Assembly: GCF_900109175.1 (NCBI RefSeq) | Contig: NZ_FNZE01000001.1 | Location: forward strand, 248,001 to 312,000 | Length of the DNA: 64,000 nt | From: Pseudomonas linyingensis | GTDB taxonomy: Bacteria; Pseudomonadota; Gammaproteobacteria; Pseudomonadales; Pseudomonadaceae | Direction of reading: 5' to 3' | Part shown: positions 1 to 64,000 of the stretch, in pieces | Layout of the letters: each line of letters begins with the position of its first letter | Numbering within the stretch: position 1 is the stretch's first letter | Notes under the pieces: model-generated | What the model was told of the DNA's origin: nothing | Seen by the model: only the letters and a program-made list of their open reading frames with translations | Database searches by the model: none | Made by a program: the position numbers and the translations under genes

Positions 1-849
1 GACCTGCTCGCGGCTGCGCTGGGGCAGCAGATCGAGGTGGATCACCGCATGGCCGTTCCGGTTGATCTGCTCGCGGATCGGCGCCGACAGCGCGTAGATC
101 AAGCTGCCTTCCACGCCCTTGGCCGTCACCACGAACTCACCCTGACGCGGCGCCTCGCCGTCCACGCGAACCGCCACCGGCTTGACCGGTGCGCCGGCGA
201 ACTTGTCGGTAAGGATTGCGCTCCAGCCCGCCACCTCGAAGCCGCAGTTGCTCGGCTGCAGCGGCGCCACGGCGACGCCGCGCTGCTCCAGCAGCGCCGT
301 CCAGGCACCGTCCGAACCCAGGCGCGCCCAGCTGCCGCCGCCGAGGGCCAGCACCACGGCATCGGCGGCGACCGTGCGCTCGCCGTCCGCCGTGGCGAAA
401 CGCAGCTCGCCGGACTCGCTCCAGCCCAGCCAGCGCGAACGGGTATGCAGCGCAACGCCACTCTCGCGCAGCCGCCGCAGCCAGGCGCGCAGCAGCGGCG
501 CGGCCTTCATGTCGCTGGGGAACACCCGCCCGGAGCTGCCGACGAAGGTGTCGATGCCCAGAGCATGGATCCAGGCGCGCAGGGCGTCGGCATCGAAGTC
601 CGCGAGCAGGCGGCCGATCTCGCCGGCGCGGCTGGCGTAGCGCTGGATGAAGGCCTCCTTGGCCTCGGCATGGGTGATGTTCATGCCGCCGACCCCGGCG
701 AGCAGGAACTTGCGGCCCAGCGAGGGCATGGCGTCGAACAGCTCCACCTGCGCGCCGCCGGCGGCGAGCACTTCGGCGGCCATCAGGCCGGCCGGGCCGC
801 CGCCGATGACGACGACGCGGGGGGAAGCGGGAAGCAGGGAGCTGGACAT
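1..849 (-). CDS. NAD(P)/FAD-dependent flavoprotein, YhiN/HI0933-type (partial)
   Basis: These are the first 283 residues of a flavoprotein whose 3' end lies beyond the left edge. The start is the ATG at 849. A Rossmann dinucleotide-binding motif, VVVIGGGPAGLMAAE, covers residues 12-26, and GRKFLLAGVGGMNITH follows at 45-60. That combination is the signature of the HI0933/YhiN family, possibly the TIGR03862 subgroup. Members bind FAD; their physiological substrate is not settled, so no reaction is assigned. The next gene upstream on the same strand is a MATE exporter about 190 bases away with a repeat element between them, so co-transcription is uncertain. The long open frames on the plus strand here are antisense shadows. 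The family call is firm; the function is open. Confidence 0.85.
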   Translation of the reverse strand, partial: MSSSLLPASPRVVVIGGGPAGLMAAEVLAAGGAQVELFDAMPSLGRKFLLAGVGGMNITHAEAKEAFIQRYASRAGEIGRLLADFDADALRAWIHALGIDTFVGSSGRVFPSDMKAAPLLRAWLRRLRESGVALHTRSRWLGWSESGELRFATADGERTVAADAVVLALGGGSWARLGSDGAWTALLEQRGVAVAPLQPSNCGFEVAGWSAILTDKFAGAPVKPVAVRVDGEAPRQGEFVVTAKGVEGSLIYALSAPIREQINRNGHAVIHLDLLPQRSREQV

Positions 850-961
850 GGCGGGCGATAGACTGGAAAACAGGAGCGGCATTCTAGCAGCTGCCTGTCC
901 TGCGCTGACGCAGAGGGCTTTCCTCTTGATGCCATCTTCAAGCAATAGCCCTGCCAGCTCT

Positions 962-1003
962 GTTGGAGGCGCGACCTCGCGGCGATACGGGCCGGCAGGC
1001 CCG
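962..1003. repeat. REP-like extragenic palindrome, family A (single copy)
   Basis: The unit starts with GGAGGCGCGACCTCG, followed by a GC-rich inverted repeat (CGGGCC / GGCCCG). The same core recurs at 17712, 30056, 30992 and 31096 in this window, always between genes. It lies between the MATE gene and the flavoprotein gene and could act as a transcript-end or mRNA-stability element. Confidence 0.6.
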
Positions 1004-1040
1004 CCAAAAGTCCAAAGGCCGCGCGCCGAGGCTGGCCCGC

Positions 1041-2387
1041 CTACCGCTCTGCGGGAACCCAGCCGCCGCGCCGCTCGATGCGCCAGAAGAAGGCGCCGAG
1101 AACAAGGCTGCGGGTCAGCATGAAGACGAGGAAGGCCAGCCACAGCCCGGCGTTGCCGAGTCCTTGCAGCAGCCAGGCCAGCGGCAGGCACAGGGCGAAC
1201 GCCAGCAGCATCGCATCGCGCATCTCCCGCGCCCTTGTGGCGCCGATGAACAGGCCGTCGAGCAGGTAGCTCCACACCGCCAGCAGCGGCAGGGCGGCGA
1301 GGAACGGCAGGTGGGCATGGGCGATGGCGCGCACCTCGGCGATGTCGGTCTGCAGGTCGACGAACCACTGTCCGCCGAGCAGGAACAGCGCGGCGAAGCC
1401 GAGGCTGGCGAGCAGCGACCAGATCCCGGCGACCCACAGGCTGCGGCGCAGAGCCAGGCGGTCGCGCGCACCGATGGCATGCCCGCACAGCGCCTCCAGC
1501 GCGTGGGCTAGGCCGTCGAGGGCGTGGGCGGTGAGCAGCAGGCCGTTGAGCAGCAGGGCGTTGGCCGCCACGGTGGCGTCGCCGAGGCGGGTGCCCTGCA
1601 CGGTGAGCAGCAGGAACACGCTCTGCAGCGCCAGGGTGCGGATGAAGATGTCGCGGTTCACCGCCAGCAGCGGTCGCCAGCTGGCCCAGCGGCGCAGCGC
1701 TTGCCAGTCCGCGCGGCCAAGGTATTCGCGCAGACGCCGGCTGGCCAGCGCCAGGCCGAGCAGCGCGCCGCTCCACTCGGCGATCACCGAGGCCCAGGCG
1801 GCGCCGGCCACACCCCACTCCAGGCCGAGGACGAACCACAGGTCGAGCGCCACGTTGAGCAGGTTGGCGGTCAGCAGCATGAGCAGCGGCGCGCGGGCAT
1901 TCTGGCTGCCGAGTAGCCAGCCGATCAGCGCATAGCTGGCCAGCGCGGCCGGCAGGCCGAGCAGGCGGATGTGCAGGTAGTCGCGGGCCAGGGCGTCCAG
2001 CTCGGCGCCCGGCTGCATCAGCGTCAGCAGCGCCGGCAGCAGCGGCACCACCAGCAGGCCGCACAGCAGCGCCAGAGCGCCGGCCAGCAGCAGACCCTGG
2101 CCCAGCAGCTGGCGCAGCGCCCCGCCGTCGCCGCGCCCGCAGGCCTGGGCGGCGAAGCCGGTGGTGCCCATGCGCAGGAAGCCGAAGGTCCATACCAGCA
2201 GGCTGTACAGGCTGCCGCCCACCGCAACGGCGCCGAGCTGGTAGGCGTGCGGCAGGTGGCCGACCACCGCGCTGTCGACCAGCGCCACCAGCGGCACCGA
2301 TAGGTTGGAAAGGATCATCGGCCCGGCCAGCGCCCACACCCGGCGCTGGGTGGGGGCGTGCCGCCAGGCGTCGCACAGGCTGCTCAT
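1041..2387 (-). CDS. MATE family efflux transporter, DinF-type
   Basis: This is a 448-residue inner-membrane protein with about twelve hydrophobic helices in two homologous halves, the usual MATE size and layout. The amino terminus holds GPMILSNLSVPLVALVDSAV at about residues 22-41, the MatE signature with the DinF-like 'PLVALVDSAVVGHL' stretch. MATE proteins export cationic drugs or metabolites using a Na+ or H+ gradient; the substrate cannot be read from sequence. The start at 2387 gives a normal cytoplasmic amino terminus. It is divergent from the SdiA-regulated-type gene across a gap of 167 bases that must hold both promoters. Confidence in the family is high and in the substrate none. 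Confidence 0.9.
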   Translation of the reverse strand: MSSLCDAWRHAPTQRRVWALAGPMILSNLSVPLVALVDSAVVGHLPHAYQLGAVAVGGSLYSLLVWTFGFLRMGTTGFAAQACGRGDGGALRQLLGQGLLLAGALALLCGLLVVPLLPALLTLMQPGAELDALARDYLHIRLLGLPAALASYALIGWLLGSQNARAPLLMLLTANLLNVALDLWFVLGLEWGVAGAAWASVIAEWSGALLGLALASRRLREYLGRADWQALRRWASWRPLLAVNRDIFIRTLALQSVFLLLTVQGTRLGDATVAANALLLNGLLLTAHALDGLAHALEALCGHAIGARDRLALRRSLWVAGIWSLLASLGFAALFLLGGQWFVDLQTDIAEVRAIAHAHLPFLAALPLLAVWSYLLDGLFIGATRAREMRDAMLLAFALCLPLAWLLQGLGNAGLWLAFLVFMLTRSLVLGAFFWRIERRGGWVPAER

Positions 2388-2529
2388 GGTGCTCGTTCAG
2401 TACTCCAGAAGGTGGTCGACGGCGCGGATTTGTCGTGCACACGCAAGCGCTCGATGAGGGTGGCGACGGCCACGGACGGGTGGTCGGCCGGAGTCGCCGG
2501 GCTGCAATATGCTTGGGGTAGGCTGCCTG

Positions 2530-2560
2530 CAACATCAATCGGGAGCAACCGATCATGTTG
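2530..2560 (+). promoter_or_regulatory. Possible start-codon-sequestering hairpin
   Basis: CAACAT at 2530-2535 pairs with ATGTTG at 2555-2560, and ATCGG at 2538-2542 pairs with CCGAT at 2549-2553, leaving GAGCAA as the loop. In mRNA the start codon would be in the stem and the GGGAG ribosome site at the stem-loop junction. The pairing is read directly; any translational control is inference. Confidence 0.4.
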
Positions 2561-3493
2561 ATCACTGCAAGCAAGGGCCGACCGGGGCGGCTGGCGCAGT
2601 TCAACCCTTGGCGCTGGGCGTTGCTGCTGGTCGTCGTGGCGCTGTTCTGGCAGATGCAGGCGCTGCACCTCGACCAGCGGCTCTACCAGTGGCTGCGCAC
2701 CAGCAGTCATGCCGACGAGTGGCAGACGCGCAGCCTGTGGCTGCCGGACTACCGGGTGCGGGTCGAGGCGCGATCGCTGGCCGGCATCGACGACAACCTG
2801 TCCGGACTGGCCTGGGACGAGCGCCGCGACCAGCTGTGGGCGGTGGTCAATAATCCGCCCGAGCTGCTGGCGCTGAGCCGCGACGGCGAACTGCGTGGAC
2901 GCTGGCCGCTGCAGGGCTTCGAGGATGTCGAGGGCATCGCCTACCTCGGCGACAACCTGCTGGTGCTGGCCGAGGAGCGCCGCGGCGCGCTGGTGGTGGT
3001 GCCGGTGCCGGACCAGGGCGGAGCGCTGCGGCGCGGCGACTACCCGGCGCTGACCCTGGGCCTGCAGGGCACGGACAACAGTGGCTTCGAGGGCCTCGGC
3101 TACGATCGCGGCGGCGACCGGCTGTTCGTGGTCAAGGAGCATACGCCGCGCAAGCTCTACGAAATCCGCGGCCTGCGTGCCAGCCTGGACGGCCGCTTCG
3201 ACCTGCAGGTGATCGACCGCGAGGCGTGGATTCGCGACGCGGTCATCGCCCGCGACCTGTCCTCGGTGCACTTCGACGAGCGCAGCGGCCATCTGCTGCT
3301 GCTCAGCGACGAGTCGCGTCTGGTGATGGAGCTGAACGGCGCAGGCCAGCTGGTCAGCTTCCGCTCGCTGCAGGGCGGCTTCGCCGGGCTCGAGCGCAGT
3401 GTTCCGCAGGCCGAAGGCATGACCATCGACGGGCAGGGCCATCTATACCTGGTCAGCGAGCCGAACCTGTTCTATCGCCTGAGTCGCGATTGA
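2555..3493 (+). CDS. SdiA-regulated domain protein (beta-propeller, membrane anchored)
   Basis: The 312-residue product has a single hydrophobic segment at about residues 20-38 (ALLLVVVALFW) and then a periplasmic domain with repeated blade-like stretches such as 'LSGLAWDERRDQLWAV', 'EDVEGIAYLGDNLLVL' and 'GFEGLGYDRGGDRLFVV'. This arrangement matches the SdiA-regulated family, related to esterase-like phytase propellers. Its biochemical activity is not established. The ATG at 2555 sits inside a potential hairpin (2530-2560) with the ribosome-binding GGGAG in its loop. It ends 4 bases before the convergent YdcZ-type gene. The family call is good; the function is unknown. Confidence 0.8.
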   Translation: MLITASKGRPGRLAQFNPWRWALLLVVVALFWQMQALHLDQRLYQWLRTSSHADEWQTRSLWLPDYRVRVEARSLAGIDDNLSGLAWDERRDQLWAVVNNPPELLALSRDGELRGRWPLQGFEDVEGIAYLGDNLLVLAEERRGALVVVPVPDQGGALRRGDYPALTLGLQGTDNSGFEGLGYDRGGDRLFVVKEHTPRKLYEIRGLRASLDGRFDLQVIDREAWIRDAVIARDLSSVHFDERSGHLLLLSDESRLVMELNGAGQLVSFRSLQGGFAGLERSVPQAEGMTIDGQGHLYLVSEPNLFYRLSRD

Positions 3494-3497
3494 GCGC

Positions 3498-3950
3498 TCA
3501 GCCGCGGCGGATCAGCCACACCCCGACGACGATCAGCACCAGCCCGGCGACCTTGCCCGCGGTCACCGAGGTCTGGGGAAAGCCGGCCCAGCCGTAGTGG
3601 TCGAGCACCACCGCGGCGCTCATCTGCCCGGCCAGCACCAGCGACATGAACAGCAGGGCGCCGATGCGCGGGCCGGCGAAGGCGGCGCTGACCACGAACA
3701 GCACGCCGAGCAGGCCGCCGGTCCAGTGCCACCAGCTCAGGCCCCTGAACGGCGCGAGGCTGCTCGGCAGTTCGCGCTGAGCCAGGGTGATGACCAGCAG
3801 GAGCAGGGTGCCGACCAGAAAGGAGATCAGCGAGGCGCTCAGCACGCTGTCGATGTGCCGCGCCAGCTGGCCGTTGATGCCGGCCTGCATCGGCATCATG
3901 GCCCCGGAGAGCAGGGGCAGGGCGAGCAGGAACCAGCTGAACGAGGACAT
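3498..3950 (-). CDS. DMT superfamily membrane protein, YdcZ (DUF606) type
   Basis: A 150-residue protein made of five hydrophobic segments. It opens with 'LPLLSGAMMPMQAGINGQLA' near residues 10-29, the YdcZ/DUF606 hallmark of a small half-size member of the drug/metabolite transporter superfamily. It is expected in the inner membrane, probably working as a dimer. The substrate is unknown. The gene converges on the SdiA-regulated-type gene with a 4-base gap and is divergent from fdnG. The 189 bases up to fdnG should hold both promoters; I see no confident box there. Confidence 0.85.
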   Translation of the reverse strand: MSSFSWFLLALPLLSGAMMPMQAGINGQLARHIDSVLSASLISFLVGTLLLLVITLAQRELPSSLAPFRGLSWWHWTGGLLGVLFVVSAAFAGPRIGALLFMSLVLAGQMSAAVVLDHYGWAGFPQTSVTAGKVAGLVLIVVGVWLIRRG

Positions 3951-4139
3951 GGTGCGACTCCGCGAAACGAGAGACTGGGCAGGCCGCTAGTATGCCGCAA
4001 CCGACGCGGGGCGGGCCGTACTGGCGGGGGAGACAGACTGGGCTATGGTTAGAGCGATGCAGTCGCCCGGGCCGTTCGAGTGGTTCGCCAGTGGTAGTGC
4101 CAGGCCATGGGCTTCCCTGTCCCTGATGAGGAAGACACG

Positions 4140-7100
4140 ATGGACATGAACCGTCGACAGTTCTTCAAGGTCTGCGGTGTGGGCCTTGGGGCGTCGAGCA
4201 TGGCGGCACTGGGCATGGCCCCGCCTCCGGCCTACGCCGAGACGATCCGCCACTTCAAGCTGGCCAGTACCCGCGAGACGCGCAACACCTGTCCCTACTG
4301 CTCGGTTGGCTGCGGCCTGATCATGTACAGCCAGGGCGACGGCGGCAAGAACGTCGCCCAGGAGATCATCCACATCGAGGGCGACGCCGACCACCCGGTC
4401 AACCGCGGCACCCTGTGCCCGAAGGGCGCGGGCCTCTTGGACTTCGTGCACAGCCCCAACCGCCTCAAGTATCCGGAAGTGCGCGAGGCCGGCAGCGGCG
4501 AGTGGAAGCGGATCGGCTGGGACGAGGCGCTCGATAGCATCGCCAAGCTGATGAAGGCCGACCGCGACGCCAACTTCGTCGAGAAGAATGCCGCCGGGCA
4601 GACGGTCAACCGCTGGCTGAGCACCGGCTTCCTCGCCGCCTCGGCGTCCTCCAACGAGTCCGGCTACCTCACCCACAAGGTGGTGCGTTCGCTGGGCATG
4701 CTGGCGTTCGACAACCAGGCGCGTGTCTGACACGGCCCGACGGTGGCAGGTCTTGCCCCGACGTTTGGCCGTGGCGCCATGACCAATCACTGGTCCGACA
4801 TCAAGAATGCGGACCTGGTGCTGATCATGGGCGGCAACGCCGCTGAAGCCCACCCCTGCGGCTTCAAGTGGGTGACCGAAGCGAAGGCGCACAACAAGGC
4901 GCGCCTGATCGTGGTCGACCCGCGCTTCAACCGTTCCGCCTCGGTGGCCGACCTCTACGCGCCGATCCGCACCGGCACCGACATCGCCTTCCTCGGCGGG
5001 TTGATCAACTACCTGATCGCCAACGACAAGATCCAGCACGAGTACGTGCGCAACTACACCGACGTGTCGTTCGTGGTTAAGGAGGGCTTCGGCTTCGAGG
5101 ATGGCCTGTTCAACGGCTACGACGCGGCCAAGCGCAGCTATCCGGACAAGTCCGCCTGGGGCTACGAGATCGGCGCGGACGGCTATGCCGTGGTTGACCC
5201 GACCCTCAGCCACCCCCGCTGTGTGTTCAACCTGCTGAAAAAACACTACAGCCGCTATACCCCGGAACTGGTCAGCAGCATCTGCGGCACGCCGCAGGAA
5301 ACCATGCTCAAGGTCTGGGACGCCATCGCCGAGACCGCGCAGCCGGGCAAGGCGATGACCATCATGTACGCCCTCGGCTGGACCCAGCACACGGTGGGCT
5401 CTCAGATGATCCGCACCGGCGCCATGGTGCAGCTGCTGCTCGGAAACATCGGCATGCCCGGCGGCGGGATGAACGCCCTGCGCGGCCACTCCAATATCCA
5501 GGGCCTCACCGACCTCGGTCTGCTGTCCAACCTGCTGCCGGGCTACCTGACCCTGCCGGGCGATGCCGAGCAGGACTACTCCGCCTACATCGGCAAGCGC
5601 ACCAGCCTGCCGCTGCGTCCGGGGCAGCTGTCCTACTGGCAGCACTACGAGAAGTTCCACGTCAGCCTGATGAAGGCCTGGTTCGGCAAGGCCGCCACGG
5701 CGGAGAACAACTGGGCCTACGACTGGCTGCCCAAGCTCGACGTGCCCGGCTACGACGTGCTCAAGGTGTTCGACATGATGTTCCAGGGGCAGGTCAACGG
5801 CTACTTCTGCCAGGGCTTCAACCCGATCGCCGCCTTCCCCAACAAGGCCAAGGTCGGCGCGGCGCTGGCCCGTCTCAAGTACTTGGTGATCATGGACCCA
5901 CTGGCCACCGACACCTCGGAGTTCTGGCGCAACGCCGGCGAATTCAACGACGTCGACACTGCGGCGATCCAGACCACGGTATTCCGCCTGCCGACCACCT
6001 GCTTCGCCGAGGAGGACGGCTCGCTGGTCAACAGCGGGCGCTGGCTGCAGTGGCACTGGAAGGCCGCCGAGCCGCCCGGCGAGGCGCGCACCGACATCGC
6101 CATCATGGCCGGGTTGTTCCAACGCCTGCGCGCGCTGTACCAGAAGGAGGGCGGGGCTTTCGCCGCGCCGATCCTCAACCTCGACTGGCCCTACCTGCGC
6201 CCGGACGAGCCGGGACCGGACGAGCTGGCCCGCGAGTTCAGCGGCAAGGCCCTGGCCGACGTCAGCGATCCGGCGAGCGGCGCCGTGCTGGCCAAGGCCG
6301 GCGAACAGCTGGCCGGCTTCGCCCAGCTGCGCGCCGACGGCTCGACCGCCAGCGGCTGCTGGATCTTCAGCGGCGCCTGGACCCAGGCCGGCAACCAGAT
6401 GGCACGGCGCGACAACGCCGACCCCTACGGCATGGGCCAGACCCTCGGCTGGGCCTGGGCCTGGCCGGCCAACCGGCGCATCCTCTATAACCGCGCCTCG
6501 GCCGACCCGTCCGGCCAGCCGTGGGACCCGGTGAAGAAGCGCCTGGTGTGGTGGAACGGCAAGAGCTGGGGCGGCACCGACGTGCCCGACTTCAAGGCCG
6601 ACTCGCCGCCGGAAGCCGGGATGAATCCGTTCATCATGAATCCCGAGGGCGTGGCGCGGCTGTTCGCTGTGGGCATGATGGCCGAGGGCCCGTTCCCCGA
6701 GCACTACGAGCCGTTCGAGACGCCGATCGGGCGCAACCCGCTGCACGGCAACGCCCAGGCGATCAGCAACCCGGCCGCGCGGGTGTTCAAGAACGACCTG
6801 GAGGTGTTCGGCCAGGCGGAGGAGTTCCCCTACGCCGCCACCACCTACCGGCTGACCGAGCACTTCCACTACTGGACCAAGCACTGCCGGCTCGCCGCCA
6901 TCACCCAGCCCGAACAGTTCGTCGAGATCGGCGAGGCGCTGGCCATGGATCTCGGCATCAAGGCCGGCGATCGCGTCAAGGTCTCCTCCAACCGTGGCTA
7001 CATCAAGGCGGTGGCGGTGGTGACCAAGCGCCTGCGGCCGCTGACCGTGGACGGCAAGACCGTGCACCACGTCGGCATCCCGATCCACTGGGGCTTCACC

Positions 7101-7211
7101 GGGGTGGCGAAGAACGGCTTCATCACCAACACCCTGACGCCCTTCGTCGGCGACGGCAACACGCAGACGCCGGAGTTCAAGTCATTCCTCGTCAACGTGG
7201 AGAAGGTGTGA
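4140..7211 (+). CDS. fdnG: Formate dehydrogenase-N/O alpha subunit, selenoprotein
   Basis: Catalytic subunit of respiratory formate dehydrogenase: it oxidises formate to CO2 at a molybdenum bis-MGD centre with selenocysteine as ligand. A twin-arginine signal (NRRQFFKV, residues 4-11, ending near AYA at 31-33) sends it folded to the periplasm. Cys51, 54, 58 and 93 form the [4Fe-4S] site. The frame is interrupted by UGA at 4728-4730, corresponding to residue 197 in the context [16 protein letters not shown]. This is exactly the Sec site of FdnG/FdoG (Sec196 in E. coli), so it is read through and is not a break. Total length is 1023 residues. The start at 4140 (MDMNRRQF) is preferred over the ATG at 4107 because GAGGAAG precedes it and the Tat signal then begins normally. 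Gene-calling software may split this gene at 4730. Confidence 0.96.
4731..4773 (+). promoter_or_regulatory. Bacterial SECIS element of fdnG
   Basis: Immediately 3' of the UGA, CACGGCC at 4731-4737 pairs with GGCCGTG at 4767-4773. An inner stem GGCA/TGCC carries the apical loop with GGTCT at 4749-4753. The AGGTCT loop and its distance from the UGA match the E. coli fdhF/fdnG SECIS that SelB recognises. It lies within the coding sequence, as bacterial SECIS elements do. Confidence 0.9.
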
Positions 7212-7212
7212 A

Positions 7213-8139
7213 ATGGCTACTCAGGACATCATCGCCCGCTCCGCCACCACCACGCCGATGCCGCAGGTCCGTCAGCCCGGCGAGGTGGCCAAGCTGATCG
7301 ATACCTCCAAGTGCATCGGCTGCAAGGCCTGCCAGGTGGCCTGCTCGGAATGGAACGAGCTGCGCGACGAGGTCGGCAGCAACGCCGGCACCTACGACAA
7401 CCCCAACGACCTCAGCGCCGAATCCTGGACGCTGATGCGCTTCGCCGAGTACGAGAACCCCGACAGCGGCAACCTCGAATGGCTGATCCGCAAGGACGGC
7501 TGCATGCACTGTGCCGAGCCCGGCTGCCTCGCGGCCTGTCCGAGCCCGGGGGCGATCGTCAAGTACGCCAACGGCATCGTCGACTTCAACCAGGACAAGT
7601 GCATCGGCTGCGGCTACTGCATCACCGGCTGCCCCTTCGACATCCCGCGCATCTCGCAGAAGGACAAGAAGGCCTACAAGTGCACCCTGTGCAGCGACCG
7701 CGTGGCGGTAGGCCTGGAGCCGGCTTGCGTGAAGACCTGCCCGACCGGCGCCATCGTCTTCGGCAGCAAGGAGGACATGCAGGTGCATGCCGCGGAACGC
7801 ATCGTCGACCTCAAGGAGCGCGGCTTCGCCAACGCCGGGCTGTACGACCCGGACGGCGTCGGCGGCACCCACGTGATGTACGTGCTGCACCACGCCGACC
7901 AGCCGTCACTGTACGCCGGGCTGCCCGATGCGCCGGCGATTAGCCCGCTGGTCAGCCTGTGGAAGGGCGTCGCCAAACCACTGGCGCTGCTGGCCATGGG
8001 CGCCACCGTGCTGGCCGGCTTCTTCCACTACGTGCGGGTCGGTCCGAACCGGGTGGACGAGGAGGAGGACCCCGGCGAGCCGACGGTGCACACGGTCGAT
8101 CCGTCGGTGCATGTGGTCGACCCGAACAAGCAGCCCTGA
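7213..8139 (+). CDS. fdnH: Formate dehydrogenase-N/O iron-sulfur beta subunit
   Basis: Electron-transfer subunit that carries electrons from the selenoprotein to the cytochrome b subunit. Its 308 residues contain four cysteine groups for four [4Fe-4S] clusters: [11 protein letters not shown] near residue 34, [14 protein letters not shown] near 98, [12 protein letters not shown] near 133, and CTLC...CVKTCPTGA near 157-180. A carboxy-terminal helix ([18 protein letters not shown], about 257-274) anchors it in the inner membrane with the globular part in the periplasm. It follows fdnG by 1 base, and a GGAG-like site in the fdnG tail precedes the ATG. The family assignment is unambiguous. Confidence 0.95.
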
Positions 8140-8172
8140 GCCGCTCAGCGCGGCTCGACTCAGCCACCAACC

Positions 8173-8215
8173 ACCCCCCCTCTCTCCACGGGGGAGAGGG
8201 CTGGGGTGAGGGGGC
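8173..8215. repeat. GC-rich inverted repeat inside the fdn operon
   Basis: CCCTCTCTCC and GGGGAGAGGG form a hairpin around ACG, followed by CTGGGGTGAGGGGGC. It resembles the CT/GA-type dispersed hairpins found in many Pseudomonas genomes. It sits in the 109-base fdnH-fdnI gap, so it is transcribed within the operon. Confidence 0.6.
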
Positions 8216-8248
8216 CGGCATTACGCCGCCCCCTTCCGGGAGCCAAGC

Positions 8249-8866
8249 ATGAAACACGAGATCCAGCGCTACACCCCTTCGGAGCGGTCCAATCACTGGG
8301 CCGTGGCCATCCTGTTCTTTCTCGCCGGGCTGTCCGGGCTGGCGCTGTTCCATCCGGCGCTATTCTGGCTGAGCAGCCTGTTCGGCGGCGGCGTGTGGAC
8401 GCGCATCCTGCACCCGTTGCTCGGCGTGGCGATGTTCGTGCTGTTCCTGATCATGGCCATCCGCTTCGCCGGGCATAACCGCCTGAACGCCAACGACCGC
8501 CAGTGGCTCGGGCAGATGGGCGACGTGCTCAACAACCGCGAGGAGCGCCTGCCGGAAGTCGGCCGCTACAACGCCGGGCAGAAGCTGCTGTTCTGGGTGC
8601 TGGTGCTGTGCATGCTGGTGCTACTGGCCAGCGGCATCGTCATCTGGCGCGAGTACTTCGGCCAGCTGTTCGGCGTCGGGCTGATCCGCCTGGCCGCCGT
8701 GGCCCATGCGCTGGCCGCCTTCGTGCTGGTCACCAGCATCATCGTGCACATCTACGCGGCGATCTGGGTCAAGGGCTCGGTGGATGCCATGCTCACCGGC
8801 AAGGTCAGCCGCGCCTGGGCGCGCAAGCATCATCCGGGCTGGTTCAAGGAGATCGGCCGCAAGTAG
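8249..8866 (+). CDS. fdnI: Formate dehydrogenase-N/O cytochrome b556 gamma subunit
   Basis: Membrane subunit of 205 residues that holds two b haems and passes electrons to quinone. Four transmembrane helices are visible (about residues 15-38, 48-70, 110-133, 148-172). Candidate haem-ligand histidines include His14 (SNHWAV) in helix 1 and histidines in helix 4 (AVAHALAAFV, SIIVHIYAA). The family motif RYTPSERSNHWAVAILFFLA begins at residue 6. A 109-base gap carrying a hairpin repeat separates it from fdnH, which is long for this operon and could modulate subunit ratio. The call is firm. Confidence 0.94.
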   Translation: MKHEIQRYTPSERSNHWAVAILFFLAGLSGLALFHPALFWLSSLFGGGVWTRILHPLLGVAMFVLFLIMAIRFAGHNRLNANDRQWLGQMGDVLNNREERLPEVGRYNAGQKLLFWVLVLCMLVLLASGIVIWREYFGQLFGVGLIRLAAVAHALAAFVLVTSIIVHIYAAIWVKGSVDAMLTGKVSRAWARKHHPGWFKEIGRK

Positions 8867-8884
8867 ACGGCAGCCTTCCAGCCT

Positions 8885-8914
8885 GATCGTTCCCACGCAC
8901 CCGCGTGGGAACGC
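8885..8914. repeat. Short perfect palindrome, CGTTCCCACGC type
   Basis: CGTTCCCACGC and GCGTGGGAACG flank ACCC and form an 11-bp hairpin just after fdnI. Elements beginning CGTTCCCACGC are a known dispersed class in Pseudomonas. It has no T tract, so it is more likely a repeat or mRNA-stability element than a terminator. Confidence 0.6.
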
Positions 8915-9023
8915 CGCCCGGGACTCTCCGCGTCCCATAAGGCGCCCATGCAGACTCGAAAACAGCGGCTATCCTTCCCTTCAGGCCCATAAAAAACGAC
9001 AACAAGCCCAGAAGGAGTCCTGC

Positions 9024-9947
9024 GTGTCAGGCACCATTCTCGAGCCCGGCCAGATCGCGGCCGCCGCCAGCAAGCCCGCATTTCTCCAGTTGCCGCCGCG
9101 CAACCTGTTCGGTCTGCGTGCCGAGCGCCTCGCTCGCCTGGCCGAAGGACATGCGCTGGGCGGCTACCTCGGATTGCTCGCCGCCGTCTGCCGCGCCCAG
9201 CAGCAGGTGCTGGATGCGCCGCCGCCCGTTCCCGCCGCCGATCCGCAGCGCTGCGCCCAGGCCATCGCCCACGGCATGCCGCCGCTGGCCTGCGACAACG
9301 CTGTGCGCGAGGACGCCTGGCTGGCACTGCTCGACGCCTGGCTGGACGCCTTAGTGCCGCCCGTTCCGGTCAATCCATCGCTCAACGCGGCGCTGGAGCA
9401 ACTGCGCGGCGCCGATATGGGCCAGCGCAAGGCCTGGGGCGTGGCGCTGGTCAGCGGCCAGTACGCCAGTGTGCCGGCCGGCGTGGCGCCCTTCGTCGGC
9501 GCTGCCCTGCAGCTGGCGTGGAGTCACTGGTTGCTGACTGCGGACCTCGCCGCCATCGCAGAGGCCGAGGACCAGCAGACCTGCCCAGCCTGCGGCGCGT
9601 TGCCGATGGCCGGGGTGGTCCACGGCCACGGCGTGCGCAACGGTCTGCGCTATCTGGTCTGCTCGCAGTGCGCCTGCGAATGGCACTACGTGCGCCTGAA
9701 GTGCAGCCACTGCAAGAGCACCAAGCGCCTCGACTACCTGCACCTCGAGCACTCGCCCCACGGAGTGAGGGCCGAGGCCTGCCCCGAGTGCCGCCACTAC
9801 CTCAAGCAGCTCTACCTGGAGCGGGAGCCGGCCGGCGAGGCGCTGTCCGCCGACCTGGCCAGTCTCGACCTCGACCTGCTGCTTGACGGTGAAGGTTACC
9901 TGCGCCAGGCGCCCAACCTGCTGATGATGCCGGGAGGCGAGGGATGA
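9024..9947 (+). CDS. fdhE: Formate dehydrogenase accessory protein FdhE
   Basis: Cytoplasmic, rubredoxin-like zinc/iron protein needed for maturation of Tat-exported formate dehydrogenases. Three CXXC pairs are visible in the carboxy half: [26 protein letters not shown] and CPECRHYL, at about residues 183-264. The start is assigned to GTG 9024 with GAAGGAG seven bases upstream, giving 307 residues, close to the E. coli protein. The frame stays open further upstream, but that stretch covers the repeat at 8885 and looks noncoding. The stop overlaps the selA start (ATGA), so the two are translationally coupled. Confidence 0.93.
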
Positions 9948-11346
9948 CCGCCTTGCGTCTGCCCTCGGTGGACAAGCTGCTGCGCTGCCCGGCGGTGGAG
10001 CCGCTGCAGCGTCGCTACGGCCGAGAGGCCCTGCTCGCCACCCTGCGCGACCTGCTCGACGAGATGCGCGAGCCGGCCCGTCACGGCCAACTGGCGGAAA
10101 TCGAATTGAGCGAGGCGGTGCTCGCCGGGCGTGCCGGCGAACGTCTGGCCGCCCAGCACCGCAGCCGCGTGCGCCGGGTGTTCAACCTCACCGGCACGGT
10201 GCTGCACACCAACCTCGGCCGCGCGTTGCTGCCGCAGGCGGCCATCGACGCAGTGGTCGAGGCTGCGCGCTACCCGCTCAATCTCGAGTACGACCTGGCC
10301 AGCGGCCGGCGCGGCGACCGCGACGATCTGGTCGAGGGCCTGCTGCGCGAGCTGACCGGCGCCGAGGCGGTCACCGTGGTCAACAACAACGCCGCCGCCG
10401 TGCTGCTGGCGCTGGCCGCCCTCGGTGCGCGCAAGGAAGGCATCATCTCCCGCGGCGAGCTGATCGAGATCGGCGGCGCCTTCCGCATCCCCGACATCAT
10501 GGCCCGCGCCGGGGTGAAGCTGGTCGAGGTCGGCACCACCAACCGCACCCATGCGCACGACTACGAGGCGGCCATCGGCCCGCGCAGCGGTCTGGTGATG
10601 CGCGTGCACACCAGCAACTACAGCGTGCAGGGCTTCACCGCCAGTGTGGCGACCGAGCGCTTGGCGGCCATTGCCAACGCCCACGGTCTGCCGCTGCTGG
10701 AGGACCTAGGCAGCGGTACGCTGGTCGACCTGACCCGCTGGGGGCTGCCGGCTGAGCCGACGGTGCAGCAGGCGCTGGCCGCCAGCGCCGACATCGTCAC
10801 CTTCAGCGGCGACAAGCTGCTCGGCGGGCCGCAGGCCGGGATCATCGTCGGTCGTCGCGAGCTGATTGCCAGAATCAAGAAGCACCCGCTCAAGCGCGCC
10901 CTGCGCGTGGACAAGCTGACCCTCGCCGCGCTGGAGGCGGTGCTCGGCCTGTACCGCGATCCCGAGCGGCTCGCCGAGCGCCTGCCGACCCTGCGCCTGC
11001 TCAGCCGCCCGCAGGAAGAAATCCGCGCCCAGGCCGAGCGGCTGGCCCCGCCGCTGCAGGCCGCGCTGGGACCGAGCTGGCAGGTCGCCGCGGTCGAGGC
11101 ATTGGGCATGATCGGCAGCGGCGCCCAGCCGGTGGCGCGCCTGCCCAGCGCGGCGCTGTGCCTGCGCCCGCAGCAGCCCAAGCGCCTGCGCGGCCGCGCC
11201 CTGCGCCAGCTGGAGGAGGCGTTGCGCCTGCTGCCGCTGCCGGTGATCGGCCGGCTCGACGACGATGCCCTGTGGCTCGACCTGCGCCAGCTCGACGACG
11301 AGCCTGCCTTCGTCGGCCAGCTGGCGCTGTTGCGCGGGGAGGCACC

Positions 11347-11350
<4 letters not shown>
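9944..11350 (+). CDS. selA: L-seryl-tRNA(Sec) selenium transferase
   Basis: PLP enzyme that converts seryl-tRNA(Sec) to selenocysteinyl-tRNA(Sec) using selenophosphate. The 468-residue length matches the family. The amino-terminal tRNA-binding domain opens with [11 protein letters not shown], the core has [19 protein letters not shown], and the PLP lysine is Lys291 in [13 protein letters not shown]. It overlaps fdhE at the start by ATGA and selB at the end by GTGA, so fdhE-selA-selB are read as one coupled unit. Its presence next to a UGA-containing fdnG explains its role here. Confidence 0.96.
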
Positions 11351-13269
<1,919 letters not shown>

Positions 13270-13310
13270 GTTCAGGTGGCGTGCCCGCTGGCACACCGCC
13301 CGCGAGACAA

Positions 13311-13406
13311 GGAAGGCAATCGCGCCCGGTGGCGCGGCCGGGCTTCAAACCCGGTTGGGGACGGCAGCCGTTCCCGGGTGAGTTCGACTCTCACTGCCTT
13401 CCGCCA
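13311..13406 (+). tRNA. selC: tRNA-Sec (anticodon UCA)
   Basis: The 96-base sequence folds as a selenocysteine tRNA. The 8-bp acceptor stem is GGAAGGCA / TGCCTTCC, with discriminator G and an encoded CCA at 13404-13406. The anticodon loop CTTCAAA has UCA at 13345-13347 between GCCGGG and CCCGGT. A long variable arm (GGGACGGCAGCCGTTCCC) and a T arm with GTTCGACTC follow. It lies 41 bases after selB on the same strand. It decodes the UGA at 4728. Confidence 0.96.
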
Positions 13407-13416
13407 TTTTCCCGCC

Positions 13417-13896
13417 TCAGCTTTTCCACTGCAGCGCCTGCACGCCCGGAGCCTGCGGGTCGAAGTTGTCCAGACGCATCTGCTCGACCAAGGCGGCCAG
13501 CGCCTGCTCACCGCTGACGAAGTCGGCGCGCGTCGCCGGCCAGTCGTCGGGGCGGATGCGCACCAGCCAGCCCTCGCCGTAGCAGTCGCGGTTGATCAGC
13601 GCCGGCTGCTCCTGCACGCGCGGATTGCCCTCAACCAGCATGCCGGCCAGCGGGCTGCGGGCCGAACTGGCCGCCTTGGCGAACTCGATCACGCCGAAGC
13701 TGCGCCCGGCCTCGATGTGCAGGCCGGCGCGTTTGGCGGTAAAGGCGAATATCTCGCCGTACAGTGCGCAGCCATAGGCGCTCAGGCCGAGGGTGACGCT
13801 GCCGTCAGGCTCCTCGCGCAGCCACAGGTTGTGCGCCGGCGCATACAGCAGCTCGGCGGGGAAGGGCAGGCCGTGCAGGGTGAGGATTTCACTCAT
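13417..13896 (-). CDS. Lipoyl-carrier protein resembling glycine cleavage H protein
   Basis: This 159-residue protein has the H-protein/biotinyl-lipoyl fold signature: FGVIEFAKAASSARSPLAG with the predicted lipoyl lysine at Lys74, then PALINRDCYGEGWLVRI near 98-114, the classic H-protein tail motif. No glycine cleavage genes (gcvT, gcvP) are nearby. It instead follows a DsrE-family gene by 20 bases, which recalls the lipoate-binding proteins (LbpA) associated with DsrE-type sulfur carriers in sulfur-oxidising bacteria. A role as a lipoyl sulfur or one-carbon carrier is inference. It converges on selC 11 bases away. The fold call is firm; the function is open. Confidence 0.8.
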   Translation of the reverse strand: MSEILTLHGLPFPAELLYAPAHNLWLREEPDGSVTLGLSAYGCALYGEIFAFTAKRAGLHIEAGRSFGVIEFAKAASSARSPLAGMLVEGNPRVQEQPALINRDCYGEGWLVRIRPDDWPATRADFVSGEQALAALVEQMRLDNFDPQAPGVQALQWKS

Positions 13897-13916
13897 GGCT
13901 TTCCTTGCTCAGCGGA

Positions 13917-14279
13917 TCAAAGGGTCAGCACCCGATCGTATTCGAGGATCATCTGCGCCAGTTCGCCGCCGCTGGCCTGCTCGTCGACCTCCGCGATCAG
14001 TCGGTATTCGTGCAGCGGCACGCCGGGCGCGCGACACATCAGCAGGCGCGCGCCGGCGCTCTTGGCCTGGCGGATGAAGTGGCGGACCGGCTCGCCGCCG
14101 TCGATGGCGCACAGCGAGTCGGCGATCTCCTCCCGCGCCAGCTGCACGCCCTCGCCGGTGAGGAACAGGGTCACCTCGGCATCCATGCACGCCAGCAGGG
14201 TGGCGATGTGGAAGGGCGCGGCGCAGCGCTGCGGCGTGCTCGGCCCGCTGGCGACCAGGATCAGGATGCGCTGGCCCAT
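13917..14279 (-). CDS. DsrE-family sulfur-carrier-like protein
   Basis: A 120-residue soluble protein with the DsrE pattern. It has an amino-terminal strand ILILVASGPSTPQRC, 'PFHIATLLACMDAEVTLFL' around 22-40, and Cys82 in GARLLMCRAPG at the position where active DsrE/TusD proteins carry the persulfide cysteine. Cys19, 31 and 57 are additional. Family members relay sulfane sulfur between proteins. It starts 3 bases after the stop of an upstream lipoprotein gene and is followed after 20 bases by the lipoyl-carrier gene, so it belongs to that transcript. No tusA, hdr or dsrF/H genes accompany it, so the partner and pathway are unknown. Confidence 0.8.
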   Translation of the reverse strand: MGQRILILVASGPSTPQRCAAPFHIATLLACMDAEVTLFLTGEGVQLAREEIADSLCAIDGGEPVRHFIRQAKSAGARLLMCRAPGVPLHEYRLIAEVDEQASGGELAQMILEYDRVLTL

Positions 14280-14282
14280 CCC

Positions 14283-14849
14283 TCAGCGCCGCCGTGGCGG
14301 GTATTGGCTGAGGATCTTCGCCACGGTTTCGTGGATCGCCGCGGAGCGCTCCTGCGGCGAGCCCGGGTTGCGCCGCACCAGCTGCGCCCCGCTGCCGCGC
14401 CAGATCAGCTTGCCGTCGCGGTCGAGGAAGTCCAGCTGCAGGGTGCCGACCTGGTAGTCGCGGGTGCGCACCTCGGTGTAGCCGGGCGAGGCCCACAGGC
14501 CGCCCCAGCGGTCGCTCATCAGGTCGCTGCCGTAGTAGGTGGCGATCTGCTCGCTGCGGACGTCGACGATCAGGAATGCCTGCACGTGGATATCGGCCGG
14601 CGCCCCGGGCGCGATCTGGCGCAGGCCGCGCTGTTCCAGTTGCTGTTCGACGGCCTGCATCACCCGCTGTTCGGTCAGGCCGCTGGCCAGGCGTGGATCG
14701 TTCGGGCGGTACTGCACGGCCGGCTCCTGCCAGCCCCAGGTCTGCAGGGCGGCGAAGTCGCGGTGGGGGTCGTAGTCGCTGTCGACCTGGATGCTCTGGC
14801 AGGCGGCCAGGCCGAGCAGGGCGGCGAGGACAAGGAAACGCTGGAACAT
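14283..14849 (-). CDS. DUF4136-type lipoprotein (copy B)
   Basis: A 188-residue lipoprotein with a signal peptide and lipobox LAAC (Cys17). It contains 'YDPHRDFAALQTWGW' at about 26-40 and a late stretch LQLDFLDRDGKLIWRGSG, both typical of DUF4136. The ATG at 14849 is chosen because it starts the signal peptide and GGGAG precedes it. It is the second of two related lipoprotein genes here and lies 3 bases upstream of the DsrE gene, indicating co-transcription. The family is expected at the outer membrane facing the periplasm; no function is known. Confidence 0.8.
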   Translation of the reverse strand: MFQRFLVLAALLGLAACQSIQVDSDYDPHRDFAALQTWGWQEPAVQYRPNDPRLASGLTEQRVMQAVEQQLEQRGLRQIAPGAPADIHVQAFLIVDVRSEQIATYYGSDLMSDRWGGLWASPGYTEVRTRDYQVGTLQLDFLDRDGKLIWRGSGAQLVRRNPGSPQERSAAIHETVAKILSQYPPRRR

Positions 14850-14923
14850 GGAGAGCTCCCGGATGCAGAGGGGCGCCGGGATTGGCGTCGTACCGATAAC
14901 AGTGGTCGCGGCAGAGGCTACGG

Positions 14924-15511
14924 TCAAGGCTGCGGGAAGCCGTCCAGCGCCCGGCGGACCGCCCGGCGCAGGGTGTCCGCGGCGGCGCCACGCCCTGTGT
15001 GCTCGGCCTCGCCAGCGGCCTGCCAGACCGCCTCGCCGCTGCGGGCATCGAAGAACTCCAGCTGCACTTCCTCGACCCGATAGGTGACGGTGCGCACCAG
15101 TGGGTAGTAGGGCATGCCGCCCCAGTAGCCGTAGCGGTGGTGGTAGTAGCCCAGTCCGGCGCCGAGGTAGGGGTCGTCGTAGACCTGGCGCTGCCGGGTG
15201 GCGCTGCGTTGGGACACGCGCAGGCTCAGGGTGGCCGGATTCTGCGCGCTGGCCGGGCGCAGGCCGCGGCGGTCGAGTTCGGCGCTGACGATGCCGGCCA
15301 GCACCTCGTCCACCTCCTCCGCCCACTGCCAGTGGCGATACTGACCGAAGTCGCGGGTGGCCGGCGGATAGCTGCCGGGATCGGCCTGCCGCGCCGTTGC
15401 CGGGTCCTCTGGCGGCAGCGGATAGGGCAGGCGGCTGGCCGTGTAGGGATTGCTGCTCTGGCAGCCGGCGAGGACGGCGAGCAGCAACAGGGCTGGGGCG
15501 CGGACAGGCAT
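14924..15511 (-). CDS. DUF4136-type lipoprotein (copy A)
   Basis: A 195-residue protein with a short signal peptide and lipobox LAGC (Cys17). It resembles the following gene: 'FGQYRHWQWAEEVDEVLAG' early on and 'VEEVQLEFFDARSGEAVWQA' late. A Tyr/Gly-rich insert, YLGAGLGYYHHRYGYWGGMP, lies near residues 119-138 and is absent from copy B. The 74-base gap to copy B has no strong terminator, so the two may share a transcript. Probably a tandem duplication that diverged; the function is unknown. Confidence 0.75.
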   Translation of the reverse strand: MPVRAPALLLLAVLAGCQSSNPYTASRLPYPLPPEDPATARQADPGSYPPATRDFGQYRHWQWAEEVDEVLAGIVSAELDRRGLRPASAQNPATLSLRVSQRSATRQRQVYDDPYLGAGLGYYHHRYGYWGGMPYYPLVRTVTYRVEEVQLEFFDARSGEAVWQAAGEAEHTGRGAAADTLRRAVRRALDGFPQP

Positions 15512-15582
15512 GGCGGCACCTCCGGATTTCGGGTTGCGCAGTGCACAGCTTGCGCCCGTGCTCGCCCTCGTTCAATCGTCGT

Positions 15583-16350
15583 TCAGGGCTGTGGTCGGCA
15601 CAGCCAGTGCAGGTAGCGGCCGAGGCCGGCGAAGGTGGGATGGCGACGGTGCGCCAGCTCCATCTCCAGCAGGTCGGTCAGCTCGGCGCGGGCCTGGAAG
15701 TCGGCCGGCATGTAGTCGTGGAATACCCGCACGCCGCTGCTCTGTTCGACCCGGAACCAGTCGTCGAGTTGCCCGGCCAGCTCGTGTGGGTCCAGCGGGC
15801 GCTGCGGGGTCAGGCTCTGGCCTTCGCCGGCGAAGCGCTCCTGGCGCAGCTTGCGGAAGTGGCCCTTGAGCAGGTTGCGATAGATCAGCGCGTCGCGGTT
15901 GTAGAAGGCCAGCGACAGCCAGCCATCCGGCGCGGTGAGCTGGTGCAGCACCGGCAGGATCGCCGGCGGCTCGGCCAGCCACTCCAGCACGGCATGGCAG
16001 AGCACCAGGTCGAAGGGCTCGCTGAACTGGCCGAGCAGCTCCTGCCAGGGGGCCTGGACGAAGGTGGCCGCACAGCCCGCTTCGGCAAAGCGTGCGCGGG
16101 CACCCTCGAGCATCGGTGCCGCCGGCTCGGCGAGGGTCACCCGATGGCCGTGCTCGGCCAGCCACAGGCTCATGTGGCCGAGCCCGGCGCCGACGTCGAG
16201 CACCCGTAGCGGGCGTTCGGGCAGCACTTCCTTGAGGTCGGCCTGCAGTACTGCCAGGCGGATCGCGCCCTTGGCGCCGCCGTAGATCTTCTCGGCAAAG
16301 CGCGTGGCCAGTTCGTCGAAGTGGCGGTCGTGTTGAGTGTGTGCAGTCAT
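15583..16350 (-). CDS. cmoM: tRNA 5-carboxymethoxyuridine methyltransferase CmoM
   Basis: SAM-dependent methyltransferase that converts cmo5U34 to its methyl ester in tRNA anticodons. The 255-residue product has SAM motif I, VLDVGAGLGHMSLWLAEHGH, near residues 50-69. It also has the CmoM-specific LCHAVLEWLAEP (about 117-128), FYNRDALIYRNLLKGHF and GVRVFHDYM stretches. Its start overlaps the stop of the MazG-like gene by one base (TAATG), so the pair is translationally coupled. It was formerly annotated smtA. Confidence 0.88.
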   Translation of the reverse strand: MTAHTQHDRHFDELATRFAEKIYGGAKGAIRLAVLQADLKEVLPERPLRVLDVGAGLGHMSLWLAEHGHRVTLAEPAAPMLEGARARFAEAGCAATFVQAPWQELLGQFSEPFDLVLCHAVLEWLAEPPAILPVLHQLTAPDGWLSLAFYNRDALIYRNLLKGHFRKLRQERFAGEGQSLTPQRPLDPHELAGQLDDWFRVEQSSGVRVFHDYMPADFQARAELTDLLEMELAHRRHPTFAGLGRYLHWLCRPQP

Positions 16351-16652
16351 TACTTATAGCGCCGTTCGGTGTCGGCCAGCTTGGCGCGCACCACGGCGTC
16401 CAGGTCCAGGCCCAGTTCGCTGCACAGCAGCAGAAGGTAGAGCACCACGTCGCCGATCTCCTGGCCGGCGTGTTCCAGCTGGGCGGGCGGCAGGGCGCGC
16501 GCCTCGTCCTCGTTCAGCCACTGGAAGATTTCCACCAGCTCGGCCATCTCCACGCTGGCGGCCATGGTCAGGTTCTTCGGGCTGTGAAAGCGCCGCCAGT
16601 CGTTGTGATCGCGGATGGCGTGCAGGCGGCGGGTCAGTTCGTCGATGTTCAT
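16350..16652 (-). CDS. MazG-like nucleotide pyrophosphohydrolase
   Basis: A 100-residue all-helical protein of the MazG/dCTPP1-like group, which hydrolyses (often non-canonical) NTPs or dNTPs to monophosphates. The metal-binding EXXE pattern is visible as VEMAELVEIFQW, and a second acidic motif, QEIGDVVLYLLLLC, follows. The start ATG at 16652 (MNIDELTRRL) has AAGGAG upstream. The open frame to 16769 extends into the intergenic region and is not preferred. It is coupled to cmoM and divergent from the RIO-kinase gene. The precise nucleotide substrate cannot be read. Confidence 0.85.
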   Translation of the reverse strand: MNIDELTRRLHAIRDHNDWRRFHSPKNLTMAASVEMAELVEIFQWLNEDEARALPPAQLEHAGQEIGDVVLYLLLLCSELGLDLDAVVRAKLADTERRYK

Positions 16653-16790
16653 GGGCGCTCCTTGATGGAGCATAGCTTCGGCTTTCGTCGGCAATGCAGC
16701 AAGTCTGCCGGCAATTGCTACGCCGCGCCGGTCGTTTGCCGTATAAGATGACGGGATTTTTCCAGGCAAGTGCGAGCCCTATAAAAACTG

Positions 16791-17678
16791 ATGAAAACAC
16801 CAAAACGCCTTGAGCCACTGGCCGAGGATGGCCTGATCGACGAGGTGCTGCGTCCGCTGATGAGCGGCAAGGAAGCAGCCGTGTATGTGGTGCGTTGCGG
16901 CAATCAGCTGCGCTGCGCCAAGGTCTACAAGGAGGCCAACAAGCGCAGCTTCCGCCAGGCGGCCCAGTACCAGGAAGGCCGCAAGGTGCGCAACAGCCGC
17001 GACGCACGAGCGATGGCCCGCGGCAGCAAACACGGGCGCAAGGAGCAGGAAGAGGCCTGGCAGAACGCCGAGGTGGCCGCGCTGTATCGCCTGGACAGCG
17101 CCGGCGTGCGCGTGCCCAAGCCCTACGACTTTCTCGACGGCGTGCTGCTGATGGAGATGGTGGCCGGCGTCGACGGCGATGCCGCACCGCGCCTCAACGA
17201 CGTCGAGCTGACCCCCGAGCAGGCGCGCGAGTACCACGCCTTCATGATCCGCCAAGTGGTGCTGATGCTCTGCGCCGGCCTAGTGCATGGCGACCTGTCG
17301 GAGTTCAACGTACTGCTTGGCCCGGACGGCCCGGTGGTGATCGACCTGCCACAGGCGGTGGATGCTGCCGGCAACAACCATGCGTTCAAGATGCTCGAGC
17401 GCGATGTCGCCAACATGAACGCCTATTTCGGCCACTTCGCGCCCGAACTGCTGACCTGCAAGCATGCCAAGGAAATGTGGGCGCTCTACGAGGAAGGCAA
17501 GCTGACCCCGACCAGCGAGCTGACCGGCGAGTTCGAGGAACCGGAGGAAGAGGCCGACGTCGATGCGGTGATGCGCGAGATCAACGCCGCACTGGCCGAC
17601 GAGGCACGCCGCCAGGCGGCGCTGGAAGCCGCAGACGCCCCACCGCAACGCGAGGAACCGCCGCCGCCGTGGTTGTAA
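16791..17678 (+). CDS. RIO-type serine kinase (PA4780-like)
   Basis: A 295-residue atypical kinase. The nucleotide-anchoring lysine is Lys44 (RCAKVYK). The catalytic loop LVHGDLSEFNVLL has Asp168 and Asn173, and the metal-binding Asp185 is in VVIDLPQAVD. The HGDLSEFNVL wording is the RIO1 hallmark, where classical kinases have HRD. The carboxy tail is acidic and then proline rich (REEPPPPWL). Archaeal and eukaryotic RIO kinases act in ribosome maturation; the bacterial role is not well defined. A TATAAG -10-like hexamer at 16742 lies just upstream. It is transcribed alone, with a REP-like element after the stop. Confidence 0.88.
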   Translation: MKTPKRLEPLAEDGLIDEVLRPLMSGKEAAVYVVRCGNQLRCAKVYKEANKRSFRQAAQYQEGRKVRNSRDARAMARGSKHGRKEQEEAWQNAEVAALYRLDSAGVRVPKPYDFLDGVLLMEMVAGVDGDAAPRLNDVELTPEQAREYHAFMIRQVVLMLCAGLVHGDLSEFNVLLGPDGPVVIDLPQAVDAAGNNHAFKMLERDVANMNAYFGHFAPELLTCKHAKEMWALYEEGKLTPTSELTGEFEEPEEEADVDAVMREINAALADEARRQAALEAADAPPQREEPPPPWL

Positions 17679-17711
17679 CGTCCCGAGTGCACATGGATGG
17701 GGTGAAAATCC

Positions 17712-17754
17712 TGTAGGAGGCGCGACCTCGCGGCGATGCGACCGTGAGGTCGCC
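17712..17754. repeat. REP-like extragenic palindrome, family A
   Basis: GGAGGCGCGACCTCG with a downstream partial complement (GTGAGGTCGCC) forms a hairpin about 30 bases after the RIO-kinase stop and before the convergent yacG. It could end both transcripts. Confidence 0.6.
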
Positions 17755-17773
17755 CGAGAGAGTGTGTTCGTGC

Positions 17774-17980
17774 TCAGTGCCGCGGGGCGTCCAGCTCTCC
17801 GCTGAACAGGTCATCCTCGAGGCTGTCGCCGGGAATCGCATGCTCCTCGGCCGCCCAGGCGCCGAGGTCGATCAACTTGCAGCGCTCGCAACAGAACGGT
17901 CGGTATGGGTTGTCGGCAGTCCATTCCACCGGAGCGGCGCAGGTCGGACAAGCTACGGTCAGCGGCTTTTTCGTGCTCAT
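17774..17980 (-). CDS. yacG: DNA gyrase inhibitor / zinc-binding protein YacG
   Basis: A 68-residue protein with four zinc-ligand cysteines in CPTC (near residue 11) and CCERC (near residue 30), followed by [17 protein letters not shown], the YacG signature. In E. coli it binds GyrB and inhibits gyrase. The ATG at 17980 overlaps the coaE stop (ATGA), matching the usual pilD-coaE-yacG order of Pseudomonas. Longer frames reaching 18616 shadow coaE. Confidence 0.92.
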
Positions 17981-18588
17981 GACTGGCCTCCTTGAAGGGT
18001 CAGATAGAAGTCGTGCAGGCGCTCCACCTCGCGCTGCAGCCAGACGAGGTCGCGGTCGTTGACCAGCACGTCGTGGGCGTGGCGCAGGCGCTCCTCGCGG
18101 CTGGCCTGGGCCTGCAGGATGGCGCGCACCTGCTCTTCCGGTACGCTGTCGCGCTGCACGGTACGCTGGATCTGCACCTGCTCCGGCACATCCACCACCA
18201 GCACGCGCTGGCTCATCTGCCGCTGCGCGGCGGACTCCACCAGCAGCGGCGAGACCAGGATGGCATAGGGTGAGCGCGCCTCGTCCAGCGCATTGCGCAT
18301 CTCCTCGCGGATCAGCGGATGCAGCAACTGCTCCAGCCACTGGCGCTCCTGCGGCGCCTGGAAGATCCGCGCACGCAGTGCCGCGCGGTCCAGTACGCCA
18401 TCGTCCTGGAGGATCTGTTCGCCGAAGCGGTCGACGATATGGGTAAGCGCCGGCCGTCCCGGCTCCACTACCCAGCGTGCAGCCTGATCGGCATCGACCA
18501 GATGCACGCCGAGGCTGCCAAAATGGTTGGCCGCCGCGCTCTTGCCGCTGCCGATGCCGCCGGTGAGGCCGAGTATCCAGGGTTTCAT
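17977..18588 (-). CDS. coaE: Dephospho-CoA kinase
   Basis: Last step of coenzyme A synthesis: phosphorylation of the ribose 3'-hydroxyl of dephospho-CoA. The 203-residue product has the P-loop [20 protein letters not shown] at about 7-26, and then [17 protein letters not shown] with the conserved Asp. The stretch [11 protein letters not shown] also matches the family. It is coupled to yacG by a 4-base overlap. A REP-like pair separates it from pilD, so it probably has its own promoter. Confidence 0.95.
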
Positions 18589-18671
18589 GGGTAAGGTCCG
18601 TTGCTGCTATGGACACATTATCCCTGTCGCGGCTACGGGGTGCCAGTTACGGATTAGGCGGGGAGGGGGCA

Positions 18672-18719
18672 GATCGCCAGCAAGCCGGCTCCTACGGTTG
18701 GAGTCAGCTTGCTGGCGAT
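18672..18719. repeat. REP pair, ATCGCCAGCAAGC family
   Basis: ATCGCCAGCAAGCCGGCTCC and, in opposite orientation, GGAGTCAGCTTGCTGGCGAT stand head to head about 3 bases apart. GGCTTGCTGGCGAT-type REPs are widespread in Pseudomonas. The pair lies between the stop of pilD and the start of coaE and is likely an end point or stabiliser for pilBCD mRNA. Confidence 0.75.
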
Positions 18720-18734
18720 ATGTTGCAGGGGAGT

Positions 18735-19607
18735 TCAGTTGATCCCGGCAAAGCGCAGATAACTTCCGGTGATCTCATCGCCCCACAGCAGCGCAATCCA
18801 GCCGGCGATGGCCAGGTAGGGGCCGAAGGGCAGGGGGGTGCCGCTTTCGGCGCTGCGCAGGCGCAGGATGATCAGGCCGAGCACGGCACCGACCACCGAG
18901 GAGAGAAGGATGGTCAGCGGCAGGATCTGCCAGCCGCCCCAGGCGCCGAGCATCGCCAGCAGCTTGAAGTCGCCGTAGCCCATGCCTTCCTTGCCGGTCA
19001 CCAGCTTGAACAGCCAGTACACCGACCACAGGCTGAGATAGCCGGCCACCGCGCCCCAGAACGCATCGCCCGGCGAGGCGAACAGCCCCGACTGGTTGAC
19101 GATCAGCCCCAGCCACAGCAGCGGCAGCACCAGCACATCCGGCAGCAGCTGATGGTCGGCGTCGATCAGGCTCATCGCCAGCAGCCCCCAGCTCAGCAGT
19201 AGCACTGCACCGGCCTGCCAGGTGAAGCCGAAATGCCAGGCGACATAGCCCGAAAGCACGCCGCAGGTCAGCTCCACCAGCGGATAGCGCTTGCTGATCG
19301 GCGCCTTGCAGCCCGAGCAGCGCCCGCGCAGCAGCAGCCAGCTAATGATCGGGATGTTCTCCCAGGCACGGATCTGGTGCCCGCAGTGCGGGCAGCTGGA
19401 GTCCGGCAGCAGCAGGTTGAAGCGCTCGGCCGGCTCCTCGCTCTCCAGTTCGAGCACTTCGCGTGCCTGGGATTGCCAGTCGCGCTGCATCATGATCGGC
19501 AGGCGGTAGACCACTACGTTGAGGAAGCTGCCGACCAGCAGGCCGAGCACGCTGGCGCAAAAAACCACTGCCAGCGTGTTGCTGGCCAGAAATTCGATAA
19601 TATTCAT
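18735..19607 (-). CDS. pilD: Type IV prepilin peptidase / N-methyltransferase
   Basis: Inner-membrane aspartic protease that cuts the leader of PilA and minor or type II pseudopilins and methylates the new amino terminus. The 290-residue protein has the zinc-binding pairs CPHC and CSGC near residues 72-100. Catalytic aspartates are in SLIDADHQLLPD and in the GMGYGDFKLLAMLGAW (GXGD) motif. About eight membrane helices are present. It is the last gene of pilB-pilC-pilD, 3 bases after pilC. Confidence 0.96.
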   Translation of the reverse strand: MNIIEFLASNTLAVVFCASVLGLLVGSFLNVVVYRLPIMMQRDWQSQAREVLELESEEPAERFNLLLPDSSCPHCGHQIRAWENIPIISWLLLRGRCSGCKAPISKRYPLVELTCGVLSGYVAWHFGFTWQAGAVLLLSWGLLAMSLIDADHQLLPDVLVLPLLWLGLIVNQSGLFASPGDAFWGAVAGYLSLWSVYWLFKLVTGKEGMGYGDFKLLAMLGAWGGWQILPLTILLSSVVGAVLGLIILRLRSAESGTPLPFGPYLAIAGWIALLWGDEITGSYLRFAGIN

Positions 19608-19610
19608 GCT

Positions 19611-20828
19611 TCAGACGACGGAGCCCAGCTGGAAGATCGGCAGGTACATGGCGATGATCAGGCCGCCGACCAGTACGCCGAGTACGGCCATGATCATCGG
19701 CTCCATCAACGTGGTCAGGTTGTCGACCATATTGTCCACTTCCGCTTCGTAATACTCGGCCACCTTGTCCAGCATGGTGTCGAGGGCGCCGGACTCTTCG
19801 CCGATGGAGGTCATCTGGATGGCCATGGCTGGGAACACTCCGGTGGAGCGCATGCAGAAGTTCAGTTGCATGCCGGTGGAGACATCTTGCTTAACCTTGT
19901 TGACCGCATCGCGAAATACCACGTTGCCGGCGGCGCCGGCCACCGAGTCCAGCGCCTCGACCAGCGGCACGCCAGCAGCGAAGGTGGTGGACAGCGTGCG
20001 CGCGAAGCGCGCTACGGCGCTCTTGTAGGTGATATCGCCGACCAAAGGCACCTTCAGCAACGTCCTATCCACTTGGTTGCGGAGCTTTTCGGAACGCCGG
20101 TAAGCATGCTTGAAGACGAAGCCTATGCCGACTAGCCCAATCAGGGCGACAAACCACCACTCCTGCACCACTTCGGACAGGCCGATCACCATCTGGGTAA
20201 AGGCAGGTAGTTCGGCACCAAAGCCTTCGAACACGCTCTCGAACTGTGGCACTACCTTGATCAGCAATATCGCCGAGACGATCAGCGCCACCACCAGTAC
20301 CGCAATCGGGTAGGTCATCGCCTTCTTCACCTTGGCCTTAAGGGCTTCGGTTTTTTCCTTGTAGGTGGCGATCCGATCCAGCAGAGTTTCCAAGGCACCC
20401 GCCTGCTCGCCGGAGTCCACCAAGTTGCAGTACAGGTCGTCGAAGTACAGCGGTTTCTTGCGCAGAGAGTTAGCCAGGCTGTTACCGGCGGCCACTTCCT
20501 GCTTCACCTCCAGCACCAGGGCGCGCATGTTCTGGTTTTCCACGCCGTCGGCAATGATGTCGAACGACTGCAACAGCGGCACGCCGGACTTCATCATGGT
20601 CGCCATCTGCCGGGTGAACAGCGCGATATCCATGGGCTTGATCGCCTTGCCCTTGCCAAATAGCGAGCCGGCCTTCTTCTTGACCTTGAGCGGGTTGATG
20701 CCCTGCTTGCGCAGTTGGGCCTTGACCAGGTTGGGGTTCAGGCCGCTGATCTCGCCCTTGACCTTCGACCCCTTGCGGTCAGTGCCCTCCCAGACGAAGG
20801 TGCTGTTCTGTAACGGTTTGGCCGCCAT
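19611..20828 (-). CDS. pilC: Type IV pilus inner-membrane platform protein PilC
   Basis: A 405-residue platform protein with two repeated cytoplasmic GspF domains (about 70-195 and 275-395), each ending in a membrane helix. Family motifs are MDIALFTRQMATMMKSGVPL near 76-95 and FARTLSTTFAAGVPLVEALD near 275-294. It is preceded by a short amino-terminal domain (TFVWEGTDRKGSKVKGE). It couples the PilB motor to pilin assembly. It is 2 bases from pilB and 3 from pilD. Confidence 0.96.
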   Translation of the reverse strand: MAAKPLQNSTFVWEGTDRKGSKVKGEISGLNPNLVKAQLRKQGINPLKVKKKAGSLFGKGKAIKPMDIALFTRQMATMMKSGVPLLQSFDIIADGVENQNMRALVLEVKQEVAAGNSLANSLRKKPLYFDDLYCNLVDSGEQAGALETLLDRIATYKEKTEALKAKVKKAMTYPIAVLVVALIVSAILLIKVVPQFESVFEGFGAELPAFTQMVIGLSEVVQEWWFVALIGLVGIGFVFKHAYRRSEKLRNQVDRTLLKVPLVGDITYKSAVARFARTLSTTFAAGVPLVEALDSVAGAAGNVVFRDAVNKVKQDVSTGMQLNFCMRSTGVFPAMAIQMTSIGEESGALDTMLDKVAEYYEAEVDNMVDNLTTLMEPMIMAVLGVLVGGLIIAMYLPIFQLGSVV

Positions 20829-20830
20829 GG

Positions 20831-22531
20831 TTAATCCTTGGTCACACGGTTGACTTCCGCGAGGCTGGTCATGCCTTGCATGGCTTTGAGCAGACCCGAG
20901 GTGCGCAGATCGTTGAAGCCTTCCTCGCGCGCTTTGCTCGCGATCTCGATGGAATTGCCTTCTTCCATGATAATCCGCTGCAGTGCCGGCGTGATTTTAA
21001 CCACTTCATAAATACCGACACGGCCCTTGTAGCCACCCTTGCAGGCATCGCAGCCCACCGGCTGATAGAGCTTGAACTTGCCGATCTGCTCTGCGGGGAA
21101 ACCTTCCTCCAGCAGCGCCTCGCGCGGAATGTCGTGCACCTTCTTGCACGCGGGGCACAGGCGGCGGGCCAGGCGCTGGGCGATGATCAGGTTGACCGAG
21201 GTGGCGATGTTGAACGACGGCACACCCATGTTGCGCAGGCGGGTGAGGGTTTCCGCGGCGCTGTTGGTGTGCAGGGTGGACATCACCATGTGGCCGGTCT
21301 GTGCGGCCTTGACGGCGATCGAGGCGGTTTCCAGGTCGCGGATCTCGCCGACCATGATCACGTCGGGGTCCTGGCGCAGGAAGGCGCGCAGAGCCTGGGT
21401 GAAGTCCATGCCCTGCTTGGGATTGACGTTGACTTGGTTGATGCCTTCCAGGTTGATCTCCACCGGGTCTTCGGCGGTGGAAATGTTGATGTCCGGGGTG
21501 TTGAGGATGTTCAGGCCGGTGTACAGCGACACGGTCTTGCCCGAGCCGGTGGGGCCGGTGACAAGGATCATGCCCTGCGGCTGGCTCAGCGCCTTGAGGT
21601 ACAGCGCCTTCTGTTCCTCCTCATAACCGAGAGCGTCGATGCCCATCTGTGCGCTGGTCGGGTCGAGAATCCGCATCACGATCTTCTCGCCCCACAGGGT
21701 CGGGCAGGTGTTGACCCGGAAGTCGATGGCCTTGTTGGCGGAGATCTTCAGCTTGATCCGCCCGTCCTGCGGCTTGCGCCGCTCGGAGATGTCCATGGCC
21801 GACATCACCTTGAGGCGCGCGGCGATACGGCTGGCCAGCTGCAGTGGAGGCTTGGCGACCTCGAAGAGAATGCCGTCAGTACGGAAACGCACGCGATAGC
21901 TTTTTTCGTAGGGTTCGAAGTGCAGGTCCGAGGCACCGCCGCGAATGGCGTCCAGCAGCATCTTGTGGACGAACTTGACCACCGGCGAGTCGTCGGCCTC
22001 GTTAGTGGCAGCCTCTTCCTTCTTCTCGCCGCCCTGTTCGAGGTCCACGCCGTCGAGATCGACATCGGCAAGCTCTTCCATGCCGGTGGCGCCGCTGTCG
22101 AAGAACTTGTCGATGGCTTCGCCGAGCTTGTCGTCCTCGACCAACAGGGTTTCCACGGTCAGTCCGGTGCTGAACTGGATGTCGCGGATGGCCTGCTGGT
22201 TGGTGGGGTCGGAGACGCCGACGAACAGGATGTTGCCGCGGCGTAGCAGCGGCAGCACGCGGTGCTGGCGAATCAGCTTCTCGCTGACCAGTTCCTTGGG
22301 CTGCCCCTCCTTGTCCAGCGCCTTCAGCTCCAGCAGCGGCAGGCCGAACTGCTCGGATGCCATCTCGGCCAGCGCGCGTGGCTTGACCAGCTTGTTCTGC
22401 ACCAGATGACTAACCAGCGGGATCTTGTTGCGCAGCGCTTCGGCTTGGGCCTGCTGTGCGGTCTTGGCGTCCAGCAGTTCGGCGAACACCAGCTGGCGGG
22501 CCAGACCGGTGAGGGCGATGGAGTCGTTCAT
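20831..22531 (-). CDS. pilB: Type IV pilus extension ATPase PilB
   Basis: A 566-residue hexameric motor that powers pilus extension. An amino-terminal MshEN/GspE domain is followed by the ATPase with Walker A GPTGSGKT. The Asp-box region is ISTAEDPVEINLEGINQVNV, and Walker B is in RAFLRQDPDVIMVGEIRD. The zinc site has CPACKK and CDACKGG near 455-495, as in GspE/PilB. The ATG at 22531 faces pilA across a 232-base shared regulatory region. It is the first gene of the pilBCD operon. Confidence 0.97.
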   Translation of the reverse strand: MNDSIALTGLARQLVFAELLDAKTAQQAQAEALRNKIPLVSHLVQNKLVKPRALAEMASEQFGLPLLELKALDKEGQPKELVSEKLIRQHRVLPLLRRGNILFVGVSDPTNQQAIRDIQFSTGLTVETLLVEDDKLGEAIDKFFDSGATGMEELADVDLDGVDLEQGGEKKEEAATNEADDSPVVKFVHKMLLDAIRGGASDLHFEPYEKSYRVRFRTDGILFEVAKPPLQLASRIAARLKVMSAMDISERRKPQDGRIKLKISANKAIDFRVNTCPTLWGEKIVMRILDPTSAQMGIDALGYEEEQKALYLKALSQPQGMILVTGPTGSGKTVSLYTGLNILNTPDINISTAEDPVEINLEGINQVNVNPKQGMDFTQALRAFLRQDPDVIMVGEIRDLETASIAVKAAQTGHMVMSTLHTNSAAETLTRLRNMGVPSFNIATSVNLIIAQRLARRLCPACKKVHDIPREALLEEGFPAEQIGKFKLYQPVGCDACKGGYKGRVGIYEVVKITPALQRIIMEEGNSIEIASKAREEGFNDLRTSGLLKAMQGMTSLAEVNRVTKD

Positions 22532-22695
22532 GGGGAGGGCAACCTGCTAATCCTGTGGCTGCCTTATAACGCAATGCCACCAAGCTGCCAAATCCCTGCA
22601 ATGCGTGTGACAAAAAATGGCAGATCCTGGCGCGATTGGGTTCGGTGTCCAGGTGTGCAGCCCTGCGCGGCCCGTGAAATGCAGGCTTTAGGAAA

Positions 22696-22713
22696 TTGGC
22701 ACGCTATATGCTT
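22696..22713 (+). promoter_or_regulatory. Sigma-54 promoter of pilA
   Basis: TTGGCACGCTATATGCTT carries the GG at 22698 and GC at 22710, exactly 12 bases apart as in TGGCAC-N5-TTGC-type -24/-12 promoters. pilA begins 50 bases downstream. In Pseudomonas pilA is known to need RpoN with PilR; rpoN is at 56306-57802 of this window, while pilS and pilR are not here. GTGTC motifs at about 22650, of the kind PilR is reported to bind, lie upstream. Confidence 0.8.
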
Positions 22714-22763
22714 TGGTCTCTCTAGGTCCGCAAGACCTCTAACTTTCTCAAGGAGCAATACGC

Positions 22764-23207
22764 ATGAAAGCGCAAATGCAGAAAGGCTTTACTCTCATCG
22801 AACTGATGATCGTGGTTGCGATCATCGGTATTCTGGCCGCCATCGCCATTCCCCAGTACCAGAACTATGTTTCCCGTACCCAGGTGACTCGCTTGGTTGG
22901 TGAGATGTCTTCGCTGAAGACTGCGGTTGAAGAGCGCATGAGCCGCAATGCTGCGACCAACACCATTGCTGATCTTGGCTACACGGCCTCCAACCTGAGC
23001 TCCAACGCGGCAGTTGCTATGGATGCTTCTGCTGGTACTGCCTCCATTACCGCCACTTTGAACGGCAACGTGGCTTCGGCGGTCAACGGGGGAGTCGTGA
23101 CCGTTTCTCGTGGTGCTGATGGCATCTGGAGCTGTGAAGTGACTGCGTCCAGCAACACTGGCTGGGATGACTCCTTTGCTCCGGCTGGTTGCCCGGTAGG
23201 TAGCTGA
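22764..23207 (+). CDS. pilA: Type IV major pilin PilA
   Basis: A 147-residue prepilin. The leader MKAQMQKG ends at Gly8, so mature pilin begins [20 protein letters not shown] with Glu5 in place. The hydrophobic helix is followed by a globular domain whose Cys124 and Cys143 should form the carboxy-terminal disulfide loop (18 residues between them). The protein ends CPVGS: the terminal residue is serine, as in P. aeruginosa 1244-type pilins whose last serine is glycosylated by PilO/TfpO. It is driven by the sigma-54 promoter above and followed by two hairpins. Downstream genes encode possible modifying enzymes. Confidence 0.96.
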
Positions 23208-23212
23208 TGAGT

Positions 23213-23238
23213 AGTAGGCAAACCGAGGTTTGCCTACT
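23213..23238 (+). terminator. pilA terminator hairpin
   Basis: AGTAGGCAAACC at 23213-23224 and GGTTTGCCTACT at 23227-23238 are perfect inverted arms starting 6 bases after the pilA stop, followed by GTTTGT. This is a plausible Rho-independent terminator, although the T tract is short. Confidence 0.65.
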
Positions 23239-23244
23239 GTTTGT

Positions 23245-23290
23245 CTGAAAAGCACAACGCCCCGCGACTGCGGGGCGTTGTGCTTTTCAG
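23245..23290. terminator. Long perfect hairpin, probable bidirectional terminator
   Basis: Arms of 21 bases at 23245-23265 and 23270-23290 are perfectly complementary with the loop GACT. The outer end is CTGAAAAGCAC and the inner part is GCCCCGC. With A-rich sequence on the left arm and CTTTTC on the right arm it can end transcription in both directions. It should insulate the very strong pilA transcript from the genes that follow. Confidence 0.7.
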
Positions 23291-23369
23291 TGAAAGTATC
23301 GGGGGAATGCGATCGGCTCGAACCTCGAATTGTACCGTCGCGAGAACAGTCACGAGTGGTGGTGAGGGT

Positions 23370-24773
23370 ATGGGGACGTATTTTCGGTTGACGGAAGCTG
23401 GGAAGCTGCGTCTGCGGAGTTTTTCGTGGGCTCTTTTGTTGATCGTCATCGTGCCAAATCTGCTTTTTGTCGTGATGGCATGGCTGGCTGGGGTGGGGCG
23501 GTCGTACCTGAACTTGGACTATGCGGTTGCGGTATTTGTTGTGGCCTTGGGATTCAGGTGGAGCGGGGCTTTGCTGTTTTTGTTTCTTTTGTTGGTTGAT
23601 CTTTTGGTTGTGGTTGGTCAGTTGTTTCCGTTTGTTCGTTTTTCTGATCTTTTGTATTTGGCTAAATTCACCTTCATTTCGTCTGCTCAGTACCAGGTGG
23701 CAATTTCTGTTATTGCTGTTGGGGTGCTGGCAAAGTGTTGGGTGCTGCTTTTCTTTGGGCGGCGGATCAGTCCAGTGGGGGGGGTTATTGCTTTCAATCT
23801 GCTGGTTTTTTTGTATATGTTCAAGGTGTATGGAGTTGGAGGGGGTGGGGAGGATAAGTTTTGGCGAGTTTCCAATGTTTCCTTGGTTTCCAGTCAGGTG
23901 GTTGATTTTGTCAGATATCGAAGTAGTGGGTTTCTCAAGAGTGCGGAGCTGAAAGGGGAGCCATTTACAGTATTGCGTGCTGATGCGGGTGCAGTCCCTC
24001 AGTGGATCGGTAATTTAGATGGCAAGGCGCTCCCCGAAAAACTGCTGCTGGTCGTCAACGAGTCATGGGGAGTTCCGCGTGACCCGAAGGTTCAGGAGGC
24101 GCTGTTGCAGCCGCTACGTGCTGTGTCGCGTGGCGAAGTTGAGCAAGGCAATTTGTCTTTTGTCGGGGCTACCGTGGCGGGAGAGTTGAGGGAGTTATGT
24201 CAGTTGAGGCCTAATAATTTCAACCTTGCAGCGGTGACGGATGGCTTTGGAGAATGTCTGCCAAATCGTTTGAGGCGGAAAGGTTATCGCACGGCATCAG
24301 TTCATGGTGCTGTCAGCTTGATGTACGATCGCAGGCATTGGTATCCCCGAGTTGGCTTCGATGAATCAGTTTTCTTTGAAAGCAGCAGGTGGCCGGAGCG
24401 CTGCTATTCCTTTCCGGGGGCGTGTGATCTCGATCTGCGAGCGACTGTGGGAGATTTTCTGCGGCTGGATGGTAAGCGTTTTCTGTATTGGCTTACTTTG
24501 AACTCTCATGCATTTTATGATCAGAGAGATATTCGAGAGGATGTCTTTGATTGCAGGCTTTTTGATGTTGACTCTGGTTCTCGCGAATGTCTGAACTTAA
24601 AGTTGCAGGCGCAGTTCTTTCATGGGTTGGGTGAGCTGCTTGGCTCGGGAATCCTGCGCGGTACGGCGGTGTTGGTCGTGGGGGATCACGAACCGCCGCT
24701 CACCAAGACGCGAGGGGAAAAAGCCGTCTTTGCCGAAGGCATGGTGCCGTGGGTGAGTTTCGTTGTGGAGTAG
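23370..24773 (+). CDS. Membrane sulfatase/LtaS-like phospho-transferase, possible pilin or glycan modifier
   Basis: A 467-residue protein with about five amino-terminal membrane helices (to about residue 155) and an extracytoplasmic alkaline-phosphatase-superfamily domain. Putative metal and catalytic residues are Glu231 in LLLVVNESWG, Thr268 in FVGATVAGEL as nucleophile, and Asp439-His440 in VVGDHEPP. This layout is shared by lipoteichoic-acid synthases and phosphoethanolamine or phosphoglycerol transferases. The ATG at 23370 with GAGG upstream is preferred; the frame continues back to a TTG at 23241 but would translate the 21-bp hairpin. It lies between pilA and an O-antigen-ligase-like gene in less GC-rich DNA with many T runs. 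Donor and acceptor are unknown; modification of pilin or its glycan is inference. Confidence 0.7.
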   Translation: MGTYFRLTEAGKLRLRSFSWALLLIVIVPNLLFVVMAWLAGVGRSYLNLDYAVAVFVVALGFRWSGALLFLFLLLVDLLVVVGQLFPFVRFSDLLYLAKFTFISSAQYQVAISVIAVGVLAKCWVLLFFGRRISPVGGVIAFNLLVFLYMFKVYGVGGGGEDKFWRVSNVSLVSSQVVDFVRYRSSGFLKSAELKGEPFTVLRADAGAVPQWIGNLDGKALPEKLLLVVNESWGVPRDPKVQEALLQPLRAVSRGEVEQGNLSFVGATVAGELRELCQLRPNNFNLAAVTDGFGECLPNRLRRKGYRTASVHGAVSLMYDRRHWYPRVGFDESVFFESSRWPERCYSFPGACDLDLRATVGDFLRLDGKRFLYWLTLNSHAFYDQRDIREDVFDCRLFDVDSGSRECLNLKLQAQFFHGLGELLGSGILRGTAVLVVGDHEPPLTKTRGEKAVFAEGMVPWVSFVVE

Positions 24774-24838
24774 ATGCTGGGGGCTGGTGAGAAACTGCCG
24801 TTTGTGACAGGTAATCAGAAGGATGGAGTGGGGGTTGA

Positions 24839-26446
24839 ATGACTGAGCGAGAAATGGATTGCGTGCGCGTGCGGTACGAAATAGTGCCGGCTTTCCTTAT
24901 GGCCGTGACTCTTGGTTTTTCCGTGGGGCTGCTCGCTGATTTCTGGTGGCTGGGGAACTTGCAGGCGGCCATTTTCGTGTTGGCCATGGTTTGTTTTTCT
25001 AGATCAAAGGGGGGCATGCTTGGAAATTGCTTGCTGCTTGCTGGGGCTTTTGGGGGGGCGGTTTTTGTGGCTTTCCTTGGTTTGGTGAGAGGTGAGTTTC
25101 TCATCTGGCCAGCACTTTTTGTCGTTATTGCAAACCTGCTGCTGGTTGCTTTTCTATTGCGAGAGAGGACTTTGGGGGGGCTCGAATTCGCTCGGTGGAG
25201 GTCGTACTTTCCAAGAGTTTTTGTGATGTTCATGGCGTGCGGAGTTTTTTATGTAAACTTCATGCCGAACTGGATGGCCGGGCAGAGTGTCGCGCTACTG
25301 GAGGCTTTCTTTATTTTCGCTGTTTTAGCCATCGCCCGCACTGAGAAGCAGGAAGGAATGAGTTGGTTTTTCACCGGAGCGCTGTCCGCGCTGGCTTTGA
25401 CCTTTGTGCTGGCCAATGCACTGGCAGCCATCGAAGGGGTTGCCATGGCATCTTGGTCGAGAGTGTTTCATATGGTGTTGCACTTGGTTTTTGCGGTTGT
25501 CTTCCTGCGCTTCTTGCTGAGTGATGCCCCTGTGTCGAGTCTGGTCGCCAAGGCTGTCCTGTTGGCTGTACCTGTCTATGCGATGTTCCTGATAACTGCC
25601 TGGGTGGGAATGGAGGTACCCGAGCAGCACGACTGGATGAATAAGCCACCGTTGTTCCGCCACATTCGTCATCTGGCCTATTTCCTCTGTATCGGCATGG
25701 TGACGGCGGCTTGGGCCAGTCTGGCGTGGCAGGGCGGATGGCGAGGAGCTGCGATGCTGACCTTCTGCCTAGTGACGAGCATTATGCTATGGAGTGGCAG
25801 TCGGGGCGCTTTTCTGGCGGCCAGCATTGGTATCCTTACCCTGTCGATCGGGTTTCCGCTGCGACGCTGTGCGCGCGTTTGGTTGGTGTTGCTGTTCGCC
25901 GTCTGGGCGGCCATGCTGGTATCTGCTTTGTTCCCGGTTGATCAGTCGGGTGTCGGTTGGCTGTCTGCATTCATGCGCTCCGATCAGGCCAGCTCGATCA
26001 ATCAGCTTAGTTCGGGGCGACTGGGGATCTGGACTTATCTCGTACCCTTCATTGCCGAGCGACCATGGTTTGGATGGGGTGCTGAGGGCTTTTTATCTGT
26101 GTGGGAAGGCTTCCCGATCCGCCAAGCGCATAACGGCGTGATGCAGTTGCTGATCGAGTGGGGGGCGGCGGGGGCGGCGCTGTTCCTGTTGATCATCGGC
26201 TGGCTGTCGTTCAAGGGCGGAAAGCTTTATATGGTCACCGCAAAGGCTGGCAAAACCACGGTGACGCTCGCTTATGGGGTTTCGCTGTTGACTGCGCTGC
26301 TCACCCTTGCGCTTACCGATGGGATTTTTTATTTCGGCATGCCGATGACCTATCTGATGATCGCTTGTGCTTTCATCGGTGGAGAATTGATTCGTCATAA
26401 GCGGGTCGACCTGGGTTCGAAGGCGATATCCGATCCAGCGGGCTGA
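24839..26446 (+). CDS. O-antigen ligase-like (Wzy_C) membrane protein, candidate pilin glycosyltransferase
   Basis: A 535-residue polytopic protein of about twelve helices. Wzy_C/WaaL-type features lie in the second half: LWSGSRGAFLAASIG near 318, LSSGRLGIWTYL near 390, then FGWGAEGF and QAHNGVMQLLIEWG at 408-440, with the conserved His after a large periplasmic loop. Such proteins move a lipid-linked glycan onto lipid A (WaaL) or onto pilin (PilO/TfpO, PglL). Position two genes after a pilin ending in serine favours the TfpO-like role, but a true ligase or polymerase is possible. It starts 65 bases after the sulfatase-like gene, with GGAGTGGGGG before the ATG. Base composition differs from neighbouring genes. 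Confidence 0.75.
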   Translation: MTEREMDCVRVRYEIVPAFLMAVTLGFSVGLLADFWWLGNLQAAIFVLAMVCFSRSKGGMLGNCLLLAGAFGGAVFVAFLGLVRGEFLIWPALFVVIANLLLVAFLLRERTLGGLEFARWRSYFPRVFVMFMACGVFYVNFMPNWMAGQSVALLEAFFIFAVLAIARTEKQEGMSWFFTGALSALALTFVLANALAAIEGVAMASWSRVFHMVLHLVFAVVFLRFLLSDAPVSSLVAKAVLLAVPVYAMFLITAWVGMEVPEQHDWMNKPPLFRHIRHLAYFLCIGMVTAAWASLAWQGGWRGAAMLTFCLVTSIMLWSGSRGAFLAASIGILTLSIGFPLRRCARVWLVLLFAVWAAMLVSALFPVDQSGVGWLSAFMRSDQASSINQLSSGRLGIWTYLVPFIAERPWFGWGAEGFLSVWEGFPIRQAHNGVMQLLIEWGAAGAALFLLIIGWLSFKGGKLYMVTAKAGKTTVTLAYGVSLLTALLTLALTDGIFYFGMPMTYLMIACAFIGGELIRHKRVDLGSKAISDPAG

Positions 26447-26453
26447 AAGGAAT

Positions 26454-26482
26454 GCCAGAGCAGCCTTCCAGTTTGCTCTGGC
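26454..26482 (+). other. Hairpin after the ligase-like gene
   Basis: GCCAGAGCA at 26454-26462 and TGCTCTGGC at 26474-26482 form a 9-bp stem 7 bases after the stop codon. There is no T tract, so termination is uncertain. Confidence 0.4.
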
Positions 26483-26591
26483 GCAGTTGGCTGCAGTCTG
26501 GTTGAGGAACTGCCTTTCCGAGTGCAGTAGGCTTGCCATGCTACTCGCTCCATGACCAGATACGCCTTTTAGTTTACCGGAGTTACCCCTC

Positions 26592-27080
26592 ATGAAATCC
26601 CATTGGGCCGAACGCCTGCGCCATGCCATGCACAGCCAGGCCGATGCCCTCGGCAACCTGCTGGTCGAAGGCTTTCATTACCTCGCCCTGTTCGCCATCG
26701 GCGGGGCGGTGGCTTGGGCGGCGGGGCACACCTTCCTCGGCATGTTCGAGCGCGGGCAGGCGACCATCGACGATATCCTGCTGCTGTTCATCTATCTCGA
26801 GCTGGGTGCGATGGTCGGCATCTACTTCAAGACCAACCATATGCCGGTGCGCTTCCTGATCTATGTGGCGATCACCGCGCTGACCCGGTTGCTGATCGGC
26901 GATATCCAGCACAACCACAAGCCGAACATGGGCATCGTCATGGTCTGCGGGGCGATCCTGTTGCTGGCGATAGCCACCCTGGTGGTGCGCTATGCCTCGA
27001 CCAAGTTCCCCTCGCCGCCAGCGAATGTGCCGGGACGGAGCAAGGTGGGAGATTCGGCGAGTCTGGGCGATCAGCCCTGA
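26592..27080 (+). CDS. PsiE-family membrane protein
   Basis: A 162-residue protein with four membrane helices. The family motif region FIYLELGAMVGIYFKTNHMP lies near 74-93, followed by VRFLIYVAITALTRLLIGDI, as in phosphate-starvation-inducible PsiE. The carboxy tail (PANVPGRSKVGDSAS) is hydrophilic. The function is unknown even in E. coli. I see no clear Pho box in the 145 bases upstream. It converges on a small membrane-protein gene 19 bases away. Confidence 0.85.
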   Translation: MKSHWAERLRHAMHSQADALGNLLVEGFHYLALFAIGGAVAWAAGHTFLGMFERGQATIDDILLLFIYLELGAMVGIYFKTNHMPVRFLIYVAITALTRLLIGDIQHNHKPNMGIVMVCGAILLLAIATLVVRYASTKFPSPPANVPGRSKVGDSASLGDQP

Positions 27081-27099
27081 GTGGCAGCCGGTGCGTGGC

Positions 27100-27564
27100 T
27101 CACTCGTCAAAGCGCCCGCGCAGCCGCTCGGCACGAAACTCCAGCGAGTTGGCGCGATAGCCGGGACGCAGCGGTGGTAGTGGCAGGCACTCCTGCCAGG
27201 CGCTGCCGGGCAGCAGGTTCTGCGGAACGCGGTAGTGCGGGCTGTCGTAGCGCTGGTGGGCGGCGAGGTTGATGCTGTCGCCGGGTTGGTAGGCGCCGAC
27301 CTGCCAGCGCAGTTCGTGCAGCACGGCATCGCTGCCGTTGCGCAGTTGCGCGCGCAGCGGTCGGTCGCCGGGGCAGCTGGCGTCCAGCGCCAGGCTCAGC
27401 TCGAGATGGTCGAGGCGGCGCTGTTCGCGGCTGTCCTGCCAGATCACCCACAGCGCCACCAGCCCCAGGCCGAGCAGTGCGGCCAGCGAGATCGCCAGCG
27501 CCCGGCTCGGATAGCGGACCAGCAGGACCAGCCAGGTGAAGGTGAGCAGGGCACCGATCAGCAT
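27100..27564 (-). CDS. Conserved hypothetical membrane-anchored protein
   Basis: I do not recognise a named family. The 154-residue product has two amino-terminal hydrophobic segments (ALLTFTWLVLLV and ALAISLAALLGLGLVALWVI, about 5-43). A soluble domain follows with 'LSLALDASCPGDRPLRAQL', 'VLHELRWQVGAYQPGDSINL' and 'LPGSAWQECLPLPPL', reading like a small beta-sandwich that could lie outside the membrane. The ATG at 27564 is 20 bases downstream of the yaaA stop, so it is probably the second gene of a yaaA transcript. Codon use is like that of its neighbours. Confidence 0.65.
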   Translation of the reverse strand: MLIGALLTFTWLVLLVRYPSRALAISLAALLGLGLVALWVIWQDSREQRRLDHLELSLALDASCPGDRPLRAQLRNGSDAVLHELRWQVGAYQPGDSINLAAHQRYDSPHYRVPQNLLPGSAWQECLPLPPLRPGYRANSLEFRAERLRGRFDE

Positions 27565-27584
27565 GGGGCTACCTCGTGCAAATG

Positions 27585-28364
27585 TCAGTCCTCGGCGCCG
27601 TCGCGCAGGAACACCAGCTTGTCCGGGCTCGACTGGGCTTGGGCGTAAGAGTAGCCGGCCAGATCGAAGCCCTTGAGGTCTTCGGGGTTGAGCAGGCGGT
27701 TCTGGATCACGTAGCGAGCCATCAGGCCGCGGGCCTTCTTGGCATAGAAGCTGATGATCTTGTACTGACCGTTCTTCAGGTCCTTGAATTCGGTGTCGAT
27801 GATCCGTGCCTTGAGCGCCTTGCGCTTGACCGCGCCGAAGTACTCGTTGGAGGCGAGGTTGAGCAGGATGTCGTCGCCCTGGGCAGCCAGCGCCTCATTG
27901 AGCCAACCGCTGATGCGCTCGCCCCAGAAGGCGTAGAGGTCCTTGCCGCGAGCGTTGGCCAGCTTGGTGCCCATTTCCAGGCGGTAGGGCTGCATCAGGT
28001 CGAGCGGGCGCAGCACGCCGTACAGCCCGGAGAGCATGCGCAGGTGCTGCTGGGCGAAGTCGAAGTCGTCCTCGCCGAAGCTTTCCGCATCCAGACCGGT
28101 GTAGACGTCGCCCTTGAAGGCGAGCAGCGCCTGCTTGGCGTTCTCCATGGTGAATTCGGGCGACCACTGGGCAAAGCGCGCGGCATTGAGGCCGGCAAGC
28201 TTGTCGGAGAGGTGCATCAGCTCGGCGATCTGCGCCGGGGTCAGTTCGCGCAGCTGGGCGATCAGCTCGGCGGAGTGCGCGAGGTGCTCGGGCAGGGTGT
28301 GCCGCGCGGTCACCGGCGCGGTGGTGTAGTCGAGCGTCTTGGCGGGGGAAATCACCATCAGCAT
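27585..28364 (-). CDS. yaaA: Peroxide stress protein YaaA (DUF328)
   Basis: A 259-residue YaaA homologue, reported in E. coli to limit intracellular iron and DNA damage during peroxide stress. It begins [13 protein letters not shown], the family hallmark, and contains [29 protein letters not shown] and LNLASNEYF, all conserved. The ATG at 28364 is chosen because the hallmark starts there and GAGGAGAC precedes it. The open frame extends further upstream without family sequence. Divergent from phoH across 283 bases in which I see no further gene or clear RNA. Confidence 0.93.
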
Positions 28365-28647
28365 TGCGGGTCTCCTCTGGCTGTGCGGCGATTCTAGCAG
28401 TAGGCTGTCAATGACATGGCGGCCCCGGCGCTGGGGTGAAGCGCGATGCGGGCGGCTAGACTCAAATCGGTAGCACTTCTGAAGGGAGGAGCGACAGTTC
28501 GGCGGTGGTAACTTTCTTGTAATCGTTGGGACGCTATGTGGGGGACTGGTCGCCGCGTAATGTCGCGATACGACGGGACGGCGACCTTGGTGGCGGAGCG
28601 CCTGCGGGCATTCCGTCGCATGACCGACAGGATTCAGGTGACCGACC

Positions 28648-30036
28648 ATGGATAAAAGTGCCAGTAGAACCACGCATCCCCGGCTGTATGTGCTCGATAC
28701 CAATGTCCTGATTCACGATCCGAATGCCCTGCTGAATTTCCAGGAACACCACGTGGCCATCCCGATGACCGTGCTCGAGGAGCTCGATCATCTGAAGGCC
28801 GGCAAGCACAGCGTGGCGGCCGAGTGTCGCCAGGCGATCCGCCTGATCGACCAGCTGCTCGGCGAGGCCAATCCGGAACAGGTCGAGCAGGGCGTGCCGA
28901 TTCAGCGTGGCAAGGGCGAACCGCGCGGCAGCCTGTCGATCCTCATGAGCCGGCTGGACACCGCCCTCAGCGGCCTGCCGGAACACCTCAACGACAACAA
29001 GATCATCAACCAGCTGGTGGAGTTGCAGGGGCGCCGCCCGGATGTCGAGGTGGTGCTGGTCAGCAAGGACATCAACATGCGCCTCAAGGCGCGCGCCTGT
29101 GGCGTGGCGGCCGAGGACTACCATACCGACCAGCTGGTGGACGACGTGGCGCTGCTGCCGCGCGGCTATCACGAGGTCAGCGGGTCGTTCTGGCAGAAGG
29201 TCGGCAAGGTCGACACCCGCCAGGACATCGGTCGTACCCTGCACCGCGTGCAGCTCAACGGCAGCCTGCCGAACGTGCACGTCAACGAGTTCATCGTCGA
29301 CGAGCAGGGTTTCGTCGGCTGGGTCAAGGAAGTCGACAAGCGCCAGATGCTGCTGCTCGACTTGCATCAGGAGCCTCTGCTGCACCAGGAAGCCTGGGGC
29401 CTCAAGCCGCGCGACATCTACCAGGCGCTGGCGCTGTACGCGCTGCTCGACCCGGATATCCATCTGGTCAACCTGACCGGCGCGGCCGGTTCGGGCAAGA
29501 CCATCCTGGCGCTGGCCGCGGCCATCGAGCAGACCATGGTCAGCAAGCGCTACCGGCGCATCATCGTCACCCGCAGCGTGCAGGGGCTGGACGAGGACAT
29601 CGGCTTCCTGCCGGGTACCGAGACGGAAAAGATGGAGCCGTGGCTCGGCGCCATCACCGACAACCTGGAAGCCCTGCACATGGATGACGAGAGCACCCAC
29701 GGCAGCGTCGACTACATCCTCCAGCGCGTGCCGCTGCAGTTCAAATCGCTCAACTACATCCGCGGGCGCAGCTTCCAGCAGAGCCTGATCCTCATCGACG
29801 AGTGCCAGAACCTCACCCCCCACCAGATGAAGACCATCATCACCCGCGCCGGCAACGGCTCCAAGGTGGTCTGCCTGGGCAACCTGGCGCAGATCGACAC
29901 GCCCTACCTGTCGGCCACCAGTTCGGGGCTGACCTACCTGACCGAGCGCTTCAAGGACTTCCCCCACGGCGTGCACATCACCCTGCAGGGCGTGCCGCGC
30001 TCGGTGCTGGCGGAGTATGCGGAGGCACATCTGTAG
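28648..30036 (+). CDS. PhoH family ATPase with amino-terminal PIN domain
   Basis: A 462-residue two-domain protein. The PIN nuclease domain (about 1-140) has [19 protein letters not shown] with the first acidic residue and later [15 protein letters not shown]. The PhoH ATPase domain (about 240-455) has Walker A in [17 protein letters not shown], Walker B in [16 protein letters not shown] and [18 protein letters not shown]-PhoH (PhoH2-type) proteins are reported to couple RNA unwinding and cleavage. It is monocistronic, with a family A REP pair after the stop. A second PhoH next to ybeY is usual elsewhere in such genomes; this one is the PIN fusion. Confidence 0.9.
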
Positions 30037-30055
30037 CGGCCCGGCTGATCTGCTT

Positions 30056-30134
30056 GTTGGAGGCCCGACCTCGGGGCGAAGCTCTTTGCCCTTCGGCGGG
30101 CCCGCGGTCCGCATCGCCGCGAGGTCGCGCCTCC
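30056..30134. repeat. Inverted pair of family A REP-like elements
   Basis: GGAGGCCCGACCTCGGGGCG on the left and, inverted, CGCCGCGAGGTCGCGCCTCC on the right flank a short spacer containing GCGGGCCCGCGG. Together they can form one long hairpin. It lies between the convergent phoH and SIMPL genes, where it may end both transcripts. Confidence 0.7.
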
Positions 30135-30171
30135 CTCAGGCCTACCGTAGTCTGCCCGCGAGAGCTGGCCC

Positions 30172-30882
30172 TCAGGGCATCTGCAGCTCGATCACGCCGT
30201 CGGCATTGACCGCCAGCTGGCTGTTGCCGGCCTCGATCTGCGGCGCCGGCGCGCTTTCCATGTTCATGTCCTTCATCGCCATGGCACGCATCAGCGGCGG
30301 GCGCGGAGCGCCGCTGGCGTTGAGGTCGAGGCGCACCAGCCGGTAGCTGCGCGCGCCCATGGCTTCGCTGACCAGCTGGGCGCGGGCCTTGAAGGCGGCC
30401 ACGGCATCCTTGAGCAGCTGGTCTTCGTGCTGCTGGCGGCTGTCGCTGGACAGGCTGAAGTGCATGTCGGCCATCTGCAGCTCGTCGAGCAGCTCGCCAC
30501 TGAGCTGGGCGAGGGCGGTGAAGTCGGCACTTTCCAGGCGCAGTTCGGCGCGCTCGCGCCAGGCGATGATCTTGCGCCCCTTCTCCTCGTAGACCGGATA
30601 GCTGTGCCGGCTGCCGAGGCTGACGCTGACCGGCTTGACCGCGCGGGCGCGGGTCACGGCACGATTGAGCGTGTCGGTGATCTGCGCTGCCAGCTTGGTC
30701 GGGTCGCTGAGTTGTGCCTCGCTGTAGAGGGTGACGTGCATGCGGTCGTGGGCCACCTCACGATTGACCTCGGCACGCAGGCTGACCTGGTTGTAGCGCG
30801 GTGGCTCCTCGGCGTGACTTGGCAGGCTGTACAGGCTGCTGCCGAGGACGAGCAGGGCGGCGAGACGGGGCAGGTGGCGCAT
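30172..30882 (-). CDS. SIMPL domain (DUF541) periplasmic protein
   Basis: A 236-residue secreted protein with signal peptide MRHLPRLAALLVLGSSLYSL, cleaved near SHA-EE (about residue 24). The DUF541/SIMPL domain fills the rest: NQVSLRAEVNREVAHDRMHV near the start, VSVSLGSRHSYPVYEEKGR in the middle, and the late VSEAMGARSYRLVRLDLNAS stretch. The name comes from a signalling molecule associated with mouse pelle-like kinase; bacterial members are periplasmic and of unclear function. The ATG at 30882 has AGGAG upstream. Divergent from roxS across a 346-base region that carries repeats. Confidence 0.85.
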   Translation of the reverse strand: MRHLPRLAALLVLGSSLYSLPSHAEEPPRYNQVSLRAEVNREVAHDRMHVTLYSEAQLSDPTKLAAQITDTLNRAVTRARAVKPVSVSLGSRHSYPVYEEKGRKIIAWRERAELRLESADFTALAQLSGELLDELQMADMHFSLSSDSRQQHEDQLLKDAVAAFKARAQLVSEAMGARSYRLVRLDLNASGAPRPPLMRAMAMKDMNMESAPAPQIEAGNSQLAVNADGVIELQMP

Positions 30883-30991
30883 TGGGGACTCCTGTCGGGC
30901 TGGACGTTGCCGGGCAAGGATAGCCGGCAATCGAGGATAGGACTGGGCGTGGGAACACGGGTTCCATGGCGAGCAGGGGCGCTTGCTCTTT

Positions 30992-31074
30992 TGGGAGGCC
31001 CGGCCTCGGGGCGGCGCTTTGGATCGGCCGGCGGCCCTGCGGCCCGCATTCGCCGCGAGTCGCGCCTCCTACAG
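30992..31074. repeat. Inverted pair of family A REP-like elements
   Basis: GGAGGCCCGGCCTCGGGGCG and the inverted CGCCGCGAGTCGCGCCTCC flank GGCCGGCGGCCCTGCGGCC. The layout is the same as at 30056-30134. Confidence 0.65.
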
Positions 31075-31095
31075 GTATGGGGTTGGGCTTGCTCT

Positions 31096-31152
31096 TGTGG
31101 GAGGCCCGACCTCGGGGCGAAGCTTTTTGGATCGGTAGGCGGACCGGAAGCT
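31096..31152. repeat. Single family A REP-like element, second half degenerate
   Basis: GGAGGCCCGACCTCGGGGCG is followed by AGCTTTTTGGATCGG and a short GGCGGACCGG. It lacks the inverted partner found in the adjacent copy, so it appears truncated. Confidence 0.55.
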
Positions 31153-31228
31153 GCTAGCGCCGCGCGTATTTGCCGCAGCCGGCGGGCCGGTGCTGTGGTT
31201 ATACTCGCCCCAGTTTCCGGAATCCCTC

Positions 31229-32491
31229 ATGCAAGCGCCCGTTCAGTTACTTTCCGCCAGTCTGCAGAACCTCGGCCGACTGGTGTTGATCCGTCTGCTC
31301 GTGCTGGCCGCCCAGGCCGGCTCGGTCGGTTTTGCCTGGCTGTCCGGCAAGCTTGAGCTGCCGTGGACCGAGCTGGGCATCACCCTCGGTGTTTCGGCGC
31401 TGCTCAGTGTCTTCACTGCCCTGCGCCTGCGCGTCTCCTGGCCGGTCACCGAACTGGAGTATGCGGTGCAGCTGGGCTGCGATCTGGTGATCCACAGCGT
31501 GCTGCTGTACTACACCGGCGGTTCGAGCAATCCCTTCGTCTCCTACTACCTGGTGCCGCTGACCATTGCCGCGGCGACCCTGCCCTGGCTGCATACCCTG
31601 ACCCTCGCCGGCCTGGCGCTGGTCAGCTACACCCTGTTGCTGCTCTGGTCGCACCCGCTGGAGGTCCCCGCCGGTCCGCGCGAGAGCCTGGTGATCTACG
31701 GCATGTGGCTGAGCTTCGCCCTGGCAGCGGTGATGATCACCTTCTTCGTCGCCAAGATGGCCGAGGGGCTGCGCCGGCAGGAGCAGCTGCGCGCCGAGCG
31801 TCGCGAGGAGGGCATGCGCGACCAGCAGCTGCTCGCCGTAGCCACCCAGGCCGCCGGCGCCGCCCACGAGCTGGGCACGCCACTGTCGACCATGAGCGTG
31901 CTGCTCAAGGAGCTGCGCCAGGAGCACCGTGACCAGCCGGCGCTGCAGGAGGATCTGGCCCTGCTCCAGGAGCAGGTCAAGTTGTGCAAGGAGACCCTGC
32001 AGCAGCTGGTGCGCGCCGCCGAGGCCGAGCGCCGCCAGTCGGTCAGCGAGCAGACGGCGCGCGAGTGGCTGGAGGCGGTGCTGCAGCGCTGGCACCTGAT
32101 GCGCCCGGAAGCGACCTATCGCTACCAGTGCCTGGGCGTCGGCACCCCGCCGCGGCTGATGCCGCCGACCGACCTCAGTCAGGCGCTGCTCAACCTGCTC
32201 AACAATGCCGCCGATGCCTGTCCGGACAATCTCGACATCCGCCTCGACTGGGATGCGCGGGAGATCTGCCTGAGCATCCGCGACCATGGCGTCGGCGTCC
32301 CCCTGGCGATTGCCGAGCAGCTCGGCAAGCCGTTCTTCACCACCAAGAGCCGTGGCAAGGGCTTCGGCCTGGGGCTGTTCCTCAGTCAGGCCAGCGTGAC
32401 CCGCGTCGGTGGTACAGTGAAGCTGTATAACCACGAAGAAGGCGGCACGCTGACCGAGTTGCGACTGCCGCGCAATTACGGCGTCGCCTGA
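31229..32491 (+). CDS. roxS: Redox-sensing histidine kinase RoxS (RegB/PrrB family)
   Basis: A 420-residue sensor kinase. Six membrane helices fill residues 15-180, with the quinone-site motif TGGSSNPFVSYYLVP (GGXXNPF at 97-103). The H-box AAGAAHELGTPLSTMS carries phospho-accepting His213. Cys253 in EQVKLCKETL matches the redox-active cysteine region of RegB. The ATPase domain has the N-box LLNLLNNAADACP and KSRGKGFGLGLFLSQASVTR near the end. The ATG at 31229 is preferred over the upstream GTG at 31190. It acts with RoxR, encoded 28 bases downstream, on respiratory-oxidase genes. Confidence 0.93.
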   Translation: MQAPVQLLSASLQNLGRLVLIRLLVLAAQAGSVGFAWLSGKLELPWTELGITLGVSALLSVFTALRLRVSWPVTELEYAVQLGCDLVIHSVLLYYTGGSSNPFVSYYLVPLTIAAATLPWLHTLTLAGLALVSYTLLLLWSHPLEVPAGPRESLVIYGMWLSFALAAVMITFFVAKMAEGLRRQEQLRAERREEGMRDQQLLAVATQAAGAAHELGTPLSTMSVLLKELRQEHRDQPALQEDLALLQEQVKLCKETLQQLVRAAEAERRQSVSEQTAREWLEAVLQRWHLMRPEATYRYQCLGVGTPPRLMPPTDLSQALLNLLNNAADACPDNLDIRLDWDAREICLSIRDHGVGVPLAIAEQLGKPFFTTKSRGKGFGLGLFLSQASVTRVGGTVKLYNHEEGGTLTELRLPRNYGVA

Positions 32492-32519
32492 ACGCCGATC
32501 CTGCCTTGCGAGGAATGAA

Positions 32520-33080
32520 ATGAGCGAAGAAGCCCTGTTCGATACGGAAGAACAGCCGCATCTGCTGCTGGTGGACGACGACGAGACCTTCACCCGCGTG
32601 CTGGCGCGCGCCATGAGTCGGCGTGGCCTGCGCGTGTCGGTGGCCAATTCCGCCGAGCAGGGCTTGCTGCTGGCCGAGCGCGACATCCCCGACTACGCGG
32701 TGCTCGACCTGAAGATGGATGGTGACTCCGGCCTGGTGCTGCTGCCCAAGCTGCTCGAGCTGGACGCCGAGATGCGCGTGGTGATCCTCACCGGATACTC
32801 GAGCATCGCCACCGCGGTGGAGGCGATCAAACGTGGCGCCTGCAACTACCTGTGCAAGCCGGCGGACGCCGACGACGTGCTGGCGGCGCTGCTCTCCGAG
32901 CACGCCGACCTCGACAGCCTGGTGCCGGAAAACCCGATGTCGGTGGATCGCCTGCAGTGGGAGCACATCCAGCGCGTGCTGACCGAGCACGACGGCAACA
33001 TCTCCGCCACCGCCCGCGCGCTGGGCATGCACCGGCGTACCCTGCAGCGCAAGCTGCAGAAACGTCCGGTGCGCCGCTGA
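32520..33080 (+). CDS. roxR: Response regulator RoxR (RegA/PrrA family)
   Basis: A 186-residue regulator. The receiver domain spans about 13-125 with the acidic pair in LLLVDDDE, phospho-acceptor Asp63 (YAVLDLKMDGDSG) and Lys113 (YLCKPADADD). A short proline-containing linker leads to a Fis-type helix-turn-helix at about 150-182 (GNISATARALGMHRRTLQRK), the RegA signature. An AGGA ribosome site precedes the ATG. It is co-transcribed with roxS. In Pseudomonas the pair tunes terminal oxidases and cyanide-resistant respiration. Confidence 0.94.
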   Translation: MSEEALFDTEEQPHLLLVDDDETFTRVLARAMSRRGLRVSVANSAEQGLLLAERDIPDYAVLDLKMDGDSGLVLLPKLLELDAEMRVVILTGYSSIATAVEAIKRGACNYLCKPADADDVLAALLSEHADLDSLVPENPMSVDRLQWEHIQRVLTEHDGNISATARALGMHRRTLQRKLQKRPVRR

Positions 33081-33130
33081 GCGTGCTGAAGGGGTAACTC
33101 CGGGATAGGGGGCAAATCCACACTGCGTCG

Positions 33131-33155
33131 GCAGGGCAGGGCAGGGCAGGGCAGG
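33131..33155. repeat. Pentanucleotide tandem repeat (GCAGG)5
   Basis: Five uninterrupted GCAGG units, followed by GGCGGGCTGG, lie in the 124-base gap between roxR and the AEC carrier gene and end about 50 bases before its start. Slippage could alter promoter or leader spacing. Confidence 0.85.
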
Positions 33156-33204
33156 GGCGGGCTGGCTGTTAAGATGGCGCCCCTCGTGTCGTCCGGATAT
33201 CGCC

Positions 33205-34146
33205 ATGCTCGCCCTGTTCCACGCCACCCTCGGCGTCACCGCGCCGGTGTTCGCCATGCTGTTCCTCGGCGTGCTGCTCAAGCGCCTTGGCTGGATCGAC
33301 GAAGCCTTCATCAACACCGCCTCGGCCCTGGTGTTCAAGGCCACCCTGCCGACCCTGCTGTTTCTCGGCATCCTTCGCGCCGATCTCTCCACGGCCCTGC
33401 AGCCGGCGCTGCTCGGCTATTTCGTGCTGGCGACCCTGGGCAGCTTCCTGCTCTGCTGGGCTTGGGCGGTGTGGCGGGTGCCATATGCCGAACGCGGGGT
33501 GTTCACCCAGGGCGCCTTTCGCGGCAACTGCGGGATCGTTGGCCTGGCGCTGGCCACCAGCCTGTACGGCGACTACGGCCTGTCGCTGGGTGGCGTGCTG
33601 GCCGGGGTGGTGATCCTCTCCTACAACATGCTGTCGGTGATCGTGCTGGCGCTCTACAGTCCGGGCGTCAAGTCCGACCCTTGGAGCCTGGTCAAGGGCG
33701 TGTTGAGCAATCCTTTGATCATCGGCGTGTTGGCGGCGCTGCCGCTGGCCGGGTTCGAGATCGGCCTGCCGCACTGGCTGCTGACCTCCGCCGGCTACTT
33801 CGCGCAGATGACCCTGCCGCTGGCGCTGATCTGCATCGGCGGCACCTTGTCGCTGGCCTCGATTCGCCAGGGCAGCGGGCTGGCGCTGGGCTCGACGCTG
33901 TTCAAGCTGGTCTGGCTGCCGCTGCTGTGCACCCTGGGCGCCTGGCTGTGCGGTTTCGCTGGCCGCGAGCTGGGCATCCTGTTTCTCTATTTCGCCAGCC
34001 CGACCGCCGCGGCGAGCTTCGTCATGGCCCGCGCGGTCGGCGCCAACCACCAGCTGGCGGCGTCGATCATCGTGCTGACCACCTTGGGCGCGGTGTTGAG
34101 CATCAACCTCGGCCTGTTCGTGCTGACTTGGCTGGGCTGGATCTAG
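33205..34146 (+). CDS. AEC (auxin efflux carrier) family transporter
   Basis: A 313-residue membrane protein with about ten helices in two five-helix halves, the size and shape of the AEC family. Visible family features are FAMLFLGVLLKRLGWIDE near residue 15 and FRGNCGIVGLALATSLYG near 110. The late FASPTAAASFVMARAVG (about 264-280) is also typical; it is the SPTA..S..MA pattern. Bacterial members export malate and other small organic anions; the substrate here is unknown. It begins 124 bases after roxR and is followed by a terminator-like hairpin, so it is probably its own unit. Confidence 0.9.
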   Translation: MLALFHATLGVTAPVFAMLFLGVLLKRLGWIDEAFINTASALVFKATLPTLLFLGILRADLSTALQPALLGYFVLATLGSFLLCWAWAVWRVPYAERGVFTQGAFRGNCGIVGLALATSLYGDYGLSLGGVLAGVVILSYNMLSVIVLALYSPGVKSDPWSLVKGVLSNPLIIGVLAALPLAGFEIGLPHWLLTSAGYFAQMTLPLALICIGGTLSLASIRQGSGLALGSTLFKLVWLPLLCTLGAWLCGFAGRELGILFLYFASPTAAASFVMARAVGANHQLAASIIVLTTLGAVLSINLGLFVLTWLGWI

Positions 34147-34284
34147 AGCGCAATCCGCCGCTCGGTGGCAGAGTGACGAATGCCGGTAGCTTATTTCGCC
34201 AGGAAGCCAGGGGATTTTCGCAATCGCCCATCAGGCCTCAGAAAAAAACTGCCACTTGCGGCACATTCTGTTGCGACGCTCAAC

Positions 34285-34316
34285 GGCTTGCCCCCACCGG
34301 GCAGGCCGCTTTGTTT
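34285..34316 (+). terminator. Terminator-like hairpin before the M23 gene
   Basis: GGCTTGCCC (34285-34293) pairs with GGGCAGGCC (34299-34307) with one G-U pair and is followed by GCTTTGTTTT. It could end the AEC transcript. It sits only 16 bases before the M23 start codon, so it might instead act as a leader attenuator. Confidence 0.45.
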
Positions 34317-34331
34317 TCTGGGGAATCCATC

Positions 34332-35315
34332 ATGAAGTTATTCTCGCCGTCGAGTCGCTCGCTGACGCGCGACGCCATCCGGGTCGTCAGTTTGCGCCGT
34401 CTGCTGCTCCCTGCTCTGGGTGTGCTGCTCGTGCTGAACCTGGCGACGTTCGTCGGTGGCGTCTGGGTTGGTCGTGGTCTGAGCCAGCCTCTGCCGCCGG
34501 TTGCCGAGGTCGAGAGTGCGCCAGGTGAGGAGGACCACTTCGCCATCGCTCGGGTCGGGGCACTGGTCGGACGCCTGAAGTCGCTGGAGGCGGATGTGTT
34601 CTCGCTGCGCACGATGCTTGGCGAGCACAAGACGCTCACCCGGCAATTGTCGGCCCTCGATCCTGCGTTGTTGCCGGCCCTGGTGCCGGATATTCCTGGC
34701 GACGTGCGCGGCGGCCAGGGGGGGCTGTGGCTGCCGCCTCGCGGCTGCTCCGACGAGTCGCCGCATGCGCAGGCAACGCCGCTCGAAGACCTGCAGCACG
34801 GCGAGGCGACAGCCCGCTGCCTGCGCAGCGTGCTCGATCAGCTGATGGAAAGTGTGGCCCAGCGCAATGCTGCGCTGATGGCGATTCCGTCGCGCCGGCC
34901 GGTGCAGCCACAGGCCCGTCTGGGCTCGGCCTTTGGCAACCGGGTCGACCCGTTCAACAGGCGCCTGGCCTTTCATTCCGGGGTCGACTTCGCCCTGCCC
35001 ACCGGCGCCGATGTGCTCGCGGCGGCCGGCGGTCGGGTCCGTTTCGCCGGCCGCAACGGCGGCTATGGCAATCTGCTGGAGATCGACCACGGCAATGGCC
35101 TAGTGACCCGTTATGCCCACCTCTCGCGTTTTCATGTGCGGGTTGGCGAGGTGGTGACGCCCGGCCAGCGGGTCGGCGCGGCCGGTTCCACCGGGCGCTC
35201 CACCGGGCCCCACCTGCATTTCGAAGTGCTGCACAACGGTGGGTTCGCCGATCCGCAGCGTTTCCTGGCCCTGGGGGACATGGCGCGTGATGCCGATGCT
35301 GTGGCCAAGGACTAG
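34332..35315 (+). CDS. M23 family peptidoglycan endopeptidase, membrane anchored
   Basis: A 327-residue protein with a cytoplasmic basic amino terminus, one membrane helix (about 25-46) and a periplasmic coiled or helical region with Cys pairs. The carboxy-terminal LytM/M23 domain spans about 200-310. Zinc ligands are in AFHSGVDFALPTGADV and GPHLHFEVLH, with the third motif region TRYAHLSRF. Such enzymes cut peptidoglycan cross-links. It overlaps the next gene and precedes a bactofilin gene, an arrangement in which bactofilins localise M23 enzymes for cell-shape control. Larger frames starting near 33174 are shadows of the AEC gene. Confidence 0.9.
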   Translation: MKLFSPSSRSLTRDAIRVVSLRRLLLPALGVLLVLNLATFVGGVWVGRGLSQPLPPVAEVESAPGEEDHFAIARVGALVGRLKSLEADVFSLRTMLGEHKTLTRQLSALDPALLPALVPDIPGDVRGGQGGLWLPPRGCSDESPHAQATPLEDLQHGEATARCLRSVLDQLMESVAQRNAALMAIPSRRPVQPQARLGSAFGNRVDPFNRRLAFHSGVDFALPTGADVLAAAGGRVRFAGRNGGYGNLLEIDHGNGLVTRYAHLSRFHVRVGEVVTPGQRVGAAGSTGRSTGPHLHFEVLHNGGFADPQRFLALGDMARDADAVAKD

Positions 35316-35652
35316 AAAACCGTCCACCCGCGAGCTGCTGCGTGCCGAGCATCGCCTGCAGCTCGCCCGCGCTGGTCGTCCGTGGCAGTGGGCGCTGTTC
35401 CTCGTGCTGTGCCTGATCGGCGCGGCACTGCTGCTGCGTCTCGACGACAGCGGCGCGCGTGAGCGGCAGCTGGCGGCCCTTGCCGTGGAAAATCGCAGCC
35501 TCGCGGCGGCGCTGGAGCAGGCTCGCCTGCAGCAGCGCGAGGCGCAGGCCACCGAGGAGCAGCTGTTGCGGCGCAATGCGCAGTTGTCGGCGCAGATCAA
35601 GCGCCTGCAGACCGACCTGGCCTTTTTCCGCCAACAAAAGAAACGTCACTAA
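35290..35652 (+). CDS. Membrane-anchored coiled-coil protein between M23 peptidase and bactofilin
   Basis: A 120-residue protein with a basic amino terminus, one hydrophobic helix (WALFLVLCLIGAALLL, about 32-47) and then a continuous heptad-like coiled coil to the end (AALEQARLQQREAQATEEQL and following). The start is uncertain: ATG 35290 or 35296 both overlap the M23 stop region, consistent with coupling. It may belong to the DUF6776 group, but I cannot confirm this. Its place between an M23 enzyme and a bactofilin suggests a scaffold linking them; that is inference. Confidence 0.7.
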   Translation: MPMLWPRTRKPSTRELLRAEHRLQLARAGRPWQWALFLVLCLIGAALLLRLDDSGARERQLAALAVENRSLAAALEQARLQQREAQATEEQLLRRNAQLSAQIKRLQTDLAFFRQQKKRH

Positions 35653-35670
35653 TCATTCGGGAGCAAGGGG

Positions 35671-36099
35671 ATGTTCAGCAACAAGAAGAAAGCGGCTTCA
35701 CGGGTCACCATCGATCAGTTCTCCAGCCTGATTTCCGGCAACGTGTCGTTGGTGGGCGACCTGGAGTTCGAGGAGGGCCTCAAGGTCAGCGGCGTGGTCA
35801 AGGGCAACATCATCCACAAGCCGGGCACCCACAGCCTGCTGGCGCTGAGCGCGGAGGGCTGCATCGAGGGCAACGTGAGCAGCTATGACGCGCTGATCGA
35901 TGGCACCATCGTCGGCGATCTGCGGGTCGAGCACCTGCTCGAGCTGCATTCCAACGCGCGGGTGCGCGGCAACATCAGCTATCGCCAGCTGAGCATGGAG
36001 AATGGCGCCGTGGTCGACGGCAAGCTGCACCGCCTGGGTGACGAGGAGGGGCTGGCGCAGGTGCTGGAGCTGCCGCGCCCGCAGGCCCAGGAGGGCTGA
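35671..36099 (+). CDS. Bactofilin (polymer-forming cytoskeletal protein)
   Basis: A 142-residue bactofilin. The beta-helix core has short repeating turns: LISGNVSLVGDLEFEEGLKV, VSGVVKGNIIHKPG, AEGCIEGNVSSYDALIDGTI, NARVRGNISYRQL and NGAVVDGKLHR. The amino terminus MFSNKKKAASRVTIDQ is the short hydrophobic/basic membrane-contact type, and the carboxy tail is acidic with PRPQAQEG. Bactofilins polymerise without nucleotide and position wall enzymes. It is 18 bases downstream of the coiled-coil gene with GGGAGCAAGGGG before the ATG, completing a three-gene operon. Confidence 0.93.
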   Translation: MFSNKKKAASRVTIDQFSSLISGNVSLVGDLEFEEGLKVSGVVKGNIIHKPGTHSLLALSAEGCIEGNVSSYDALIDGTIVGDLRVEHLLELHSNARVRGNISYRQLSMENGAVVDGKLHRLGDEEGLAQVLELPRPQAQEG

Positions 36100-36193
36100 T
36101 GCGCGGCCGCGAGCAGCACCCGGCGGATGCTGCTCACCTGTTTGCCGTCGCCCTGAGCCACCTGGACCCAGGCGCCGGCGCTTGGCGGGTGCC

Positions 36194-37279
36194 TCAGCGC
36201 TGCAGCTTCCAGGCCCGGCCGCCAATCACCAGCAGGGTGACGGCGGTCAGCGGCAGGACGAACCACAGCATGGCCTGGCTGAACATGGCCAGGCCGGGGG
36301 CGTCGGTACTGTGCATGATCAGCCAGACGGTGTAGATGGCGTAGTAGGCGACGAACAGCGCGCCTTCCCAGCGGCGGATGCAGTAGCCGGCGAAGAAGAT
36401 CGGCAGGCAGGCCACGGCGACGGCGATCATCACCGGGAAGTCGAACGACAGGGCGTTGGCCGACACGTTGATCGGCAGCGGCGACAGCAGCGAGGCCAGG
36501 CCGAGCACGCAGAGCAGGTTGAACAGGTTGCTGCCGACCACGTTGCCGACGGCGATATCGCGTTCGCCCTTGAAGGCGGCGATCATCGAGGTGGCCAGCT
36601 CCGGCAGCGAAGTGCCGACGGCAATGATGGTCAGGCCGATCACCAGCTCCGACAGACCCAGCGCCTTGGCCAGCGTCACGGCGCCTTCGACCAGCAGGTT
36701 GGAACCGCCGACCAGCAGCACCAGGCCAGCGACCAGCAGGGCGAGGTTGATCGCCCAGGCATAGGGCTTAGGCGTTTCGTGCAGGCCGAACTCGTCGGCG
36801 AACTCGTCACCCGCGGCGGCGCTCTTGTCCTTGCGGCTGCCGATGATCAGGAACAGGGTATAGGCCACCACGCCGACGAACAGCAGGGCGCCATCCAGGC
36901 GGCCAAGGCTGCCGTCCAAGGCCAATGCCCAGGTCACCAGGCTGGCACCGATCATCAGCGGCACGTCGAGGCGGATCAGCTGGCGCGAGACGATCAGCGG
37001 CGCGACCAGCGCCGACAGGCCGAGGATCAGCAGGACGTTGGCGATGTTGCTGCCGACCACGTTGCCGATGGCGATGTCGCCGCTGCCGTTGAGGGCGGCC
37101 TGCACGCTCACTGCGGTTTCCGGTGCGCTGGTGCCGAAGGCCACCACGGTCAGGCCGATGATCAGCGGCGGGATGCCGAACTGCGCGGCCAGACGTGCGG
37201 CGCCGCGCACCAGCACTTCGGCGCCGGCGACCAGCAGCACCAGGCCGGCGATCAGGTAGACGAAGGTCATCAGGGTCAT
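36194..37279 (-). CDS. Calcium/sodium antiporter, YrbG/CaxA family
   Basis: A 361-residue inner-membrane exchanger with ten helices in two inverted halves. Each half has the alpha-repeat motif: TVVAFGTSAPETAVSVQAAL (about 45-64) with GNVVGSNIANVLLILG, and IIAVGTSLPELATSMIAAF with GNVVGSNLFNLLCVLG. The paired GTS-PE motifs carry the ion-binding glutamates. It would move Ca2+ out using the Na+ gradient. A hydrophilic linker (SRKDKSAAAGDEFADEF) joins the halves. It converges on the bactofilin gene and is followed upstream by the RlpA-like gene. Confidence 0.92.
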   Translation of the reverse strand: MTLMTFVYLIAGLVLLVAGAEVLVRGAARLAAQFGIPPLIIGLTVVAFGTSAPETAVSVQAALNGSGDIAIGNVVGSNIANVLLILGLSALVAPLIVSRQLIRLDVPLMIGASLVTWALALDGSLGRLDGALLFVGVVAYTLFLIIGSRKDKSAAAGDEFADEFGLHETPKPYAWAINLALLVAGLVLLVGGSNLLVEGAVTLAKALGLSELVIGLTIIAVGTSLPELATSMIAAFKGERDIAVGNVVGSNLFNLLCVLGLASLLSPLPINVSANALSFDFPVMIAVAVACLPIFFAGYCIRRWEGALFVAYYAIYTVWLIMHSTDAPGLAMFSQAMLWFVLPLTAVTLLVIGGRAWKLQR

Positions 37280-37385
37280 TGTTTGCAGACTCCGGGAAAA
37301 ATTTGCGCAAGCTTAACGATTTATCGTTACGCCGCCAGTGTTTCCCGGCTGTCGTTTGTTACCGCTTGCTGCGTTGGCGGGCAGC

Positions 37386-37760
37386 TCAGTTCGCCAGCTG
37401 CTCGACCCGTACCGGCGCCACGCCGCTGCGCAGCATGCCGAGGCGCTCGGCGGCCGCGCGCGACAGGTCGATGATCCGTCCGCGGGCGTAGGGACCGCGG
37501 TCGTTGATGCGCACCACCACGCTGCGCTGGTTGTGCAGGTTGGTGACCCGGACCCGGCTGCCGAACGGCAGGCTGCGGTGGGCGGCGGTCAGCGCGTGCA
37601 TGTCGAAGCGCTCGCCGCTGGCGGTGCGCCGGCCGTGGTGGCGGCTGCTGTAGTAGGAGGCCTTGCCTTCGCCGCGATAGCCGCTTGGGTCGAAGGCCTG
37701 GTCGCGGCTGGCGCAGCCGGCCAGCAGGACGAGCAGGGCGGCGAGGAGCAGCTGTTTCAT
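37386..37760 (-). CDS. Short RlpA-like lipoprotein (double-psi beta-barrel only)
   Basis: A 124-residue lipoprotein: signal peptide with lipobox LAGC (Cys16), then a double-psi beta-barrel. Conserved segments are [19 protein letters not shown] and [20 protein letters not shown], with the catalytic-type Asp in NDRGPY. Classic RlpA is a septal lytic transglycosylase with an extra SPOR domain that binds denuded glycan. This protein ends right after the barrel, so it lacks SPOR. It is upstream of the antiporter gene and downstream of gatB; a hairpin separates it from gatB. Confidence 0.88.
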
Positions 37761-37781
37761 CGAGAGGTACCTGTAAAGGGC

Positions 37782-37807
37782 ACAACGCCGGGCGAGCCCG
37801 GCGTTGT
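37782..37807 (-). terminator. Hairpin terminator after gatB
   Basis: ACAACGCCGGGC at 37782-37793 and GCCCGGCGTTGT at 37796-37807 are perfect arms. Read on the reverse strand it is followed by GCCCTTTACAG. It lies 7 bases after the gatB stop and is the likely end of gatCAB. Confidence 0.65.
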
Positions 37808-37814
37808 CGGTGGA

Positions 37815-39263
37815 TCACCCTTCGAGCTTCTGCTTGAGCAATTGGTTCACCTGGCCGGGGTTGGCCTTGCCCTTGGAGGCCTTCATCGCCTGGCCGACGA
37901 AGAAGCCGAACATCTTGCCGCGCTTGGCTTCGTCGCTGGCGCGGTACTGTTCGACCTGCTCGGCGTTGGCGGCCAGCACCTCGTCGAGCATGGCCTCGAT
38001 GGCGCCGGAGTCGGTGACCTGCTTGAGGCCCTTCTTCTCGATCACTTCATCGGCGCTGGCACCCTCGCCGGCGGCCAGGGCCTCGAACACCATCTTGGCG
38101 ATCTTGCCGGAGATGGTGTTGTCCTTGATGCGCAGGATCATGCCGCCCAGCTGCGCGGCGGACACCGGCGACTGGTCGATTTCCAGGTTGTCCTTGTTGA
38201 GCAGGCTGGATAGCTCGCCCATCACCCAGTTGGCGGCCAGCTTGGCGTCGGCGCAGACCGCGAGCACGGCCTCGAAGTAGTCGGCCAGCTCGCGGCTGGC
38301 GGACAGCACGCTGGCGTCGTAGGCGGACAGGGCGAACTCGCGCTCGAAGCGCTCGCGCTTCTGCACCGGCAGTTCCGGCAGGGCGGCGCGGATTTCCTCG
38401 AGGAAGCTGCGCTCGATCACCACCGGCAACAGGTCGGGGCAGGGGAAGTAGCGGTAGTCGTTGGCTTCCTCCTTGCTGCGCATCGAGCGCGTCTCGTCCT
38501 TGTTGGGGTCGTACAGGCGGGTTTCCTGCACCACCGTGCCGCCGTCCTCGATCAGCTCGATCTGCCGCTGCACCTCGTGGTTGATCGCCTTTTCGATGAA
38601 GCGGAACGAGTTGACGTTCTTGATCTCGGCGCGGGTGCCGAACGCGGCCTGGCCCTTGGGGCGTACCGAGACGTTGCAGTCGCAACGCAGCGAGCCTTCG
38701 GCCATGTTGCCGTCGCAGATGCCCAGGTAGCGGACCAGGGCGTGGATCGCCTTGACGTAGGCGACCGCTTCCTTGGCCGAGCGGATGTCCGGCTCGGAGA
38801 CGATCTCCAGCAGCGGCGTGCCGGCGCGGTTGAGGTCGATGCCGGTCATGCCGTGGAAGTCTTCGTGCAGACTCTTGCCGGCGTCCTCCTCCAGGTGCGC
38901 ACGGGTGATGCCGATGCGCTTGCTGCTGCCATCTTCCAGAGTGATGTCGAGGAAGCCCTTGCCGACGATGGGGTGGTCCATCTGGCTGGTCTGGTAGCCC
39001 TTGGGCAGGTCAGGGTAGAAGTAGTTCTTGCGCGCGAAGACGTTGCTGGCGGCGATCTCGGCGTCGATCGCCAGGCCGAACTTGCAGGCCATGCGCACCG
39101 CTTCGGCGTTGAGCACCGGCAAGGTGCCGGGCATGCCGAGGTCGACCAGGCTGGCCTGGGTGTTCGGCTCGGCGCCGAAGGTGGTGGCGCTGCCGGAGAA
39201 GATCTTCGATTGGGTGGCGAGCTGTGCGTGGATTTCCAGCCCGATCACGGTTTCCCATTGCAT
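37815..39263 (-). CDS. gatB: Asp-tRNA(Asn)/Glu-tRNA(Gln) amidotransferase subunit B
   Basis: A 482-residue kinase/tRNA-binding subunit of GatCAB, which converts misacylated Glu-tRNA(Gln) or Asp-tRNA(Asn) to the amidated form. The start [20 protein letters not shown] and the motifs [14 protein letters not shown] and [16 protein letters not shown] are diagnostic. The tail domain (YqeY-like helices, ending [20 protein letters not shown]) is intact. It follows gatA by 11 bases. Full length. Confidence 0.97.
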
Positions 39264-39274
39264 GTGTGTCGTCC

Positions 39275-40725
39275 TCAGAATCCGCTCGGGGTGCGGGTGT
39301 GCCAGTCGGTGACCTGCTGGTACTGGTGCGCCACGTTGAGCAGGCGCGCCTCATGGAAGTAGGGGGCGAGCAGCTGCACGCCGACCGGCAGGCCGTCGAC
39401 GAAGCCGGCCGGCATGGACAGGCCGGGGATGCCGGCGAGGTTGGCGGTGATGGTGTAGATGTCTTCCAGGTAGGCGGATACCGGGTCGCTGCTCTTCTCG
39501 CCGAGCTTCCATGCCGGGTTCGGCGTGGTCGGGCCGACGATCAGGTCGACCTCGTCGAACGCGGCGACGAAGTCGTTCTTGATCAGGCGGCGGACCTTCT
39601 GTGCCTTCAGGTAGTAGGCGTCGTAGTAGCCGGCGGACAGCGCGTAGGTGCCGACCATGATCCGTCGCTGCACTTCCGCGCCGAAACCTTCGCCGCGCGA
39701 ACGCTTGTACAGGTCCTCGAGGTTCTGCGGGTTCTCGCAGCGATAGCCGAAGCGCACACCGTCGAAACGCGACAGGTTGGAGCTGGCCTCGGCCGGGGCG
39801 ATCACGTAGTAGGCGGGGATCGCCTGTTGCATGTTCGGCAGGCTGATCTCTTTCACCGTGGCGCCGAGCTTCTTCAGCTCCTCGACCACCGCCAGCACCG
39901 CGTCGGCGATGCGACCGTCGAGGCCGGCACCGAAGTATTCCTTGGGCAGGCCGATGCGCAGGCCGGCCAGTGGCTGGTTCAGCGCGGCTAGGTAGTCGTC
40001 CACCGGGACGTCGACGCAGGTGGAGTCCTTGGCGTCGAAGCCGGCCATGCCGGTCAGCAGCAGGGCGCAATCCTCGGCGGTGCGGGCGATCGGCCCGCCC
40101 TGGTCGAGGCTGGAGGCGTAGGCGATCATGCCCCAGCGCGACACGCGGCCATAGGTCGGCTTGAGACCGGTGAGGTTGGTCAGCGCTGCCGGCTGGCGGA
40201 TCGAGCCGCCGGTGTCGGTGCCGGTGGCGGCCGGAATCAGACGGGCGGCGACGGCAGCCGCCGAGCCACCGGAAGAGCCGCCGGGTACGCGCTCGAGGTT
40301 CCACGGGTTCTTCACCGCCCCGTAGTGGCTGGACTCGTTGGACGAGCCCATGGCGAACTCGTCCATGTTCAGCTTGCCGAGGCTGACGGCGCCGGCGGCG
40401 GCCAGCTTGTCGACCACGGTGGCGTCGTAGGGCGCCTTGAAGTTGTGGAGGATCTTCGAGGCGCAGGTGGTCAGCACGCCCTGGGTGCAGAACAGGTCCT
40501 TGTGGGCGATCGGCGCGCCGAGCAGGGCGCCGTTCTCGCCGGCGGCACGGCGCGCGTCGGCGGCGGCGGCCTGGGCCAGCGCCTGGTCGGCGGTGACGGT
40601 GATGAAGCTGTTGAGCTGCGGGTCGAGCTGCTGGATGCGCGCGAGCAGGGCCGCGCTCAGCTCGACGGCGGAGAAGTCCTTGGCGGCCAGGCCGCGGGCG
40701 ATTTGCGCCAGAGTCAGTTGATGCA

Positions 40726-40726
<1 letters not shown>
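39275..40726 (-). CDS. gatA: Asp-tRNA(Asn)/Glu-tRNA(Gln) amidotransferase subunit A
   Basis: A 483-residue amidase that releases ammonia from glutamine for the GatCAB reaction. The catalytic Ser-cisSer-Lys triad is visible: Lys in [10 protein letters not shown] and serines in [14 protein letters not shown] with [12 protein letters not shown]. The ATG at 40726 overlaps the gatC stop (TGATG). A GTG one codon earlier is possible but unneeded. Second gene of gatC-gatA-gatB. Confidence 0.97.
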
Positions 40727-42263
<1,537 letters not shown>

Positions 42264-42343
42264 TCGGTGGGCAGCACCTGATGCCGGGGTGAGCCATCAA
42301 ACCGCTTTTTGCCAAGGGTCCCGCGCTGGGTATCCGCCTGCTG

Positions 42344-43342
42344 GTGTTGATCGTCCTGTCGATTGCGCTGATGGTGGTGGATGCCCGCTTCGATGTGCTC
42401 AAGCCGCTGCGCAGCCACATGGCACAGGTGCTCACTCCCTTCTACTGGCTGGCCGAGCGGCCGCTGCGCCTGTGGGAGGGCGTCAGCCAGCAGTTCAGCA
42501 GCCGTGACGAGCTGATCGCCGAAAACGAGAAGCTCAAGGCCGAGGCGCTGCTGCTGCAGCGCCGCCTGCAGAAGCTCGCCACCCTCACCGAACAGAACGT
42601 GCGCCTGCGCGAGCTGCTCAACTCGGCGGCGCTGGTCGACGAGCAAGTGCTGGTCAGCGAGCTGATCGGCATCGATCCCAATCCCTTCACCCACCGCATC
42701 CTGATCGACAAGGGCGAGAAGGATGGCGTGTTTCTCGGCCAGCCGGTGCTCGATGCCCTGGGCCTGATGGGCCAGGTGGTCGAAGTCATGCCCTACGCCG
42801 CGCGCGTGCTGTTGCTCACCGACACCACCCACAGCATTCCCGTGCAGGTCAATCGCAATGGCCTGCGCGCCATCGCTGCCGGTACCGGCAACCCCGAACA
42901 GCTCGAGCTGCGCCATGTGGCCGATACCGCCGACATCAAGGAAGGCGATCTGCTGGTCAGCTCCGGCCTCGGTCAGCGCTTTCCGGCCGGCTATCCGGTG
43001 GCCACGGTCAAGGAAGTGATCCACGACTCCGGCCAGCCCTTCGCCGTGGTGCGCGCGGTGCCCACCGCCCGTCTCAATCGCAGCCGTTACCTGCTGCTGG
43101 TGTTCAGCGATCGCCGCACCCCCGAGCAGCGCGCCGTCGATGCGGCGCTGGCCCAGGAGGCGGCGGATCGCGAGGCGGCCGCCGGCGGCGCACCCGCGGC
43201 CGGCCCAGCCCCCGCCACGGCTACCGAGGCAGGCGCCGCCGCCCCCGCTGCGGCTCCTGCGGCGAGCGCGCCGCCAGCGGCCGTCACGGCCCCGCCGGTC
43301 CAGCCTGCGGCCCAACCCGCACCTGCCCAAGGAGCACACTGA
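42344..43342 (+). CDS. mreC: Rod-shape determining protein MreC
   Basis: Membrane protein linking MreB to the periplasmic wall enzymes: one helix, a coiled coil (ELIAENEKLKAEALLLQRRL), then two beta domains and an Ala/Pro-rich tail. The start is problematic. The first canonical start in frame is GTG 42344, but the residues before it (IKPLFAKGPALGIRLL from 42296) look like the normal MreC amino terminus. An in-frame UGA stands at 42290, so translation would have to begin at ATC 42296 (SD-like GGGGTG at 42286) or at the GTG. With GTG the protein has 332 residues, with ATC 348. Its stop overlaps mreD (TGATG). Confidence 0.94.
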   Translation: MLIVLSIALMVVDARFDVLKPLRSHMAQVLTPFYWLAERPLRLWEGVSQQFSSRDELIAENEKLKAEALLLQRRLQKLATLTEQNVRLRELLNSAALVDEQVLVSELIGIDPNPFTHRILIDKGEKDGVFLGQPVLDALGLMGQVVEVMPYAARVLLLTDTTHSIPVQVNRNGLRAIAAGTGNPEQLELRHVADTADIKEGDLLVSSGLGQRFPAGYPVATVKEVIHDSGQPFAVVRAVPTARLNRSRYLLLVFSDRRTPEQRAVDAALAQEAADREAAAGGAPAAGPAPATATEAGAAAPAAAPAASAPPAAVTAPPVQPAAQPAPAQGAH

Positions 43343-43833
43343 TGGTGGGTAGCGTGCGCTCCCGCAATGGCTGGTTTGTCTGGTTCAGCCTGCTGCTCGG
43401 CCTGCTGCTCAGCGTGGCTCCGATGCCCGAGTTCATGGGCGTCGGCCGGCCGCTGTGGCTGGCCCTGGTGATCGCTTACTGGTCGCTGGCGGCCCCCCAG
43501 CGCATCGGCATGACCCGCGTCTGGCTGTTCGGTCTGGCTGCCGACGTGCTCTACGGCACGCCACTGGGGCAGAATGCCCTGGTGCTGGCGCTGATCGTGT
43601 TCATGCTGATGTCGCTGCATCAGCGCCTGCGCATGTTCCCGGTCTGGCAGCAGAGCCTGGTGTTGCTGGTGGTGTTCGGTCTGGCCCAGCTGGTCCAGCT
43701 GTGGCTCAATACCCTGACCGGCAACCGTCCGCCGACCCTGCTGTTCCTCTTTCCGGCGCTGGTCAGCGCCCTGCTGTGGCCCTGGGTGTTCACCGTCATG
43801 CGCTGGTTCAGCCTGCGGCTGAACGTCTACTGA
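43342..43833 (+). CDS. mreD: Rod-shape determining protein MreD
   Basis: A 163-residue inner-membrane protein with five to six helices, the third component of the MreBCD complex. Family features are [20 protein letters not shown] near the start and [20 protein letters not shown] in the middle, with [14 protein letters not shown] towards the end. It begins on the overlapping TGATG with mreC, so it is coupled. maf follows after 46 bases. Confidence 0.95.
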
Positions 43834-43879
43834 GCCCTTCCGGGCCGTCATCTGTCACGTTTCGGGAGGGATATCGCAC

Positions 43880-44473
43880 GTGAGCCAGCTCTACCTCGCT
43901 TCCGCTTCGCCGCGCCGCCGCGAACTGCTGCTGCAGATCGGCGTGCCGCACCGCCGGGTCGACGCGCCCATCGACGAAAGCGTGCTGCCCGGCGAGACGC
44001 CGGCCGCCTATGTCGAGCGCCTGGCGCGGGCCAAGGCCGCTGCCGGGCTGGCCGCGCTGGGGTTGGAGGATGCCTGCGTGCTCGGCGCCGATACCGCGGT
44101 GGTGCTCGAGGGGCGCATTCTCGGCAAACCGCTCGATCGCGCCGACGGTATGGCGATGCTCGCGGCGCTGTCCGGGCGCACTCACGAGGTGCTCACCGCG
44201 GTCGCCGTCGCCGACGGCGCGCGCTGCCGGGCGCAGGTGGTGAGCAGCCGTGTGCACTTCCGCCCAATCGCCGCGGCCGAACAGCAGGCATACTGGAATA
44301 CCGGTGAGCCGCTGGACAAGGCCGGCGGCTACGCCATCCAGGGCCTGGCGGCGATCTTCGTCGACCGTCTGGAAGGCAGCTATTCCGCGGTAGTCGGCCT
44401 GCCGCTGGCCGAAACCGCCGCCCTGCTGGGCGAGTTCGGGATTGCCTGCTGGCAGCCCGAGGCCAGCGTCTGA
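43880..44473 (+). CDS. Maf/YhdE-type nucleotide pyrophosphatase
   Basis: A 197-residue Maf protein that hydrolyses dTTP/UTP-like (and modified) nucleotides to monophosphates. It opens [20 protein letters not shown], the Maf signature, and has the catalytic Asp in [19 protein letters not shown] and the [20 protein letters not shown] motif. That IQG-type motif favours the YhdE dTTP/UTP subgroup over YceF. The start is GTG 43880, with GGGAGGG upstream. The mreD-maf-rng order is the usual proteobacterial one. Confidence 0.93.
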
Positions 44474-44517
44474 AGCGTGCTGCCCGGCCGTTTCCCCGCC
44501 ACGAGAACGATAACTAC

Positions 44518-45975
44518 ATGAGCGAAGAGATCCTGATCAACATCACCCCCATGGAGTCGCGTGTGGCGGTGGTGGAAAACGGTGTGCTGCAGGAAGTGCA
44601 CGTCGAGCGCACCCAGCGCCGCGGCATCGTCGGCAACATCTACAAGGGCAAGGTGGTCCGCGTGCTGCCGGGCATGCAGGCGGCCTTCATCGACATCGGC
44701 CTGGAGCGAGCGGCCTTCATCCATGCCTCGGAAATCTCCACCCGCGAAGGCAGTGCGGTGGAAAGCATCAGCGGGCTGGTCCACGAGGGCCAGAGTCTGG
44801 TGGTGCAGGTGACCAAGGACCCGATCGGCACCAAGGGTGCGCGGCTGACCACCCAGCTGTCGATCCCCTCGCGCTACCTGGTGTACATGCCGCGCACCCG
44901 CCACGTCGGCATCTCGCTGAAGATCGAGGGCGAGGCCGAGCGCGAGCGGCTCAAGCAGGTGGTCGCCGACTGTGTGGCCGCCGAAGGCGTCGAGAACCAG
45001 GGCGGCTTCATCCTGCGCACCGCGGCTGAAGGGGCGGGGGCCGACGAGATCCTCGCCGACATCCGCTACCTGCGCCGCCTGTGGGAGCAGATCGGCGCGC
45101 AGACGCAGAGCGCGCCGGCGCCCTCGGTGATCTACGAGGACCTGTCGCTGGCCCTGCGCACCCTGCGCGACCTAGTCAGCCCGCGTACCGAGAAGATCCG
45201 CATCGACTCGCGGGAGACCTTCCAGAAGGTCGGCCTGTTCGTCGGCGAGCTGATGCCGGAGGTCTCCGATCGCCTCGAGCACTATCCCGGTGAGCGGCCG
45301 ATCTTCGACCTGTATGGCGTCGAGGACGAGATCCAGAAGGCGCTCGAGCGCAAGGTGCTGCTCAAGTCCGGCGGATACCTGATCGTCGATCCGGCCGAGG
45401 CGATGACCACCATCGACGTCAACACCGGCGCCTTCGTCGGCCACCGCAACCTCGAGGAGACCATCTTCAAGACCAACCTCGAGGCGGCCACGGCGATCGC
45501 CCGCCAGCTGCGCCTGCGCAACCTCGGCGGGATCATCATCATCGACTTCATCGACATGGAAGACGAGGAGCACCGCCGCCAGGTGCTGCGCACCCTGGAG
45601 AAGATCCTCGAGCGCGACCACGCCAAGACCAACATCATCGGCATCACCGAGCTGGGCCTGGTGCAGATGACCCGCAAGCGCACCCGCGAGAGCCTGCAGC
45701 AGGTGCTCTGCGAGCCCTGCCCGAGCTGCCAGGGCCGTGGCCAGCTGAAGACCGCGGAAACCGTCTGCTACGAGATCTTCCGCGAGATCCTCCGCGAGGC
45801 GCGCGCCTACCAGGCCGAGGGCTACCTGGTGCTGGCCAACGACAAGGTGGTCGGCCGCCTGCTGGATGAGGAGTCGGGCAACGTCGCCGATCTGGAAGCC
45901 TTCATCGGCCGGCCGATCCGTTTCCAGGTGGAAAGCGAGTACTCCCAGGAGCAGTACGATGTGGTACTGCTCTGA
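44518..45975 (+). CDS. rng: Ribonuclease G
   Basis: A 485-residue endoribonuclease that matures the 16S rRNA 5' end and takes part in mRNA decay. It has an S1 domain (about 38-120, NIYKGKVVRVLPGMQAAFID) and the RNase E/G catalytic core with metal aspartates in TTIDVNTGAFVG and IIIIDFIDM. The zinc-link cysteines are in CEPCPSCQGRG near 400. Length and the MSEEILINITPMESRVAVVE start match RNase G and not RNase E (no long acidic tail). Confidence 0.97.
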   Translation: MSEEILINITPMESRVAVVENGVLQEVHVERTQRRGIVGNIYKGKVVRVLPGMQAAFIDIGLERAAFIHASEISTREGSAVESISGLVHEGQSLVVQVTKDPIGTKGARLTTQLSIPSRYLVYMPRTRHVGISLKIEGEAERERLKQVVADCVAAEGVENQGGFILRTAAEGAGADEILADIRYLRRLWEQIGAQTQSAPAPSVIYEDLSLALRTLRDLVSPRTEKIRIDSRETFQKVGLFVGELMPEVSDRLEHYPGERPIFDLYGVEDEIQKALERKVLLKSGGYLIVDPAEAMTTIDVNTGAFVGHRNLEETIFKTNLEAATAIARQLRLRNLGGIIIIDFIDMEDEEHRRQVLRTLEKILERDHAKTNIIGITELGLVQMTRKRTRESLQQVLCEPCPSCQGRGQLKTAETVCYEIFREILREARAYQAEGYLVLANDKVVGRLLDEESGNVADLEAFIGRPIRFQVESEYSQEQYDVVLL

Positions 45976-45989
45976 GGGCGGGGCCTGAC

Positions 45990-48900
45990 ATGGCGGCCGC
46001 CGGTCGCCTGCTTGCCCGGCTGCTGGACGGCCTGTTCGTCCTGACGGCAGCGGTTCTGCTGCTGGCGGCGCTGTACGTCAGCTTGGGGCGCGCGCTGGTG
46101 CCGCTGGTGGCCGAGTATCGCAGCGAGCTGGAAAGTCGGGCCAGTGCCGCGCTTGGCCAGCCCCTGCGCGTCGGCGCGCTGGAGGGGCGCTGGCAGGGCC
46201 TGGCGCCGCTGCTGCTGCTGCGCGACGTGCAGCTGGAGCTGGACGGCGAGGCGCTGCATCTGGACCAGCTGCGTCTAGTCCCGGACGTGTTCGCCAGCCT
46301 GCGTTCGCGCAGCCTGCGCATTGCCCGCCTGGAGCTGCAGGGCCTGCAGCTTGGCCTGCAGGAGGATGCCGAAGGTCGCTGGCGCCTCAAGGGCCTGCGC
46401 CCCGCCGATCCGGCGGCGCCACCGCTCGATCCGGCGCGGCTGCTCGGCCTGCTGCTGGCGCCGCGCCAGGTGCTGGTGCAGGACAGCCGGCTGAGCCTCG
46501 AAACCCGCACGGGCGAGGTGTTCGCCCTCAACTACCTTGGTCTGACCCTCGACAATGGCCGCGCTGAACAGCGCCTCGACGGCCGCCTGCTGCTGCCCGA
46601 TGGCCAGCCGCTGAGCTGGCAGCTGCAGACTCGTCTGCAGGCCGAGGCGTGGCGTGAGGCCAGCGCGCAGCTGTATCTCAGCCTGCCACAGAGCGACTGG
46701 GCACCCTGGCTGGCGCAGCGTCTGCCGGCCGACTGGCAGCTGCCCCGCCTGCAGGCCGGTGGCGAAGTCTGGCTGGACTGGGCCACCGGCCAGGCGCAGC
46801 GGGCGGTGGCCCGCCTGCATGCCCCCCGCCTGACCCTGGTGCACGCGCCGCAGGCGCCGGCCGAGTTCGCCGATCTGGCCCTGACCGCCCACTTCCAGCG
46901 CGAGACGCAGGGCTGGCGCCTGCTGGTCGAGGAGCTGGCCGGCAGCTTCGCTGAGGAGCGCCTCAATCCCGGCCAGTTGCAGCTGCGCCAGCACGCGGGC
47001 GAGCAGCCGTATTGGAGCCTGCAGGCCGAGCACCTCAATCTGGCGCCGTTGGCCGCGCTGACCCGCGCCCTGGCGCCCCTGCCGCCGCAGGCTGCGGAGA
47101 TTCTTGCCAGCCTGGCGCCGCATGGCCGCCTGCGCGACCTGAATGCAGAAATTCGCCCGCGTGACGCGGGAATGCCCGAGGTCGAGTACAACCTGCGCCT
47201 GGACCAGGTCGGGATCAGTGCCTGGCACGGCGTACCGGCGCTGGCCAACGTCAGCGGCAGCCTCAGCGGCAGTCTGGAGGGCGGCGAGCTGCGCCTGGAT
47301 GCCCACGACTTCATGCTCCATCTCGACACCCTGTTCCCCGCGCCGTGGCGCTACCGCACGGCGCGGGCGCGGCTGAACTGGAGTCTCGACCACGACGCCT
47401 TCACCCTGTCCAGCACGCTGATGCGCCTGTCCGGCGAGGAGGGCGAGCTGGCCGGCAACATGCTGATCCGCCTGCGCCGCGACCCGGCCGCCGAGGACTA
47501 CATGGACCTGCAGGTCGGTCTGCATCAGGGCCTGGCACGCTACACCGAACGCTACCTGCCGACCCGTTCGCCGGGCCTCAGTCCGCAGCTGGCCGCATGG
47601 CTGAAGTCGGCGATCCGGGGCGGCCAGATCAAGCAGGGGATGTTCGTCTACCAGGGCTCGCTGAACAAGGGCGCACCGGCGCAGGCGCGGGCACTGGGGC
47701 TGTACTTCCAGGTGCATGATGCCGAGCTGGCCTACCAGGCGGACTGGCCGCCGCTGCGCCAGCTGGAGGGCGAGGTGTTCGTCGAGGACAGCGGCGTGCG
47801 CGTGCGCGCCCCTTCGGCCCGCGTGCTGGACAGTCGCCTGCAGGACGTCCAGGCGCAGGTGAAGCTCAACGGCGGCAAGCGCGTGCCTGTGCTCGAGGTC
47901 GACGGCCAGGTGCGCAGCAGCCTCGGCGACGGCCTGAAGATCCTGCAGGACACCCCGCTCGGGCGCAGCCAGACGTTTGCCGGCTGGCAGGGCGAGGGCC
48001 CGCTGGACGGCCGCCTGCAGCTGGACATCCCGCTGGCCCGCGCTGGGGGTGAGGTCAGGGCGGTGGTCGATTTCGCCACCGAGGGCGCGCGCCTGCAGTT
48101 GCCGCAACCGGCCCTGGAGCTGCAGCAGCTCAAGGGCGCGTTCCGCTACGACACTGACCGCGGCCTGAGCGCGGCGGAGATCCGCGGCCGTGCCTTCGAG
48201 CGCCCGTTGCGTGGGGTGATCCGCGCCCAGGGCCAGGCGGGCAAGCCACTGACCCAGCTGGATATCCGCGGCAGCATCGCGGTGGAGCGCCTGGCGAGCT
48301 GGTTGGGCGTCCAGCCGGCGCAGGTCCCGGCCAGCGGCGAGCTGCCCTACCGCCTGTGGCTGGATCTGCAGGGCGACAGCAGCCGTCTACGGGTCAGCTC
48401 GGATCTGCAGGGCACGCGCATCGACCTGCCGGCGCCGCTGGGCAAGCCGGCCGAGGAGGCGCGCAGTGCCAATTGGCGGATGACCCTGAGTGGTGACGAG
48501 CGCCGCTACTCGTTGAGCTATGCGGGCCTGGCCAACCTGAATTTTGCCGCTCCGCCCGGCCAGCTGGCGGCTGGCCGGGGCGAGTTGCGTTTTGGCGGCG
48601 CAGCCGCACAGTTGCCTCGGGAACTCGGCCTGCACATCCGTGGCCAGCTCGGTGAGTTCGACTGGCCGGCCTGGCAGGCCGCGCAGGCACGCTATGCCGA
48701 CCCCAGCCAGAGAGAGGGTTTGGGCGGCCTGCTGCAGTCGCTGGCGCTGCGGGTTGACCGCTTCAGCGTCGGCAGTCTGAGCCTGGAGCAGCTCAGGGTT
48801 GACCTGCGCCGCACCGGGCAGAGCTGGCGCCTGCAGCTGGACAATCCGCAGCTCAGGGGCAGCGCCGTGCTGCCGCAGGACCGTGCTGCGCCGCTGCGCA

Positions 48901-49841
48901 TCGAGCTGGAGCGCCTGCGTCTGCCGCCGCGCGAGTCGGAGCTGGCGAAGGCGCAGCGCGAGGCGGCCGGCATTGCGGCCAGCGATCCGCTGGCCGAGGT
49001 CGATCCGCGCAGTCTGCCGGCCATGGACGTAAGCATCGATGCCCTGTATCTGGGCGAGGAACGCCTCGGCCGCTGGCAGTTCCGCAGCCGGCCCAGCGCC
49101 AATGGGGCGCGCTTCGACCAGCTCGATCTCGATCTCCAGGGCCTGCGCCTGGACGGCAGCCTGGACTGGCAGGGCGTCGGCCTGGACAGCCGTAGCCACT
49201 ACCGGGGTCGCCTGGCCGGCAAGGACCTGGCCGACGTGCTGATGGCCTGGGGTTATACGCCGAGCATCACTAGCCGCGGCTTCGAGGTCGAGGTCGACGG
49301 GAACTGGCCGGGTTCGCCGGCGATGGCCGGCCTCAAGCATTTCAGCGGCAGTCTGGCGGTCCAGGCGCGCCAGGGCCAGCTGCTCGAGGTCGAGGGCAGC
49401 GCCACGGCGCTGCGGGTGTTCGGCCTGCTCAACTTCAACTCCATCGGTCGGCGTCTGCGCCTGGACTTCTCCGATCTGCTCGGCAAGGGGCTGAGCTACG
49501 ACCGCATCGACGGACACCTGGTCGGCACCGACGGCGTGCTGCTGACCCGTGGCCCGCTGGTGCTGGACGGTCCGTCCACCCGCCTGGAGCTGGATGGCCA
49601 GTTGGACATGGCCCATGACCGCATCGCCGCCAAGCTGCGGGTGACCCTGCCGTTGTCCAACAACCTGCCCCTGGCCGCGCTGCTGGCTGGCGCGGCGCCG
49701 GTGGCCGGGGCGCTGTTCATCGTCGATCAGCTGGTCGGTGATCGCCTGTCGAGGGTGGCCAGCGTCGAATATCGGGTCGCTGGCCCCTGGCAGGATCCAC
49801 AGATCAGCCTGTTCGGCAAGCCGTCAGGGGGCGCACGCTGA
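45990..49841 (+). CDS. yhdP: YhdP-family AsmA-like envelope protein
   Basis: A 1283-residue protein: one amino-terminal membrane helix (LFVLTAAVLLLAALYVSLGR, about 14-33), then a very long periplasmic region of repeated beta strands typical of DUF3971 and AsmA-like carboxy domains. The end, LPLSNNLPLAALLAGAAPVA and RVASVEYRVAGPWQDPQI, is the TIGR02099 hallmark. YhdP, TamB and YdbH are redundant bridge-like proteins for phospholipid transport to the outer membrane. It follows rng by 14 bases and precedes the nitrilase and tldD as in other Pseudomonas. Confidence 0.94.
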   Translation: MAAAGRLLARLLDGLFVLTAAVLLLAALYVSLGRALVPLVAEYRSELESRASAALGQPLRVGALEGRWQGLAPLLLLRDVQLELDGEALHLDQLRLVPDVFASLRSRSLRIARLELQGLQLGLQEDAEGRWRLKGLRPADPAAPPLDPARLLGLLLAPRQVLVQDSRLSLETRTGEVFALNYLGLTLDNGRAEQRLDGRLLLPDGQPLSWQLQTRLQAEAWREASAQLYLSLPQSDWAPWLAQRLPADWQLPRLQAGGEVWLDWATGQAQRAVARLHAPRLTLVHAPQAPAEFADLALTAHFQRETQGWRLLVEELAGSFAEERLNPGQLQLRQHAGEQPYWSLQAEHLNLAPLAALTRALAPLPPQAAEILASLAPHGRLRDLNAEIRPRDAGMPEVEYNLRLDQVGISAWHGVPALANVSGSLSGSLEGGELRLDAHDFMLHLDTLFPAPWRYRTARARLNWSLDHDAFTLSSTLMRLSGEEGELAGNMLIRLRRDPAAEDYMDLQVGLHQGLARYTERYLPTRSPGLSPQLAAWLKSAIRGGQIKQGMFVYQGSLNKGAPAQARALGLYFQVHDAELAYQADWPPLRQLEGEVFVEDSGVRVRAPSARVLDSRLQDVQAQVKLNGGKRVPVLEVDGQVRSSLGDGLKILQDTPLGRSQTFAGWQGEGPLDGRLQLDIPLARAGGEVRAVVDFATEGARLQLPQPALELQQLKGAFRYDTDRGLSAAEIRGRAFERPLRGVIRAQGQAGKPLTQLDIRGSIAVERLASWLGVQPAQVPASGELPYRLWLDLQGDSSRLRVSSDLQGTRIDLPAPLGKPAEEARSANWRMTLSGDERRYSLSYAGLANLNFAAPPGQLAAGRGELRFGGAAAQLPRELGLHIRGQLGEFDWPAWQAAQARYADPSQREGLGGLLQSLALRVDRFSVGSLSLEQLRVDLRRTGQSWRLQLDNPQLRGSAVLPQDRAAPLRIELERLRLPPRESELAKAQREAAGIAASDPLAEVDPRSLPAMDVSIDALYLGEERLGRWQFRSRPSANGARFDQLDLDLQGLRLDGSLDWQGVGLDSRSHYRGRLAGKDLADVLMAWGYTPSITSRGFEVEVDGNWPGSPAMAGLKHFSGSLAVQARQGQLLEVEGSATALRVFGLLNFNSIGRRLRLDFSDLLGKGLSYDRIDGHLVGTDGVLLTRGPLVLDGPSTRLELDGQLDMAHDRIAAKLRVTLPLSNNLPLAALLAGAAPVAGALFIVDQLVGDRLSRVASVEYRVAGPWQDPQISLFGKPSGGAR

Positions 49842-49886
49842 GCCCATCCGGGTTAGGATGAAGCCATTGCGCTGCGGGAGATAACG

Positions 49887-50741
49887 ATGGGCATGGTGGC
49901 AGTCATCCAGATGGTCAGTCAGTCCGACGTGACCGCCAATCTGGCGCGCGCGCGGGCGTTGCTCGAGCAGGCCGCGGCGGCGGGAGCCCGCCTGGCGGTG
50001 CTGCCGGAGAACTTCGCCGCGATGGGGCGCCGCGATCTGGCGTTGCTCGGCCAGGCCGAAGCCAGCGGTGAGGGGCCGCTGCTGCCCTGGCTACAGGCGG
50101 CGGCACGCGAGCTGGGCCTGTGGATCGTCGCCGGCACCCTGCCGTTGCCGCCCGTCGGACAGCAGGGCGGCAAGCCCTGCGCCTGCTCGCTGTTGATCGA
50201 CAGCGACGGGCAAATCGCCGCGCGCTACGACAAGCTGCACCTGTTCGACGTCGAGGTCGCCGACAGTCGCGGCAGCTACCGCGAGTCCGACGACTTCGCC
50301 CATGGCGAGCGCCTGGTGCTGGCCGACACCCCGGTGGGGCGCCTGGGTCTGACGGTCTGTTACGATCTGCGCTTTGCCGAACTGTACAGCGCCCTGCGCG
50401 AGGCCGGCGCCGAGCTGATCAGCGCGCCGGCCGCGTTCACCGCGGTGACCGGCGCGGCGCACTGGGAGGTGCTGGTGCGCGCGCGGGCGATCGAAACCCA
50501 ATGCTATCTGCTGGCGGCCAACCAGGGCGGCCAGCATCCCGGGCCGCGGGAAACCTTCGGCCATTCGCTGATCGTCGACCCCTGGGGCCAGCCGCTGGCC
50601 TGCGAGGCGCGCGGCGAAGCCGTGCTGCTGGCGGACATCGACCGCCCGGCGCAGGCCGCCATCCGTCAACGCATGCCGGTCAGCGCCCACCGCCGTCTGC
50701 ACCCGGGCACGCTGCAACCCTTGCACAAGGAGCACACATGA
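49887..50741 (+). CDS. Carbon-nitrogen hydrolase (Nit1-like)
   Basis: A 284-residue nitrilase-superfamily amidase. The catalytic triad is visible: Glu41 in [10 protein letters not shown], Lys116 in YDKLHLFDV, Cys158 in LTVCYDLRF. The [16 protein letters not shown] stretch is typical of the Nit1/deaminated-glutathione amidase branch, which repairs deaminated glutathione; that substrate is a family inference. A GGGAG site precedes the ATG at 49887. Its stop overlaps tldD by ATGA, so it is co-translated. Confidence 0.9.
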
Positions 50742-52177
50742 ACACCCTGTCATCCGTCAGCAGCCAGCTGCTGACCCCCGGCGGCCTCGGCCTGGAGCGC
50801 CTGACGGTGCTGCTCGACGAGCTGGCCGGCCCCGGCATCGACGCCGCCGATCTGTATTTCCAGAGCCAGGTGTCCGAGTCGTGGATGCTCGAGGACGGCA
50901 TCGTCAAGGAAGGCAGCTTCCACCTCGACCAGGGCGTCGGCGTGCGCGCGCAATCGGGCGAGAAGACCGGCTTCGCCTACAGCAATAGCATCGAGGAGCA
51001 TGCCCTGCGCCAGGCCATCGGTGCGGCGCGCTCGATCGCCCGTGCCGGCCAGCAGGGCCGCGTGCAGACCCCGGCGGTGCAGGTGCCGCCGCGCCTGTAC
51101 GGTGCCGACAATCCGCTGGAGGTGCTCTGCCGGGCGGAGAAGGTCGAACTGCTCAAGCGCGTCGACCTGGCCACCCGTGCCCTGGATCCGCGCATCTCGC
51201 GGGTCACCGTGAGCCTCGCCGGGGTCTGGGAGCAGGTGTTGGTGGCCGCCGCCGACGGCAGTCTGGGCGCCGACGTGCGGCCGCTGGTGCGCTTCAACGT
51301 CAGTGTGATCGTCGAGCACAACGGTCGCCGCGAGCGCGGCGCCCACGGCGGCGGTGGACGCACCGACTATCGCTACTTCCTAGAGCACGACCGCGCCATG
51401 GACTACGCCCGCGAGGCGGTGCGCCAGGCGCTGCTCAACCTCGAGGCCATCCCGGCGCCGGCCGGCAGCATGCCGGTGGTGCTCGGCAACGGCTGGAGCG
51501 GCGTGCTGCTGCACGAGGCAGTCGGCCATGGCCTGGAAGGCGATTTCAACCGCAAGGGCAGTTCGGCCTACAGCGGCCGGGTCGGCCAGTCGGTGGCTTC
51601 GAGCCTGTGCACCATCGTCGACGACGGCACCCTGCCGGGCCGCCGCGGCTCGCTGAGTCTGGACGACGAGGGCACGCCGACCCAGTGCACCACGCTGATC
51701 GAGAACGGCGTGCTCAAGGGCTACATGCAGGACAAGCTCAACGCCCGCCTGATGGGCGTGCGCCCCACCGGCAACGGTCGCCGCGAGTCATACGCGCACC
51801 TGCCGATGCCGCGCATGACCAACACCTACATGCTGGCCGGCGCCAGCGACCCGGAGGAGATCATCCGTTCGGTGAAGCGCGGCCTGTACTGCGCCAGCCT
51901 CGGCGGCGGTCAGGTGGACATCACCAGCGGCAAGTTCGTGTTTTCGACCAGCGAGGCCTACCTGATCGAGGACGGCCGGATCACCGCGCCGGTGAAGGGC
52001 GCGACCCTGATCGGCAACGGTCCGGAAGCGATGAGCCGGGTGTCGATGGTCGGCAACGACCTGGCGCTGGACAGCGGCGTCGGCACCTGCGGCAAGGATG
52101 GCCAGTCGGTGCCGGTGGGCGTCGGCCAGCCGACCCTGAAGATCGAGGCGATCACCGTGGGTGGTACCGGGGGGTAA
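50738..52177 (+). CDS. tldD: Metalloprotease TldD
   Basis: Catalytic half of the TldD/TldE protease, which trims unfolded peptides such as microcin B17 precursor and CcdA. The zinc motif [18 protein letters not shown] begins at His259. Other conserved segments are [20 protein letters not shown] early and the carboxy-terminal [20 protein letters not shown]. The ATG at 50738 gives 479 residues, the family length; the open frame back to 50120 shadows the nitrilase gene. The partner TldE (PmbA) is encoded at 52868 beyond darP. Confidence 0.96.
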
Positions 52178-52185
52178 GGGTCGGT

Positions 52186-52243
52186 CTGTAGGAGCGAATT
52201 CATTCGCGACCCTCTGTCGGTCGCAGATGAATCGCTCCTGTGA
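52186..52243. repeat. REP-type inverted pair, TAGGAGCGAATTCATTCGCG class
   Basis: TAGGAGCGAATTCATTCGCG and, inverted, GTCGCAGATGAATCGCTCCT flank CCCTCTGTCG. It lies between the convergent tldD and darP genes, consistent with a shared transcription end. Confidence 0.75.
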
Positions 52244-52251
52244 CAGAAGAT

Positions 52252-52773
52252 TCAGCGCAGGCCGCGGCGCATTTCATCCATTTCGCGCAGGTACTTGAAG
52301 ACCTTGCGCGAGGCGGCCGGCGGCTTGCCGCGGGCAGCTTCGAACTGGGCGTGACGGATCAGCTGGCGCAGGTGCTGGACGTCGGCCTCGGGGTACTCGC
52401 CGAGCAGTGCCTCGAGGTCGGCGTCGGTGCCGTCGACCAGGCGGTCACGCCAGCGCTCGAGGGCGTGGAAACGTTCGTTGTACTGGCGGGTGGAGGAATC
52501 CATCTGGTCGAGGAGGGCGACGATGGCGTCGATGTCCTGGTCGCGCATCAGCTTGCCGATGTACTGGAGGTGGCGTTTGCGTGCCGCGTGCGCCTTGTGT
52601 TTCGGCGCCTCGATCAGCGCCTTGAGCATGGCATCGCTCAGCGGCAGGCGGTTGAGCATGTCCGCCTTGAGCGTGGTCAGGCGTTCGCCCAAGTCCTGCA
52701 GCGCATGCAGCTCGCGCTTGACCTGGGATTTGCTCTTCTCTCCGGAGAAGTCGTCGTCGAATTGTTCAGACAT
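52252..52773 (-). CDS. darP: Ribosome biogenesis factor DarP (YjgA, DUF615)
   Basis: A 173-residue, highly charged helical protein; E. coli YjgA/DarP assists late 50S subunit assembly. Family motifs are [20 protein letters not shown] near 14-33, '[14 protein letters not shown]' near 66-79 and the carboxy-terminal [12 protein letters not shown]. The ATG at 52773 begins the typical acidic start MSEQFDDDF. It is the only reverse-strand gene between tldD and pmbA. Confidence 0.93.
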
Positions 52774-52867
52774 GGGGCGGGTCCGCTGGGAAACGCCGCC
52801 ATGATAACCACTCAGGGGCCGCTTGTCCGGCCCGGCCGGCACGCCGGCGGGAAAACAGGAGCAGGAC

Positions 52868-54217
52868 ATGAATTCAGCCGTGGAAAGCGTGGGGCCGCAG
52901 GCCCTGCCGGGATTGCAGGAACAGGTCGAGGCGATTCTTGCCGAGGCGCGCCAGCAGGGTGCGACGGCCTGCGAGGTGGCGGTGTCGCTGGAGCAGGGGC
53001 TGTCCACCAGCGTGCGCCAGGGCGAGGTGGAGACGGTGGAGTTCAACCGCGACCGCGGCTTCGGTATCACCCTCTATCTCGGCCAGCGCAAGGGCTCGGC
53101 GAGCACCTCGGCGCAGGGCGCGGAGGCGATCCGCGAGACCGTGGCGGCGGCGCTGGCCATCGCTCGGCATGCTTCCGAGGATGACTGCGCAGGCCTTGCC
53201 GATGCGGCGCTGATGGCTCGCGAGCTGCCGGATCTGGATCTCTATCATCCGTGGGCGATCACTCCGGAACAGGCCATCGAGCAGGCGCTGGCCTGCGAGG
53301 CGGCGGCCTTCGCCACGGACCCGCGGGTGACCAAGGCCGACGGCACCACCCTCAATACCCACCTGGGCTGCCGGGTGTACGGCAACAGCCACGGCTTCGT
53401 CGGCGGCTACGCCTCCAGCCGGCACAGCCTGAGCTGCGTGATGATCGCCGAGGGCGAGGGGCAGATGCAGCGCGACTACTGGTACGACGTCAGTCGCATC
53501 GGCAGCGAGCTGGCCAGTGGCGAGTCGATCGGTCGGCGCGCCGCCGAGCGCGCGGTCAGTCGCCTCGGTGCACGGCCGGTGCCGACCTGCGAGGTGCCGG
53601 TGCTGTTCGCCGCCGAGCTGGCCACCGGGCTGTTCGGCCACCTGCTGGCGGCGATTTCCGGCGGCAACCTGTACCGCAAGGCGTCCTTCCTCGAGGATGC
53701 ACTGGGTCAGCAGCTGTTCCCGGACTGGCTGAGCCTCGACGAGCGCCCGCACCTGCCGCGCGGCATGGGCAGCGCCAGTTTCGACGGCGACGGTCTGGCC
53801 ACCTACGCCAAGCCGTTCGTCGAGGGCGGCAGACTGGTGTCCTACGCGCTGGGTACCTACTCGGGACGCAAGCTGGGTATGCCGAGCACCGCCAATGCCG
53901 GCGGCGTGCACAACCTGTTCGTCAGTCATGGCAGCGAGGACCAGGCCGCACTGATCCGCCGCATGGACCGCGGTCTGCTGGTCACCGAGCTGATGGGGCA
54001 GGGGCTGAACCTGGTCACCGGCGACTATTCGCGCGGTGCGGCGGGCTTCTGGGTGGAGAACGGGGTGATCCAGTTCCCGGTGCAGGAAGTCACCATCGCC
54101 GGCAACCTGCGCGACATATTCCAGGGCATCGTCGCCGTGGGCAGCGATCTGGAACTACGCGGCAATGTGCGCACCGGCTCGGTGCTGATCGACAAGATGA
54201 TGGTGGGCGGCAGCTGA
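52868..54217 (+). CDS. pmbA: TldE / PmbA, non-metal partner of TldD
   Basis: A 449-residue homologue of TldD without the HEXXXH zinc motif, as expected for TldE. Features are '[20 protein letters not shown]' near 41-60, [16 protein letters not shown], and [19 protein letters not shown] plus the tail VSHGSEDQ...[19 protein letters not shown]. It forms the heterodimeric protease with TldD. The ATG at 52868 has AGGA upstream. It converges on ptsO across a 54-base region with a hairpin. Confidence 0.95.
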
Positions 54218-54231
54218 GGGGCTGCGGGGGA

Positions 54232-54251
54232 GGGCAGGAGGCTTCCTGCCC
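54232..54251. terminator. Hairpin between convergent pmbA and ptsO
   Basis: GGGCAGGA at 54232-54239 and TCCTGCCC at 54244-54251 form an 8-bp stem. There is no strong T tract on either side, so its efficiency as a terminator is unclear. Confidence 0.45.
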
Positions 54252-54271
54252 GTTCGTCGAGCAGGCGGGGG

Positions 54272-54544
54272 CTACTCGCCCTCGTCGAAATAGTTGCCGA
54301 TTAGTTCGATCAGCGCCTGCAGCGCCTCGTGTTCCTGTTCGCCTTCGGTGCACAGGTGGATCGCGGTGCCCTTGCCGGCGGCGAGCATCATCACCGACAT
54401 GATGCTCTTGCCATCCACCAGGCTGTCCGCCGAGCGGCCGACCCTGACCTGGCAGGGATAGCGGCCGGCTACGCCGACGAACTTGGCGGCGGCGCGGGCA
54501 TGCAGGCCGAGCTTGTTGATGATGGTGACGTCGCAGGCTGGCAT
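54272..54544 (-). CDS. ptsO: Nitrogen PTS phosphocarrier NPr
   Basis: A 90-residue HPr-like protein that passes phosphate from EI-Ntr to PtsN. The phospho-accepting His15 is in KLGLHARAAAKF, and the regulatory-serine region DGKSIMSVMMLAAGKG has Ser47. It is the last gene of rpoN-hpf-ptsN-rapZ-ptsO, which makes it NPr and not the sugar-PTS HPr. The ATG at 54544 is 37 bases after rapZ. Confidence 0.94.
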   Translation of the reverse strand: MPACDVTIINKLGLHARAAAKFVGVAGRYPCQVRVGRSADSLVDGKSIMSVMMLAAGKGTAIHLCTEGEQEHEALQALIELIGNYFDEGE

Positions 54545-54581
54545 CGCGGTGGGAACTGTCCTTGGGTTGACCGGGGTCGGG

Positions 54582-55439
54582 TTAGCCGAGATCGCGGTGG
54601 CGGATCTGCAGGTTGCCGAGGCTCTCGCGCAGCGCGGCGCCCAGCCGCTCGGCCAGATACACCGAGCGATGGTGGCCGCCGGTGCAGCCGATGGCCACGG
54701 TGACGTAGGCACGATTGCTGGCGGCAAAGCGCGGCAGCCATTTGCTCAGGTAGGCGAGCAGGTCCTGATACATTTCCTCGACATCCGGCTGGGCGTCCAG
54801 GTAGTCGCACACCACCTGTTCCAGGCCGCTGTGCTCGCGCAGGTCCGGCTTCCAGTAGGGGTTGGGCAGGCAGCGCACGTCGAACACCAGGTCGGCGTCC
54901 ACCGGCATGCCGCGCTTGAAGCCGAACGATTCGAGCAGGAAGGCGGTACCGGCCTGTGGTTTGTCGAGCAGGCGCAACTTGATGGTGTCGCTGAGCTGGT
55001 ACAGGTTGAGGTTGGCGGTGTCGATCTTCAGGTCGGCCAGATCGGCGATCGGCGCGAGCAGTTGGGTTTCGTCGTTGATCGCCTCGCTCAGCGAGCGGGA
55101 TTCGCTGGTCAGCGGATGGCGGCGGCGGGTTTCCGAGAAGCGCTTGAGCAGGGTGGCGTTGTCGGCGTCGAGATACAGTACGTCGCACTGGATGTTGCGC
55201 AGGCGCAGCTGTTCGAGTAGCTCGGGAAAGCGCTTGAGCTGGCTGGGCAGGTTGCGCGCGTCGATCGACACGGCGACCTGCGGCTGCAGCAACTCGGTAT
55301 GCAGGAGGGCGCGCTCGCTCAGGTCCGGCAGCAGGCTGGCCGGCAGGTTGTCGATGCAGTAGAAGCCGTTGTCCTCGAGCACCGCCAAGGCCGTGCTTTT
55401 GCCCGACCCGGAGCGACCGCTGACAATGATCAGGCGCAT
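54582..55439 (-). CDS. rapZ: RNase adapter protein RapZ
   Basis: A 285-residue nucleotide-binding protein. Walker [10 protein letters not shown] at 8-16 opens the amino-terminal kinase-like domain. The carboxy domain has [20 protein letters not shown] and [19 protein letters not shown], diagnostic of RapZ/YvcJ. In enterobacteria it delivers GlmZ RNA to RNase E and senses glucosamine-6-phosphate; that role in Pseudomonas is less clear. It is 3 bases from ptsN in the operon. Confidence 0.95.
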
Positions 55440-55442
55440 GGC

Positions 55443-55907
55443 TCAGCGCCCGTCCACGGTGTCGAGCACCACCTGGTAGAGATCGAAGCCGTCCTTCGCC
55501 TGGCGCAGACGCTCGCGCACGTCGGCACGGTCGAGCAGGCCGGCGATCTGGCGCAGCAGCTCGAGGTGCTCCTCGGTGGCGGCTTCGGGGACCAGGAGGA
55601 CGAACAGCAGGTCCACCGGGGCGCCGTCGAGGGCGTCGAAGTCGACCGGGGCGTCGAGGCGCAGCAAGGCGCTGATCGGTACCGAGCAGCTGCTCAGCCG
55701 ACAGTGGGGAATCGCGATGCCATTGCCGAAACCGGTGGAGCCGAGTTTTTCTCGGGCTACCAGACTTTCGAAGATGTCATGTGCGTCGAGCCCGGGAATA
55801 TCCCGGGCTACGAGGTTGGCGATCTGCTCGAGAACGCGTTTCTTGCTGCCTCCCGGCACGTTCACCTGGGAACGGCCGGGGGTCAGTATGTGCTCTAGTC
55901 GAATCAT
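55443..55907 (-). CDS. ptsN: Nitrogen PTS EIIA component PtsN
   Basis: A 154-residue regulatory EIIA-Ntr. The phosphorylated residue is His68 in GNGIAIPHCRL. It opens MIRLEHILTPGRSQVNV as in Pseudomonas homologues. It regulates potassium transport, carbon storage and other processes by protein contacts and transports no sugar. The ATG at 55907 is preferred over a longer frame to 55943, which would overlap hpf. It is 10 bases after hpf. Confidence 0.94.
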   Translation of the reverse strand: MIRLEHILTPGRSQVNVPGGSKKRVLEQIANLVARDIPGLDAHDIFESLVAREKLGSTGFGNGIAIPHCRLSSCSVPISALLRLDAPVDFDALDGAPVDLLFVLLVPEAATEEHLELLRQIAGLLDRADVRERLRQAKDGFDLYQVVLDTVDGR

Positions 55908-55917
55908 CGGGGAATGA

Positions 55918-56226
55918 TCAGCGGGCTGCGGCGCCCTGTTCACGTTCGACCTGCTTTTCCTTGTGCTTGATCAGCTGGCGGTCCAGCTTGTCGGCCAGCA
56001 GGTCGATGGCGGCGTACATATCGGTGTGCTCGGCGTTGGCGACCACTTCGCCGCCGGCTACGTGCAGGGTCGCCTCGATCTTCTGCTGCAGTTTTTCCAC
56101 CTGCATGATCACCTGGACGTTGGTGATCTTGTCGAAATGGCGCGCCAGTCGCTCCAGTTTCTCGTTGATGTAGTCGCGCAGAGTGTCAGTCACTTCCAGG
56201 TGTTGGCCACTGATGTTGACTTGCAT
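55918..56226 (-). CDS. hpf: Short ribosome hibernation-promoting factor
   Basis: A 102-residue Sigma-54 modulation/S30EA protein. The family start MQVNISGQHLEVTDTLRDYI and the basic helix DKLDRQLIKHKEKQVEREQG are present. The length marks it as short HPF, which in gammaproteobacteria makes 100S ribosome dimers together with RMF; the long HPF carboxy domain is absent. It lies 79 bases after rpoN, matching the classical 'ORF95' position. Confidence 0.94.
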   Translation of the reverse strand: MQVNISGQHLEVTDTLRDYINEKLERLARHFDKITNVQVIMQVEKLQQKIEATLHVAGGEVVANAEHTDMYAAIDLLADKLDRQLIKHKEKQVEREQGAAAR

Positions 56227-56305
56227 GCTGCTTCTCCTTGTTACCTGCGAATGCCGACAGGGTCATACCCTCTCGGCTGGAATGCGATGTTGTTTTACTC
56301 GAGCG

Positions 56306-57802
56306 TCACACCAGGCGCTTGCGCTCGCTCGATGGGGCAATGCCCAAGGATTCCCGATACTTGGCGATGGTCCTGCGGGCCACCTGAATTCCTTGTGCCT
56401 CCAGTAAACCAGCGATCTTGCTGTCACTCAATGGCTTTTTCGGGTTTTCCCCCGCCACCAGTTTCTTGATGATCGCGCGGATCGCCGTCGACGAGCATTC
56501 GCCGCCTTCGGCGGTGCTGACGTGGCTGGAGAAAAAGTACTTGAGTTCGTAGATGCCGCGCGGGGTGTGCATGTATTTCTGCGTGGTGACCCGCGAGATG
56601 GTCGACTCGTGCATGCCCACCGCCTCGGCGATGTCGTGCAGCACCAGCGGTTTCATCGCCTCCTCGCCGTACTCGAGGAAGCCACGCTGCAGTTCGACGA
56701 TCTGGGTGGCGACCTTCATCAGCGTCTCGTTGCGGCTGAGCAGGCTCTTGATGAACCAGCGCGCCTCCTGCAGCTGGTTGCGCATGTAGGTGTTGTCGGC
56801 GCTGGAGTCGGCACGTCGCACCAGACCGGCGTAGTGCGGGTTGACGCGCAGGCGCGGCATGGCGTCGGGATTGAGTTCGACCAGCCAGCGCTCGTTGTCC
56901 TTGCGCACGATGACGTCGGGGACCACGTACTCGGCCTCGCTGGTCTCGATCTGCGAGCCGGGGCGCGGGTTGAGGCGCTGGATCAGTTCGACGATCTGGC
57001 GCAGGTCGTCTTCCTTGACCCGCAGGCGGCGCATCAGCTGGCTGTAGTCGCGGCTGCCGAGCAGGTCGAGGTGGTCACGCGCCACGCGGCGGGTTTCTTC
57101 CAGCCAGGGGGTGCTGGCCGGCAGCTGCTGCAGTTGCAGCAGCAGGCACTCGCTGAGGTCGCGCGCGCCGATGCCCAGCGGCTCGAACTGTTGCACGCGG
57201 TGCAGGACCATCTCCACCTCGTCCAGCTCGATGTCCAGTTCGGGATCGAGCGACTCGAGGATCTCCTCGAGGCTTTCGTCGAGATAGCCGTCGTTGTTGA
57301 TCGCATCGATGATCGACATGGCGATCAGCCGGTCGTGGTCGCTCATCGGCGCCAGGTTGAGCTGCCAGAGCAGGTGGCTGTGCAGGCTTTCGCCCGCCGA
57401 GGTGCGGGTGGTGAAGTCCCACTCGTCATCGTCGCTGACCGGCAGGCTGCTGGCACTGGTCTGGTAGATGTCTTCCCAGGCGGTATCCACCGGCAGTTCG
57501 CTGGGGATGCGCTCGCCCCACTGGTCGGCATCGTCCATGCTGTCGGGATCGCGCTCGCTGCTGGTGCTGATCGTGCTGTCGTGGCTGCCCACCGCGGCAG
57601 ACGGCTCGCTTTCTGCCAGCGGGTCGCTGTTGTCGAAATCGTCGCCATCTTCCTGGCGTTCGAGCATGGGATTCGAATCCAGGGCTTCCTGGATTTCCTG
57701 CTGCAGATCGAGGGTCGACAGCTGCAGGAGGCGAATGGCCTGTTGCAGCTGGGGGGTCATCGTCAGCTGCTGACCCATCTTGAGGACTAGCGAGTGTTTC
57801 AT
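56306..57802 (-). CDS. rpoN: RNA polymerase sigma-54 factor RpoN
   Basis: A 498-residue sigma-54. Region I is glutamine rich ([20 protein letters not shown], 10-29), followed by an acidic region II. The core-binding and helix-turn-helix domains follow, with [19 protein letters not shown] and [20 protein letters not shown]. It ends with the RpoN box [14 protein letters not shown] near 475-488. It needs enhancer-binding activators; the pilA promoter at 22696 in this window is a likely target. First gene of the rpoN-hpf-ptsN-rapZ-ptsO group. Confidence 0.98.
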
Positions 57803-57980
57803 GGCTGGGGAGTTGGCACCTTGGGGTCTGCCAGCGCCTGTGCGCTGTCCACTGCTGGGCGTCGGGGCGCCCTGGTTAGCAAATTATATGCCTGAGAAGC
57901 GCGCGTTTGCCTAGGGGTGACAACCGAGGGGGAGTGGCGCGGCGACCTGCGGGCACATCGTGGTCGTGGCCGCGCCCGCC

Positions 57981-58702
<722 letters not shown>

Positions 58703-58706
<4 letters not shown>

Positions 58707-59248
58707 GGGGTGCTCTGCTCCGGCTCGGTCTTCTTGCGTGGCTGGATGGTCATGTCGACACGTGGACGCGGGCTGGTCACGTTGCTGCCGGTGGCGCGCC
58801 CGGCGTTGACGATCTGGCGCTGGGTGTCGTAGACGATCTTCTCGCCTTCGAAGGTGTTGCCTTCCTGGACTACCTTGGCCTGGTCGATCAGCACGATGCG
58901 CTCGTTGACCGCGAAGTACTGGATGGTCAGGCCGTAGGCCTTGACCAGCGGCTTGTCGGCGGCGGGCTGCTGCTCGTAGTAGGCCGGCTTGCCGACCGAG
59001 GTGAACACCTCGATGTCGCCGTTGGCGTCCTGGGTGATGGTCACGGTGTCGCCGGTGATCTTCAGGGTGCCCTGGGTGATCACCACGCCGCCGCGGTATA
59101 CCGCCACGCCCTTGGCGTCGTCCAGTTCGGCGCTGTCAGCCTGCACGCGAATCGGCTGGTCGCGGTCGGTGGGCAGGGCCCACGCCGGAAGGGTGGCCAG
59201 CAGGGTGCTCAGGCCAAACAGAAGGGGAAGGGGGTTAACGAACCTCAT
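58703..59248 (-). CDS. lptA: Periplasmic LPS bridge protein LptA
   Basis: A 181-residue protein with signal peptide ending near WALPTD (about residue 25). An OstA/LptA beta-jellyroll follows: [39 protein letters not shown] and the later ALPT-independent '[12 protein letters not shown]' turn. It forms the periplasmic bridge that carries LPS between LptC and LptD. The ATG at 59248 overlaps the end of lptC by 14 bases; its stop overlaps lptB. Confidence 0.94.
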
Positions 59249-59804
59249 GCTGTCCTCGTACGTTGGACTGCAGGAGCATCCTGCCGTCTTTGAGATAGGC
59301 CTGCATACCGGTGGCCGTGGTGACGCCGTTGGCGGCCTCGATGCGCACCGGTTGGCTGGTCTGGGCATACTCCCGTTCGGGGAATACGGTCAGTCGGCTG
59401 GTGGTCAGGATGGTCGGGCGGCCCCGGGCATCGGTGCGCGCCACGCGTACGGCGTCGAGCAGTTCGACCTCGGTGCCGCCGGGCGCCACCTCGCCGCGGG
59501 CGCTCTGCACGTGCCAGGGATAGTCGCTGCCGCGATGCAGGCGCAGATCCGGACGGGTCAGCAGGGTGATGTCGCTGCTCTGCAGGTGCTCCAGGCGTTC
59601 GGCCTTCAGTCGGTAGTGCAGGGCGCCGTCGGTCTGGAACTGCACGCTGCGGGCGTTCTCGACATAGAAGTCGATGGCGCTGTCGGCTTGCGGCGCGCGG
59701 CTGGGCTCCATGAAGCTTTCCGGGCGGATGTTCCAGTAGCCGATGGCCACCAGCAGGGCGGCGGCCACGGCGAACGGCAGGAAGGTGCGCAGCGTCGGAT
59801 TCAT
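59235..59804 (-). CDS. lptC: LPS export protein LptC
   Basis: A 189-residue bitopic protein: one membrane helix (FLPFAVAAALLVAIGYW, about 8-24) and a periplasmic jellyroll with SAIDFYVENARSVQFQTDGA and the LPS-contact strands that follow. It accepts LPS from LptB2FG and hands it to LptA. It lies 25 bases downstream of kdsC and overlaps lptA. Confidence 0.93.
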   Translation of the reverse strand: MNPTLRTFLPFAVAAALLVAIGYWNIRPESFMEPSRAPQADSAIDFYVENARSVQFQTDGALHYRLKAERLEHLQSSDITLLTRPDLRLHRGSDYPWHVQSARGEVAPGGTEVELLDAVRVARTDARGRPTILTTSRLTVFPEREYAQTSQPVRIEAANGVTTATGMQAYLKDGRMLLQSNVRGQHEVR

Positions 59805-59829
59805 CGGCGTTCCGTTAGGGGAGGCGGCG

Positions 59830-60354
59830 TCAGAGGTAGGCGGCCTGGGCCGCCTCCAGCGTGCCCTGGGCGCGCATGATCAGTTCGCAGAACTCGCGGG
59901 CGGCGCCTTCGCCACCGCGCGCCTGGGTGACGCCGGCGGCGTGCTGGCGCACGAAAGCGTCGGCGCTGGCCACCGCCATGCCCAAGCCGACCCGGCGGAT
60001 TACCGGCAGGTCGGGCAGGTCGTCGCCCAGATAGGCTACCTGTGCATATGAGAGTTCCAGTTCGGCGAGCAGTTCATCGAGCACCACCAACTTGTCCTCG
60101 CGGCCCTGATACAGGTGCTGGATGCCGAGGTTGTGCGCCCGGCGCTCGACTACCGGGGTCTTGCGCCCACTGATGATCGCGGTGCGCACGCCGGAGTTGA
60201 TCAGCATCTTGATGCCCTGGCCGTCGAGGGTGTTGAAGGTCTTGAATTCGCCGCCTTCGGGCAGGAAGTACAGCTTGCCGTCGGTGAGCACGCCGTCGAC
60301 ATCGAAGATTGCCAGGCGGATGGCCGCGGCGCGTTGCTGCAGGTCGCAGTTCAT
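59830..60354 (-). CDS. kdsC: KDO-8-phosphate phosphatase
   Basis: A 174-residue HAD phosphatase that releases phosphate from KDO-8-phosphate in LPS core synthesis. Motif I is IFDVDGVLTDGKLYF, motif II is in TAIISGRKTP, the Lys is in GREDKLVV and motif III is YLGDDLPDLPVI. The C0-type tetramer family has no cap domain, fitting the size. It starts directly after the kdsD stop (TGAATG). Confidence 0.95.
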   Translation of the reverse strand: MNCDLQQRAAAIRLAIFDVDGVLTDGKLYFLPEGGEFKTFNTLDGQGIKMLINSGVRTAIISGRKTPVVERRAHNLGIQHLYQGREDKLVVLDELLAELELSYAQVAYLGDDLPDLPVIRRVGLGMAVASADAFVRQHAAGVTQARGGEGAAREFCELIMRAQGTLEAAQAAYL

Positions 60355-61329
60355 TCACATCACTCCCGCGCGCAGCAGATCGTGCATGTTCAGGGCGCCG
60401 ACCGCACGATGCTCCGGGTCGATCGCCACCAGGGCGCTGATCTTGTGGTCTTCCATGATCTTCAGCGCCTCGGCGGCGAGCATGTCGGGGCGCACGGTCT
60501 TGCCGCCAGCGGTCATCAGTTCGTCGATCAGCGCATGGCGCACGTCGACGCCGCGATCCAGGGCGCGGCGCAGGTCACCGTCGGTGAAGATGCCGGCCAG
60601 GCGGCCGTCGGCCTCGGTGACCACGGTCATGCCCAGGCCCTGGCGGGTCATCTCCAGCAGCGCCTCGCGCAGGGAGGTGCCGCGCGGCACGCAGGGCAGG
60701 CGGTCGCCGCCGTGCATGATGTTCTCCACCTTGAGCAGCAGGCGACGGCCCAGGGCGCCACCCGGATGGGAGAAGGCGAAGTCTTCGGCGGTGAAGCCGC
60801 GCGCTTCCAGCAGGGCGATGGCCAGGGCGTCGCCGAGCACCAGCGAGACGGTGGTCGAGGAAGTGGGTGCCAGGTTCAGCGGACAGGCCTCCTGGGCCAC
60901 GCTGGCATCCAGGTTGACTTCGGCGGCCTTGGCCAGCGGCGAGTCGGGGTTGCCGGTCATGCTGATCAGGGTGATGCCCAGGCGCTTGATCAGCGGCAGC
61001 AGGGTGACGATTTCGGCGGTGCTGCCGGAGTTGGACAGCGCCAGGACCACGTCGTCGCGGGTGATCATGCCCATGTCGCCGTGGCTGGCCTCGGCCGGAT
61101 GGACGAAGAACGCCGTGGTGCCGGTGCTGGCCAGAGTGGCGGCGATTTTGCGGCCGACATGTCCGGACTTGCCCATGCCGACCACCACCACGCGGCCCTT
61201 GCAGGCCAGCAGCAGCTCGCAGGCGCGGACGAAGTCGCCGTTGATCCGGGCCAGCAGATCGCTCACGGCGTCCAGCTCCAGGCGGATGGTGCGCTGGGCC
61301 GATTGGATGAAGGATGGCGTCTGGGGCAT
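60355..61329 (-). CDS. kdsD: D-arabinose-5-phosphate isomerase
   Basis: A 324-residue enzyme that makes arabinose-5-phosphate for KDO. A SIS domain (about 40-175) has VVVVGMGKSGHVGRKIAATL and LALSNSGSTAEIVTLLPLI, followed by SHPGGALGRRLLL. Two CBS domains end the protein (VTEADGRLAGIFTDGDLRRA and MEDHKISALVAIDPEHR). The ATG at 61329 (MPQTPSF) is chosen; the frame continues to 61440 without family sequence. First gene of kdsD-kdsC-lptC-lptA-lptB, divergent from mlaF. Confidence 0.95.
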   Translation of the reverse strand: MPQTPSFIQSAQRTIRLELDAVSDLLARINGDFVRACELLLACKGRVVVVGMGKSGHVGRKIAATLASTGTTAFFVHPAEASHGDMGMITRDDVVLALSNSGSTAEIVTLLPLIKRLGITLISMTGNPDSPLAKAAEVNLDASVAQEACPLNLAPTSSTTVSLVLGDALAIALLEARGFTAEDFAFSHPGGALGRRLLLKVENIMHGGDRLPCVPRGTSLREALLEMTRQGLGMTVVTEADGRLAGIFTDGDLRRALDRGVDVRHALIDELMTAGGKTVRPDMLAAEALKIMEDHKISALVAIDPEHRAVGALNMHDLLRAGVM

Positions 61330-61420
61330 GGGCGCAAACAGGGTTGGCTGATGAAGCGGGTGATTATACCGCCAAAGTGTCGAGGGCTCATCATCTGCCG
61401 TCGGCGGGCGGGGAGAGCGC

Positions 61421-61450
61421 TTGGGCGCACCCGCTGGCACGGTGTATAGT
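61421..61450 (+). promoter_or_regulatory. Candidate sigma-70 promoter of the mla operon
   Basis: TTGGGC at 61421 and TATAGT at 61445 are 18 bases apart in the divergent region between kdsD and mlaF, about 85 bases before the mlaF start. The match is read by eye. Confidence 0.5.
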
Positions 61451-61534
61451 ACGTGGCTATTCGGCCACTGGCTGCCGGATGCTCAGCCGTGGGTTCGGGC
61501 GTCAGCACGGAAGGCCGGCACGCAAGGAGTTCCG

Positions 61535-62344
61535 ATGAGTAGCGACAACGCGTATGCCGTCGAGCTGAAAGGTGTGACCTTCAAGCGCGGTACGCGCACC
61601 ATCTTCGACAAGGTTGATCTGGCGTTTCCGCGCGGCAAGGTGACCGGCATCATGGGTCCTTCCGGCTGCGGCAAGACCACCCTGCTGCGCCTGATCGGCG
61701 CCCAGCTGCGTCCGGCCAGTGGCGCAGTGATCGTCAATGGCCAGAACCTGCCGGATCTTTCGCGCAACGAACTGTTCGACATGCGCAAGCAGATGGGCGT
61801 GCTGTTCCAGAGTGGCGCCCTGTTCACCGATCTCGATGTGTTCGAAAACGTCGCCTTTCCGCTGCGGGTGCACACCAGCCTGCCGGAGGAGATGATCCGC
61901 GACATCGTGCTGATGAAGCTGCAGGCGGTCGGCCTGCGCGGCGCCATCGAGCTGATGCCCGACGAGCTGTCCGGCGGCATGAAGCGCCGTGTGGCGCTGG
62001 CCCGGGCGATCGCTCTGGATCCGCAGATTCTCATGTACGACGAACCGTTCGTCGGTCAGGACCCGATCGCCCTGGGCGTGCTGGTGCGCCTGATTCGCCT
62101 GCTCAACGATGCGCTCGGCCTGACCAGCATCGTGGTGTCCCACGATCTGGCGGAGACGGCCAGCATCGCCGACTACCTGTACGTGGTCGGCGATACCCAG
62201 GTGCTCGGCCATGGCACCCCGGCCGAGTTGATGGAGTCCGACAATCCGCGTATCCGCCAGTTCATGCAGGGTATCGCCGACGGCCCGGTACCCTTCCACT
62301 TTCCCGCGGCCGATTATCGCCGCGACCTGCTGGGAGACGCCTGA
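61535..62344 (+). CDS. mlaF: Phospholipid ABC transporter ATPase MlaF
   Basis: A 269-residue ATPase of the MlaFEDB complex, which moves phospholipids between inner and outer membrane. Walker [10 protein letters not shown] at 41-49, signature [16 protein letters not shown] and Walker [18 protein letters not shown] are present, with the switch His in [13 protein letters not shown]. The ATG at 61535 with AAGGAG upstream is preferred to the longer frame from 61421, which overlaps the promoter. Its stop overlaps mlaE. Confidence 0.96.
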
Positions 62345-63141
62345 TGCGCAAGACTCCGCTGGTCGAGCGGGTCCGCCTGCTCGGGCGTTCCGGCCTCGAT
62401 GTGCTCGAGGCGCTGGGGCGCTCGACCCTGTTTCTGCTGCATGTGCTGGTCGGTCGCAATGGCGCCGGCAGCTTCCTGCCGCTGCTGGTCAAGCAGTTGT
62501 ACGCGGTCGGCGTGCTGTCGCTGGCGATCATCATCGTCTCCGGCATCTTCATCGGCATGGTGCTGGCGCTGCAGGGCTACAACATCCTGGTCGACTTCGC
62601 CTCCGAGGAGGCGGTCGGCCAGATGGTGGCGCTGACCCTGCTGCGCGAGCTGGGGCCGGTGGTCACCGCGCTGCTGTTCGCCGGGCGTGCCGGTTCGGCG
62701 CTGACCGCCGAGATCGGCAACATGAAATCCACCGAGCAGTTGTCCAGCCTGGAAATGATCGGCGTCGACCCGCTCAAGTACATCATCGCGCCGCGCCTGT
62801 GGGCGGGGTTCATCTCGATGCCGCTGCTCTCGGCGATCTTCACCGTGGTCGGCATCTGGGGTGGGGCGATGGTCGCCGTCGACTGGCTCGGCGTCTACGA
62901 GGGCTCCTACTGGGGCAACATGCAGCGTAGCGTCGAGTTTCAGGGCGATGTGCTCAACGGTGTGATCAAGAGCCTGGTGTTCGCCGTGGTGGTGACCTGG
63001 ATCGCGGTGTTCCAGGGCTACGACTGCGAGCCGACCTCCGAGGGCATCAGTCGTGCCACCACGCGTACCGTGGTCTACGCCTCGCTGGCCGTGCTCGGCC
63101 TCGACTTCATTCTTACCGCTCTGATGTTCGGAGACTTCTGA
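62344..63141 (+). CDS. mlaE: Phospholipid ABC transporter permease MlaE
   Basis: A 265-residue permease. The MlaE family start [20 protein letters not shown] is followed by [20 protein letters not shown] and the conserved [20 protein letters not shown] with [20 protein letters not shown]. It works as a dimer between MlaF subunits. It overlaps mlaF by one base and mlaD by one base, so the set is coupled. Confidence 0.96.
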
Positions 63142-63611
63142 TGCAATCCCGTTCCCTGGAAATCGGTGTCGGTCTGTTCCTGCTGGTTGGCCTGCTGGCC
63201 CTGCTGCTGCTGGCCCTGCGGGTCAGCGGCCTGACCATCGGCGCGGCAGACGACACCTACCGTCTGTATGCCTACTTCGACAACACCGCCGGCGTCAGCT
63301 CGCGGGCCAAGGTGACCATGGCCGGGGTGACCATCGGCAAGGTGGTGGCCGTCGATCTGGATCACGACAGCTTCATGGGACGCGTGACCATGGAACTCGA
63401 CAAGCGTGTCGACAATCTACCGACCGACTCCACCGCGTCGATCCTCACTGCCGGCCTGCTCGGCGAGAAGTACATCGGCATCAGTATCGGTGGCGAAGAG
63501 GAGGTGTTGGCCGATGGCGGGGTGATTCGTGACACCCAGTCGGCCCTGGTGCTGGAAGACCTGATCGGCAAGTTCCTGCTCAATACCGTCAACAAAGAAC
63601 CGGCCAAGTAA
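63141..63611 (+). CDS. mlaD: MCE-domain substrate-binding protein MlaD
   Basis: A 156-residue protein with an uncleaved membrane helix (LEIGVGLFLLVGLLALLLLA, about 5-24) and one MCE domain: LYAYFDNTAGVSSRAKVTMA, GVTIGKVVAVDLD and SILTAGLLGEKYIGISIGG. It forms the hexameric lipid channel on MlaE. Full length for Pseudomonas, shorter than in E. coli. Confidence 0.95.
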   Translation: MQSRSLEIGVGLFLLVGLLALLLLALRVSGLTIGAADDTYRLYAYFDNTAGVSSRAKVTMAGVTIGKVVAVDLDHDSFMGRVTMELDKRVDNLPTDSTASILTAGLLGEKYIGISIGGEEEVLADGGVIRDTQSALVLEDLIGKFLLNTVNKEPAK

Positions 63612-63630
63612 GTCATTGGGAAGCTCAAAC

Positions 63631-64000
63631 ATGCTCAAGATCCTGCGTCGCAGCCTGCTGGTCCTGCTGGCCTGCCTGCCCTTCACCGCCCATGCTGCAG
63701 CCACTCCGCAGCAGTTGGTGCAAAGCACCACCGATCAAGTGCTGGGCGAGCTGACCAGCAAGCGCGAGCAGTTCAAGCAGGATCCGGAGGCCTTCTATCA
63801 GGCGCTCGACGGCATTCTCGGTCCGGTGATCGACTTCGACGGCTTCGCTCGCGGGGTGATGACCGTGCGTTACAGTCGTCAGGCCTCGCCCGAGCAGATG
63901 CAGGCCTTCCAGACCAGCTTCAAGCGCAGTCTGGTCAAGTTCTACGGCAGCGCCCTGCTCGAGTACGACAACCAGCAGATCCGCATGCTGCCGCCGGTCG
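63631..64000 (+). CDS. mlaC: Periplasmic phospholipid-binding protein MlaC (partial)
   Basis: These are the first 123 residues of a secreted protein cut by the right edge. The signal peptide MLKILRRSLLVLLACLPFTA is cleaved near AHA (about residue 22). The MlaC (Ttg2D) domain follows with TPQQLVQSTTDQVLGELTSK and ILGPVIDFDGFARGVM. It shuttles phospholipid between the outer-membrane MlaA complex and MlaFEDB. It begins 19 bases after mlaD with GGGAAG upstream. Confidence 0.93.
   Translation, partial: MLKILRRSLLVLLACLPFTAHAAATPQQLVQSTTDQVLGELTSKREQFKQDPEAFYQALDGILGPVIDFDGFARGVMTVRYSRQASPEQMQAFQTSFKRSLVKFYGSALLEYDNQQIRMLPPV

Follow-up and report, generated by a model that had tools for sequence, protein, structure and literature searches.

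A serine-terminal pilin accompanies an LtaS/GacH-like membrane enzyme in a candidate pilin-modification cassette of Pseudomonas linyingensis

We analyzed the pilA locus in a 64,000-nucleotide stretch of Pseudomonas linyingensis DNA (hereafter the window) and found that its informative gene is the one that intervenes between the pilin and ligase genes. This gene encodes an enzyme that we call SULF, and comparison across loci suggests that the terminal serine of the pilin goes with SULF and not with LIG, the ligase encoded after it. We favor, with about even confidence, the explanation that the locus is an exchangeable cassette for pilin modification, where SULF would place phosphoglycerol on the terminal serine and LIG would provide a lipid-linked glycan.

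The first-pass annotation had described a pilin ending CPVGS after its disulfide loop, a 535-residue Wzy_C-type protein encoded two genes downstream and another enzyme gene between them, all of which we confirmed (Table 1). PilA (Pfam Pilin 3.1e-19, N_methyl 6.6e-10) has Cys124 and Cys143 as its sole cysteines and ends GCPVGS; it is followed by SULF (Pfam Sulfatase PF00884, 7.3e-08), the single gene before LIG (Wzy_C PF04932, 6.7e-15). For SULF we chose the ATG start, which gives 467 aa; a longer frame with a TTG start begins at 23241, inside a hairpin. Blastn of seven same-genus loci shows that in sister species the segment is replaced or nearly absent between conserved flanks, the 5' end of pilA on one side and a PsiE-family gene at 26592 (Pfam PsiE 1.8e-24) on the other.

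Table 1. Features of the pilA locus (positions in the window)
Feature	Position	Strand	Description
Putative sigma-54-like promoter 5' of pilA	22696..22711	+	GG-N10-GC pattern at 22698; function inferred
pilA	22764..23207	+	type IVa major pilin, 147 aa
Exchangeable (variable) segment	22858..26590, ends approximate	+	from blastn of 7 same-genus loci
Ser147, last PilA residue	codon 23202-23204	+	
Two back-to-back hairpins directly 3' of pilA	23206..23289 (23206-23245, 23246-23289)	+	candidate attenuating terminator
SULF	23370..24773	+	sulfatase/alkaline phosphatase superfamily membrane enzyme, LtaS/LtaP/GacH-like
SULF E231, predicted catalytic	24060-24062		Glu
SULF T268, predicted catalytic	24171-24173		Thr
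SULF D439-H440, predicted catalytic	24684-24689		Asp, His
LIG	24839..26446	+	Wzy_C/WaaL-like membrane ligase, 535 aa, pilin-locus clade

The double hairpin has a minimum free energy of -63.4 kcal/mol (z -10.4), and none of 200 shuffles was as low. Our claim for it rests on this comparison and not on a terminator scan, whose 8 matches are no excess over shuffles (mean 7.3). A simple promoter scan found none; near the putative promoter are two more GG-N10-GC matches, at 22669 and 22691. The available part of PMC11841053 already describes terminators 3' of pilin genes and the control of pilA by PilSR.

We compared pilin C-termini across loci. Every pilin beside a pilA-linked SULF ends in serine (12/12), including the ECR-type pilin of G960, extended to ECRAATS, a locus found after the pattern had been noticed; a directly following ligase is present at five of these loci and absent from seven. 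Among control pilins of the same family, with no SULF, LIG or TfpO-like gene seen (accessory genes inspected in part, 30 loci being viewed with a 1.5 kb flank only), 2/53 are serine-terminal (Fisher test, 8/8 vs 2/53, p=1.5e-8), and given these controls the terminal serine of the window pilin is above chance expectation. The controls derive from 148 family genomes, 143 of them with a pilB match, from which 77 were taken (30 loci and 60 regions, the two sets overlapping); by the pattern used, 18 had no pilin beside pilB and 59 did, and removal of G000, G010 and G071 left 56, or 53 after removal of three TfpO-like ones. When LIG is accompanied by a different sulfatase-superfamily enzyme and no SULF is present, only 2/6 pilins end in serine. 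Because serine is terminal at all 12 SULF loci, seven of them without a directly following ligase, and at only two of these six, the earlier claim that it marks the acceptor of the ligase is not supported.

Close relatives differ in the same way: the G183 pilin, beside a SULF, ends CTGS vs CTN in its nearest row without SULF (G115), and that of G283 ends CSVSS vs CAFTN in the nearest non-SULF row (G001). Phylogenetically independent contrasts agree in direction with the link between SULF and serine (on average 2.9 pairs the same way, 0 opposite), and at three strongly supported pairs they are too few for significance, with 0.05 out of reach of a sign test. Four g12 genomes carry six SULF matches that are not pilin-linked and stand outside the 12/12 count; 2/19 of the pilin-like proteins read in these genomes, whose SULF homologues are distant, end in serine. 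Most SULF-only genomes carry 1 to 3 Wzy_C matches. In G283 the sole match (E<=0.001) lies next to Kdo-kinase-like and glycosyltransferase genes and is homologous to the WaaL candidate; G013 carries a gene of PglL type (PglL_A, Wzy_C, Wzy_C_2).

The terminal serine could instead be glycosylated by LIG in the manner of PilO/TfpO, with SULF decorating that glycan, much as GacH adds glycerol phosphate to a GlcNAc side chain. TfpO-like ligases are the sister group of the LIG clade, the three loci that combine SULF with a window-type LIG (the window, L021 and L170) all have serine-terminal pilins, and the known TfpO acceptor is a C-terminal serine in the available parts of PMC12645811 and PMC11626772. 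However, this reading does not account for the seven SULF loci with serine-terminal pilins and no directly following ligase, nor for the four LIG loci without SULF that lack the serine, and five independent LIG/serine pairs mostly show no difference (3.6, against 1.3 the same way and 0.1 opposite). We regard it as rather unlikely as the general explanation, and as possible for this strain.

The sequence of SULF points to a phosphotransferase of the LtaS/GacH type. Its N-terminus is hydrophobic, as in GacH, LtaP and LtaS, with four such segments in SULF, and its profile matches LtaP (4.7e-06), GacH (0.002) and LtaS (0.0043). The predicted catalytic residues align with the Glu/Thr/Asp/His set of LtaP/GacH, are invariant in 11/11 SULF rows and are also present in L170; we take the Glu, the Thr nucleophile and the Asp-His pair to have the roles that they have in LtaS/GacH-type enzymes. 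In the predicted structure, which is weak overall (pLDDT 53.5) and was interpreted for the C-terminal domain alone, residues 217-467 match LtaS with Z 12.8 (222 residues, rmsd 4.0). SULF differs from GacH, LtaP and LtaS in its setting, a Gram-negative pilin locus, and in its presumed acceptor, a protein or pilin-glycan. The pilA-linked SULFs fall into a single clade (100/100), and the six unlinked homologues lie outside it; within this clade L019 and L021 are sisters (100/99), yet the adjacent pilins differ in type. A SULF profile search of 369 class-level genomes matched only the window itself, and a search of 116 genomes from the family to which the Nitrincola genome belongs matched only that genome. 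The ~630-aa enzyme encoded between pilA and LIG in L044-L049 was considered as a SULF copy and rejected; it belongs to another branch of the sulfatase superfamily, with sulfatases and nucleotide pyrophosphatases/phosphodiesterases as the best matches of its profile.

SULF might move phosphoethanolamine and not phosphoglycerol onto the pilin, as Neisseria PptA does. The superfamily and fold are shared, and because EptC, MCR-1, EptA and a sulfatase all score within 1 Z of LtaS against the SULF model (pLDDT 53.5), the fold does not separate the two groups. The sequence profile, which reaches LtaP, GacH and LtaS, has no EptA/MCR chain among its matches at E<=10; kinship may still exist, and we consider phosphoethanolamine transfer improbable. 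It is very doubtful that SULF is a genuine formylglycine sulfatase, or else some unrelated hydrolase, and that its association with serine reflects hitch-hiking of pilin type. The Pfam name and a C-L-P-N-R sequence at 296-300 of the window SULF would fit a sulfatase, but only C296 and P298 are invariant: the Arg occurs in 3/11 rows, the C/S-x-P-x-R motif is not conserved among them, and the invariant T268 occupies the nucleophile place, aligned with the LtaP/GacH Thr region. Moreover, terminal serine accompanies SULF across different pilin types.

The glycosylation part of the earlier reading fared better than its acceptor, as our analysis supports LIG as a pilin-locus ligase. Wzy_C is its sole Pfam family at E<=1; PglL_A and Wzy_C_2, both detected by the same library in L148, are absent, which sets LIG apart from PglL/PglS. 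LIG fits the TfpO/PilO rule in the available part of PMC12645811, a WaaL-like/Wzy_C domain without PglL_A or Wzy_C_2, and its gene is close to that of its cognate pilin. Of eight LIG-family matches at E<=1e-5, counting that of the window, seven adjoin a pilin gene and one, a weak match, lies elsewhere. In a 30-row tree of Wzy_C proteins (among the 27 loci L142-L168, the filter left 7 without a row, and 5 further rows were omitted as duplicates or fragments), LIG forms a separate clade (SH-aLRT 99) that groups with SLIGB (86) and TfpO-like pilin ligases (91), apart from the WaaL clade. It is sister to, not inside, the TfpO-like rows L096, L113 and L118, which are labeled from context; comparison with TfpO is otherwise through papers. 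The LIG profile also matches 7tpg (1.5e-06), which we take to be WaaL, and its structure prediction has pLDDT 46. LIG resembles the TfpM pilin ligases of Moraxellaceae in being WaaL-like without PglL_A or Wzy_C_2. However, it has no NCBIfam match at E<=1 in a library that includes the TfpM model NF058641, whereas L096 matches that model weakly (2.9e-09, 36.5 bits vs a cut-off of 600); L113 and L118 do not match it. TfpM acts on a C-terminal Ser/Thr, according to the available part of PMC12645811. LIG is probably other than the ordinary WaaL: it lies outside an LPS-core context, whereas a separate Wzy_C gene of the genome, C42, is a WaaL candidate next to genes for a Kdo-kinase-type protein (PF06293, 5e-08), an ABC transporter and a Kdo transferase (PF04413, 7.7e-73). 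That LIG is an ordinary O-antigen ligase or Wzy polymerase next to pilA by accident can hardly be maintained, given C42 and the repeated adjacency of LIG relatives to pilA, even though the Wzy_C domain is common to WaaL, Wzy and pilin ligases (PMC12645811, available part).

The locus shares with P. aeruginosa group I pilA-tfpO cassettes a serine-terminal pilin, post-pilin hairpins, a ligase-type accessory gene and an exchangeable slot. It differs in the extra enzyme between pilA and ligase, in the separate clade of LIG and in a serine that tracks SULF. Neisseria PptB places phosphoglycerol on Ser93 of PilE, and the presumed transfer of a phospho-group to a pilin serine likens SULF to PptB/PptA by description, not by sequence. 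Unlike those enzymes, SULF is pilA-linked, has a ligase gene next to it in 5/12 loci and is coupled to a C-terminal serine. A literature search, with most subscription papers outside its reach, revealed no evident pilin-linked sulfatase-type or phosphoglycerol transferase, and the word 'sulfatase' is absent from the available part of PMC11841053, on pilin cassettes.

In the cassette that we propose, pilA and the double hairpin, which probably limits readthrough, are joined to two membrane enzymes. SULF, most likely a Thr-nucleophile phosphotransferase presumably acting in the periplasm, would take glycerol phosphate from phosphatidylglycerol, its likely donor, and deliver it to the pilin; the acceptor atom would most probably be in the C-terminal serine of a tail ending [GST]S. 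LIG, as a WaaL-like ligase dedicated to the pilin, would add a lipid-linked glycan, probably of O-antigen type, somewhere on this pilin. More tentatively, the pilA-linked SULF clade may be a new family of pilin-specific glycerol-phosphate transferases that recognizes C-terminal [GST]S and carries its acceptor between unrelated pilin types. The terminal serine might then be a shared handle for different coats, the TfpO glycan and the SULF phosphoglycerol, with cassettes like that of the window yielding doubly coated pili. If this holds, the pilin coat would gain a second chemistry from a pilin-linked phosphotransferase tied to the final residue, the pairing of terminal serine and SULF would offer a simple sequence rule to predict pilin phospho-modification, and a short C-terminal tag might serve for attaching phosphoglycerol to proteins.

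The layout claimed in the first-pass annotation, with pilA, an intervening enzyme gene and a Wzy_C gene in succession, is borne out. The second gene encodes a sulfatase-superfamily membrane enzyme (SULF) and the third a 535-aa ligase-like protein (LIG), for which Wzy_C is the sole Pfam match and NCBIfam gives no match (both E<=1). Upstream of pilA and divergently oriented lie pilB, pilC and pilD (Pfam T2SSE, T2SSF, Peptidase_A24), and two strong hairpins follow it (-63.4 kcal/mol, z -10.4). The introduction of PMC11841053 describes a post-pilin terminator, a proposed attenuator of accessory-gene expression, as a common trait of pilin-accessory cassettes.

Features of the pilA locus and other sites in the window
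Feature	Position	Description
pilA	22764-23207	two cysteines, 124 and 143; C-terminus C-P-V-G-S
Hairpins	23206-23289	two, immediately 3' of pilA
SULF	23370-24773	next gene after pilA; Pfam Sulfatase 7.3e-08
LIG	24839-26446	third gene; Pfam Wzy_C 6.7e-15
PsiE-family gene	26592	Pfam match 1.8e-24
Selenocysteine tRNA (tca)	13311-13406	
62-nt GC-rich repeat, copy 1	30053-30114	REP-like
62-nt GC-rich repeat, copy 2	30988-31049	REP-like; 74% like first
62-nt GC-rich repeat, copy 3	31094-31155	REP-like; 65% like first
Short stretch	58575-58651	possible dispersed repeat; matched over 33-77 nt near pilA in the sister genomes G001, G005 and G007

A profile of 11 SULFs, compared with solved structures, matches LtaP (4.7e-06), GacH (0.002) and LtaS (0.0043). 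E231, T268, D439 and H440 are invariant in the SULF alignment and coincide with the equivalent positions of these enzymes; we take this set to have metal and nucleophile roles. The predicted C-terminal domain (residues 217-467) compares with LtaS at Z 12.8 and rmsd 4.0 over 222 residues, in a weak model (pLDDT 53.5) against which LtaP, EptC, MCR-1 and GacH score at most 1 Z from LtaS. The C-L-P-N-R motif of the window SULF resembles the sulfatase signature, yet its Arg is kept in only 3/11 rows. GacH cleaves phosphatidylglycerol and places glycerol phosphate on GlcNAc (PMC12282279), and Neisseria PptB transfers phosphoglycerol onto PilE Ser93, lowering pilus-pilus contacts (PMC8445170). Pilin serines are thus known acceptors for phosphoglycerol chemistry. 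A search with few terms of the open-access literature, with subscription papers mostly outside it, found no report of a pilin-linked LtaS/GacH-like accessory gene.

SULF has 14 matches (E<=1e-5) in 12 of 398 sampled family genomes. Eight, from eight genomes, adjoin a pilin gene, and six, from four genomes of group g12, have no adjoining pilin gene within the regions fetched. Three further pilin-linked SULFs belong to named records, those of a Chromatiaceae MAG, Nitrincola tapanii and Thauera sp. 28, and one belongs to G960, in the family of the Thauera genome (2/199 genomes match, that genome included). The 12 pilin-linked SULFs form one clade (100/100), with the six unlinked homologues (L029-L034) outside. 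A glutamate-synthase-like gene adjoins four of these six (Pfam for L029, by eye for L030-L032).

Every pilin beside a linked SULF ends in Ser (12/12: window, L019-L028 and L170, the G960 locus), with Gly, Ser or Thr as penultimate residue. In L170, found after the pattern had been noticed, a pilin type elsewhere ending in ECR is extended to ECRAATS. Control pilins, taken from beside pilB, were obtained from 59 of 77 genomes of the same family; 2/53 of those without SULF, LIG or a visible TfpO-like gene end in Ser (G129 and G012), and the G129 pilin gene neighbours beta-lactamase-family hydrolase and acyltransferase genes. Fisher's test (8/8 SULF pilins vs 2/53) gives p=1.5e-08, or p=1.1e-07 with TfpO-like loci, whose pilins end in Ser, Ser and Thr, kept among the controls (4/56: two TfpO-like, G129 and G012), a significance that relatedness of the pilins weakens. 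A tree of the pilins without their tails requires 8 changes for SULF and 12 for Ser; the three well-supported independent pairs put significance out of reach, agreeing in direction 2.9 times on average and opposing 0. For LIG vs Ser, five independent pairs give 1.3 in the same direction, 0.1 opposite and 3.6 without difference. Since the four g12 genomes, which have unlinked homologues only (28-35% identical), show Ser ends in 2/19 pilin-like proteins (CQS, GCS; 22 loci, three yielding none), the Ser rule holds for the pilin-linked SULF clade only.

The interval from pilA to the PsiE-family gene is an exchangeable slot. The pilA 5' end and the PsiE-family gene are kept in most of seven same-genus genomes compared, the stretch between them varies, and none of these genomes has a SULF or LIG match (E<=1e-5). 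In G004, 91.6% identity returns from 26591 onward; ahead of that point this genome has a pilin of its own, with an ECR end, and a 241-aa gene weakly matching the TfpX/TfpZ accessory family (116.5 bits vs cut-off 200); in G001 the PsiE-family stretch starts ~130 nt past pilA. G+C is 51% in SULF and 55% in LIG, both below the window's 67%.

LIG has eight matches (E<=1e-5) among 396 sampled family genomes, with a pilin gene adjoining in the window and at six loci (L044-L049); the eighth is weak (7.4e-06), in a region apparently of polysaccharide genes. At L044-L049, a ~630-aa sulfatase-superfamily membrane enzyme (X; PF00884 3.1e-28 and 7e-25 in two copies tested) separates pilA from the LIG relative, and its profile best matches sulfatases and phosphodiesterases. 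These loci are a second pilin cassette coupling a sulfatase-superfamily enzyme with a ligase. X has a conserved R-T-F-P-x-W motif with Thr. In a Wzy_C tree (30 rows, SH-aLRT support only, several long branches), the LIG clade of eight (99) neighbours a second ligase type beside SULF in L025 and L027 (86), then TfpO-like ligases (91), and a WaaL clade (99) is set apart from all of these. The genome's WaaL candidate lies at C42 (Wzy_C 9.1e-15; weak NCBIfam RfaL match, 9.2e-06), near a Kdo/WaaP-type kinase, a Kdo transferase and an ABC transporter, by context MsbA; a third Wzy_C gene is at C18. LIG matches beside pilins, a clade apart from WaaL and this separate candidate together indicate, at the sequence level, that LIG is a pilin-locus ligase.

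A ligase directly follows SULF in 5/12 linked loci (window, L021, L025, L027, L170) and does not in 7/12, the L019 contig stopping shortly past the next gene. In G283, which carries SULF and a Ser-terminal pilin, Wzy_C is matched only by a homologue of the WaaL candidate; this homologue lies next to a family 2 glycosyltransferase and a gene weakly matching Kdo kinase. SULF therefore seems independent of a pilin ligase with Wzy_C-type fold, WaaL and other glycosyltransferase types being left as possibilities. G013 has SULF without a ligase at the locus, but a PglL-type gene elsewhere; there (L148:45-3056) a second pilin gene precedes two others, one for a PglL-type 561-aa ligase with PglL_A, Wzy_C and Wzy_C_2 domains, the other an accessory gene of the TfpX/TfpZ family (323 bits vs cut-off 200).

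Known pilin cassettes carry TfpO, TfpW and TfpX/Y/Z (PMC11841053), and the acceptor of TfpO and TfpM is a C-terminal Ser/Thr (PMC12645811). At L139:1639-3638 and L138:2416-3615, pilA is followed by a beta-lactamase-family hydrolase gene (PF00144 2.7e-28 and 3.2e-25), with an acyltransferase-3 gene also at L139 and pilin ends CKVGS and ETETDA, respectively; this is possibly another pilin-modifying cassette. The initial proposal of a PilO/TfpO-type glycosylation locus survives in part: LIG has a TfpO-like setting, but it falls outside the TfpO-like clade, and only 2/6 pilins beside LIG without SULF end in Ser. In the window's strain LIG might still glycosylate the terminal Ser as PilO does, with SULF then decorating the glycan, a reading that already allows for the PglL-type gene of G013 and that we consider possible but less probable than the one below. 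The most economical reading is a cassette in which SULF would put phosphoglycerol on the terminal Ser of the pilin and LIG would add a glycan elsewhere on the same pilin.
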